Source: an uncultured Bacteroidaceae bacterium
GTDB taxonomy: Bacteria; Bacteroidota; Bacteroidia; Bacteroidales; Bacteroidaceae
DNA length: 40,508 nt
Direction: 5' to 3'
Assembly (NCBI GenBank): GCA_905234745.1
Contig: CAJOJD010000010.1
Span: forward strand, 1-40,508
The notes under the pieces are model-generated. The model was given only the letters and a program-made list of their open reading frames with translations. It had not been told where the DNA came from and made no database searches. The stretch's first letter is position 1, and each line of letters begins with the position of its first letter. A program made the translations under genes and the position numbers. This document shows positions 1 through 40,508 of the stretch, in pieces.

Positions 1-1821
1 CACGCGACCTTCAATCTGTACCTTCTTGGTATATGTCTCCCACTTCACCTCGTTGCGGGCCTCAAGTTCCTTCTCACTGTAAACACCCAGCTTGGTGAAC
101 AGCTCGATAGCCTTAGGAGTAGTGAATGCCTTGAACATCTTGGGAACGTTGGTCTCAACATCCAAACCACGCTTCTTGGCCTCCTTTTTCCATTCATCGG
201 TATAACCATTGCCGTCAAAGCAAACTACGTCGATTATGCTCTTGATGATGGGCTTCAGGGTATCCATGATGGCAATATTCATGGGCTTGCCAGCCTTCAT
301 AGCCTTGTCTACATCCTTCTTGAATGCTATAAGCTGCTCGGCTACGGCAGCGTTCAGGGCAGTCATAGCTCCGGCACAGTTTGCACTTGAACCAACTGCA
401 CGGAACTCAAAGCGGTTACCTGTGAATGCGAACGGTGATGTACGGTTACGGTCGGTGTTATCCACGAATATCTCCGGAATCTCAACCAGGCCAAGTGACT
501 TACCCTTCTTACCGGCAATCTCGATGGGAGTATCGGACGGAACCTCAAGCAGTTTCTTGAGCACTGCAGTCATGGTACGACCCAGGAAGGCCGATACGAT
601 TGCGGGAGGTGCCTCGTTGGCGCCCAGACGGTGAGCGTTGGTTGCCGATGCAATAGATGCCTTGAGGATATCGTTGTGCTTCTGTACGGCAGCCAGCACG
701 TTTACAAAGAATGTAACGAACTGCAGGTTACCCATGGCGTCCTTACCGGGTGCAAGCAGCAGTGTGCCGGTATCGGTACCCAGCGACCAGTTGTTGTGCT
801 TACCTGAACCGTTGATGCCGTCAAACGGCTTCTCGTGGAACAGAACCACGAATCCGTGCTTGCGGGCAATGTAGTTCATGGTGTTCATCATCTGCTGGTT
901 CTGATCGTTTGAAAGGTTGGTCTCACCATATATAGGAGCCAGCTCGAACTGGTTGGGAGCAACCTCGTTATGACGTGTCTTGAGCGGAATACCCAGCTTG
1001 TAACCGGCAATCTCAATATCGCGCATGAAAGCGGCAACACGTGAAGGAATGGCACCAAAGTAGTGGTCATCCAACTGCTGGTTCTTGGATGAGGCATGAC
1101 CCATCAGGGTACGGCCTGTAAGCATCAGGTCAGGACGGGCTGCGTAGAGGTCCTCATCGACCAGGAAATACTCCTGCTCCCATCCCAGGTATGAGATTAC
1201 CTTGTTTACCTTGGGATCAAACATACGGCAGATAGGCAGAGCTGCATCGTTCACAGCCTTCAGGGCCTTCTTAAGAGGTGTCTTGTAGTCAAGAGCCTCG
1301 CCGGTATATGATATGAATATGGTAGGTATGCAAAGGGTATCATCCTGAATGAATACAGGTGATGTTGGATCCCATGCGGTATAACCACGGGCCTCGAATG
1401 TGGCGCGGATACCACCGTTGGGGAACGATGATGCATCAGGCTCCTGCTGCACGAGTGCCTTGCCGTCAAAAGTCTCAATCATTCCACCCTTGCCGTCATA
1501 CTCCATGAATGAGTCATGTTTTTCGGCTGTACCGTCGGTAAGCGGCTGGAACCAGTGAGTAATGTGTGTAACGCCATGCTCCAGGGCCCAGGTCTTCATG
1601 CCTGCGGCAACGCCATCGGCCGTAGCGGCATCCAGATGAGCACCGTTATCGATGCAGTTCACCAGGGCATTGAATGTCTTAGCATCAAGATACTTGCGCA
1701 TCTTGTCACGGTTGAATACCAGTTCTCCAAAATAGTCGGAGATCTTGCCTCCAGGTGTCTCAACAGCAGCTGCTTTCTTCTTGAAAGCATCCTGCACCAC
1801 ATCAAATCTAAGTTTACTCAT
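1..1821 (-). CDS. glnN: Glutamine synthetase type III (C-terminus off the window)
   Basis: ATP-dependent synthesis of glutamine from glutamate and ammonia in the cytoplasm. The reading frame starts at 1821 (MSKLRFDVVQDAFKK) and stays open for 607 codons to the window edge. GSIII proteins are usually near 730 residues, so about 120 C-terminal residues are missing. Visible GSIII signatures include LGWEQEYFLVD, KTRHNEVAPNQFE, DGINGSGKHNNWS, the long loop around NAHRLGANEAPPAIVSAFLG, and DRNRTSPFAFTGNRFEFR. GSIII is the large form common in Bacteroidota and is not the adenylylated GSI type. A TAATTTTG promoter box lies about 45 bases upstream, giving a short leader with no leader peptide, unlike asnB and glnB. 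It lies just downstream of asnB in the same direction but with its own promoter. Family assignment is very secure. Confidence 0.97.
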   Translation of the reverse strand, partial: MSKLRFDVVQDAFKKKAAAVETPGGKISDYFGELVFNRDKMRKYLDAKTFNALVNCIDNGAHLDAATADGVAAGMKTWALEHGVTHITHWFQPLTDGTAEKHDSFMEYDGKGGMIETFDGKALVQQEPDASSFPNGGIRATFEARGYTAWDPTSPVFIQDDTLCIPTIFISYTGEALDYKTPLKKALKAVNDAALPICRMFDPKVNKVISYLGWEQEYFLVDEDLYAARPDLMLTGRTLMGHASSKNQQLDDHYFGAIPSRVAAFMRDIEIAGYKLGIPLKTRHNEVAPNQFELAPIYGETNLSNDQNQQMMNTMNYIARKHGFVVLFHEKPFDGINGSGKHNNWSLGTDTGTLLLAPGKDAMGNLQFVTFFVNVLAAVQKHNDILKASIASATNAHRLGANEAPPAIVSAFLGRTMTAVLKKLLEVPSDTPIEIAGKKGKSLGLVEIPEIFVDNTDRNRTSPFAFTGNRFEFRAVGSSANCAGAMTALNAAVAEQLIAFKKDVDKAMKAGKPMNIAIMDTLKPIIKSIIDVVCFDGNGYTDEWKKEAKKRGLDVETNVPKMFKAFTTPKAIELFTKLGVYSEKELEARNEVKWETYTKKVQIEGRV

Positions 1822-1866
1822 AGTTGTTTGTTTTGGTTTTGTTGGTTCGTTGTATACAAAACGTTG

Positions 1867-1874
1867 CAAAATTA
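1867..1874 (-). promoter_or_regulatory. Predicted -7 box of the glnN promoter
   Basis: Read on the minus strand this is TAATTTTG, matching the Bacteroidota -7 consensus TAnnTTTG, about 45 bases before the glnN start codon. No clear -33 TTTG is seen at the expected distance. The same 17-base context, AAATGAGTAATTTTGCA, also precedes mtgA. Confidence 0.55.
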
Positions 1875-1970
1875 CTCATTTCTGCAACTTTTTGCACACT
1901 CTTTATTAAATTATTTACTCAAATTGACACTTAAAAATTGTTTAATAAGTAATACTGTCACTTTTCTTGC

Positions 1971-3665
1971 TCATTTATAGGCATTTTCGTGAACGCCCTT
2001 TACTGCACGGCCGCTCGGATCGTTCAGTTTGCTGAAACCAGCATCCCATTTCAGGGCCTCGGCGGTAGAGCAAGCTACGCTTGGAACACTGGGAACACAC
2101 TTGGCAGCCGATGCGCTTGGGAAATGCTCCTCAAATATGCTACGGTAGTAATATTCCTCCTTGTTCATAGGTGTGTTGATGGGGAAACGCTCTGCTGCAT
2201 GAGCCATCTGCTCATCACTTACTGCAGCAGCGGTAATCTCCTTGAGTGAGTCAATCCAACTGTATCCTACTCCGTCGCTGAACTGCTCTTTCTGGCGCCA
2301 TGCAACGCTCTCGGGCAGCATATCGGCAAACGCCTCACGTACCACACGTTTCTCAATGCTCTTACCCGGGCACATCTTTTGCTCAGGGTTCAGACGCATT
2401 GCAACATCCAGGAACTCCTTGTCAAGGAAGGGAACGCGACCCTCAACACCCCAGGCTGCCAGTGACTTGTTGGCACGCAGGCAGTCATACAGATGCAATT
2501 TTGAAATCTTACGCACGGTCTCCTCATGGAATGCCTCAGCGTCGGGAGCCTTGTGGAAATAGAGATAACCTCCAAATACCTCATCGGCCCCCTCGCCGCT
2601 CAGCACCATCTTGATTCCCATGCTACGTATAACTCGGGCAAGCAGGTACATGGGAGTGCTGGCACGAACCGTGGTAACATCATATGTCTCAATGAAGTAG
2701 ATCACGTCACGTATGGCATCCAATCCCTCCTGGACTGTATAGTTAATTTCATGGTGTACTGTACCTATGTGGTCGGCAACCTCGCGGGCCTTAGCCAGAT
2801 CCGGAGCGCCCTTAAGACCTACTGCAAACGAGTGCAGACGCGGCCACCAGGCCTCCTGCTGATCGTCGGTCTCAACACGGCGTGCAGCGTTTTTCTTTGC
2901 TATGGCCGATATCACCGAGCTGTCAAGACCGCCAGACAGAAGCACTCCGTAAGGAACATCGCACATAAGCTGACGCTTGACGGCTGCCTCAAGGGCATCA
3001 TGGAGTTCCTTTATATCGGCCTTATTATCCTTCACGGCTTCATACTTGAACCAGTCACGGGTGTACCAGCGCTCAATATGACCGCTGCGGCTGCTCAGGA
3101 AATGTCCGGGCAGGAACGGCTCGTACTCAGTGCAGATACCCTCAAGGGCCTTAAGTTCACTTGCTACGCAGATATGCCCTTCCTTATCCTTGCCTATGTA
3201 AAGAGGAATAACGCCTATGGGGTCACGGGCAATCAGGTATTCGTCACGCTCTGCATCATAAAGAGCAAAGGCAAAAATACCGTTCAGACGCTCCAGCATG
3301 CGGATAAAGTCCTCCTGACTGCCACCTGCACGAACTGCATCGCGGTAAAGCGCCAGGATAACCTCACAGTCACTGCCGGTACTGAATGTGTATCGGCCCT
3401 CATACTCACGGCGTATTGCCTGATGGTTGTATATCTCACCGTTAACGGCCAGCACCTGCAGACGGTCCTCGCTGAACAGAGGCTGACCGCCCGACTGGGG
3501 ATCGACAATACTCAAACGCTCATGAGCCAGTATGGCAGAGCCTCCGCACCAGATTCCGCTCCAGTCCGGACCGCGATGACGAATCCTGCGACTCATTTCC
3601 AACGCACGCTGTCGCAACTGCTCTGACTGCTCCTTAATCCTGAAGATTGAAACTATTCCACACAT
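1971..3665 (-). CDS. asnB: Asparagine synthase (glutamine-hydrolysing), class B
   Basis: Converts aspartate, glutamine and ATP to asparagine. The start is fixed by MCGIVSIF: Cys2 becomes the N-terminal nucleophile of the class II glutamine amidotransferase domain (residues 2 to about 200, with RHRGPD and LAVNGEIYNH). The synthetase half carries the PP-loop SGGLDSS at 244-250 and GEGADEVFGGY further on. At 564 residues it is full length (about 554 in E. coli AsnB). Upstream is a leader with an Asn/Gln-rich peptide ORF and an intrinsic terminator, so expression is predicted to fall when charged Asn and Gln tRNAs are plentiful. glnN follows downstream under its own promoter. Function is very secure; the regulation is inferred. 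Confidence 0.97.
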   Translation of the reverse strand: MCGIVSIFRIKEQSEQLRQRALEMSRRIRHRGPDWSGIWCGGSAILAHERLSIVDPQSGGQPLFSEDRLQVLAVNGEIYNHQAIRREYEGRYTFSTGSDCEVILALYRDAVRAGGSQEDFIRMLERLNGIFAFALYDAERDEYLIARDPIGVIPLYIGKDKEGHICVASELKALEGICTEYEPFLPGHFLSSRSGHIERWYTRDWFKYEAVKDNKADIKELHDALEAAVKRQLMCDVPYGVLLSGGLDSSVISAIAKKNAARRVETDDQQEAWWPRLHSFAVGLKGAPDLAKAREVADHIGTVHHEINYTVQEGLDAIRDVIYFIETYDVTTVRASTPMYLLARVIRSMGIKMVLSGEGADEVFGGYLYFHKAPDAEAFHEETVRKISKLHLYDCLRANKSLAAWGVEGRVPFLDKEFLDVAMRLNPEQKMCPGKSIEKRVVREAFADMLPESVAWRQKEQFSDGVGYSWIDSLKEITAAAVSDEQMAHAAERFPINTPMNKEEYYYRSIFEEHFPSASAAKCVPSVPSVACSTAEALKWDAGFSKLNDPSGRAVKGVHENAYK

Positions 3666-3712
3666 AGTATTTTGTTTTTGTTATTTATTCCTTTCTGCCC
3701 GGCATATGGAAC

Positions 3713-3743
3713 AAAAAAAAGACTGATCAAATTGACCAGTCTT
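3713..3743 (-). terminator. Attenuator terminator in the asnB leader
   Basis: Read on the minus strand, a 10-bp stem (AAGACTGGTC with GATCAGTCTT, one G-U pair) has a 5-base loop and runs into eight U residues, ending 48 bases before the asnB start codon. Lying between promoter and structural gene, it must be read through for asnB to be made. Its 5' arm contains CTGGTCAA, complementary to the 3' end of the leader peptide ORF. Its near-copy lies in front of glnB. Confidence 0.88.
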
Positions 3744-3793
3744 TTATGTTTTGTTCTGTATATACCTGAATGATTAGCTTTCCCGCTGGCCAA
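3732..3793 (-). promoter_or_regulatory. Predicted antiterminator of the asnB leader
   Basis: On the minus strand, TTGGCCAG (3786-3793, inside the leader peptide ORF) can pair with CTGGTCAA (3732-3739, the 5' arm of the terminator), giving 8 pairs including one G-U. This excludes the terminator stem. The upstream arm begins 19 nt after the last codon of the Asn/Gln run and ends 9 nt before the stop codon, so a ribosome stalled in the run leaves it free, while one at the stop codon masks it. The structure is inferred from sequence. Confidence 0.7.
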
Positions 3794-3887
3794 AAGAAGT
3801 AACCATCCGAACCTGATTATTATTCTGGTTCTGATTCTGCTGGTTATTCTGATTATTATTGGCGGTGTATGCCAAAATTCTAGCCAT
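3774..3887 (-). CDS. Asn/Gln-rich leader peptide of asnB (37 aa)
   Basis: This small ORF lies between the predicted promoter and the terminator of the asnB leader. It encodes 37 residues starting MARILAYTA, followed by sixteen consecutive Asn/Gln codons at residues 10-25 (NNNQNNQQNQNQNNNQ, 10 Asn and 6 Gln), then VRMVTSFGQRES and TAA. The product is probably not a working protein. By analogy with his and trp leaders, the ribosome would pause in the run when charged tRNA-Asn or tRNA-Gln is scarce. The run is richer in Asn than the one before glnB, fitting the gene it precedes. The C-terminal part and its DNA are conserved in the glnB leader peptide. The initiation region has no Shine-Dalgarno sequence, as usual here. 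Translation is inferred, not shown. Confidence 0.85.
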   Translation of the reverse strand: MARILAYTANNNQNNQQNQNQNNNQVRMVTSFGQRES

Positions 3888-3914
3888 CGATCTAGTTTTT
3901 GCTAATTACGAGTG

Positions 3915-3946
3915 CAAAATTAAGCACACTATTTGGAACCACCAAA
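3915..3946 (-). promoter_or_regulatory. Predicted promoter of the asnB leader transcript
   Basis: The minus strand shows TTTG (3943-3946), a 20-base spacer and TAATTTTG (3915-3922), matching the Bacteroidota -33/-7 pattern. Transcription would begin near 3908, about 20 bases before the leader peptide ATG. Confidence 0.65.
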
Positions 3947-4034
3947 GCATTTGGTAAGAAAATATCACTTTATCATGAAAATTTTTCTTGCGCTTACATT
4001 TTGCCACCTTTATATATAATAGTCTTACATTTTG

Positions 4035-4163
4035 TCAAACATTAGGTTGAGAGTCCTTATCCTCACTCTCTTCCTGAGCTTTGGCCTTCTTATACTGCGT
4101 AAAGTATATAACACCTTGGGCAATGAAACAGCATTTTATCAGGACACGTGTAATCCGTTTCAT
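4035..4163 (-). CDS. Small hypothetical protein (42 aa)
   Basis: I do not recognise this ORF. It encodes 42 residues: a basic start (MKRITR), a hydrophobic stretch (VLIKCCFIAQGVIYF) that could be a short membrane segment, and a charged tail rich in Lys, Glu, Asp and Gln ending in PNV. A good -7 box (TATATTTG on the minus strand, 4192-4199) lies about 30 bases upstream of the ATG, which supports a real gene. It is divergent from mtgA, and a palindromic repeat sits between the two promoters. It lies upstream of the asnB leader promoter in the same direction. It could still be a chance ORF. Confidence 0.45.
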   Translation of the reverse strand: MKRITRVLIKCCFIAQGVIYFTQYKKAKAQEESEDKDSQPNV

Positions 4164-4207
4164 AACGGTTAGAAAAAGGATTAGTTATTGGCAAATATAG
4201 CAAAAAT

Positions 4208-4238
4208 TAGCACAAAGGGGTCTGACCCCATTGTGTCA
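4208..4238. repeat. Palindromic repeat, copy 1 (left of mtgA)
   Basis: The 31-base unit is TAGCACAA-W-GGGGTCTGACCCC-W-TTGTGTCA. The copy at 4936-4966 on the other side of mtgA differs only at the two W positions, as a direct repeat. The inner 25 bases can fold into a 12-bp arm hairpin with one A-A mismatch. This copy occupies the region between two divergent promoters, where -33 elements would lie. The GGGGTCWGACCCC core resembles REP-type dispersed repeats. Confidence 0.8.
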
Positions 4239-4244
4239 AATGAG

Positions 4245-4252
4245 TAATTTTG
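4245..4252 (+). promoter_or_regulatory. Predicted -7 box of the mtgA promoter
   Basis: TAATTTTG matches TAnnTTTG and lies 20 bases before the mtgA ATG. The -33 position falls inside the palindromic repeat, where no TTTG is found at the ideal distance. Confidence 0.5.
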
Positions 4253-4272
4253 CAGCCGATTAGGACCCGTTT

Positions 4273-4938
4273 ATGAAAAAGAAGCGCAAGTGGACATTCA
4301 AGCTGTTTGTAAGGCTCCCCCTACTCTTTATCGCATTGAGCTTTGCACTGGTGCTGTTGCTGCGCTACGTTCCCGTTTATTACACTCCGCTGATGCTTAA
4401 ACGAAGCATTGAGAACCGGAAATTGGACTCATTCAAGACTCAGCACACATGGGTCAGTCTTGATCAGATTTCGCCCGAACTTGCCAAGGCCGTTGTTCTG
4501 ACCGAGGACCAGAAATTCTACACGCATCACGGCTTTGATTGGGAAGAGATCAGGAAGATGCGCGAAGACCATCTGAACAAAGGGACCAAGCTGCGCGGAT
4601 GCAGCACCATATCGCAGCAAACCGCCAAGAACGTATTCTCATTCGGCTCAAGGACTGGTGCCAGAAAGGTCTGGGAGGCATACTGGACCGTATTGATTGA
4701 GTTGCTATGGAGCAAAGACCGGATAATGGAAGTTTACCTCAATGTAATTGAGATGGGCCCGGGCATCTATGGGGCCGAAGCCGCTGCCCAACAATACTTT
4801 AAGTGTAACGCTATTAAACTAACAAAAAGGCAGGCCGTATCTATTGCGATTTGCCTGCCTAACCCTTTAAGGAGTAATCCCACCCAGCTCACCAACTACC
4901 AGCGCAACCGCTGCAACCGGCTCTTGGAGCAGATGTAG
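4273..4938 (+). CDS. mtgA: Monofunctional peptidoglycan glycosyltransferase (GT51)
   Basis: Polymerises lipid II into glycan strands at the outer face of the inner membrane. The protein has a basic N-terminus, one membrane anchor at about residues 11-31 and a GT51 domain. Visible motifs are EDQKFYTHHGFD with the catalytic Glu78, GCSTISQQTAKNVF (110-122; the usual GG or GA is GC here), RK-x5-W and EVYLNVIEMGPGIYGAEAAA with the second conserved Glu153. It lacks a transpeptidase domain, and 221 residues is normal for MtgA. The stop codon TAG forms the first three bases of a palindromic repeat whose last three bases supply the stop of the convergent phosphatase gene. It is a single-gene unit. Confidence 0.93.
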   Translation: MKKKRKWTFKLFVRLPLLFIALSFALVLLLRYVPVYYTPLMLKRSIENRKLDSFKTQHTWVSLDQISPELAKAVVLTEDQKFYTHHGFDWEEIRKMREDHLNKGTKLRGCSTISQQTAKNVFSFGSRTGARKVWEAYWTVLIELLWSKDRIMEVYLNVIEMGPGIYGAEAAAQQYFKCNAIKLTKRQAVSIAICLPNPLRSNPTQLTNYQRNRCNRLLEQM

Positions 4939-4966
4939 CACAATGGGGTCTGACCCCTTTGTGTCA
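4936..4966. repeat. Palindromic repeat, copy 2 (right of mtgA)
   Basis: This is the direct repeat of 4208-4238 with two mismatches. It begins with the mtgA stop codon (TAG) and ends with the complement of the phosphatase stop codon (TGA), so it exactly fills the junction of the two convergent genes. Its hairpin (CACAA, mismatch, GGGGTC and complement) could act as a bidirectional terminator, though U-tracts are weak. Confidence 0.8.
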
Positions 4967-6145
4967 TTTTACCACCAGGTGTTGACGGAGGAGATTGATC
5001 TCGTCCATTGTCAGAGGATCAACGGTGTCGGAATGACGGGTTGTGGCCCACTTTACAGCAAGTTCCTGGATGGATTCCTTCTTGGGATCACCGAACTTGC
5101 GCAGATGGGTTATGGTCTCGTACAAGATATGGGTCTCATCCTCGGTGGCGCGGAAATTGCGGGCACGCTTGTTTGAACTGTCAAACGTGGTGAGCTCATA
5201 GTCTTTAGACATATCGCTTTCAGTTACACCAACAAGTGCCTCAATCAGGAATGCAAGAGTACCTGTACGGTCGGCACCTCCTGCGCAGTGGAAGTATACG
5301 TTCTTGCCCTGGCTCAGATACTGGATGACTGTGCGGATGGCCTGCTGGTAGAGCTCCTGGGTATCACCTTCTCCTCGGCCCAGATTCTTTATGACCGGAT
5401 AACGGATGTAATCTGCCTCCTTGATGATATATTTCTCCTCTTTCTCGCTGTCTTTGCTTCCGCGCAGATCCAAATCCAATGATATATTCAGATCCTTCAG
5501 GAATACGTTCTTTGCATCTGTCGATATGCTTGACGATATCTTGGCACCGCGATAAAGACGTCCGTAGGCCATATGACCTCCACCTACGATATTCCAGCCT
5601 CCCATATCACGTACGTTAGTGAAAGATGAGATCTTTATCATACGCAGCGGACCAACCGGCCTTACGCATCCGGCTTTGATTACATTTGAGTTGGCATCAA
5701 GTACTTTATAGTAGTATTTTACGCCCGGAACAAGGTTGTAAATCTCCTGCGGAGATTCCGTAACGGCTATCTCTGCCGGAGCTGCCATACGCTGGGCATC
5801 GGTCTGCTCAGAAAAATCCGCAACCGTTGACATTAAAAGTTTTGCGGCTGTTCCCTCCCACTTTATGGTTACGGGAGCGGGACGGTCACCCTTGCTTGTT
5901 TTCCAGTAATTCAGAACGTTGGATTCAACATAGGCTGTATCGGCCGAATAATCGGTATTGTCAAGAAACTCTCTGGCCTTAGCATTCTCAATATCACACT
6001 CCTCAATATCCTGGAACCATACGCTGTCAATATCGGCAACTTTATATTCAACATTAGTCCCGTCGGCTTTCTGGATATTCATGTAAGTCTGGGCGGGTGA
6101 CGAGCATGCTACAAACAGCAGTGATATCAAAATAGTCCGTTTCAT
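4964..6145 (-). CDS. Secreted tyrosine-type protein phosphatase
   Basis: A 393-residue protein with a signal sequence (MKRTILISLLFVACSSPAQ, possibly a lipoprotein at Cys14). It has an N-terminal region with FN3-like features (about 85-165) and a C-terminal Y_phosphatase3-type domain. The domain shows FTNVRDMGGW near 175-184, YRGAKIS, LDLDLRGS, and the catalytic P-loop HCAGGADRTG with Cys287 and Arg293. The start at 6145 is preferred over an upstream in-frame one because it gives a good signal peptide. Substrates could be phosphotyrosine proteins, phosphosugars or lipids; the sequence does not decide. It is divergent from the gene at 6222 across a short promoter region and convergent with mtgA. 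Domain call is secure, cellular role unknown. Confidence 0.88.
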   Translation of the reverse strand: MKRTILISLLFVACSSPAQTYMNIQKADGTNVEYKVADIDSVWFQDIEECDIENAKAREFLDNTDYSADTAYVESNVLNYWKTSKGDRPAPVTIKWEGTAAKLLMSTVADFSEQTDAQRMAAPAEIAVTESPQEIYNLVPGVKYYYKVLDANSNVIKAGCVRPVGPLRMIKISSFTNVRDMGGWNIVGGGHMAYGRLYRGAKISSSISTDAKNVFLKDLNISLDLDLRGSKDSEKEEKYIIKEADYIRYPVIKNLGRGEGDTQELYQQAIRTVIQYLSQGKNVYFHCAGGADRTGTLAFLIEALVGVTESDMSKDYELTTFDSSNKRARNFRATEDETHILYETITHLRKFGDPKKESIQELAVKWATTRHSDTVDPLTMDEINLLRQHLVVK

Positions 6146-6221
6146 AAACCTTAATTTAGTTAGTCTTTTGCACAAAGATAGTATACTATGCGCTAACTTT
6201 GCTATCCCAAACGACATTTTT
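6146..6221. promoter_or_regulatory. Divergent promoter region
   Basis: The 76 bases between the phosphatase and the hypothetical gene hold TATCTTTG on the minus strand and TAACTTTG on the plus strand (6193-6200). Both match the -7 consensus TAnnTTTG, so the two promoters face away from each other and overlap. Confidence 0.5.
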
Positions 6222-6770
6222 ATGGAAGACCAGCTTTATTACAATATGTTCCAGGACCGTCTGGAAAGAGAACTGCTCAAGATCTGTACCGATGCGGGAA
6301 TGCTCAGCGGCATTCTTTTAAGGTCCGATGACATCGACCTTAAGTGGAAGGAACTTGCGCCTGAGTATATTGCAGACGGTGTCAAGGAGATTGCCGACTA
6401 CCCTACCGTATCGGTTGCATGGGCAGGATATATAGGTATGGCTGTGGCTTGCTGGTGGAACCGCGACTGGGCCAAACTTAAGGGGCAGCCTTACAGCGTA
6501 TTGCTGGGTCCCAACGGTTTTGACGATATGGATGACCATATCCTTAAAGACATACTGGGCCTGCTTCCCGATGGAAAACAAGCCCAGCAGATTACGTCCC
6601 TGATGCAGACCTGCGCCCAGACCGCAGTCACTTTCATTCGTCAGGAAAAGATTGAACCTCAGAGTCCGCGCGCATTCTATGTATATGCCCGCGCCATCCA
6701 GGTTATGTTCTCAATCGGTGCAGCCATTGAACTGCACCGTCTGGGTTATGAGATGAGAAAACTCCAATAA
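6222..6770 (+). CDS. Conserved-looking hypothetical protein
   Basis: I do not recognise this 182-residue protein. It is mostly helical in appearance, with no signal peptide. It has a Trp-rich hydrophobic stretch (VSVAWAGYIGMAVACWWNRDW, about 66-86) and a second one near the C-terminus (AIQVMFSIGAAIELHRLGYEM). The start at the ATG of MEDQLYYN is preferred because the -7 box TAACTTTG lies just upstream and inside the longer in-frame extension. Its stop codon lies one base from the stop codon of glnA on the other strand, so the pair is tightly convergent with no room for a terminator. Base composition resembles that of its neighbours. Confidence 0.75.
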   Translation: MEDQLYYNMFQDRLERELLKICTDAGMLSGILLRSDDIDLKWKELAPEYIADGVKEIADYPTVSVAWAGYIGMAVACWWNRDWAKLKGQPYSVLLGPNGFDDMDDHILKDILGLLPDGKQAQQITSLMQTCAQTAVTFIRQEKIEPQSPRAFYVYARAIQVMFSIGAAIELHRLGYEMRKLQ

Positions 6771-6771
6771 G

Positions 6772-8274
6772 TTATCCCTTATCTATACTCTCCTCTACAA
6801 GTTTGAGCAGGCCCTTTGAGTCAAGCTGACCGCGTAGGGTCTCATCGTGGAAGTCGGTCAGGAACTTGATCAGATAATCCACGATACTGTCTGAGAATAC
6901 ACCGCGTGAGGTGTAGATTGCGCGGTCCTTGGCCAGTTCCTTGGCTGCCTCAACGCAACATCCGGGAAGTTGTTCAAGAGCCTCCTGCACAGCACGGTTC
7001 TTCTCATCATGGATGTTCACGCCAAGTCCTACGTAGGTCTTGTCTGCAACAGCAAGGCCATCAGGCATCTCAAAACCGTGACGGGCGGCGCAGCAAAGAG
7101 CTGCCATCAGCAGGTAAGTATCGGCAAAGCCGTCGCTGGCACGCCACTCAAATGTCTGCTTGTCGCTGAAATCCTTATCGGCAGCCTGTTCAAGCGGATT
7201 GCACTTGGCTGCCATATCCATACGCTTAAGCCAGCCCAGAGGTACTCGTACAAGAGCGCTACGGTTGGAGAATGACCAGCAGAGTGATGTTGGAGCCTCC
7301 TGATGAGGAACCAGACGCATGAATGAGAGCGGATGCGGATTGCCGAATGCGGGCAGAGATGTACCTGCTGCCATATAACCGGCAATAGCCTTGCGGCACT
7401 CTTCAGTGAGTTCACCGTTCTTGGTCATTACGGACTTACCGTTACGTGTAAACTTGCAGTGAACGTGCATCCCGGATCCAGCCTTACCCACGGTGATTTT
7501 GGGAGCAAAAGTCAGGGTTACGCCGTACTGGTATGCCAGCTGGCGCATCACCCACTTGGCAACCACCAACTGATCGGCGGCATCCTCAATATCGGTAGGC
7601 AGGAACTCTATCTCATTCTGCTCATATATCTTACCATCCTGAGTAAAGTTGCCCACCTCGCTGTGACCATACTTGATCAGACCGCCGCATTGGGCAATCA
7701 GTTTCATGGCCTCGGTACGCAGATCCTGGAACTTGCAAAACGGTGCACTCTCGTGATAGCCGCGCTGATCGGGGGTAAGATAAAGGTCCTCGGCCTCAGA
7801 TATCACGTAATACTCAAGCTCACCCATTGCCTGCATCTTAAGGCCGGTCACTGCGGTGAACTCGTTATGTGCCTTGTGCAATATGTACTGCGGGCTGCTC
7901 TCGAACTGGTTGCCCTCGCGGTCAAAATAAGAGCACAGAAGGTCAACCGTGGGAACATCGGCAAAGGGGTTTACAAAAGCTGTTTTGTAGCGCGGGAGCA
8001 CATACAGATCGCTCTTACCAGCCTCTATGAACGGGAACAGGCTGGAGCCGTCAACACGCTCGCCCGCCTGGAGAATGCTCTCCAGGTGTGCGGCGCTGTT
8101 TATTACAAAATTAAGGGTCTTGAGTTTTCCGTCCCATCCGCAGTAATGCAGATTGATAAACTGAACCGCATTCTCACGGCAGTAACGGATTATGTCATCA
8201 CAAGTAAACTCGCTGGCCGGCTTGCCAAGAAAGCGCACCAGCAGATTAGGATTCATTTCAATGTTTTTGTCCAT
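6772..8274 (-). CDS. glnA: Glutamine synthetase, type I-like
   Basis: A second glutamine synthetase of 500 residues. It has the beta-grasp N-terminal part (INLHYCGWDGKLKTLNFV), the metal-binding GELEYYV, KITVGKAGSGMHVHCKF, PHQEAPTSLCWSFSNRSALVRVP and a C-terminal FEWRASDG. The classic adenylylation-site region of enteric GlnA is not apparent, so control by adenylylation is unlikely. It could act as a housekeeping or a conditional enzyme beside GSIII at 1-1821; catalysis on another amine cannot be excluded. A perfect 12-bp inverted repeat lies directly before the gene and includes the A of the start codon. The GH27 gene lies upstream in the same direction, 78 bases away. Confidence 0.88.
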   Translation of the reverse strand: MDKNIEMNPNLLVRFLGKPASEFTCDDIIRYCRENAVQFINLHYCGWDGKLKTLNFVINSAAHLESILQAGERVDGSSLFPFIEAGKSDLYVLPRYKTAFVNPFADVPTVDLLCSYFDREGNQFESSPQYILHKAHNEFTAVTGLKMQAMGELEYYVISEAEDLYLTPDQRGYHESAPFCKFQDLRTEAMKLIAQCGGLIKYGHSEVGNFTQDGKIYEQNEIEFLPTDIEDAADQLVVAKWVMRQLAYQYGVTLTFAPKITVGKAGSGMHVHCKFTRNGKSVMTKNGELTEECRKAIAGYMAAGTSLPAFGNPHPLSFMRLVPHQEAPTSLCWSFSNRSALVRVPLGWLKRMDMAAKCNPLEQAADKDFSDKQTFEWRASDGFADTYLLMAALCCAARHGFEMPDGLAVADKTYVGLGVNIHDEKNRAVQEALEQLPGCCVEAAKELAKDRAIYTSRGVFSDSIVDYLIKFLTDFHDETLRGQLDSKGLLKLVEESIDKG

Positions 8275-8320
8275 ATATTCGCGTTTTTGATTCGTTCAGT
8301 AATCAGGCAACGCGAATATA
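8274..8320 (-). promoter_or_regulatory. 12-bp inverted repeat at the glnA start codon
   Basis: TATATTCGCGTT (8274-8285) and its exact complement (8309-8320) are separated by 23 bases. In the minus-strand transcript the 3' arm ends on the A of the ATG. The repeat could be an RNA stem hiding the start codon or a DNA operator. The upstream arm resembles a degraded -7 box (TATATTCG). Confidence 0.65.
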
Positions 8321-8352
8321 AGAAATTTTCATGATATCAGATTCCTTTCTTT

Positions 8353-9585
8353 CTATTTCTTATTAGGCGTAAGACGGTACATTGCTACATCGTGGCCGGG
8401 TACCGTTACCTTGAGGGCTTTTTTGGTGTTACCCACCTTTGCCTTCTTGGCGTTGAACTCCCACAGATTCTCAATGTTGTAGGTAATGGCGTCAAACTGG
8501 GTTGAGAGTCCGCTCACCTCTTCATCAGTCAGGTTAAGGTCCTGCCAGTTGATGTTGAGCTCTGCAGGCTCTGTACCGCGGTTAAGCAGACAGAATGCCC
8601 AGTCACCACCTTCCAACGGCTTGAACCAGTACTCTATATCGTTCTCGGTCTTGTAACGCAGTCCCTGCACTCCCAGTTTATCCTGATCAATTGCTATCAC
8701 TTTCTTGTTCAGGATAATGGCGCGGGTATCATCGGTCATCTTTGAAAGGTCATTACCAAGAATCAGAGGAGCGGCCATCATGCACCACATGCTAAAGTGG
8801 GCGCGGTCCTCGTTTACGCTCATGCCGTTGCCTACCTCAAGCATATCGGGGTCATTCCAGTGGCCCGGGCCTGCGTATTTGCGCAAGGGAGCGTTCTGGT
8901 CTATGATGCTCAGTACGGTCTGGCCCCAGCCGCGCTGACGGGGGTTACCTGCAAAACGGGCGGTGATATCGCCTGTGGTACGCCAAGAGTGGCCTACTTC
9001 AGCAGCCCATTCCCAGGGTTTGTTGGTGCCCCACTCGCACATGCTGAAGAATATGGGACGGCCTGCTGCACGCAATGCGTCACGCATCAGGGTATAGGCA
9101 CCGCGAGGATTGATGTTCTCGGTTGCGCACCAGTCATATTTAAGATAGTCTATTCCCCAACGGGCATACTGCAGGGCATCCTGGTACTCGTGACCGAAAC
9201 TACCTGTACGGCCTGCACAGGTGCGGCGGCCGGCATCGGAATAGATTCCCAGTTTCATGCCTTTGGAGTGAACGTAATCGGCCAATGCCTCTATTCCTGA
9301 GGGGAATGTCTTGGGATCGGGCTGTACGAATCCGTCGGCATCGCGCTCACCGTGCCAGCAGTCATCCATATTCAGGTAGATGTATCCGGCATCGACAAGG
9401 CCTTCGGCCACCATTGCATCGGCCTGCTCGCGTATAAGCTGCTCGCTTATGTTCTGACCGAACTTGTTCCAGCTGTTCCAACCCATCTGAGGGGTATCGG
9501 CCAGACCTTCCCATTTCTGTGCTGCACTCCTGCCAGGAACGAGCACCACTGCTGCCAGAAGCAGCATTACTGTAAGTTTTCTCAT
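8353..9585 (-). CDS. Alpha-galactosidase, GH27
   Basis: Retaining exo-enzyme that removes terminal alpha-linked galactose, here secreted to the periplasm or surface. Signal peptide at 1-22 (ending RSAAQ). The family opening TPQMGWNSWNKFG follows at once, then YLNMDDCWHGERD, IYSDAGRRTCAG, IDYLKYDWC with nucleophile Asp151 and SWRTTGDI with the likely acid/base Asp206. The protein continues with WNDPDMLEVGNG and a C-terminal beta domain to residue 410, full length for the bacterial enzymes. It sits 16 bases downstream of yccF and may share its transcript. It lies among nitrogen genes but fits the hemicellulose enzymes further right. It could also cleave beta-L-arabinopyranose, a known GH27 variant. 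Confidence 0.93.
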   Translation of the reverse strand: MRKLTVMLLLAAVVLVPGRSAAQKWEGLADTPQMGWNSWNKFGQNISEQLIREQADAMVAEGLVDAGYIYLNMDDCWHGERDADGFVQPDPKTFPSGIEALADYVHSKGMKLGIYSDAGRRTCAGRTGSFGHEYQDALQYARWGIDYLKYDWCATENINPRGAYTLMRDALRAAGRPIFFSMCEWGTNKPWEWAAEVGHSWRTTGDITARFAGNPRQRGWGQTVLSIIDQNAPLRKYAGPGHWNDPDMLEVGNGMSVNEDRAHFSMWCMMAAPLILGNDLSKMTDDTRAIILNKKVIAIDQDKLGVQGLRYKTENDIEYWFKPLEGGDWAFCLLNRGTEPAELNINWQDLNLTDEEVSGLSTQFDAITYNIENLWEFNAKKAKVGNTKKALKVTVPGHDVAMYRLTPNKK

Positions 9586-9601
9586 AATTGACTATATTTG
9601 G

Positions 9602-9979
9602 TTATTGTTTGTTGCGGATCTCTTTTCCGAACGGAAGCAGTGCGGCTATGGCAATCTTGAAATGAGCCAGGCCCAGAGGTATTCCAATAATTGTAATGCA
9701 GAATACCAGGCCGCAAAGTGCATGCAGTATTGCAATCTCCCACCATCCTAGCAGTATCCAGAGGATATTGAATCCCATACCCAGGCAACTGGGCTCGTTG
9801 GGACGGTCACCAAGTTCCTTGCCGAACGGCCACAATGCATATGCTCCTATCTTGAACATCTGCAGTCCGAACGGTATACCTACTATCGTTACACACATAA
9901 GCAGGCCTGCAACGAAATAAAGCAGACTTGTGGCAATGCCTCCAAGCAGGAGCCAAAAGATATTTCCTAATGCATTCAT
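9602..9979 (-). CDS. yccF: YccF-family inner-membrane protein
   Basis: A 125-residue integral membrane protein made of two tandem YccF repeats. Each begins N-I-x-W-I/L-LLG and ends in IVGIPFGLQMFKIGAYALWPFGKE or IIGIPLGLAHFKIAIAALLPFGKE. About four membrane segments are expected. The family's function is not well established. I chose the start at 9979 (MNALGNIFWLLLGG) because it begins the first repeat and lies about 20 bases from a TATATTTG promoter box (9998-10005). The longer frame would extend into the terminator of the preceding gene. The GH27 gene follows after 16 bases. Confidence 0.88.
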   Translation of the reverse strand: MNALGNIFWLLLGGIATSLLYFVAGLLMCVTIVGIPFGLQMFKIGAYALWPFGKELGDRPNEPSCLGMGFNILWILLGWWEIAILHALCGLVFCITIIGIPLGLAHFKIAIAALLPFGKEIRNKQ

Positions 9980-10003
9980 CTTGAATAAGGTTTTTGGCAA
10001 ATA

Positions 10004-10047
10004 TATAAAAAATCCCCGGAACCGCACGAATCAAACAGTTCCGGGGA
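10004..10047 (-). terminator. Intrinsic terminator after the outer-membrane barrel gene
   Basis: On the minus strand a 9-bp GC-rich stem (CCCCGGAAC with GTTCCGGGG, arms at 10038-10046 and 10014-10022) is followed by ATTTTTTATA. It ends the amtB-porin transcription unit. The U-tract region merges with the TATATTTG box used by yccF. Confidence 0.88.
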
Positions 10048-10079
10048 CTCCTAAACGCAGGTGGACAAGTTCCTGACGT

Positions 10080-10772
10080 TTAGAATGAAATTCCAAAAAC
10101 AAGGTACGCCATCTCGGCGCAGGGGTTGACAGTCAGTCCGGCCGATACCGGAAGACTGAAGCTTTCCGTTATATCAATTGATTTGGCAGCAGTCAATGAA
10201 AGGTTGGTTACTGCAAACCCTTCGGTTCCGTAAAAACCGCTCTCAAACGGTACCATACCCAGACTTGCTGTCCAGTCTGCACCGCCCAGGCTGAACGGGG
10301 CCGATATCTCGCAGTATGAACTGAATGCTGCATCACCGTTTGCCTTGTAATCGGCACCTGCAAAGTTTGTGTACCAGCTGATTGAGGCAAATCCGAAATC
10401 ATATCCGGCAAATGCTTCGAACACATGGTTGGTAGCACCCTTCTCATACTTGAAGTAACGTCCGTAAGGCTCGTCACCAACGCTGAACCAATAGTCTGTA
10501 ACACCTACCGACGCTCCGGCAAAAGAGTAACTCAAGGTTATATCAAACTCCCTGGTATCAAGGAAGTTGGCAACTCCTACCGATCCCCATAGCGAGAGGT
10601 CTACTCCGGCAATGCTTACGCCTAATGTAGGTTGTATGGCTGCGTCACCGCATTTGGCGCCTCTCCAGACATACTCGCTTACTACGTCGGCTGCTATTGT
10701 TGTTTCTACTTCGGCACTTACAGGTGCCACGATTGCTATTATCATTATTGCTATTGAGAATATTTTTTTCAT
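10080..10772 (-). CDS. Outer-membrane beta-barrel protein, Gcw_chp/TorF-like
   Basis: A 230-residue secreted barrel protein. Signal peptide MKKIFSIAIMIIAIVAPVSA, then a mature part starting EVETTIAADVVSEYVWRGAKCGD, resembling the opening of Gcw_chp (TorF-like putative porin) proteins with their VS-x-Y-x-x-RG motif. It continues with alternating amphipathic strands rich in Gly, Tyr, Phe and Ser and ends in VFGISF, a C-terminal Phe typical of barrels. It follows amtB in the same direction, separated by a long hairpin terminator. Its position suggests a role in passage of ammonium or small nitrogen compounds through the outer membrane. This is inference. The start at 10772 is chosen for the signal peptide; the frame is open further upstream through a TTG in the terminator region. 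Confidence 0.75.
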   Translation of the reverse strand: MKKIFSIAIMIIAIVAPVSAEVETTIAADVVSEYVWRGAKCGDAAIQPTLGVSIAGVDLSLWGSVGVANFLDTREFDITLSYSFAGASVGVTDYWFSVGDEPYGRYFKYEKGATNHVFEAFAGYDFGFASISWYTNFAGADYKANGDAAFSSYCEISAPFSLGGADWTASLGMVPFESGFYGTEGFAVTNLSLTAAKSIDITESFSLPVSAGLTVNPCAEMAYLVFGISF

Positions 10773-10793
10773 AGTTGTAATTTGTTTTATGGT

Positions 10794-10909
10794 AAAAAAA
10801 GAGCCTTGAGTTACAGAGATCCATTGTCCCGGATCTTTATATGGACATAGTAAAGATTTAAAAACACGAATCAAAATGAGATCAACAAACCTCTGTCTCT
10901 CAAGGCTCT
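10794..10909 (-). terminator. Long-stem terminator or attenuator between amtB and the porin gene
   Basis: On the minus strand AGAGCCTTGAG begins 10 bases after the amtB stop codon and pairs with CTCAAGGCTCT (10800-10810). A 3x3 internal loop and a further 5 pairs (CAGAG/CTCTG) lie inside, and seven U residues follow. About 70 bases lie in the apical loop. It would reduce expression of the porin gene relative to amtB unless read through, since no convincing promoter is seen between them. Confidence 0.78.
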
Positions 10910-10919
10910 AACTTTAAAA

Positions 10920-12164
10920 TCAGATGTTGTAAGCGGTTTCTCCGTGCTCGTAGATATCCAGACCTTCCTCCTCGACGCGAGCCTCAACGCGGATTCCGTG
11001 AACCTTCTTGAGGATTACGAATGTGAGCAGACCAAGTCCGAATGACCATGCGCAGGTTACCAGTGATCCAAGAGCCTCAACGCCCAGGAAGTGCCAGCCA
11101 CCACCGTAGAACAGGCCACCGTCTACTGCAAACATACCGGTCATGAGGGTACCAAGGATACCGCATACACCGTGAACCGATACGGCACCAACGGGATCAT
11201 CGATCTTGCAGATCTTATCAATCAGGGCAACTGAACCGACCATTGCGCAACCGCAAACTGCGCCGATGATTGCTGCACCACCTATTGATACAAGGTCGCA
11301 ACCTGCTGTGATACCTACCAGACCTGCCAGGATACCGTTGCACACCAGTGAAAGTGAAGGTTTGCCGAATACCAGCCATGTAAGGAACAGTGCTGCAAGT
11401 CCGCCCGTTGCGGCAGCCATGTTGGTTGTGCACATTACATGAGAGATTGCGATAGCGTTCTCAGAACCCTCAGCAGCCAGCTGTGAACCGGGGTTGAAAC
11501 CGAACCATCCGAACCAGAGGATGAATACTCCCAGAGCACCGAATGTCAGGTTGTGGCCGGGGATAGCGCGTGATTCGCCGGTCTTGGAATACTTACCGAT
11601 ACGCGGACCAAGTACCATAGCACCTGCAAGAGCAATCACACCACCGCATGAGTGAACAACTGTCGAACCTGCGAAATCATGGAAACCAAGCTCTGCGAGC
11701 CAGCCGCCGCCCCAAGTCCAGTGACCCTCGATGGGATAAATAAGTACCGAAATAATGATTGAAATAAGTACGTACATTGAGAACTTGGTGCGCTCAGCCA
11801 TACCGCCTGATACTATTGTGGCAGCAGTTGCGCAGAATACAGTCTGGAATATCAGCGTGCACTCTGCAGGAATGTTGCTGTCGCCATAGAATGACCAGTC
11901 AAAAAGGTGAAGGCCACCAATGAAACCGTTGTTTGTTCCGTGCATCAGACCGAATCCTATCATCCAGAAAAGGAATGATCCGACCATGAAATCAACGAAG
12001 TTCTTCATAAGTATGTTGGCTGTGTTCTTGGAACGGGTGAAACCTGCCTCAACCAGCGCGAATCCGGGCTGCATAAAGAACACAAGCATAGCTGCTATCA
12101 ATACCCAGACTGTATCCAGTCCGCTTATACTACTTTCACTTACTGTTGTGATAATGTCTTCCAT
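10920..12164 (-). CDS. amtB: Ammonium channel AmtB
   Basis: Inner-membrane ammonia channel of 414 residues with eleven expected membrane segments. The twin pore histidines are visible: STVVHSCGG (His171) and VSVHGVCG (His331). Further family signatures are FMQPGFALVEAGFTRSKN, GGMAERTKF, WFGWFGFNPGSQL and the cytoplasmic C-terminal region where PII binds. It follows glnB by 21 bases, the usual glnB/glnK-amtB pairing, in which PII blocks the channel when nitrogen is plentiful. The operon starts with the Asn/Gln-rich leader peptide and attenuator at 12578-12802. The porin gene lies downstream past a terminator. Family call is very secure. Confidence 0.97.
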   Translation of the reverse strand: MEDIITTVSESSISGLDTVWVLIAAMLVFFMQPGFALVEAGFTRSKNTANILMKNFVDFMVGSFLFWMIGFGLMHGTNNGFIGGLHLFDWSFYGDSNIPAECTLIFQTVFCATAATIVSGGMAERTKFSMYVLISIIISVLIYPIEGHWTWGGGWLAELGFHDFAGSTVVHSCGGVIALAGAMVLGPRIGKYSKTGESRAIPGHNLTFGALGVFILWFGWFGFNPGSQLAAEGSENAIAISHVMCTTNMAAATGGLAALFLTWLVFGKPSLSLVCNGILAGLVGITAGCDLVSIGGAAIIGAVCGCAMVGSVALIDKICKIDDPVGAVSVHGVCGILGTLMTGMFAVDGGLFYGGGWHFLGVEALGSLVTCAWSFGLGLLTFVILKKVHGIRVEARVEEEGLDIYEHGETAYNI

Positions 12165-12185
12165 AACTTAATTGATTTAATTGTT

Positions 12186-12533
12186 TTACTTCTTGTCGGC
12201 CAACACTGTATCACCGTGTTCTCCGGTACGGATTGACCATGTGTCATCCACGGGACTTACAAAGATTCGTCCATCACCCACCTGGCCGGTACGGGCAGCA
12301 CCCATGATGGCGTCGATTGCGGGCTGTACGAACTGATCACGGCAGATGATTGTTATCTCAATACGTGAGATGATGTCCGTGCTGTACATTACGCCACGGT
12401 AGATTCGGTCCTGACGTGCCTGACCGATTGCGTGTACCTCGGCGTAAGAGAACCAGTTGATGTCTGCCTCAAAAAGTGCTTCCTTGACATCTTCAAACCG
12501 GGTTTTCCGGATGATTGCTTCAATTTTTTTCAT
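12186..12533 (-). CDS. glnB: Nitrogen regulatory protein PII
   Basis: Trimeric signal protein that senses 2-oxoglutarate and ATP/ADP and controls AmtB. 115 residues, starting MKKIEAIIRK as in classic PII. The T-loop (about 37-54, GQARQDRIYRGVMYSTD) is one residue shorter than in E. coli GlnB; Tyr50 aligns with the uridylylated Tyr51. The C-loop motif TGQVGDGRIFV (82-92) and the RTGEHGD tail are intact. The first structural gene of the glnB-amtB operon, it is preceded by a leader containing the Asn/Gln-rich peptide ORF and terminator. Whether it is GlnB or GlnK by function cannot be told from sequence; linkage to amtB favours the GlnK role. Confidence 0.95.
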   Translation of the reverse strand: MKKIEAIIRKTRFEDVKEALFEADINWFSYAEVHAIGQARQDRIYRGVMYSTDIISRIEITIICRDQFVQPAIDAIMGAARTGQVGDGRIFVSPVDDTWSIRTGEHGDTVLADKK

Positions 12534-12577
12534 AGTGTTTTGTTTAAGAGGTTATTGGTAAATGTTTGATTTCGGAT

Positions 12578-12613
12578 AAAAAAAAAAAGACTGATCAAAA
12601 ATTGACCAGTCTT
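12578..12613 (-). terminator. Attenuator terminator in the glnB-amtB leader
   Basis: On the minus strand a perfect 10-bp stem apart from one G-U (AAGACTGGTC/GATCAGTCTT) with a 7-base loop is followed by about eleven U residues, some 45 bases before glnB. Both stem arms are identical to those of the asnB attenuator at 3713-3743. Confidence 0.9.
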
Positions 12614-12663
12614 TATATTGAATTCTCTATTTATCTACGATGTTTAGCTTACCTGCTGGTCAA
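12602..12663 (-). promoter_or_regulatory. Predicted antiterminator of the glnB leader
   Basis: TTGACCAG near the end of the leader peptide ORF (12656-12663) pairs perfectly with CTGGTCAA in the 5' arm of the terminator (12602-12609). The upstream arm starts 19 nt past the Asn/Gln core and ends 9 nt before the stop codon, exactly as in the asnB leader. There the middle A-U pair is replaced by G-U, so pairing is retained. Confidence 0.7.
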
Positions 12664-12763
12664 AAGGTATAACCATCGGAACCTGATTATTCTGGTTCTG
12701 ATTCTGCTGCTGCTGATTATTATTCAGCTGAACAGTGGTTATATTCTTAAAACCGATAAACAT
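12644..12763 (-). CDS. Asn/Gln-rich leader peptide of glnB-amtB (39 aa)
   Basis: A 39-codon ORF between the promoter and the terminator ahead of glnB. It starts MFIGFKNITTVQL, then has an unbroken run of fourteen Asn/Gln codons at residues 14-27 (NNNQQQQNQNQNNQ, 7 Asn and 7 Gln), and ends VPMVIPFDQQVS. Nearly all Gln codons are CAG; Asn uses both AAT and AAC. It is a paralogue in design of the peptide before asnB: same run, related C-terminus, same 9-nt distance from pairing arm to stop and same 30-nt gap to the terminator. The predicted role is a ribosome pausing sensor of charged tRNA-Gln and tRNA-Asn. The peptide itself may have no function. Confidence 0.85.
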   Translation of the reverse strand: MFIGFKNITTVQLNNNQQQQNQNQNNQVPMVIPFDQQVS

Positions 12764-12794
12764 AAAAATCTTCAGTTTTTCCTGATTTCTGCCG

Positions 12795-12802
12795 CAAAGG
12801 TA
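12795..12802 (-). promoter_or_regulatory. Predicted -7 box of the glnB leader promoter
   Basis: The minus strand reads TACCTTTG, a good TAnnTTTG match, about 30 bases before the leader peptide ATG. A -33 TTG lies upstream but at a spacing shorter than ideal. Confidence 0.55.
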
Positions 12803-12931
12803 CGAACACTTTTGATACAATGTTCACAAAACGGGCAGAAATTTTACTTTTTTCTATCAAATTTCCAAATATTCCAACAAATAGAAAGTATTACTTGCAA
12901 ATACGCAGCATTTTGCCCAGCGCATAGTAGA

Positions 12932-13136
12932 TTTTTTAGGGGTAAGGGTATCAGAAACCATAGACGCCCATGTCTCTGTGAACCGACGAACGAAGAGAGA
13001 GCAGAGGAAGCTAGCTTACTCTGCCGAACGAGGAGGAGGTCAAGAGCGTAGCTCTTAATGGGAGGGGCCCGCCGCGTAGCGGTGGGAGGGATAGGCCCGT
13101 AGGGCCGTAGTTTAGGATACCCTTACCCCTAAAAAA
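12932..13136. repeat. 205-bp inverted-repeat element with GTA-loop hairpins
   Basis: The ends are perfect 21-bp inverted repeats (12932-12952 and 13116-13136, TTTTTTAGGGGTAAGGGTAT and onward). Allowing one bulge, the pairing extends about 8 bp outward into the last codons of pyrG. Inside are three hairpins with the same GTA triloop: AAGAGC/GCTCTT (13042-13056), an 8-bp CCCGCCGC/GCGGTGGG stem (13068-13086) and GGCCC/GGGCC (13094-13106). A longer hairpin GCAGAG/CTCTGC (13001-13024) precedes them. No coding potential is seen. It could be a non-autonomous mobile element or a structured RNA, and it separates pyrG from the glnB leader promoter. Confidence 0.75.
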
Positions 13137-14762
<1,626 letters not shown>

Positions 14763-16607
14763 CTATTCTACTGTAACGGATTTTGCAAGGTTACGGGGCT
14801 GGTCAACGTCACGCCCCTTGGCTATGGCAATGTGGTATGCAAGTAACTGCAGCGGAATTACCGACAGCAGCGGAACCAGGCACTCCTCGGTATCCGGAAT
14901 CTCAAAGTAGTAGTCCGATATGTTGCGCACATCGGTATCGCCCTCGGTGACGATGCTTATCACCCTGCCCTTACGTGCCTTGACCTCCTGGATATTGCTC
15001 AGGATCTTGTCATAATGACCGCGTTTGGGTGCAATCACGACAACCGGCATCTCCTCGTCGATAAGGGCAATCGGACCGTGTTTCATCTCGGCTGCAGGAT
15101 AGCCCTCGGCATGTATGTATGATATCTCCTTGAGCTTAAGAGCACCTTCAAGTGCAATCGGATAGTTGTATCCGCGGCCCAGATAGATAAAGTTATGGGC
15201 GTATGTGAATGTCTTGGCAAGCTCGGCAATCTGCTTGTCATGCTTGAGAATCTTCTCAATCTTGGCCGGAATGTTGGGCAGTTCCTTTATGATGCTCTGA
15301 CGCTGCTCGGGCGATACGGTTCCCTTCTCCTGGGCAATGTTCAATGCCAGAAGCAGCAGGGTCTCAACCTGTGCGGTAAAGGCTTTGGTCGATGCCACAC
15401 CGATCTCAGGGCCGGCATGAGTGTAGCAGCCCGTATCGGCGGCACGTGCAATTGACGAGCCTACCACGTTGCATATTCCGAACAGGAATGCGCCCGACTC
15501 CTTGGCCAGTTTCATGGCTGCCAAAGTATCGGCCGTCTCACCTGACTGTGATATTGCAATCACAACGTCATCAGGATAGATCACAGGATTGCGGTAACGG
15601 AACTCCGACGAGTACTCAACCTCGACCGGAATACGTGTCAAATCCTCAATAAGATATTTGCCGATAAGCGCTGCGTGCCAGGATGTACCGCAGGCACAGA
15701 TTATGATTCGGCGTGCAGCCATCAGCCTGGCTCTATGGTCGATAACGCCCGATAGCTTTACTATGCCAAGTTCAGGATGCAGACGTCCGTTCATCACGGT
15801 GCGTGTGGTATCGGGCTGCTCGTGAATCTCCTTGAGCATGAAATGCGGGAATCCGCCCTTCTCTATCTGGCTCAGGTTCATCTCCAGTTTCTTTACCACA
15901 GCGGTCTGCTCAACGCTGCGCAGGTCTGTTATCTTAAGTTCCTTGCCGCGCTCTATGAATGCAATCTGTTCCTCACCCAAGTACACTACACGGTCTGTAT
16001 ATTCTATAATAGGAGTTGCATCGGACCCCAGAAGGAACTCACCGTCACCGACACCTATTATAAGCGGACTGCCCTTACGTGCGGCAATCATCTTGTCCGG
16101 CTGTGTCTTGTCAACTATTACGATTGCGTATGCGCCTATGACGCTGTTCAGAGCTAGCGGAACGGCCTCCTCGAGTGAGATTGAGTGGCTGTCCATCATG
16201 TATTGGATAAGCTGTATTACGACCTCGGTATCGGTCTCGCTCTTGAAATGGTAACCCTGGTGCTCAAGTTCGGTCTTGAGCGAACGGTAGTTCTCAATGA
16301 TTCCGTTGTGTATGAGTGCCAGATTTCCTGACTCCGAGAAATGCGGGTGCGCATTGACGTCATTAGGCTCACCGTGAGTGGCCCAGCGTGTATGGGCTAT
16401 GCCGATGCATCCGCTCAGGTCCTTACCCTCGACGGCATGCTCCAGATCGGCAACCTTGCCTTTTGTCTTGTAAATAACCAGACCTCCGTTATCATTTATC
16501 AGTGCAACTCCGGCACTGTCATAACCACGATACTCAAGTCTTGATAGTCCCTTAATAAGAATAGGATAAGCCTGACGCTTACCGATATAACCTACAATTC
16601 CGCACAT
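14763..16607 (-). CDS. glmS: Glutamine-fructose-6-phosphate aminotransferase
   Basis: Makes glucosamine-6-phosphate from fructose-6-phosphate and glutamine, the entry to peptidoglycan and LPS precursors. The start at 16607 is required by MCGIVGYIGKRQ, since Cys2 must become the N-terminal nucleophile; an 18-residue upstream extension in the same frame is spurious. The class II amidotransferase domain (2 to about 240) is followed by two SIS sugar isomerase domains (CGTSWHAALIGKY, SQSGETADTLAAMK, YLGRGYNYPIALEGALKLKEISYIHAEGYPAAEMKHGPIALI) and the signature tail DVDQPRNLAKSVTVE. 614 residues, full length. First gene of a likely glmS-pyrG operon, with a leader of about 120 bases containing a hairpin. 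Confidence 0.98.
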   Translation of the reverse strand: MCGIVGYIGKRQAYPILIKGLSRLEYRGYDSAGVALINDNGGLVIYKTKGKVADLEHAVEGKDLSGCIGIAHTRWATHGEPNDVNAHPHFSESGNLALIHNGIIENYRSLKTELEHQGYHFKSETDTEVVIQLIQYMMDSHSISLEEAVPLALNSVIGAYAIVIVDKTQPDKMIAARKGSPLIIGVGDGEFLLGSDATPIIEYTDRVVYLGEEQIAFIERGKELKITDLRSVEQTAVVKKLEMNLSQIEKGGFPHFMLKEIHEQPDTTRTVMNGRLHPELGIVKLSGVIDHRARLMAARRIIICACGTSWHAALIGKYLIEDLTRIPVEVEYSSEFRYRNPVIYPDDVVIAISQSGETADTLAAMKLAKESGAFLFGICNVVGSSIARAADTGCYTHAGPEIGVASTKAFTAQVETLLLLALNIAQEKGTVSPEQRQSIIKELPNIPAKIEKILKHDKQIAELAKTFTYAHNFIYLGRGYNYPIALEGALKLKEISYIHAEGYPAAEMKHGPIALIDEEMPVVVIAPKRGHYDKILSNIQEVKARKGRVISIVTEGDTDVRNISDYYFEIPDTEECLVPLLSVIPLQLLAYHIAIAKGRDVDQPRNLAKSVTVE

Positions 16608-16617
16608 ATAATATAGC

Positions 16618-16665
16618 CTAAATAAAGGAGGAAGGCTGGTCCTGCTTGAACCAGCCTTCACTCAT
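16618..16665 (-). CDS. Possible 15-codon leader ORF of glmS
   Basis: The ORF reads MSEGWFKQDQPSSFI and stops 10 bases before the glmS start. It contains the whole leader hairpin, so translating it would open the hairpin. Two Gln codons flank an Asp. It may be a chance ORF; nothing like the Asn/Gln runs of asnB and glnB is seen. Confidence 0.25.
   Translation of the reverse strand: MSEGWFKQDQPSSFI
16631..16659 (-). promoter_or_regulatory. Hairpin in the glmS leader
   Basis: A perfect 9-bp stem (GAAGGCTGG/CCAGCCTTC) with an 11-base loop ends 23 bases before the glmS ATG. The following bases (CTCCTTTATTT) are pyrimidine-rich but not a clean U-tract, so it is a weak terminator or a translation-control hairpin. 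Confidence 0.55.
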
Positions 16666-16735
16666 ATTATCAATTTTATATTTCCAATCTCTTACTACAC
16701 ATACGCATTTCCAACAATTGGCAATGAATATGGGG

Positions 16736-16765
16736 CAAAAGTACTAATTGTATTTCAAACTGCAA
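16736..16765 (-). promoter_or_regulatory. Predicted promoter of glmS-pyrG
   Basis: The minus strand shows TTG (16763-16765), 19 bases and TACTTTTG (16736-16743), a good Bacteroidota -33/-7 match. The start point would be near 16729. Confidence 0.65.
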
Positions 16766-16824
16766 TACGTTTTAACAAAAAAGTTTCAGATTGACAGATA
16801 TATCATTGAATATCATACAAATTG

Positions 16825-18951
16825 TCACTTCTTCACAACTACTTTGATGATACCCTGCTCCTTGCCGGGTATTACCTGCATCTCCAGGTAACCGGTATTG
16901 TTGGTACCCTCACCCAGCAGTGTAAGTTTTGCAGTTACAGTGGGTTGAGGATTAGCCTCATTGGAGATGAGTTCCTTCTCGGTAAGCTGGCCTGACCACA
17001 GAACGGGACCGTATGAGTGGCTCAGAGTCCAGGTTCCGGGACCTACCTCACCGAATGAATACTCGGTCGCACCATCCCTAAGCATGATATATCTGGTACC
17101 TGCACCCTGTGCGTAACCGGCATTGCCGCCACCGCCGCGTGCAGCCAGCTGGATCTCGGCACCCAGGCCGATGGTCTCGAGCGGATTCTCCTTATACTGC
17201 GGCAGACCGCTGCTGATTGCCTCAACCTCAAAGTAATACTGCTTGGGAGCGGTATTCAGGCTGTGCATGTAAAGCTCGTTCTTGCCGTATACGATGTAGC
17301 TGTTGTACAGTTTCTTCTTCTCAATACCGTAACGTACAATGTAACCGTCGGCTCCGGGAACAGGCTCCCACATTACATTGGCCTCACGGAGATCGTCAGG
17401 ATTGCGTACAGCCATGAACTTCTTGACCTTCTGGGTCTTCATCTGCGGAGTTGTACCGAATATGCGCAGGTCCTTGATTGAGAACTTTGCATTGTCATAA
17501 GTAGCAACGTTGACTACTTTCACGTAACGGGCGCTTACAGGGCTCTCAAGTTCATTGTAGTCATGCTTGAGTTCCAGCTTGTTCTCAGGCTTGCTGATGA
17601 TCTTGGTCCAGTTGGAGTTGTCGTCCGATACAAACACCTCATAGCACTGATACAACTGCTCTGCCTGAGGACGCGCTGCACCGCCGCCCATCATACCGCC
17701 GCCGAATCCGCCACGACCGCCTGCAGCACGTGCTGCGCCTATGTGGTCCCAGTTAAGCTGAATTGCATTGATGGTAGCCTTGGCACCCAGGTCAACGGTA
17801 AAGAACTCGCCTGCATCGCCTGTTGCTGCAACCCAGCAGGTCTTGAAATCCTCATCAAGAGCCTGTGAGGGAGCATAGTTCTCAAAGGTTGATGATACGA
17901 TTGCCTTCTTGTTTACTGACAGCAGTTTCCAGTCAACGTAGTTGTCTACGCCGCCAACCGGACGCTCATCGGGATAGTACTGAGGATAGTCACCCAGAGC
18001 GGTATTTGAATACATAACGCCCTGCTTGTCGACAGCTGTGGGATAAATTGCCAGTTCTGATCCGCGGCCACCCTCACCGTACTGTGCGGGAATCATGCAG
18101 ATGGTCCACAGGTTGCCCTTCTTGTCATGGAAGGTGCTTCCGTGTCCGGCGCCTACCTGGAATCCGCTGGTCTTGAATGTAAGCGGGTTGTGCTCGCTGT
18201 ATGTGAACGGGCCCAGAGGGCTGTCACCGACGTAAATACCGTGTGAATATGAAATGAACTCAAGGCCAATGGCTGCGTACTGCAGATAGTACTTGCCGTT
18301 GTGCTTGATCATATACGGACCCTCAATCCAAGGCAGTTCCTCGGGACCGTATTCACGGCGTCCGTTGAAGATTGAATAGATTACATCCTCGGGCTTGCGG
18401 ACCTCGAATCCGTGGTTCTTGATATCGCTCCAGAACAGCTTGGTAGGCTCTCCCTTCTCCTTGAAGGTCTCCTTGTCAAGCTCCACTACCTGGAACGGCA
18501 TTATCTGCGACCAGCCAAAGTACATGTACAGGCGGCCGTCATCATCGACAAACATGTTGGCATCACCGTAACGGTCGCTTGAGAGCTCTCCTATCTTCTC
18601 CCACTCGCCCTTGTAGGGGTCTATGGCGCGATAGACGTTGCGGTTGTTCATGGAGCAGCCAATCAGCTTGCCGTCCATCTCTACGACCGATACCACACCT
18701 GCGGGATAACCGGGAGCGTCAACATAGGTCCAGTCGCGGAAATCGGCCGAATACCAATAGCCGCGTCTGTGTGATACAAAGAGGAAGTAGTTGTCCTCGT
18801 AAATGATGACTACGGGCTCACCGCCTCGTACGGCGCGTTCGTTGCCTACTACTACGTCAAGAGGATTGGCGAATGTGTGCTGAGCATACACCGATATGCC
18901 GGTCATAAGCATGGCAACTCCGGCAATAGTCCATTTGAAAAACTGTTTCAT
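16825..18951 (-). CDS. GH43-like glycosidase with discoidin domain
   Basis: A secreted enzyme of 708 residues. Signal peptide MKQFFKWTIAGVAMLMTGISVYAQ; the start at 18951 is chosen for it. The first half (about 25-345) is a five-bladed propeller of GH43 type (RGGEPVVIIYEDNYFLFVS, GYWYSADFRDWTYV, DANMFVDDDGRLYMYFGW, WIEGPYMIKHNGKYYLQYA, GAGHGSTFHDKKGNLW). An F5/8 type C (discoidin) domain (about 355-510) follows, then an FN3-like module (about 515-605). In blade I the sequence is GEP, where many GH43 have ADP; it is common in related Bacteroidota proteins but may mean altered chemistry. The discoidin domain carries a Gly-rich insert (GGRGGFGGGMMGGG). Likely target: arabinose- or xylose-containing plant glycan. 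It stands alone on the minus strand. Confidence 0.8.
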   Translation of the reverse strand: MKQFFKWTIAGVAMLMTGISVYAQHTFANPLDVVVGNERAVRGGEPVVIIYEDNYFLFVSHRRGYWYSADFRDWTYVDAPGYPAGVVSVVEMDGKLIGCSMNNRNVYRAIDPYKGEWEKIGELSSDRYGDANMFVDDDGRLYMYFGWSQIMPFQVVELDKETFKEKGEPTKLFWSDIKNHGFEVRKPEDVIYSIFNGRREYGPEELPWIEGPYMIKHNGKYYLQYAAIGLEFISYSHGIYVGDSPLGPFTYSEHNPLTFKTSGFQVGAGHGSTFHDKKGNLWTICMIPAQYGEGGRGSELAIYPTAVDKQGVMYSNTALGDYPQYYPDERPVGGVDNYVDWKLLSVNKKAIVSSTFENYAPSQALDEDFKTCWVAATGDAGEFFTVDLGAKATINAIQLNWDHIGAARAAGGRGGFGGGMMGGGAARPQAEQLYQCYEVFVSDDNSNWTKIISKPENKLELKHDYNELESPVSARYVKVVNVATYDNAKFSIKDLRIFGTTPQMKTQKVKKFMAVRNPDDLREANVMWEPVPGADGYIVRYGIEKKKLYNSYIVYGKNELYMHSLNTAPKQYYFEVEAISSGLPQYKENPLETIGLGAEIQLAARGGGGNAGYAQGAGTRYIMLRDGATEYSFGEVGPGTWTLSHSYGPVLWSGQLTEKELISNEANPQPTVTAKLTLLGEGTNNTGYLEMQVIPGKEQGIIKVVVKK

Positions 18952-18986
18952 ATAGGTTATAATAAGGTTAGCAATCAATTACTGTA

Positions 18987-19019
18987 TTTGCAAATATGAG
19001 AAAAAAATACCTAACTTTA
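18987..19019 (+). promoter_or_regulatory. Predicted promoter of the SIMPL-rsmG operon
   Basis: TTTG (18987-18990), 21 bases, then TAACTTTA (19012-19019), about 38 bases before the first gene. The -7 box differs from consensus at the last base. Confidence 0.45.
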
Positions 19020-19057
19020 CACTCGGTATTAAGACAATTTTCAATAGTACAAGCGTT

Positions 19058-19741
19058 ATGAAGAATTCAACCAATTTCTGGGGATTGCTGGCACTGGGTG
19101 TCTGCATCATTCTGGCGGTACACACATTTACCGGAACAAAGCGTGTTGTTAATGTAAAAGGTCTTGCCACTCAGGAGGTTATGGCAGATCATGTAATCTG
19201 GCCCCTTGTTATTCAGGACGTTGACAATGACCTTATCAAGCTCTACTCCACTATGGACAACAAGAGCAAGGAGATAGTAAAGTTCCTTAAGGAAGGCGGA
19301 ATCCAGGAGAGTGAGATCAGCATAGCCGCTCCCACCGTATATGACCGCAACGCCAACCGTTACTCGAACGAGTATATTGCATACCGTTATCAGATGCAGC
19401 AGGTAGTAACCGTAAGCTCAAACAATGTTGAGCTTGTACGTCAGCTCATCCTCAAACAGGGTGACTTGCTCAAGAAAGGCATTGCCATTAGCGGTAACGA
19501 CTACGAGCACCAGACACAGTATGACTTTAACGGCCTGAACGAACTCAAGCCGCAGATGGTAGAGGTTGCCACACGCAACGCACGTGAGGTAGCACAGAAG
19601 TTTGCCGATGACTCCGGCTCACGCCTGGGTAAGATCCAGACCGCATCTCAGGGTCAGTTCTCAATCTACGACCGCGACAGCAACACACCGTGGATCAAGA
19701 ACGTCCGCGTTGTAACAACTGTTACCTATTATCTCAAGTAA
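19058..19741 (+). CDS. SIMPL (DUF541) domain protein
   Basis: A 227-residue protein with an N-terminal membrane anchor (about 8-25, FWGLLALGVCIILAVHTF) and a periplasmic SIMPL domain. Family features are VVNVKGLATQEVMADHVIWPL near the start, the central EIVKFLKEGGIQESEISIAAP and YRYQMQQVVTVSS, and the C-terminal ATRNAREVAQKFADDSGSRLGKIQTASQG. The domain's biochemical role is not settled; members are found as periplasmic or outer-membrane proteins. First gene of a four-gene operon: the next start codon follows its stop with no spacing. Confidence 0.88.
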   Translation: MKNSTNFWGLLALGVCIILAVHTFTGTKRVVNVKGLATQEVMADHVIWPLVIQDVDNDLIKLYSTMDNKSKEIVKFLKEGGIQESEISIAAPTVYDRNANRYSNEYIAYRYQMQQVVTVSSNNVELVRQLILKQGDLLKKGIAISGNDYEHQTQYDFNGLNELKPQMVEVATRNAREVAQKFADDSGSRLGKIQTASQGQFSIYDRDSNTPWIKNVRVVTTVTYYLK

Positions 19742-20365
19742 ATGCAGCTTATAAGGAAATATTTTCCGGATCTGACGAGCCTCCAGTATGAACAGCTGGA
19801 GGCTCTCGGTCCGTTATATACCGACTGGAACAGCAAGATCAACGTCATTTCACGCAAGGATATTGACAATCTGTACGAGCATCACATACTGCATTCAATG
19901 GCCATAGCCAAGGTCATAAAGTTTGCCCCAAGCACTCGTCTGGCCGATGTCGGCACAGGAGGCGGACTGCCCGGCATACCTCTTGCAATACTGTTTCCCG
20001 AGTGCAGTTTCACGCTTATAGACAGCATCGGCAAGAAGGTTCGTGTCGCTCAGGATATTGCTGTACAGATAGGCCTTAAGAACGTAATCTGCCGCCATGA
20101 GCGTGCCGAGGAGGACAAGGACAAGTATGAGTTCATTCTGTCACGCGGCGTGATGCCCCTGCCCGACCTCTGTCAGGTTTCAGGACACATGCTTGACCGC
20201 AAGACACAACGCAACGCATATCCCAACGGAGTGATCTGCCTCAAGGGCGGTGACCTGAGCACCGAGACCGCAAAGTTCAAAAAGGTGGCCGAGATTACAG
20301 AGATAAGCCGTTATTTCCAGGAGGAGTTCTTTAAGGACAAGAAAACAGTATACGTGCAGATATGA
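19742..20365 (+). CDS. rsmG: 16S rRNA (guanine527-N7)-methyltransferase
   Basis: Methylates N7 of G527 in 16S rRNA using SAM. 207 residues. The fold and motifs are clear: LYTDWNSKINVISRKDIDNLYEHHILHS (29-56), the SAM-binding loop LADVGTGGGLPGIPLAILFP (about 67-86), LIDSIGKKVRVAQDIA, and SRGVMPLPDL. Its ATG directly follows the stop of the SIMPL gene and its stop overlaps the start of the metallo-beta-lactamase gene (ATGA), so translation is probably coupled. Loss of this enzyme is known to give low-level streptomycin resistance in other bacteria. Confidence 0.96.
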   Translation: MQLIRKYFPDLTSLQYEQLEALGPLYTDWNSKINVISRKDIDNLYEHHILHSMAIAKVIKFAPSTRLADVGTGGGLPGIPLAILFPECSFTLIDSIGKKVRVAQDIAVQIGLKNVICRHERAEEDKDKYEFILSRGVMPLPDLCQVSGHMLDRKTQRNAYPNGVICLKGGDLSTETAKFKKVAEITEISRYFQEEFFKDKKTVYVQI

Positions 20366-20997
20366 TGGAAGTCAAGTGTTTTGAGTTCAACTTCCTTCCG
20401 GTAAACACATACGTTATCTGGGATGAGACCAAGGAGGCTGCCGTGATAGATCCCGGTTGCTTCTATCCCGGCGAGACCGGGAAGCTGGCCGCATTCATTC
20501 GCGATAACGATCTGAAAGTCAAACTGCTGCTGGACACACATCTGCACTTTGACCACGTTTTCGGCAACCTGTTCGTTGAGGAGACTTACGGCGTAAAGGC
20601 AAAGGCCAATGACCTGGATATGCCTTGGATCAGGACCATGAGTGCAAGGCTGTCGGTCTTCGGTATCAACTACAACGGACACGTCAACCCCATCGACCCC
20701 GAGAACGTCCTTAACGAAGGTGATACCGTAACGTTCGGCAACACTACCCTTCACGTCCTGCACGTTCCCGGCCATTCACCGGGAAGCCTTGTTTTCTGGA
20801 ACAAGGAGCAGAAATGCGTATTTACGGGTGATGTCATTTTTCAGGGCAGTTACGGCCGAACCGATTTCCCCGACGGAGACCATGAGGCACTTATGGACGG
20901 CATCCGCAACAAACTGCTCACCATGCCTGATGACACGATTGTATACCCCGGTCACGGACCGCTTACTACAATAAAACACGAAAGAAACTACTACTGA
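20362..20997 (+). CDS. Metallo-beta-lactamase fold hydrolase (glyoxalase II-like)
   Basis: A cytoplasmic metal hydrolase of 211 residues with the whole MBL motif set: THLHFDH (metal site), PGHSPGSLVFW, FTGDVIFQGSYGRTDFPDGD and VYPGHGP. Family members of this size act on thioesters such as hydroxyacylglutathione-like substrates; the natural substrate is not evident. There is no signal peptide. Translation starts at the first of two adjacent ATG codons overlapping the rsmG stop; the second is equally possible. It is the third gene in the SIMPL-rsmG-MBL-DUF1573 operon. Confidence 0.92.
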   Translation: MMEVKCFEFNFLPVNTYVIWDETKEAAVIDPGCFYPGETGKLAAFIRDNDLKVKLLLDTHLHFDHVFGNLFVEETYGVKAKANDLDMPWIRTMSARLSVFGINYNGHVNPIDPENVLNEGDTVTFGNTTLHVLHVPGHSPGSLVFWNKEQKCVFTGDVIFQGSYGRTDFPDGDHEALMDGIRNKLLTMPDDTIVYPGHGPLTTIKHERNYY

Positions 20998-20999
20998 TT

Positions 21000-22082
21000 A
21001 TGAAAGCTAAAACCTTACTTGCCACAATATTGGCACTTTCATTCGGCGTCGCCCAGGCGCAGGAGGAACTTAACTCCGCCCTGGTGTTTGAGACATATGA
21101 ATGGGATTTCGGACAGATTGAAGAGGCCGACGGTGTGGTACAGCACACCTTCAGGTTCATGAACATATCCAACAACCCCATACAGATTGACAACGTAGCC
21201 ACAAGCTGCGGCTGCACCACCGTGCTCTACTCCACCCAACCCGTTGCCGGCGGCGAGTACGGAGAACTTACCGTAGCGTTTGATCCGTCACGTACCGAGG
21301 GCCGTGTACTGCGTGAGGTTGAGGTATTCACAAAAGACCGCCGCAACTACGCCAGCCTTATGATTACGGCCGATGTCAATCCCATACCCATGGGGCTGGA
21401 GCAGTTATATCCCCACCTTCTGGCCGGAAACGTAAAGACCAATGCCAAACGCTGCAACTTTGGATACATCACACAAGGCGAGAGTGTTACCAGGATAGTA
21501 CGTGTAGCCAACGTGGGTGACAAGACTGCAAAGTTATCGGTCGTAACAACAGGAAACCGTTACGGCATGAGCGTTGAGTGCCCTGAAAGCGTAGCACCGC
21601 AGGAAATCGTCAGCATTCACATTACATACAATATCGGCAAAGGGAAAAACCATTTTGGAATGGCCCGTGATACCGTCTGGGTTGTCGCAGACGGCGTAAA
21701 GAGCCAGGAACCCATCGTAGTCAACGCCATACGCGTAGAGAAGTTCTCAGACAATGAGAACAAGCCTAAACCGGTACTCCGCATAGAACCGGCTTACGTG
21801 GATTTCGGCCAGAAAGCCCCGGGAAAGATCTACAAGAAGACCATTGTGATTGGCAATACCGGAAATGCTGACCTGATTTTCCGCAATGTCGAGGCTATGG
21901 AAGGTACCGCAATCAGCATTGAGACCGGTCAGGTAATCAAACCCGGCAAAGAACTCAAGGTTACGGTAGCGATAACCAACTCAAACGTTCCCCGCACCGC
22001 AACGCTCGGCTCCATCAACCTCACGACCAACGACCCCACCCGCCCATTCAGAGAGCTAAGGTTGCAAGTCGATACCAAATAA
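21000..22082 (+). CDS. DUF1573 secreted Ig-like protein
   Basis: A 360-residue exported protein. Signal peptide MKAKTLLATILALSFGVAQAQ, then a DUF1573 domain (about 25-125) with FETYEWDFGQIEEADGVVQHTFRFMN and the typical SCGCTT cysteine motif. A middle domain and a second ASH/DUF1573-like beta sandwich (about 258-360, YVDFGQKAPGKIYKKTIVIGNTGNADLIF) follow. Such proteins are abundant in Bacteroidota; their role is not established. Last gene of the operon, two bases after the MBL gene. Its stop codon overlaps the start of a perfect 43-bp palindrome that serves as terminator. Confidence 0.88.
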   Translation: MKAKTLLATILALSFGVAQAQEELNSALVFETYEWDFGQIEEADGVVQHTFRFMNISNNPIQIDNVATSCGCTTVLYSTQPVAGGEYGELTVAFDPSRTEGRVLREVEVFTKDRRNYASLMITADVNPIPMGLEQLYPHLLAGNVKTNAKRCNFGYITQGESVTRIVRVANVGDKTAKLSVVTTGNRYGMSVECPESVAPQEIVSIHITYNIGKGKNHFGMARDTVWVVADGVKSQEPIVVNAIRVEKFSDNENKPKPVLRIEPAYVDFGQKAPGKIYKKTIVIGNTGNADLIFRNVEAMEGTAISIETGQVIKPGKELKVTVAITNSNVPRTATLGSINLTTNDPTRPFRELRLQVDTK

Positions 22083-22124
22083 AAAAAGGTACCATTGGGG
22101 TCAGACCCCAATGGTACCTTTTTT
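22082..22124. terminator. Perfect 43-bp palindrome, bidirectional terminator
   Basis: Two 21-base arms (AAAAAAGGTACCATTGGGG, then TC) are exact complements around a single central A at 22103. Each strand gives a 15-bp GC-rich stem ending in six U residues, so it can terminate both the DUF1573 operon and the convergent GH3 gene. The core GGGGTCAGACCCC is shared with the repeats at 4208, 4936 and 24827. Confidence 0.88.
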
Positions 22125-22136
22125 GACTGCAAGCTC

Positions 22137-24788
22137 TTACTTCACTGTGAAGTCAAGAGACTTGAGGTCCTTGTCAAGTGATGAGGGACCGTACAGGATC
22201 TTGTAACGGCCGGGCATTGCTGCCAGCTCATCAATCTTCTCATCATAGTACTCGAATGCCTTGGGCTCAAGAGTAATCTTAACCTGAGCGGTCTGGCCTG
22301 AAGGGATATTCACGCGTTTGAATCCCTTGAGTGACTTGATGGGAGCAGCAGGATTGTCAAGTGACTTGATATAGATCTGAACAACCTCGTCACCATCCAT
22401 CTTACCGGTATTGGTAACGGGAACTGTAATGTCAACAGTACCGCCGGCCTTGATGCTCTGCTTTGACAGGGTTGCCTGACCGTATGAGAATGTGGTGTAA
22501 CTCAAACCGTAACCGAATGCGTACAGAGGCTCACCCTTGAAGTAACGGTATGTCAAACCGTCTTCCATGTTGTAATCCTCAACATTCTCGGGCAGCTGGT
22601 CTGTGCTCTTGTAGAATGTAACGGGCAGACGGCCTGCGGGGTTGTAGTCGCCGAACAGGACATCGGCCACAGCCAGACCACCGGCCTGACCGCCGTACCA
22701 TGCCTGCAAGAGTGCCTGATACTGGTTCTCGACATCACCGAATCCTATAGCCGATCCTGAGCAGTTGACCAGGATGACGGGCTTGCCGGTGTTGTACATA
22801 GCCTCCAAAAGTTTGAGCTGAACCTTGGGCAGTTCAATCTTGGTGCGGTCACCACCTGAGAATCCCTCGTAGTTTACACGCATCTCCTCACCCTCAAGAC
22901 GGGCCGATATACCTGATACCATGATGATTACATCGGCATCCTTTACCTTCTTTGCAACTGACTCGAATTCGGCGAGTTTGCGCTGGCTGAGTTCGAATGT
23001 CAGATATGCTGAACCAGACTCACCCTTGGTGTACTGGAGTTCGATGTTATAGGTGCGTCCCTTGACAACCTTGAATGAAGGAGCCTGAGGCTGCTGACCA
23101 CGACCGAAACCGCCACGACCCTGTGTGGGCTGCTTCTGCTCGGCGATAACCTTACCGTTGACAATAAGTTTCCAAGTGTCATTACCGCGTACGTTGTAAC
23201 TCAGGTCACCTGTGAAGTCAGCTACATAAGTACCGGTCATACGGGCCGAGAAGTTGTTCATCTCAACATTATCGGCAAAACGGTAGTCACCCATGGTGCG
23301 CATGTTGATCTCATTGTAGAAACCGGCATTGACTGCCTTGCCGCTCATGGTGGTGTTGTTCCAGAACTCGGCATAGAGACCACGGCCGTTGTTCATGTCA
23401 CCCAGATGGTTTACGGTCAGATAGTCATCGGCCAACTCGCAAGCGCGATCGTAAATGATGTTGGCATTGGGAGCCTTGGCCTTGATTGCCTGAAGGATTG
23501 AAATCTGGTTCTCTACAGTAGGAGTACCGTTGTAGTTACCGTACTGCATGCTTACGTTATCGGCGTTGGGACCAACTATTGCGATTGTCAGACCATCTTT
23601 CTTGAGAGGCAGGATGTTGCCCTTGTTCTTGAGCAGAACCATAGCCTCGTCAGCAGCCTTGTGAGCCAGAGCGGCATGTGCGGGGCTGCTTATGTCATCG
23701 GCACCGAGATCCTTCCAGGGATCCATCTCGACGGGATCATGCATACCCAGTTCAAAGCGTGAGCGCAGGATGCGGCGCAGTGAAACGTCAAGATCGGCCT
23801 CATTGATCTTACCCTCCTGCATAGCCTGTACCAGAGCGTTGTAACTTGTACCGCACTCAATGTCCGTACCGGACAGGACTGCATCGACACTGGCGTCGAC
23901 GGCATTGGCGTGGGTCTCATGCTGGCCGCGGTTGTAGAAGTTGTTGATGGCACCGCAGTCCGATACCACCAGAGCCTTGTAACCCCACTTGTTGCGCAGA
24001 ATATCGGTCAACAGACGGTCGCTGCCGCAGCAGGGCTCACCCTCATAAGCGTTGTAGGCGCACATAACCTCCTGGACGTTGGCCTCGGTTACCAGAGTCT
24101 TGAATGCAGGCAGATAGGTCTCCCACAAGTCACGCATGGATACCGCTACGTTGAAACGGTGACGGTTGGCCTCCAGACCGCTGTGAACGGCATAGTGCTT
24201 GGCGCAGGCGTGTGTCTTGTAGTACTTGGGGTTGTCACCCTGCATACCTTTTACAAGAGCGGTTCCCATCTTTCCGGTCAGGTACGGATCCTCACCGCTG
24301 GTCTCCTGGCCGCGTCCCCAACGCGGATCACGGAAGATATTGATGTTGGGGCACCAGAATGTAAGTCCCTGATGCCATGCACCGCCTGTAGCGCGGGTCT
24401 TGCCGAACTGGTTGTGGTCAGATGTGTTCCAATGTGCGCGGGCCTCATCGGACACTACGGTATAGACATCAAACTGCTGGGCATCGTCAAATGTGGCGGC
24501 AAGAGCAATAGCCTGCGGGAATACGGTCGCACCGTTCATGCAGATACCGTGACAGGCCTCTGACCACCAGTTGTAAGCGGGAATTCCCAGACTGTCAATA
24601 GAAATCGAGCCGTTCATCATAAGACCGACTTTCTCCTCGGGGCTCAACAGCGAGAGCAGGTTCTCAACCCTCTTCTCAATTTTCAGGTTAGGGTTCTGGA
24701 AGGGGTACTCGTACTTGGAGCTACCGCCTCCGCATGCCGTAAGAGACAGCACTACTGCCCCTACAGCCAATAATTTAGCAATTCTCAT
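22137..24788 (-). CDS. GH3 beta-xylosidase/beta-glucosidase with PA14 domain
   Basis: A lipoprotein (VVLSLTACGG lipobox, Cys19) of 883 residues. GH3 N-terminal barrel (about 35-330) with the motif WWSEACHG, KHYAVHSGLEANRHRFN and nucleophile Asp277 in VVSDCGAINN. The GTDIECG motif and overall pattern resemble the xylosidase branch of GH3. A C-terminal sandwich follows (LLKNKGNILPLKKDGLTIAIVGPNAD onward). A PA14-like domain is inserted at about 455-605 (GLYAEFWNN to AYLTFELSQR) and contains a Gly/Gln-rich loop (GRGGFGRGQQPQAP). The FN3-like end carries YGLSYTTFSYG. Probably removes terminal xylose or glucose from oligosaccharides at the cell surface. A palindrome of one family lies at each end. 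Confidence 0.9.
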   Translation of the reverse strand: MRIAKLLAVGAVVLSLTACGGGSSKYEYPFQNPNLKIEKRVENLLSLLSPEEKVGLMMNGSISIDSLGIPAYNWWSEACHGICMNGATVFPQAIALAATFDDAQQFDVYTVVSDEARAHWNTSDHNQFGKTRATGGAWHQGLTFWCPNINIFRDPRWGRGQETSGEDPYLTGKMGTALVKGMQGDNPKYYKTHACAKHYAVHSGLEANRHRFNVAVSMRDLWETYLPAFKTLVTEANVQEVMCAYNAYEGEPCCGSDRLLTDILRNKWGYKALVVSDCGAINNFYNRGQHETHANAVDASVDAVLSGTDIECGTSYNALVQAMQEGKINEADLDVSLRRILRSRFELGMHDPVEMDPWKDLGADDISSPAHAALAHKAADEAMVLLKNKGNILPLKKDGLTIAIVGPNADNVSMQYGNYNGTPTVENQISILQAIKAKAPNANIIYDRACELADDYLTVNHLGDMNNGRGLYAEFWNNTTMSGKAVNAGFYNEINMRTMGDYRFADNVEMNNFSARMTGTYVADFTGDLSYNVRGNDTWKLIVNGKVIAEQKQPTQGRGGFGRGQQPQAPSFKVVKGRTYNIELQYTKGESGSAYLTFELSQRKLAEFESVAKKVKDADVIIMVSGISARLEGEEMRVNYEGFSGGDRTKIELPKVQLKLLEAMYNTGKPVILVNCSGSAIGFGDVENQYQALLQAWYGGQAGGLAVADVLFGDYNPAGRLPVTFYKSTDQLPENVEDYNMEDGLTYRYFKGEPLYAFGYGLSYTTFSYGQATLSKQSIKAGGTVDITVPVTNTGKMDGDEVVQIYIKSLDNPAAPIKSLKGFKRVNIPSGQTAQVKITLEPKAFEYYDEKIDELAAMPGRYKILYGPSSLDKDLKSLDFTVK

Positions 24789-24826
24789 AATTGGTTATGT
24801 TGGTTAATTTGGTTAGTGCAAAAAAA

Positions 24827-24855
24827 GTACCATTGGGGTCAGACCCCAATGGTAT
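24827..24855. repeat. Palindromic repeat/terminator downstream of the histidine phosphatase gene
   Basis: Fourteen pairs (one G-U) around a central A at 24841, with the GGGGTCAGACCCC core. Six A residues upstream give a U-tract on the minus strand. It lies 8 bases past the phosphatase stop and upstream of the GH3 gene, so it probably ends the phosphatase transcript. Its inner 25 bases match the palindrome at 22082-22124. Confidence 0.75.
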
Positions 24856-24862
24856 CATTTTG

Positions 24863-26257
24863 TCAGTTAGTGGCGGTGTTGATTTCCTGGCGGAAACTGC
24901 GGCGCGATGATGATGACTCCTCAACCGGAGTATCGTCATGGGCCTTGAAGTCTTCCCAGTAGGCAATCTTGTCCAGGTAGAACTTCCTCACGTCCTCCCA
25001 GCGGTAGTACGGCTTAAGTTCCTTGCCCTTGGCATCCTTATAGAAAGGTACCTCATCGGGCAGAGTTGCCTCGACCTCATTCATCAGGAACTTTACGATT
25101 ACGTTGCCCTTCTTGTCACGGAAGAAAATCCACTGTACGTTACCGCCCATACATGCCAGGTCGTATGCTACCCAATGGTCGGCCACGCTCTCCAGGTCAT
25201 CGGTGCTGTAACCCGAACCGTTCAGGCACAGAAGCGAGAAGTATGACATCAGGGTAACCTCATGACCGTAACGGAGCATTACGCTGACACTGTTGCCGGC
25301 CAGGGCCTCATCGGCAAAATCAATGAAATTCTGCAGGGTTACGCAGTGGCCGTAAGGCACGACATTGTCCGTAAGAGGTGTGAAACCACCCTGTGAATAC
25401 CAACGCATGTTGTTCATGAGGAACAGGTCATACCACTCGTCGTAAGTAAAAACGTCATTCAGGTCAACGCCCGGGTCCGATCCCTGAACGTATGAAGCGA
25501 CGTCATAGAGTGATGTAAAGAGGCTGCTGCTCTGGTCGCGGCCCTGTCCCTGGTAGTCAGTTATGAAGCTGGTATCCTTGAAGAGAGCCTTCATCAGGCG
25601 CTCAGGATGGGTATGATTCTTGTTGAACTCCGATACAGCCGCACTGGCCTTACGCTTATGGGCCGATACACCCTTGTCCTCGGTATACATCCAGGGCTCG
25701 TCGTGGTTGCTGGAGTCATAGTCGAACTTGATCTTGGGACGCATGCGCAGAATCTGCATCAGGGCAGAATACTCACTTACCAGCACACGATGTGATGTTG
25801 TGGAACGCGCCATTATAATCTTGTCATTGGTGAACAGCTCAGGATAGTTCTCAACCATACGGCGGGCAATGTCACGATGCTGCTGCATACCCTTCTGCGT
25901 CAGGTCACCTGCACGCTGATCGGCCTCTGCGCGGATTATCTCCAGACGGCGCAGCACATCCTTACCGAAATCGGTCAGCATGTCGGCATCGGCCGCCTCC
26001 TTAAGATAATTGTAAGGACGGTCGTAATTGGATGCGTTATCCAGGAAACGTGAACCATGACGTCCGAAATGTGTCAGATATACCGGTTTGAAACCCTTTG
26101 GAGCTGGTGTCAGAGGCTCTGTCGGTGCCTCATAAGCATACACTGAACCTGCAAACTTCTTTAAGTTTTCAGCGTTCATCTGGTCCTTTTTAATCACTTT
26201 GGCATCAAGTCCGATGACAACGAACGATGCCAACACAATAGCAAATAGTTTTCTCAT
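24863..26257 (-). CDS. Histidine acid phosphatase, Minpp-like
   Basis: A secreted phosphatase of 464 residues with signal peptide MRKLFAIVLASFVVIGLDA. The clade 2 histidine phosphatase motif THFGRHGSR contains nucleophile His67. The distal motif is RYGHEVTL (His332-Glu333), where multiple inositol polyphosphate phosphatases have HAE and phytases HD. This and the general length suggest phytate or other inositol phosphates as substrate; a sugar phosphate role is also possible. The C-terminal tail is rich in Ser and Arg (VEESSSSRRSFRQE). It stands alone, divergent from the mgtC-like gene, and ends in a palindromic terminator. Confidence 0.87.
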   Translation of the reverse strand: MRKLFAIVLASFVVIGLDAKVIKKDQMNAENLKKFAGSVYAYEAPTEPLTPAPKGFKPVYLTHFGRHGSRFLDNASNYDRPYNYLKEAADADMLTDFGKDVLRRLEIIRAEADQRAGDLTQKGMQQHRDIARRMVENYPELFTNDKIIMARSTTSHRVLVSEYSALMQILRMRPKIKFDYDSSNHDEPWMYTEDKGVSAHKRKASAAVSEFNKNHTHPERLMKALFKDTSFITDYQGQGRDQSSSLFTSLYDVASYVQGSDPGVDLNDVFTYDEWYDLFLMNNMRWYSQGGFTPLTDNVVPYGHCVTLQNFIDFADEALAGNSVSVMLRYGHEVTLMSYFSLLCLNGSGYSTDDLESVADHWVAYDLACMGGNVQWIFFRDKKGNVIVKFLMNEVEATLPDEVPFYKDAKGKELKPYYRWEDVRKFYLDKIAYWEDFKAHDDTPVEESSSSRRSFRQEINTATN

Positions 26258-26272
26258 AAGTGGTAGTATTTG

Positions 26273-26302
26273 TTTGTAAAGGTAATTAATTGTTTATTTT
26301 TG
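26273..26302 (+). promoter_or_regulatory. Predicted promoter of the MgtC-family gene
   Basis: TTTG (26273-26276), 18 bases, TATTTTTG (26295-26302): a near-perfect Bacteroidota promoter 22 bases before the ATG. Confidence 0.7.
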
Positions 26303-26324
26303 CAGAATAATAAAGCCAATTTTT

Positions 26325-26819
26325 ATGCTTACCGAGAGTATTGCCATAACAAGGATATTGATAAGCGCCCTTTTGGGATGCGCCATCGGCGTAGAGCGCT
26401 ACATCCATAAACACCCTGCCGGAGTAAGGACATTCATGCTGATCTGCATAGCATCAACTCTGGCTACGCTGGCCTCAATATGGATCTGCCAGACCAACCT
26501 GAATCTGATAAACGGCGATCCCGGACGTATTGCCGCACAGGTGGTTACAGGCATCGGTTTCATAGGCGCAGGTCTGATAATCAAGAACAAGTATGATGTA
26601 TCCGGACTCACGACAGCCGCCAGCATATTCTGCACCTGTATAATAGGTATTGCAGTCGGCGTAGGTCTGATCTGGGTATCGGTTCTGGTTACCTTCATTG
26701 CCATACTGGTTCTTGCATCGTCATTCCTTTTCCACGATAACAACTCCCGTCAGCTGGCGATGGAGAAAGAGGCTCAGGAGGAGAAGGAAAAAGCCCAGAA
26801 GGCCGATAAGGCTGAATAG
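26325..26819 (+). CDS. MgtC/SapB-family membrane protein
   Basis: An inner-membrane protein of 164 residues with four or five membrane segments. Family features: LLGCAIGVERYIHKHPAGVRTFMLICIASTL, the DPGRIAAQVVTGIGFIGAGLI motif at about 66-86, GLTTAASIFCTCIIGIAVG, and a final hydrophobic segment. A charged Lys/Glu-rich cytoplasmic tail follows (KEAQEEKEKAQKADKAE). MgtC relatives affect Mg2+ homeostasis and membrane potential in other bacteria; here no Mg2+ transporter is adjacent. It has its own strong promoter, and the esterase-GH51 gene follows 33 bases downstream. Confidence 0.92.
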   Translation: MLTESIAITRILISALLGCAIGVERYIHKHPAGVRTFMLICIASTLATLASIWICQTNLNLINGDPGRIAAQVVTGIGFIGAGLIIKNKYDVSGLTTAASIFCTCIIGIAVGVGLIWVSVLVTFIAILVLASSFLFHDNNSRQLAMEKEAQEEKEKAQKADKAE

Positions 26820-26852
26820 CAAGCATTTAACTCTAAACTTACACATATACAA

Positions 26853-27254
26853 ATGAAGTACAAATTACTTACCGTCCTGGCAACGGCTTTGTTGGCGTTG
26901 CCTCTCCAGGCACAGCAGCCTGACCCCAATTTCTTTATCTATCTCTGCTTCGGTCAGTCCAACATGGAGGCCGGCGCCACTCCTGCCGATCAGGACAAGG
27001 ATTGGAACGATCCCCGTTTCCAGTTTGTATCGGCCGTGGATATGCCCCGTTACAACCGCGTAAAGGGCGAATGGTACACCGCAACACCCCCTATCTGCCG
27101 TCAGAGCAACAACATGGGTCCCGTGGATTTCTTTGGCCGCAAGATGATTGAGGAACTTCCCGAGCAGTATCGCGTTGGCGTCATCAACGTATCAGTAGCC
27201 GGCGCCAAACTGGAACTTTGGGACAAGGATGCCATGGCGCAGAAGATACGATAG
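26853..27254 (+). CDS. N-terminal part of SASA-type esterase (frameshifted)
   Basis: The first 133 residues of an SGNH/SASA carbohydrate esterase. Signal peptide MKYKLLTVLATALLALPLQAQ, then IYLCFGQSNMEAGATP with the nucleophile Ser in GQSN. It continues normally to INVSVAGAKLELWDKDAMAQK and then hits TAG at 27252. The domain resumes in another frame (DTIAKYPDMEIVAKEYD), so one base has been lost near 27240. The missing parts (HQGESN, DQFHFS) follow in the next entry. Either the gene is broken, so that only this truncated secreted fragment is made, or the assembly has a one-base error. It was originally one protein with the GH51 enzyme. Confidence 0.85.
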   Translation: MKYKLLTVLATALLALPLQAQQPDPNFFIYLCFGQSNMEAGATPADQDKDWNDPRFQFVSAVDMPRYNRVKGEWYTATPPICRQSNNMGPVDFFGRKMIEELPEQYRVGVINVSVAGAKLELWDKDAMAQKIR

Positions 27255-29896
27255 CTAAGTATCCCGACATGGAAATAGTGGCCAAGGAGTATGACATGAA
27301 CTGCTACCAGCGCATAGTGGACATGGCCCGCATAGCCCAGAAATCAGGCGTAATTAAGGGTATGCTGGTACATCAGGGTGAATCAAACCCCGACGATGAC
27401 CAGTGGTGCGCACGCCTCAAGAAGATACATGACGACCTCTGCGCAGACCTGGGTCTGAACCCCGACGAGATACCTCTGCTGGCCGGTGAGCTCAAGCAGG
27501 CCGAGCAAGGTGGCGTTTGCGCCGCATTCAACGAGGTGGTACTTGCCAACCTTCCCAAAGTAATGAAGAACGGTTACGTAATCTCATCACTGGGTTGCGA
27601 GAGCACAGGTGACCAGTTCCACTTCAGCACCGAGGGTATGCGCCTTATGGGTTACCGTATGGCCGAGAAGATGCTGCAGCTGCAGGGATTCAAGCCCGTT
27701 CAGGAGCGTTCAGTTACCCTGAACCTCAAGAAGAAGGGTCTGGGAATTGAAATCAGCCCCACTCTGGCCGGTATATTCTTTGAGGATATCAACCAGTCAC
27801 TTGACGGCGGTATCTGCGCACAGCTTATCCAGAACCACTCATTCCAGGCATACAACGTGCCCGATGCACCCGTACGTGACAAAGAAAAGGAGTTCTCTTA
27901 TTCCGATACCGTATTCTTTGGCTGGACAGTCATCAAGAAGGACGGCGCACTTGGCCAGGCTCATGCCGTAGCCGACAAACCGCTTGTAAAGGATCTGAAG
28001 CGTTACTATGACTTTGATCCCAATGACAAGTATGACGATGAGCTGCGTTACGCCCAGTACAGCGTCAAGTTTGACATCGAGGATGCCGGTCAGGGATTCG
28101 GCATTGCAGCCAACGGTTACGGCACAGCACCCAACGACCGTCGCGGCTACTACTCAAACAACACCCAGAAGGCCTCTATCCCCGCTCAGCAGGGCGTAAG
28201 TTATGACCTTACTCTCTATCTGGCAGGTCAGTCCTATCCCGGCACTATTACAGTACAACTGGAGGATGCCAACGGACAGGCCAACTCAAACGCCATCACA
28301 ATTTCCGGTCTCAAGAACGATTGGCAGAAGTACACCGGCCAGCTCAAAGCCGAGCGCTCGGTTGACAGCCGTCTTTCAATCATAGCCGATAAGCCCGGTA
28401 CATTCTGGCTTGACTACGTAACTCTGCTTCCCGAGGCCTCACAGCTGTGGGAAGATGGCAAATTCGGCCCCTTCCGCAAGGATCTGATGCAGGCTCTGGC
28501 CGATTTACATCCTACATTCATGCGATTCCCCGGCGGATGCGCAAGTGAGGGTACCAACTACTTTGGCCAGCCCTTCTGGAAGAATTCAGTAGGCCCCGAG
28601 GAAGAGCGTATCGGATTCCGTAACCATTGGGGTTACTGGACATCACAGTACGTAGGATTCTACGAGTATCTGCTTATGGCAGAGTCACTTGGAGCAACTC
28701 CCCTGCCCGTACTCAACAACGGCGTAACCTGCCAGTTTGCAGGCCATCAGTACATTGCTCCCCTTGAGACCGAGGCAGACCGCAAGCGTTTCCACGACAT
28801 ATTCGTGAACGATGCCCTTGACTTCATAGAGTTCTGCAACGGCGGTACAGATACCCAGTGGGGCAAGCTGCGTGCCGATATGGGTCACCCCGAGCCCTTC
28901 AACCTCAAGTACCTGGGCATAGGCAACGAGAACAAGGGACCCGAATTCTGGGAGCGTTTCGACATTATATATAATGAGGTGCAGGCCAAGTATCCTGACA
29001 TTATAATCGTATCCACAGCCGGTTCTGCCGCCGATGGTCCCGAGTTCAATGCCAACATGCACGAGATTGACACCAAGTATCAGAACACCGTTGTCGATGA
29101 GCACTACTACCGCAACAACCAGTGGTTCTACACCAACGGTGACCGCTACCATGCCGATAAGGTTCGCGGAGCCGACGGCCTGACCTATGACCGCAAGCGC
29201 CCCACCCGCGTATTTGTAGGCGAGTTTGCTAACAACAACAGCAACAACGATTATGCATCAGCTATGGCTGAGGCCGCTTACTGGACCAGCCTGGAGCGCA
29301 ACAGCGACATGGTTGTGATGGCTGCCTATGCTCCCCTGCTCTGCAAGAAGGGCTACAACAAGTGGAACTCCAACCTGATCTGGTTCGATAACCGCGGAAT
29401 GTGGCGCACCACCAACTACTACTATCAGGCTCTGTTCTCAGAGGCCGGAAACCGCGCCTTCCAGATGACAGACGTAATGAACGGCACCGAGGCCGATGAA
29501 ACCGTCTTCACCTCACCCACCGTTGATACCAACACAGGTGAGATATACATCAAATTCGTGAACTCAGAGGCAGTTGACAAGGAGCTGACCATCAACATGG
29601 GTAAAGGCCAGAAAAAGAAGGCCTACAAAGCCACAGTAGACTTCATCTCCTCACACAACACAGCCATAAAGAACCAGGGAGACCAGAACACCTACGCCGG
29701 AGCCCAGCCTCAAGCCCAAGCCCCGACCGGAGGCCGTCCCGGCCAGTTCGGAGGATTCGGAGGAAACCGCAACCGAGTGTCCTACACTGAGGCCGTAGTA
29801 CCCCACACCAAAGACTACGGCACCATCAAGAAGCAGTTCACCCTAACCCTCCCCGAAAACTCCATCGGAATCATCAAACTCACTCCCACAAAATAA
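27218..29896 (+). CDS. Rest of SASA esterase fused to GH51 arabinofuranosidase
   Basis: The continuing frame of the esterase-GH51 fusion; the given start is only where the frame opens. It holds the end of the SASA domain (LVHQGESNPDD, then the DxxH motif in DQFHFSTEGMRL, to about residue 160), a carbohydrate-binding-like region, and a GH51 alpha-L-arabinofuranosidase barrel. That barrel shows TFMRFPGGCASEG, LGIGNENKG with the acid/base Glu, and VVDEHYYRN with the nucleophile Glu. The C-terminal sandwich contains a Gly/Gln/Pro-rich insert (PQAQAPTGGRPGQFGGFGG). The repaired product would deacetylate and remove arabinose from arabinoxylan or arabinan. Without repair this part lacks a signal peptide and would not be exported. 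Confidence 0.88.
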   Translation: MGQGCHGAEDTIAKYPDMEIVAKEYDMNCYQRIVDMARIAQKSGVIKGMLVHQGESNPDDDQWCARLKKIHDDLCADLGLNPDEIPLLAGELKQAEQGGVCAAFNEVVLANLPKVMKNGYVISSLGCESTGDQFHFSTEGMRLMGYRMAEKMLQLQGFKPVQERSVTLNLKKKGLGIEISPTLAGIFFEDINQSLDGGICAQLIQNHSFQAYNVPDAPVRDKEKEFSYSDTVFFGWTVIKKDGALGQAHAVADKPLVKDLKRYYDFDPNDKYDDELRYAQYSVKFDIEDAGQGFGIAANGYGTAPNDRRGYYSNNTQKASIPAQQGVSYDLTLYLAGQSYPGTITVQLEDANGQANSNAITISGLKNDWQKYTGQLKAERSVDSRLSIIADKPGTFWLDYVTLLPEASQLWEDGKFGPFRKDLMQALADLHPTFMRFPGGCASEGTNYFGQPFWKNSVGPEEERIGFRNHWGYWTSQYVGFYEYLLMAESLGATPLPVLNNGVTCQFAGHQYIAPLETEADRKRFHDIFVNDALDFIEFCNGGTDTQWGKLRADMGHPEPFNLKYLGIGNENKGPEFWERFDIIYNEVQAKYPDIIIVSTAGSAADGPEFNANMHEIDTKYQNTVVDEHYYRNNQWFYTNGDRYHADKVRGADGLTYDRKRPTRVFVGEFANNNSNNDYASAMAEAAYWTSLERNSDMVVMAAYAPLLCKKGYNKWNSNLIWFDNRGMWRTTNYYYQALFSEAGNRAFQMTDVMNGTEADETVFTSPTVDTNTGEIYIKFVNSEAVDKELTINMGKGQKKKAYKATVDFISSHNTAIKNQGDQNTYAGAQPQAQAPTGGRPGQFGGFGGNRNRVSYTEAVVPHTKDYGTIKKQFTLTLPENSIGIIKLTPTK

Positions 29897-29914
29897 TCTG
29901 AAAAGTGAGCATAG

Positions 29915-29947
29915 AAAACCTTGCGATTTTCGCAAGGTTTTCTTTTT
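29915..29947 (+). terminator. Intrinsic terminator after the GH51 gene
   Basis: A perfect 12-bp stem (AAAACCTTGCGA/TCGCAAGGTTTT) with a 3-base loop followed by CTTTTT, 19 bases after the GH51 stop. The convergent receptor gene ends about 80 bases away. Confidence 0.88.
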
Positions 29948-30026
29948 CCCAGGTGAGCGAAACCATACCCCACAAAAAAAATCAGGGAACCAAAGGGCCC
30001 CCTGATTTTTTATAGTGCGGAGTGGA

Positions 30027-33000
30027 TTAGAAACGACCACCCATGCCGCCACCGAAGCCGCCGCCCATAGGCATACCACCGCCCATGCCGCCGCCGAGCC
30101 GCCGCCAAAGCCGCCCATGTTACCACGGAGCTGAGCACGTGAGTTACGGTCACCCATAAGTGACAGACGGTAAGTCAGAGTAGCCATGAAGTAGCTGGTG
30201 ATGTTCTTGCTCTCTGTATCACTACGTGAAGTAGCGCTCATTGAACGGCTGATAGTACTGCGCTGGTGCAGGATATCATAAGCTGCAAGTGACAGACTAG
30301 CCTTATTACCCTTCAGGAATGAGAATGACATTGAAGCGTTCCAGATAAGCTCGTCTCTGTTCATGTCACCATCATAACCACGACGGCTGTTCATGTTCAG
30401 GTCAGAACCCAGACGCATGTTACGCCAAGGAATGTAAGCCATGACACTGGTACCGTAGCTGTAGTCATATGTATCCATGTTACGGGTAGGATCAATATCA
30501 TTGGTTGAGTGCTGGTAACGCAGGCTACCGTCAAGAGATATTGTCAGATAATCATCACGATACTCAGCTGACAGGTTCTCATTGGCACCGGTTGTCTTGG
30601 TAGTTCTCAGCTTTGCTGGCTGGTTCAGCTCAGATGCCCAACCTTCCTGATGGCTGAAGTTACCTGATGTGTTAGAGGTAATTGAGTAACGGTCATCGGG
30701 GAATGTGTAGTTGTACATGATACTTGCATTAGCATTCCAGTTAGCCCAGAAACCTTCCATGTTTACAGGCATGCTCTCATTACCACCATTCTCAAGCAGG
30801 ATTGACTTGTTGGTGATCTGACGCATTGTGTTGCTGATGCTTGTATTGATGTTGAAGCTACCCATTGTTACAGGATTGTACTTCTGATAACCCAAGCTCA
30901 ACTGGTTGTTGAATGTAGGCTTCAGACCGGGGTTACCGCTGGAGATTCTCAACGGGTTGCTATCATCACGAATAGGAAGCAACTGCTGCATTGAGGGCTG
31001 GCTTGAACGTCCGTTATAACGGATGTTGATCTGCTCCTGACGGGTAACTCTGTAACGGAACTGTACGGTAGGAGTCCAGTTGAATACCGTGCGCTCCAGG
31101 AGTGTATCCTTAAGCCCCATACCAGTGTAGTTCATCTTTGAGTGCTGAGGCAGGATTGACAAACCTACTGTGAAGTTGTATGACTGGTCTGTAGCATTCT
31201 TACGGAACTGCAACTGGATTGTCTGGTCGTAGTTGTAATAGTATGAGTTAGTACTCTGGAGGCTATCTCTATCAGCCTGGTTTACTGTATAATCCCAGTA
31301 ATTGTCGAGACCGTAGTTTGCATCAGGAACATTATATGTAGCACGGTCGCTGTTCTGCTCACTGTATGAATACTGGTAGCTGAACTGGAGGTAAGTACCG
31401 GTAGCGATAGGCTCAGAATATGTACCCTGAATATTGAAACTGTTACGGTCACTCGGGTTGTCATTGAATCTTCTGATCAGGTTGTTGGTTGTAGTTGTGG
31501 TACCTGTAATCGGATTGGTGTTGTAATAAGTCTGGTCATTGCGCTGCTTCTGCTCACTGTCAGAATGGCTAACGTTGTAAGAACCACGTACAGATACGTT
31601 ACGACCACGGTTACCGAAACGTCTTACGAACTGCAGGTTACCACTTGCTGAAGTACTCTTGCTCAAGCTATTGTTGGCACTGTTCTGAGTATTCCAGATA
31701 GCCTTGGCGTAATAATCATACAGTGAATCAACAAAATCTGCTACAGGATCAAGACTTGCGGGATCGATGTCGAATTCAGCATAAGGATAGTTAGCCCTGT
31801 TATAGATTGTAGCTGTATCAAGAGGATCTGCCATAATCTTCCAAGGATCGCTTCTGAACTGAGCCTGCTGTGACTCGCTCCAGCTGTCTGACTCGCTGTA
31901 TGAGAACTGAGGCTGGAAAAGAAGGCTGGTGTAATTATCCTTATTCCACTCGATACGCATCTGAGCGCTGATGCTGTTGCTGCCGCTTCCGCTGGCACTT
32001 ACATTACGGCTCCAGGTCTCAGTGCTGGTATAAGCGTTCCATGAGTTGGTCTTTGAACTTGACTGGTTGTCGCTGTGGCTCCAGTTTACGCTACCACCCA
32101 ATTCATACTGGTAGTTATCTGAAGAAACTTCCTCACCAAGGTTCATAGCGAAGTTGGCACCTGCAGAGTAGCTCTTGTTGACACCGCCGCCACCGCCGGT
32201 CATACCGCCGAAGCCGCCGCCCATGCCCATGCCGCCCATGCCCATGCCGACACCGCCGCCCATACGCATGCCGCCGAAGCCACCCATACCGCCTGAAGAC
32301 TGACTGGCAGAACCCATGATGGTGAACTGCTTGTCCTCATCGAAACGGTTAAGTGAAGCATTGACCTGGTAGAGTGCTGCTACATCAAAGCCCTCCTTCT
32401 CAAGAGGAGCACCGCCACCGACTGAAAGGTTACCGAACCAACCCTTGGCCATACCCTTCTTAACCTGAAGGTCAAGCACGGTCTCTTCTTCACCGTCATC
32501 AATACCGGTCTGACGGGCCAGGTCACTCTGCTTCTCATAAGCCTTGACCTTCTCGATCATATCGGCTGTGAGCTGTGTCAGAGCAACGGTCTTGTCGTCA
32601 TTGAAGAACTCCTTACCGTTTACAAGGATTCTGGATACGGTCTTACCGTTTACGGTAATGTTACCGTCACTACCAATCTGTACGCCCGGGAGCTTACGGA
32701 TAAGGTCCTCAACAGATGAGCCCTCAGGAAGTTTGTAGGCTGCGCTGTTGAACATAACGGTATCGTTGATCATCTGAACCTTTGCCACAACTGCAGAGAT
32801 GGCAACCTCGTCCAGCATCTGACCGCCTCTCATGGTAATCTTACCAAGATCGGTTGTACCTGAACCTGAACGGAGTGTAAAGTTCTTATCAGCGTCGTCA
32901 TAACCCAGGAAAGTAACATGTGCTACATAGTTACCTGCACTGAGGTTGTTGATTACAAATGCACCGTCATCATCAGTAGAGGTACCACCAATGTAAGTGG

Positions 33001-33157
33001 AGTCAGTACCTGAGATCTGATAGATCTGCACGGCGGCAGGAGACAAGGGTTCAGCCGAGTCAAAATCGTAAACTGTACCCTTAACTGATAGATTCTGTGC
33101 CAATAGCGCTGTGGCTGATGTGGCAAGAAATGCAAGCAGAGTGGCAATTCTTTTCAT
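30027..33157 (-). CDS. TonB-dependent receptor-like barrel (frameshift in Gly-rich tail)
   Basis: An outer-membrane protein of about 1040 residues. Signal peptide MKRIATLLAFLATSATALLAQ, carboxypeptidase regulatory-like domain (about 23-110), plug domain (YKLPEGSSVEDLIRKLPGVQIGSDGNITVNGK) and a barrel of the OMP_b-brl_3 kind. A Met/Gly-rich insert (GGFGGMRMGGGVGMGMGG) occurs at about 285-325. As read, the frame shifts at about 30097 and runs to 29843 through nonsense sequence. Restoring one base (TC to TTC on the minus strand) gives GGFGGGFGGGMGGGMPMGGGFGGGMGGRF and a stop at 30027, with the C-terminal Phe expected for a barrel. I give that end. No SusD partner is adjacent. The ligand is unknown. 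Confidence 0.85.
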
Positions 33158-33320
33158 TTGATTGTAGTTGTTATTTTGTTTTGATTGTATGCACATAAAT
33201 AAAAATACACCTTTACTATAAAGCAATATGCCCTTGGTTAAATGTGAAAATGACAAATTAACAAATAATTTACATTTTGATTAAAAAATCCATTTATGGT
33301 TTAATCACGGCAATATTTTC

Positions 33321-33328
33321 TATCTTTG
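33321..33328 (+). promoter_or_regulatory. Predicted -7 box of the esterase-GH127-GH2 operon
   Basis: TATCTTTG, a good TAnnTTTG match 40 bases before the esterase ATG. A T-rich -33 candidate lies about 18 bases upstream. The rest of 33158-33368 is A/T-rich leader of the two divergent units. Confidence 0.55.
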
Positions 33329-33368
33329 TAAACCGGTATTTTAAATAACAATAACATTGATTTTGATT

Positions 33369-34169
33369 ATGAAAAAGATATCTACCTTCCTGTTGTGTCT
33401 TTCCGCCCTTTTTCTTGCCGTTTCATGCCGGAAAACTACCGGAAATTCCGAGTTCAGGGAGTTTGATATGAAATGTCAGGACGGAATGGTCCGTTCCGCA
33501 GGCATATATATTCCAAAAGGTGTCAAAAACGACAACGCCTACCCTGTCATATATATGGCCGACGGACTCGTATTCAAGGAGTGCGGATTCAAAAGGATGA
33601 TTGACTCCCTGGTTGACAACAAGATCATCAGTCCCGTAATCATAGCCTGTTCATATGAGAACAAAAAGACCGTTCCCGGTTATAATCTGGCTTACAGGAA
33701 TGCAGAGTATGTCGAGGCTCTGGCCAAGAATGACGAAAAACTGAATAAACTGTTTGAAAACCACCGCATGTTCTTTGTAAACGAATTCATACCTTATATA
33801 GAGATGGATGCACCCGTATCGGCATCGGCCGATGACCGTATCTTTTTCGGTACGTCAAACAGTGCTGATTTCGGAATAACTCTGAGTCTGAAGAATCCCG
33901 GCCTCATGAAGGAATACTGGTGCTTCTCGCCGGTATTCTCGGACATTGACGGATACGGGATGCTCGAAACTCCCACTTCATACAGTATCTGCTGGGGAGC
34001 AAAAGAGGAAGTCGGACAGTTTGACTACTTCCCCAACCTGCTCAAGGATATCCGCAAACGCGGCGGACAGGTCAACTCCTGGATATTCAACGGAGGACAT
34101 GACCGCGACTGGTGGAAATACTGGTTCAGCGAGGAACTTAAACGAAGATTCCCATATCAAGTCAAATAA
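33369..34169 (+). CDS. Lipoprotein esterase (esterase D/CE1-like)
   Basis: A surface or periplasmic lipoprotein of 266 residues (lipobox LFLAVSCRK, Cys19) with an alpha/beta hydrolase fold of the putative esterase family. YPVIYMADGLVFKECGF is an early strand-loop, FFGTSNSADFG carries the likely nucleophile Ser, and FNGGHDRDWWKYW carries the catalytic His. CE1-type acetyl or feruloyl esterases have this GGHDxxWW ending, so removal of ester decorations from hemicellulose is likely. First gene of the operon with GH127 and GH2 genes; 21 bases separate it from GH127. The start at the ATG is preferred over TTG codons in frame upstream. Confidence 0.82.
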   Translation: MKKISTFLLCLSALFLAVSCRKTTGNSEFREFDMKCQDGMVRSAGIYIPKGVKNDNAYPVIYMADGLVFKECGFKRMIDSLVDNKIISPVIIACSYENKKTVPGYNLAYRNAEYVEALAKNDEKLNKLFENHRMFFVNEFIPYIEMDAPVSASADDRIFFGTSNSADFGITLSLKNPGLMKEYWCFSPVFSDIDGYGMLETPTSYSICWGAKEEVGQFDYFPNLLKDIRKRGGQVNSWIFNGGHDRDWWKYWFSEELKRRFPYQVK

Positions 34170-34190
34170 TAAAACCATCACTAACCAAAT

Positions 34191-36557
34191 ATGAAACGTA
34201 CATTAATCATCATCGCATTTGCCCTGGCTGCCACATTTGCCTCAGCGCAGGACAAGCTGTATCACAACACCTTTAACCTGAATCAGGTAGAGTTGCTTGA
34301 CGGACCGTTCAAGCACGCCATGGACCTTAACGTAAAGGTTCTCCTGGAGTATGACACCGACCGCCTGCTGGCTCCTTTCCTTAAGGAGGCCGGACTGCCC
34401 AAGAAGGCGGAGTATTTCCCCAACTGGGCCGGTCTGGACGGACATGTGGGCGGACACTACGTATCTGCCCTGGCCATACACTACGCCGCTACCGGTAACA
34501 AGGAGTGCTATGACCGTCTGGTCTATATGATCGATGAGCTGGAGCGCTGCCAGATAGCCAACGGTGACGGCTACATAGGCGGTGTGCCCAACAGCAAGGA
34601 ACTCTGGGGTAACCTCAAGAAGGGAGACTTCGGGCTGTTCCGCGGCGCATGGGTGCCCTGGTACAATGTACATAAGATGTACGCGGGCCTGCGCGACGCT
34701 TGGCAGTATGCCGGCATTGAGAAGGCCAAGGATATGTTCATCAAGTTCTGTGACTGGGGCCTGACAATCTTTGCTGATCTGGATGACAACCAGATGGAGC
34801 AGATGACCGGCACCGAGTTCGGCGGCATGAACGAGATTTTTGCCGACGCTTTCCAGATTACCGGTGACCGCAAGTACATTGAGGCCGCCAAGCGTTTCCG
34901 CCACAAGGACATATTTGAGAATATGGCCGACGGCAACGACAACCTGGACAACAAACACGCCAACACACAGGTTCCCAAGGCTGTAGGTTACGCCCGCGTG
35001 GCCGCACTTGACAACGATGCACGCGCCCGCAAGGCTGCCGAGTTCTTCTGGGATCGCGTAGCCAACCACCGCTCGGTGGTAATAGGCGGAAACAGCCGCA
35101 GCGAGCATTTCCCCGCAGCGACAGACTACAAGAGCTACGTGGAGAACCGTGAGGGACCGGAGTCCTGCAACACCAACAACATGCTCAAGCTTACCGAGTT
35201 CCTCTTTGCAATAGACCCCAAGGCCGAGTATGCCGATTTCTATGAGAAGGCTATGTACAACCATATCCTCTCTACCCAACACCCCGAGCACGGAGGTTAT
35301 GTTTATTTCACCCCCATGCGCCCCGCTCACTACCGCGTTTACTCCGCAGTTAACCAGGGTATGTGGTGCTGCGTAGGTACAGGTATGGAGAACCACGGCA
35401 AGTACGGTGAGTTTATCTACACCCACGATGGTGCACAGACACTCTGGATCAACCTGTTCGTGGCATCAAAACTGAACTGGACCGAGAACAAAGCCACCAT
35501 CACACAGGAGACACAGTTCCCCTACTCCGAATCTTCAAAACTGACCATAAACCTTAAGAAAAAACGCAAGTTTCGCCTTATGGTACGCTGCCCCGAGTGG
35601 ACTACAGATGGCTACAGCGTAAAGGTGAACGGTAAGGAGTATGCCGCAGGCGCACAGCCGTCATCATATGTAGCCATAGAGCGCAAGTGGAAGAACGGAG
35701 ATGTGGTTGAGATAAGCCTGCCCATGAATACCACCATCGAGGCTCTTGACAACGTGCCGGAGTACCTGGCAGTAAAGCACGGCCCCATTGTTCTGGCAGC
35801 CCGTACAGGCACTGAGGGCATGAGCGGTCTCATAGCCGATGACGGCCGCTGGAGCCACATAGCACACGGACCTCTGGTACCCGTTACCGAGACTCCCATT
35901 ATGATAGGTACACGCGCGCAGCTGGACCAGAAGGTGGCTGCACTCAAACCCGTACCCGGCAAGCCTCTGCACTACACCGCATCAGGCCTGTTTGACAGCA
36001 ACCGGTTCCCCAATGTTGAGCTGGAGCCGTTCTACAGCCTGCATGACAGCCGTTACGCCATCTATTTCCTGTCACTCAGCCAGAGTGATTACAAGCAGAT
36101 GCTCGATAAGATCAAGGCCGATGAGGCCGCAATGCTGGAACTGGACCGCCGCACGGTGGATGCCATAGTTCCCGGTGAGCAGCAGCCCGAGGCTGACCAC
36201 AAGATACAGAGTCAGAGCTCAATGACCGGCAATCAGGACAACAAGCCCTACCGTTCAATACGCCGCAATGGTTCATTCAGCTATGACCTTTATACTGAAG
36301 GCAACACCAACCTGAGCCTGTGCGTAGGCTACTGGGGTGCCGAAAACAACCAGAACCGTGCCATCGAGATTCTGATTGAGGACTTGCCGTTCATAACCGA
36401 GACCGAGTTCCCCGCCAACGGCCAGGCTGAGATTGTACGCAAGGAGTATGATGTACCGGTAGGATTCTACCTGGGCAAGGAGAAGATTCGCGTTACATTC
36501 CGCTCGGTTGAGGGCAAGCAGGCTCCCCGCATTTTTGATATCCGTTTCCTGAAATAA
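34191..36557 (+). CDS. Beta-L-arabinofuranosidase, GH127-type (DUF1680)
   Basis: Secreted enzyme of 788 residues, signal peptide MKRTLIIIAFALAATFASAQ. The alpha/alpha barrel of the GH127/GH146 group covers about 25-420: LLAPFLKEAGL, WAGLDGHVGGHYVSALA, NGDGYIGGVPNSKELW, WVPWYNVHKMYAGLRDAW. The active-site pair is visible: Glu in EGPESCNTNNMLKL and Cys in MWCCVGTGMENHGKY (about 389-403). C-terminal beta domains follow (LFVASKLNW onward; a last domain at about 665-788). It would release beta-linked arabinofuranose from arabinan or extensin-like glycans. GH146 versus GH127 cannot be settled by eye. Middle gene of the operon; GH2 starts 12 bases later. Confidence 0.92.
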   Translation: MKRTLIIIAFALAATFASAQDKLYHNTFNLNQVELLDGPFKHAMDLNVKVLLEYDTDRLLAPFLKEAGLPKKAEYFPNWAGLDGHVGGHYVSALAIHYAATGNKECYDRLVYMIDELERCQIANGDGYIGGVPNSKELWGNLKKGDFGLFRGAWVPWYNVHKMYAGLRDAWQYAGIEKAKDMFIKFCDWGLTIFADLDDNQMEQMTGTEFGGMNEIFADAFQITGDRKYIEAAKRFRHKDIFENMADGNDNLDNKHANTQVPKAVGYARVAALDNDARARKAAEFFWDRVANHRSVVIGGNSRSEHFPAATDYKSYVENREGPESCNTNNMLKLTEFLFAIDPKAEYADFYEKAMYNHILSTQHPEHGGYVYFTPMRPAHYRVYSAVNQGMWCCVGTGMENHGKYGEFIYTHDGAQTLWINLFVASKLNWTENKATITQETQFPYSESSKLTINLKKKRKFRLMVRCPEWTTDGYSVKVNGKEYAAGAQPSSYVAIERKWKNGDVVEISLPMNTTIEALDNVPEYLAVKHGPIVLAARTGTEGMSGLIADDGRWSHIAHGPLVPVTETPIMIGTRAQLDQKVAALKPVPGKPLHYTASGLFDSNRFPNVELEPFYSLHDSRYAIYFLSLSQSDYKQMLDKIKADEAAMLELDRRTVDAIVPGEQQPEADHKIQSQSSMTGNQDNKPYRSIRRNGSFSYDLYTEGNTNLSLCVGYWGAENNQNRAIEILIEDLPFITETEFPANGQAEIVRKEYDVPVGFYLGKEKIRVTFRSVEGKQAPRIFDIRFLK

Positions 36558-36569
36558 TTGATTACTGAT

Positions 36570-39500
36570 ATGAGATACATTCCCAGTTTTAGCATTGCTG
36601 CATTGGGTCTGGCATTGGCCCTTAACTCTTGTGGTACAAAGGAGCAGGATCCTGTGTTCATGGAGAACCTGCCATACTATGTTGAGAACCTTGAAGTCTT
36701 TGGGCTCAATCAGGAGCCGGGACGAGCATTCCATATTCCGGAGCGTAACATTTCGCTTAACGGAACATGGAAGTTCAACCTGTATCAGAATCCTCTTGAG
36801 GTTCCCAAAAACTTCTACAAGAGCTCTTTCAATGACCGCAAATGGGGCACCATAGAGGTTCCGTCCAACTGGGAGATGCAGGGTTACGGTCAGGCCATGT
36901 TCCGAAATGTGGCAGCCCCCTTCCCCAACGGCCAGCCCCTGTCCATGCTGGAGCGTTACCAGAAGATTCTGGATGACCCGGATGCATCCGAGCAGCAGAA
37001 ACGTATGGCCCAGAGCCGTATGAACCTGTCCAACCCCTTTGCCGTACGTGTACCAAATGTTCCGATGGATGTGAACCCCACCGGCGCTTACCGCACGGAG
37101 TTCACCATACCTTCTGACTGGAAGGGCGATGAGGTGTTCCTGCGCTTTGAGAAGGTTGCATCGGGATCGTTCGTATGGGTGAACGGCCGTCAGGTGGGTT
37201 ATAATGAAGGCGCACAGGAGCCCAGCGAGTACGATATCACACCTTATATTAAGAGTGGCAAGAACACTCTGGCCGTGATGGTGCTCAAGTTCTGCGACGG
37301 ATACTATTTGGAAGGACAGGACTATTGGCGTCTGGCCGGTATTTTCGATGACGTTACCATCTACTCCACTCCCAAGGTAAGGATCTATGACTGGTATGTC
37401 ACCACCGATTTCGGTCCCGACTTTGTTGATTCGGACCTCAAACTGGCTATGGACGTACGCTCATACGGACTGGAGGGCAGCGGATCAAAGGACGGCCGTG
37501 AGGTGGCAAGTATGGAGAACGGACCGTTCAACGTAAAGGACGGCACCAGCACCATCAACCTCTCCGCCAAGGTTAAGGCTCCCAAGAAATGGACATCGGA
37601 GACCCCTGAGCTCTATGACCTCACGATGGAGCTTATCGGCCCGGACGGAAAGGCTGTGGATCATATCGTAAAGCGCATGGGATTCAAGAAGACCGAGATA
37701 CGTGACGGCGTGTTCTATCTGAACGGCCAGCCGCTCAAGGTAAACGCCCAGAACTCACACATGCAGCACCCCATACTGGGTCACGCTATGGACGAGGCCA
37801 CCATACGCCGCGATATGGAGATACTCAAGCAGTTCAACTTTAACGGTGTACGCACATCGCACTATCCTCCGGTAAACGAGTATCTTGACCTGGCCGATGA
37901 ATACGGTCTGTTCATAATCGACGAGACCGGCGATGAGGCACATGCCACCGAGTATGTGAGCAATATGCCGGAGTTCATAGAGATGTACCGCGAGCGCGTG
38001 CGCCAGCTGGTGCTGCGTGACCGCAACCATGCCTGCGTCCTGTTCTGGAGTGCCGGCAATGAGAGCGGTGAAGGCGATGACATCCGTGAGGTTGTAGAAG
38101 AAGGTAAGAGATATGACGCCACCCGCTACTGGATGTACGGCGGCAATGCTGCAGTTCATCCTGCCGAGGATATTGTAGGCCCGCGTTACCCCTCACCTGA
38201 GGAGCATGAGCGCCGCTACGGCCGTGACACCCGCGATATGCGTCCATCATTCATGGATGAGTATCTCTCTGTTGCCGGAAACGGCGGCGGCGGTCTGGAT
38301 GAATACTGGCGCGTTATCTACTCATATCCCAAACTGATGGGCGGTGCCATCTGGGATTTTGTAAGCCCCGGTCTGGAGGAGCCTGTAAGACTGCTCAAGG
38401 ACCAGTCACCTTATAACACTCCCGCCCATATTATGGGTCGTGCTACTCTTGAGCAAGGGCCTACAGGTAAGGCACTTGACCTGCACAAGCAAGAGCAGTG
38501 GGTTCAGGTCTATAGAGCCGACAACGTGGAGATAAGCGGCAATAAGCTTACCCTCACCCTGGATATCTATCCGCGCCTGTTCAACCGCAGCGGCGGTTAC
38601 CTGATCTGCAAGGGCAGCAACCAGTACGGACTTAAGCAGCAGGGAGCAGAAAGACTTGACTTCTATATTGACAACGGCCGCCGTCAGACCCTGTCGGCAC
38701 CTCTGCCTGAGGATTGGGAGAACCGTTGGCATAACGTGACAGCAGTCTATGACGGCAGTGAGATGAAGATATTCATTGACGGTACACAGGTTGCATCACA
38801 GGCAGCATCGGGCAATATCCGCAATCTGCCCCTGTCACTCTGCATAGGACGTGACGAGCAGTCATGCGGTCAGGATGCCAACCCCTACATCTGCGACGCC
38901 ATGATTGACAACGTAGGCGTGTTTGCCGATGCAGTGCTTCCCGGCAGCTTTGATCCTGCCAAGGCAGCCCTGTGGCTTGACTTTGAGGAGGAGCAGAACC
39001 AGGGCACATTCTACACATACGGACAGGGAGCCCGCACCTACGGCTCAATCTGGCCCGACCGCGTACCCCAGCCCGAGATGTGGCAAATGAAGAAAACCGT
39101 CCAGCCGCTCTCATTCACGCTGGTTGACCTTGCCCTGGGGCATGTTGAGGTATGGAACCGCAACCACTTTACCAACGCCTCAATCTATAACACCAAGTGG
39201 TCACTCATGGCCGATGACAAGGTTATAGAATCCGGCACACTGAATCTGGATGTGGAGCCGCTGACCAAGAAAATGATAACTATCCCGTTCCACAAGCCCG
39301 CCCGCATTGAGCCCGGTAAGGAGTACCGCTTGGAGATAAGTTCATCGCTTAAGAAGGATGAGGTCTGGGCTAAGGCAGGTCATGAAGTGGCATGGGATCA
39401 GTTTGAACTAAAGTCATGGTATACTCCCTTATTGGCTGGTCCTGTAATAATAAAACGCAATATAACACTTACTCAGGGCAGCAACGGCATAGTTGTAAGC

Positions 39501-40382
39501 GGACAGGGATTCACCTACCGCTTTAACGCCGTGAGCGGCGCTCTTGAATCAATGAACGTTGACGGCAAGGAGATGCTCAAGTCTCCCGTTACACTGAATG
39601 TATGGCGTGCTCCCGTGGCCAATGAGATTGACGGATGGAACGGCAGCGGTGCCGGTCAGCCCTCCATTCAGGGTTATGGTAACATCGGCGCCAACACGGT
39701 TTTGGCAAGCCATTACTATGCAGCCTCATTAGACAAGAGAAACCTTGTTCCCGTATCGGTCAAGGCCTTTAAGGGTGCTGATGTTGTAGTAATCGACGTG
39801 AAAGAGAATTCACTCTCCACTAACGGTACTGATAACCGCTTTGAAAATGACTGGCACTGGGTTGTAAATTCTGACGGAACCGTCACAGTACATCATAAGG
39901 TGAAACCCATGGGCAAGATGCCGCAGTGGCTGCCCAGAATAGGTGTAACCATGAGTCTGGACAAGTCACTGAGCAAGGTTGAATGGTACGGACGCGGACC
40001 TCAGGCCTCATATCCTGACCGCAAGACCGGATACCGCGTAGGTATCTACAACACCACTGTAAACGATATGTATGAGCCCTACCTCATCCCGCAGGATTAC
40101 GGCCTCAGGACCGATAACCGCTGGGTTCGCCTGACCGATAACTCAGGCAAGGGTCTGGAGTTCTCAATGAATCAGTACTTCAACTTCAACGCGTATGACT
40201 GCACTACCGATAACCTGACCAAGGCCATCTATCAGTATCAGCTGCAGCGTGGAGGCGATATCACCCTGAACCTTGACTACGCCACATCAGGTGTAGGCTG
40301 CACAGCCCGCGGCATCTTCAACCAGTACCGCGTCCTACCCGAGCCCTACCAGCGCATCATCATAATCAAACCGCTGCGCTAA
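36570..40382 (+). CDS. GH2 beta-galactosidase-like enzyme with inserted LamG domain
   Basis: Lipoprotein (LALALNSCGTK, Cys near residue 21) of 1270 residues. Order: GH2 sugar-binding sandwich (about 45-245, ISLNGTWKFNLYQNP, WEMQGYGQAMFRNV), Ig-like domain, TIM barrel with RTSHYPPVNEYLDLADEYGLFIIDE and the acid/base Glu in FWSAGNESGEG near 497. A LamG/concanavalin-like domain (about 615-800, GRATLEQGPTGKALDLHKQEQW to AALWLDFEEEQ) follows. The barrel end then resumes (GSIWPDRVPQPEMWQMKKTVQPL), with a second sandwich and a beta-galactosidase small-chain domain. The LamG module thus splits the catalytic barrel. The start at ATG 36570 is preferred over the in-frame TTG. Last gene of the operon. 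Confidence 0.92.
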   Translation: MRYIPSFSIAALGLALALNSCGTKEQDPVFMENLPYYVENLEVFGLNQEPGRAFHIPERNISLNGTWKFNLYQNPLEVPKNFYKSSFNDRKWGTIEVPSNWEMQGYGQAMFRNVAAPFPNGQPLSMLERYQKILDDPDASEQQKRMAQSRMNLSNPFAVRVPNVPMDVNPTGAYRTEFTIPSDWKGDEVFLRFEKVASGSFVWVNGRQVGYNEGAQEPSEYDITPYIKSGKNTLAVMVLKFCDGYYLEGQDYWRLAGIFDDVTIYSTPKVRIYDWYVTTDFGPDFVDSDLKLAMDVRSYGLEGSGSKDGREVASMENGPFNVKDGTSTINLSAKVKAPKKWTSETPELYDLTMELIGPDGKAVDHIVKRMGFKKTEIRDGVFYLNGQPLKVNAQNSHMQHPILGHAMDEATIRRDMEILKQFNFNGVRTSHYPPVNEYLDLADEYGLFIIDETGDEAHATEYVSNMPEFIEMYRERVRQLVLRDRNHACVLFWSAGNESGEGDDIREVVEEGKRYDATRYWMYGGNAAVHPAEDIVGPRYPSPEEHERRYGRDTRDMRPSFMDEYLSVAGNGGGGLDEYWRVIYSYPKLMGGAIWDFVSPGLEEPVRLLKDQSPYNTPAHIMGRATLEQGPTGKALDLHKQEQWVQVYRADNVEISGNKLTLTLDIYPRLFNRSGGYLICKGSNQYGLKQQGAERLDFYIDNGRRQTLSAPLPEDWENRWHNVTAVYDGSEMKIFIDGTQVASQAASGNIRNLPLSLCIGRDEQSCGQDANPYICDAMIDNVGVFADAVLPGSFDPAKAALWLDFEEEQNQGTFYTYGQGARTYGSIWPDRVPQPEMWQMKKTVQPLSFTLVDLALGHVEVWNRNHFTNASIYNTKWSLMADDKVIESGTLNLDVEPLTKKMITIPFHKPARIEPGKEYRLEISSSLKKDEVWAKAGHEVAWDQFELKSWYTPLLAGPVIIKRNITLTQGSNGIVVSGQGFTYRFNAVSGALESMNVDGKEMLKSPVTLNVWRAPVANEIDGWNGSGAGQPSIQGYGNIGANTVLASHYYAASLDKRNLVPVSVKAFKGADVVVIDVKENSLSTNGTDNRFENDWHWVVNSDGTVTVHHKVKPMGKMPQWLPRIGVTMSLDKSLSKVEWYGRGPQASYPDRKTGYRVGIYNTTVNDMYEPYLIPQDYGLRTDNRWVRLTDNSGKGLEFSMNQYFNFNAYDCTTDNLTKAIYQYQLQRGGDITLNLDYATSGVGCTARGIFNQYRVLPEPYQRIIIIKPLR

Positions 40383-40391
40383 AATAGTACA

Positions 40392-40410
40392 AAAGGGGAC
40401 AGTCCCCTTT
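40392..40410. repeat. Short palindrome after the GH2 gene
   Basis: AAAGGGGAC-A-GTCCCCTTT, 9-bp arms around a single base. It resembles the GGGGTCWGACCCC repeats elsewhere in the window but has a different core. It may terminate the operon and abuts the insertion sequence end. Confidence 0.6.
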
Positions 40411-40412
40411 GA

Positions 40413-40508
40413 TGTGACCCCAAAAAGTTGGACACCAACAAAGGGGTAAAAATGCATAAACATCATTCGTTTGAGGAGAAGCTAAAGTGTATGAAGCTTC
40501 TTGAGGAA
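40413..40508 (+). mobile_element. Left end of an IS3-like insertion sequence
   Basis: TGTGACCCCAAAAAGTTGGACA looks like the terminal inverted repeat of IS3-family elements (IS150-like group). A short leader and an ORF starting like an OrfA transposase follow. The rest is beyond the window. Confidence 0.75.
40452..40508 (+). CDS. IS3-like transposase OrfA, first 19 codons
   Basis: The frame opens MHKHHSFEEKLKCMKLLEE and runs off the window. A start resembling S-F-E-E-K-L and the beginning of a helix-turn-helix protein are typical of IS3-family OrfA. Identification rests mainly on the terminal repeat 30 bases upstream. Confidence 0.65.
   Translation, partial: MHKHHSFEEKLKCMKLLEE

Follow-up and report, generated by a model that had tools for sequence, protein, structure and literature searches.

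The glnB-amtB operon of an uncultured Bacteroidaceae bacterium is preceded by a leader that very probably acts by ribosome-mediated transcription attenuation, sensing the charging of Gln-tRNA and Asn-tRNA. The regulation itself is inferred from the DNA sequence, and there are no expression data. With almost the same confidence we consider this reading, extended to a nitrogen regulon dispersed over several operons, to be the best explanation of the whole, function again being inferred. The stretch of DNA analysed comprises 40,508 nucleotides (contig CAJOJD010000010.1 of assembly GCA_905234745.1) and is called the window below.

The device is a variant of ribosome-mediated attenuation that is new in its Gln/Asn pair, its target set and its predicted pseudoknot antiterminator, and that we do not know from other attenuators; that it regulates is an inference. 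As far as we know, it has not been settled how Bacteroidota, in the absence of an Ntr system, regulate ammonium assimilation, and we know of no earlier attenuator that reads Gln/Asn codons. The genes by which one group of uncultured bacteria of gut and rumen takes up and uses ammonia are apparently switched on by an RNA that senses ribosomes short of glutamine and asparagine. If true, this would be a new kind of nitrogen control, with repeated attenuators in place of a master regulator.

The leader ahead of glnB-amtB

Read along the minus strand (12830 to 12186), a promoter is followed by the leader ORF, the terminator with its U tract, and glnB, after which comes amtB. The genes encode a PII protein (glnB, 12186-12533; Pfam PF00543, E=8e-21) and an ammonium channel (amtB, 10920-12164; PF00909, E=1e-125). 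The leader ORF (12644-12763) has 39 codons and a stop, with the product MFIGFKNITTVQLNNNQQQQNQNQNNQVPMVIPFDQQVS, and contains an uninterrupted run of fourteen Asn and Gln codons, seven of each (12683-12724), which are the proposed sensing codons. It is followed by an intrinsic terminator hairpin, P3 (12586-12614, AAAGACTGGTCAATTTTTGATCAGTCTTT; folding z = -3.9 vs shuffles), and a U tract of 11 T (12578-12588), whose first three residues can also form pairs with AAA in the terminator 5' arm. The antiterminator pairing, S2, joins TTGACCAG (12663-12656) to CTGGTCAA (12609-12602), the latter being the 5' arm of the terminator. The two strands are fully complementary, so that the perfect 8-bp pairing given in the first-pass annotation is confirmed, as are its 39-codon ORF with fourteen Asn/Gln codons and its eleven U residues. 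The terminator arms, AAAGACTGGTCA/TGATCAGTCTTT, were also said to be the same as those before asnB; they are indeed identical, and the loop alone differs.

A run of this kind is not expected by chance. With an Asn+Gln fraction of 7.9%, taken from the codons of 13 window genes, the probability of a 14-codon run is ~3e-16 per site. Across all six frames, the window contains only two runs of more than six such codons, and both lie inside the glnB and asnB leaders. Several of the features by which an attenuator is recognized are present, namely an ORF with cognate codons, an intrinsic terminator between ORF and gene, and an antiterminator that excludes the terminator.

Upstream of the ORF there is a -33 element TTTG of the Bacteroides type (12827-12830) and a -7 element TACCTTTG (12795-12802, consensus TANNTTTG). 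The arrangement TTTG-N24-TACCTTTG (12830-12795) we take, by its consensus, to be a Bacteroides-type promoter. The region 12578-12802 of the first-pass annotation extends from the -7 element through the end of the U tract, with the -33 element just outside. Of 29 leaders, 27 have a promoter-like TANNTTTG on their upstream side (the exceptions are L006 and L024; L018, at a contig end, was omitted from the count). A transcription start downstream of the terminator had been named as a case that would refute attenuation. It finds no support from the promoter consensus, since none of the 29 leaders has a TANNTTTG box between the leader stop and +150.

Two further observations concern this promoter region. 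The spacer (12803-12826) contains a GAACAAYGTATCAAAATAGTGC-like stretch, seen by eye also at the same place in L003-L023; it recurs before many glnB leaders and could be an operator through which a further level of control acts. An element of ~215 bp (12926-13141), lying between pyrG and the glnB promoter, has inverted ends of 32-33 bp (91% alike) and folds strongly (z -5.5). A second copy, 85% identical, is found at G000:C8:5042-5218, with three shorter partial matches elsewhere; it resembles a short non-coding element of the mobile or repeat type.

We now turn to the proposed mechanism. The parts that can be read directly are the promoter, the short ORF with its in-frame Asn/Gln run, a hairpin P2 with the loop ACCAG(U/C)C, and a terminator 5' arm complementary to that loop. 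With ample Gln-tRNA and Asn-tRNA, the leading ribosome would run to the stop codon, which lies within P2 or beside it, and cover the loop strand, the terminator would form, and expression of glnB-amtB would stay low. If Gln or Asn is short, the ribosome is inferred to stall in the run with its leading edge just before P2, which could then fold. The P2 loop would capture the emerging terminator 5' arm in an H-type pseudoknot (S2), and the polymerase would read on. A further hairpin, P1, may hold polymerase and ribosome in step as a pause hairpin.

The geometry can be examined in some detail. If the leading edge of a ribosome is taken to lie 12-14 nt ahead, then with the last Gln codon (12685-12683) in the A site this edge would end near 12672, just short of P2 (12669), and the leader stop codon (12646-12644) adjoins P2. 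The distance from the last run codon to the antiterminator arm has a median of 22 nt (range 9-30, n=65). For gltB leaders, 39 nt separate the arm start from the end of the stop codon (L112), and a terminating ribosome may there no longer cover the arm. The terminator is calculated to be more stable than S2 (-14.6 vs -10.6 kcal/mol), and S2 must therefore win by timing, forming first. It is important to point out that the leader lacks, in contrast to trp and his, a 1:2 hairpin of the classical kind in which the antiterminator strand would be hidden: P1 excludes the arm and P2 leaves it in its loop. An untranslated leader should for this reason read through.

Hairpins P1 and P2 and the pairing S2

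The first-pass annotation had overlooked P1, which lies within the Asn/Gln run (12679-12698, GAACC..GGTTC), and P2 (12650-12669, TACCT/AGGTA), which carries the antiterminator strand as its loop. This position of the strand suggests an H-type pseudoknot. That the antiterminator takes pseudoknot form we regard as somewhat better than an even bet, and the role of P1 as a pause hairpin remains tentative, falling a little short of that.

The sequence of P1 varies between leaders: GAACC..GGUUC in the window, GAAUCUG/CAGGUUC before glmS and GAACUC/GGGUUC before gltB. Compared with codon shuffles, the P1 region is significant (p<0.05) in 12 of 20 leaders hand-picked from 65, with a combined p of 1e-15; the window copy alone is not (p 0.084), and for L132 and L134 the run region folds best in a form other than P1. 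The codons themselves are biased. The runs consist almost only of AAT, AAC and CAG, and AAT outnumbers AAC in them (315 to 68), the reverse of the window genes (74 and 208). By a loose test on 65 related leaders, 60 of 76 AAC codons among the first 14 codons are followed by a GGTT-like partner for P1.

For P2 the stems are UACCU-UUUGACCAGC-AGGUA in the window, CCUGCCU-AACCAGUC-GGGCAGG in G018 and CUUGUCC-UGCCGGCC-GGAUAAG in L134. Tested against shuffles, 14 of 20 representatives gave p<0.05 (combined p 7e-13), with L094 folding worse than its shuffles (p 0.61). The representatives leave out 21 of 41 distinct flanks, each within <=5 of 36 positions of a kept one. The combined p-values for both hairpins are overstated because the leaders are related.

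A covariation analysis of aligned leaders, proposed in the first-pass annotation as a check, gave a divided answer. For P1, P2 and P3 taken together, 87.4% of the cells pair vs 83.0% in shuffles, and two-sided changes occur in 43 cells vs 12.9 (0 of 500 shuffles as high). For S2 in fixed columns, 92.6% of the cells pair, but covariation is not above that of the shuffles, 411 of 500 of which reach the same level. Both the test on P1, P2 and P3 and the covariance model R2 used below rest on 31 of the 65 leaders, among them L122, which is misaligned in P2. With the register left free, the loops pair better with their own terminator than with swapped ones on average (p 0.0004). The own pairing exceeds the swapped mean in 21 of 26 leaders, and 5 of the 26 loops pair with their own terminator no better than with the average other one. 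In L134 and L153 the CCAG/CUGG of S2 has become CCGG/CCGG.

The strongest competitor is a plain two-state attenuation, in which P1 and P2 are by-products of coding constraints and the antiterminator is a linear helix of 7-8 bp between the ORF end and the terminator arm. S2 would by itself explain such a switch, and the lack of excess column covariation agrees with this, as does the window P2, which has only 5 bp and is not significant alone (p 0.23), as is the case for 6 of the 20 representatives. It is difficult to reconcile with two other results. The best fold closes around the arm, as P2, in 20 of 20 representatives despite their differing stems. The loop motif ACCAGUC, moreover, holds its place while it is read in all three frames (as TSR, NQSG and LPVG), the Asn/Gln codons remaining in frame, and some leader ORFs of g145 end just ahead of it. 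This means that the motif is conserved as RNA and the run as peptide. The linear helix is thus possible but unlikely, and the pseudoknot attenuator remains the preferred reading.

Known leaders, riboswitches and nitrogen regulators

Conservation of the P2 loop motif at the nucleotide level, together with the recurrence of P1 and P2, could also point to an RNA that binds a metabolite or a protein, such as a glutamine riboswitch or the site of an antiterminator protein, with P1/P2 as the sensor and the ORF secondary. We find this quite improbable. The Asn/Gln runs are in frame and made almost exclusively of the three codons named above, and gaps within the ORF, in 23 aligned leaders, have lengths divisible by three, the spacer after the stop being free in length. 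The pairing with the terminator, furthermore, accounts for ACCAGUC. No Rfam family, T-box, glutamine riboswitch and Bacteroid-trp included, matched the window at the gathering score. Six loci gave only sub-threshold matches (E<=1) to L20_leader, in L090, L111 and L113, which were rejected as chance (25.8-27.4 bits vs a gathering score of 58.7). In ANTAR-protein antitermination, tandem hairpins carry A1/G4 hexaloops; the P1 loop AAUAAU, judged by eye, has no G4.

The attenuator reading can be compared with systems that are better understood. The enterobacterial trp, his, leu, thr and phe leaders are the classical ribosome-mediated attenuators. The leader described here shares with them the codon-rich short ORF, the intrinsic terminator, the antiterminator that uses the terminator 5' arm, and the cognate genes downstream. 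It differs in that the codons are Asn and Gln, that the targets are PII, the ammonium channel, GOGAT, GS and amidotransferases, that the antiterminator strand is a hairpin loop with no 1:2 hairpin to hide it, and that one device serves many operons. The Bacteroid-trp leader of Rfam represents leader-peptide attenuation in Bacteroidetes, with Trp codons and trp genes. It thus shares phylum and principle with the present leader and differs in codons and genes, and it matched neither the window nor the six loci. T-box and glutamine riboswitches, which respond to tRNA charging or to glutamine and stand before nitrogen genes, have a similar input, whereas here sensing would occur via in-frame codons.

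From the literature, the LEU element of actinobacterial leuA, as far as the accessible part of the paper goes, likewise combines a leader peptide containing a codon run with a conserved pseudoknot (PMC1262725). There, base pairing links the codon run to the Shine-Dalgarno box of leuA, and the authors of that study considered a protein-binding site likely; the pseudoknot proposed here would instead compete with a terminator. In Prevotella ruminicola 23, amtB, glnK, PRU_1977, asnB, gltBD, glnN, pyrG and purN are among the ammonium-responsive genes, with fold changes of 69 for amtB, 58 for PRU_1977, 46 for glnK and 38 for asnB (PMC5552732, seen in part). This set is close to the genes behind the leaders here; the leader offers a concrete, mutable cis-element ahead of the types of gene whose ammonium response has been described in this relative. 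The portion of that paper at our disposal is inconsistent on the direction of the response, and its main text returned no match for NtrC or leader. For B. thetaiotaomicron, leader-peptide-like ORFs have been described in 5' UTRs (PMC7366714); in what was available of that source, and of PMC4833913, glutamine and asparagine gave no match. An Asn/Gln attenuator was not found in the literature search, among the matches listed.

Concerning the signal, GlnRS scored above the cut-off in all 8 genomes tested, and GatB in 0 of 8, with one weak match in G207. This indicates that Gln-tRNA charging should follow free glutamine.

The first-pass annotation had also stated that no NtrC-type regulator is seen in the window. 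The statement holds for the window only, as each of the 8 genomes contains one strong sigma-54 activator (>200 bits; other matches <=37 bits). The copy in the bacterium's own genome, the only one read, has AAA and Fis-type domains and, lacking a receiver domain, does not resemble NtrC.

Distribution of the leader and its target genes

By DNA search the leader turned up in 25 genomes out of 61; these all belong to the window's genus and usually have two copies, before glnB and asnB (a short single match in G031 was counted as no leader). GlnB is present in 22 of the 37 genomes of the genus, the bacterium's own included, and the leader stands before glnB or porin-glnB in 22 of these 22, the latter being the case in G018. 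The earlier proposal of Gln/Asn-codon attenuation of glnB-amtB thus gains comparative support, which the upstream promoter adds to, while the response to starvation is inferred. Among the 15 genomes without GlnB, a leader is found in G019, at a contig end, and in G022, where it precedes asnB; weak matches of the covariance model R1 in G001, G027 and G028 were left unread. Many genomes of the genus are incomplete, and GlnB is missing also from the near-complete G001, G027 and G030. In one genome (G017:C40:5589-5839) glnB matches as two pieces with an internal stop, and its leader (L006) looks intact.

The window itself holds two more copies. Before asnB (asparagine synthase, 1971-3665; PF00733), a second leader ORF (3774-3887, minus strand) has 16 consecutive Asn/Gln codons, and the DNA of the glnB leader matches there at 3710-3860 on the minus strand (81% identity, E=4.5e-31; 97.5 bits at 3714-3845), with the terminator from 3745 down. 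Before glmS there is a relic (16627-16758, minus strand, 38.4 bits) in which the terminator GAAGGCTGGTTC..GACCAGCCTTC is retained and no Asn/Gln ORF or antiterminator arm was seen; congeners keep both ORF and arm, the glmS leader being intact in G019 and G021. Judged by its sequence, the relic is a natural deletion allele.

That a lone terminator is tolerated before glmS is what would be expected if the leader ORF acted through translation itself, by reinitiation, Rho access or mRNA stability, and the terminator were merely a constitutive dampener. This explanation has little chance of being correct, in view of the complementarity of terminator arm and loop strand, which persists across classes, and of the U tract and upstream promoter, which fit transcription attenuation. 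The absence of any regulation, the copies being duplicated upstream DNA kept by recent descent, is hardly credible: the two window leaders, of glnB and asnB, do resemble each other, but the same core with different stems occurs before unrelated genes in four genera of the family and in one genome of another family.

For the preferred reading, attenuation at the Asn/Gln codons, the range of targets was assessed with R1 and then the broader R2, searched against 399 genomes of the family. At E<=1e-4, R2 matched 53 of the 399, which represent 6 of 30 genera. On reading the fetched loci, true leaders were found in four genera (g1, g145, g152 and g160). The matches in g144 and g158 were rejected as plain terminators, as were second matches in G000:C50, G006:C18 and G009:C71 (L240-L245, including g144 and g158). 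Not all matches were read, for example that in G263 and the weak both-strand match of L209. In 295 genomes of the order, one besides the bacterium's own passes E<=1e-6; it belongs to another family and has the leader before a type III glutamine synthetase (GSIII).

A detector run over 301 loci reported 187 places, corresponding to 75 distinct 65-nt cores. These precede glnB (32), asnB (14), glmS (9), GSIII (5), pyrG (5), porin-glnB (4), gltB (4), purF (1) and an ATP-grasp operon (1). All 75 thus stand before a glutamine-metabolism gene or, once, the ATP-grasp operon, as is further expected of an attenuator, whose target genes should be connected with the amino acid that it senses. Since a model, DNA or GlnB match was the reason for retrieving a locus, glnB has too large a share in this count. 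From the occurrence of the same device before asnB, gltB, GSIII, glmS, pyrG and purF in related species we infer a dispersed nitrogen regulon without a dedicated regulator protein. A wider hypothesis, for which we consider the chances evenly balanced, is that the nitrogen regulon of these gut Bacteroidales (PII, Amt, GS, GOGAT, AsnB, GlmS, PyrG, PurF) is run without a trans-acting Ntr regulator, by one pseudoknot attenuator copied per operon and reading Gln/Asn-tRNA charging, the gene sets of the species differing by gain and loss of the cassette.

Two further points count against the attenuation reading. Several targets consume glutamine, and their induction at low glutamine is not obvious in physiological terms. 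The leader is also missing from most relatives' glnB loci: at 80 named loci (uncultured rumen Bacteroidales, Prevotella, Bacteroides, Parabacteroides, Flavobacteriia and others, some with little upstream DNA), R2 found it at E<=6e-9 in only 5 (L130, L131, L132, L134 and L153). In L133 the R2 match is weak (E 4e-4), yet ORF, arm and terminator are readable before porin-glnB. No clear Asn/Gln leader was seen at 29 distant Bacteroidales glnB loci, a result that says little for oppositely oriented loci because one strand only was read.

The ATP-grasp case is a separate observation. In L252 (3238-5311, minus strand) the leader stands before an ATP-grasp/Alpha-E operon of unknown role, which is a candidate for a new nitrogen-linked function.
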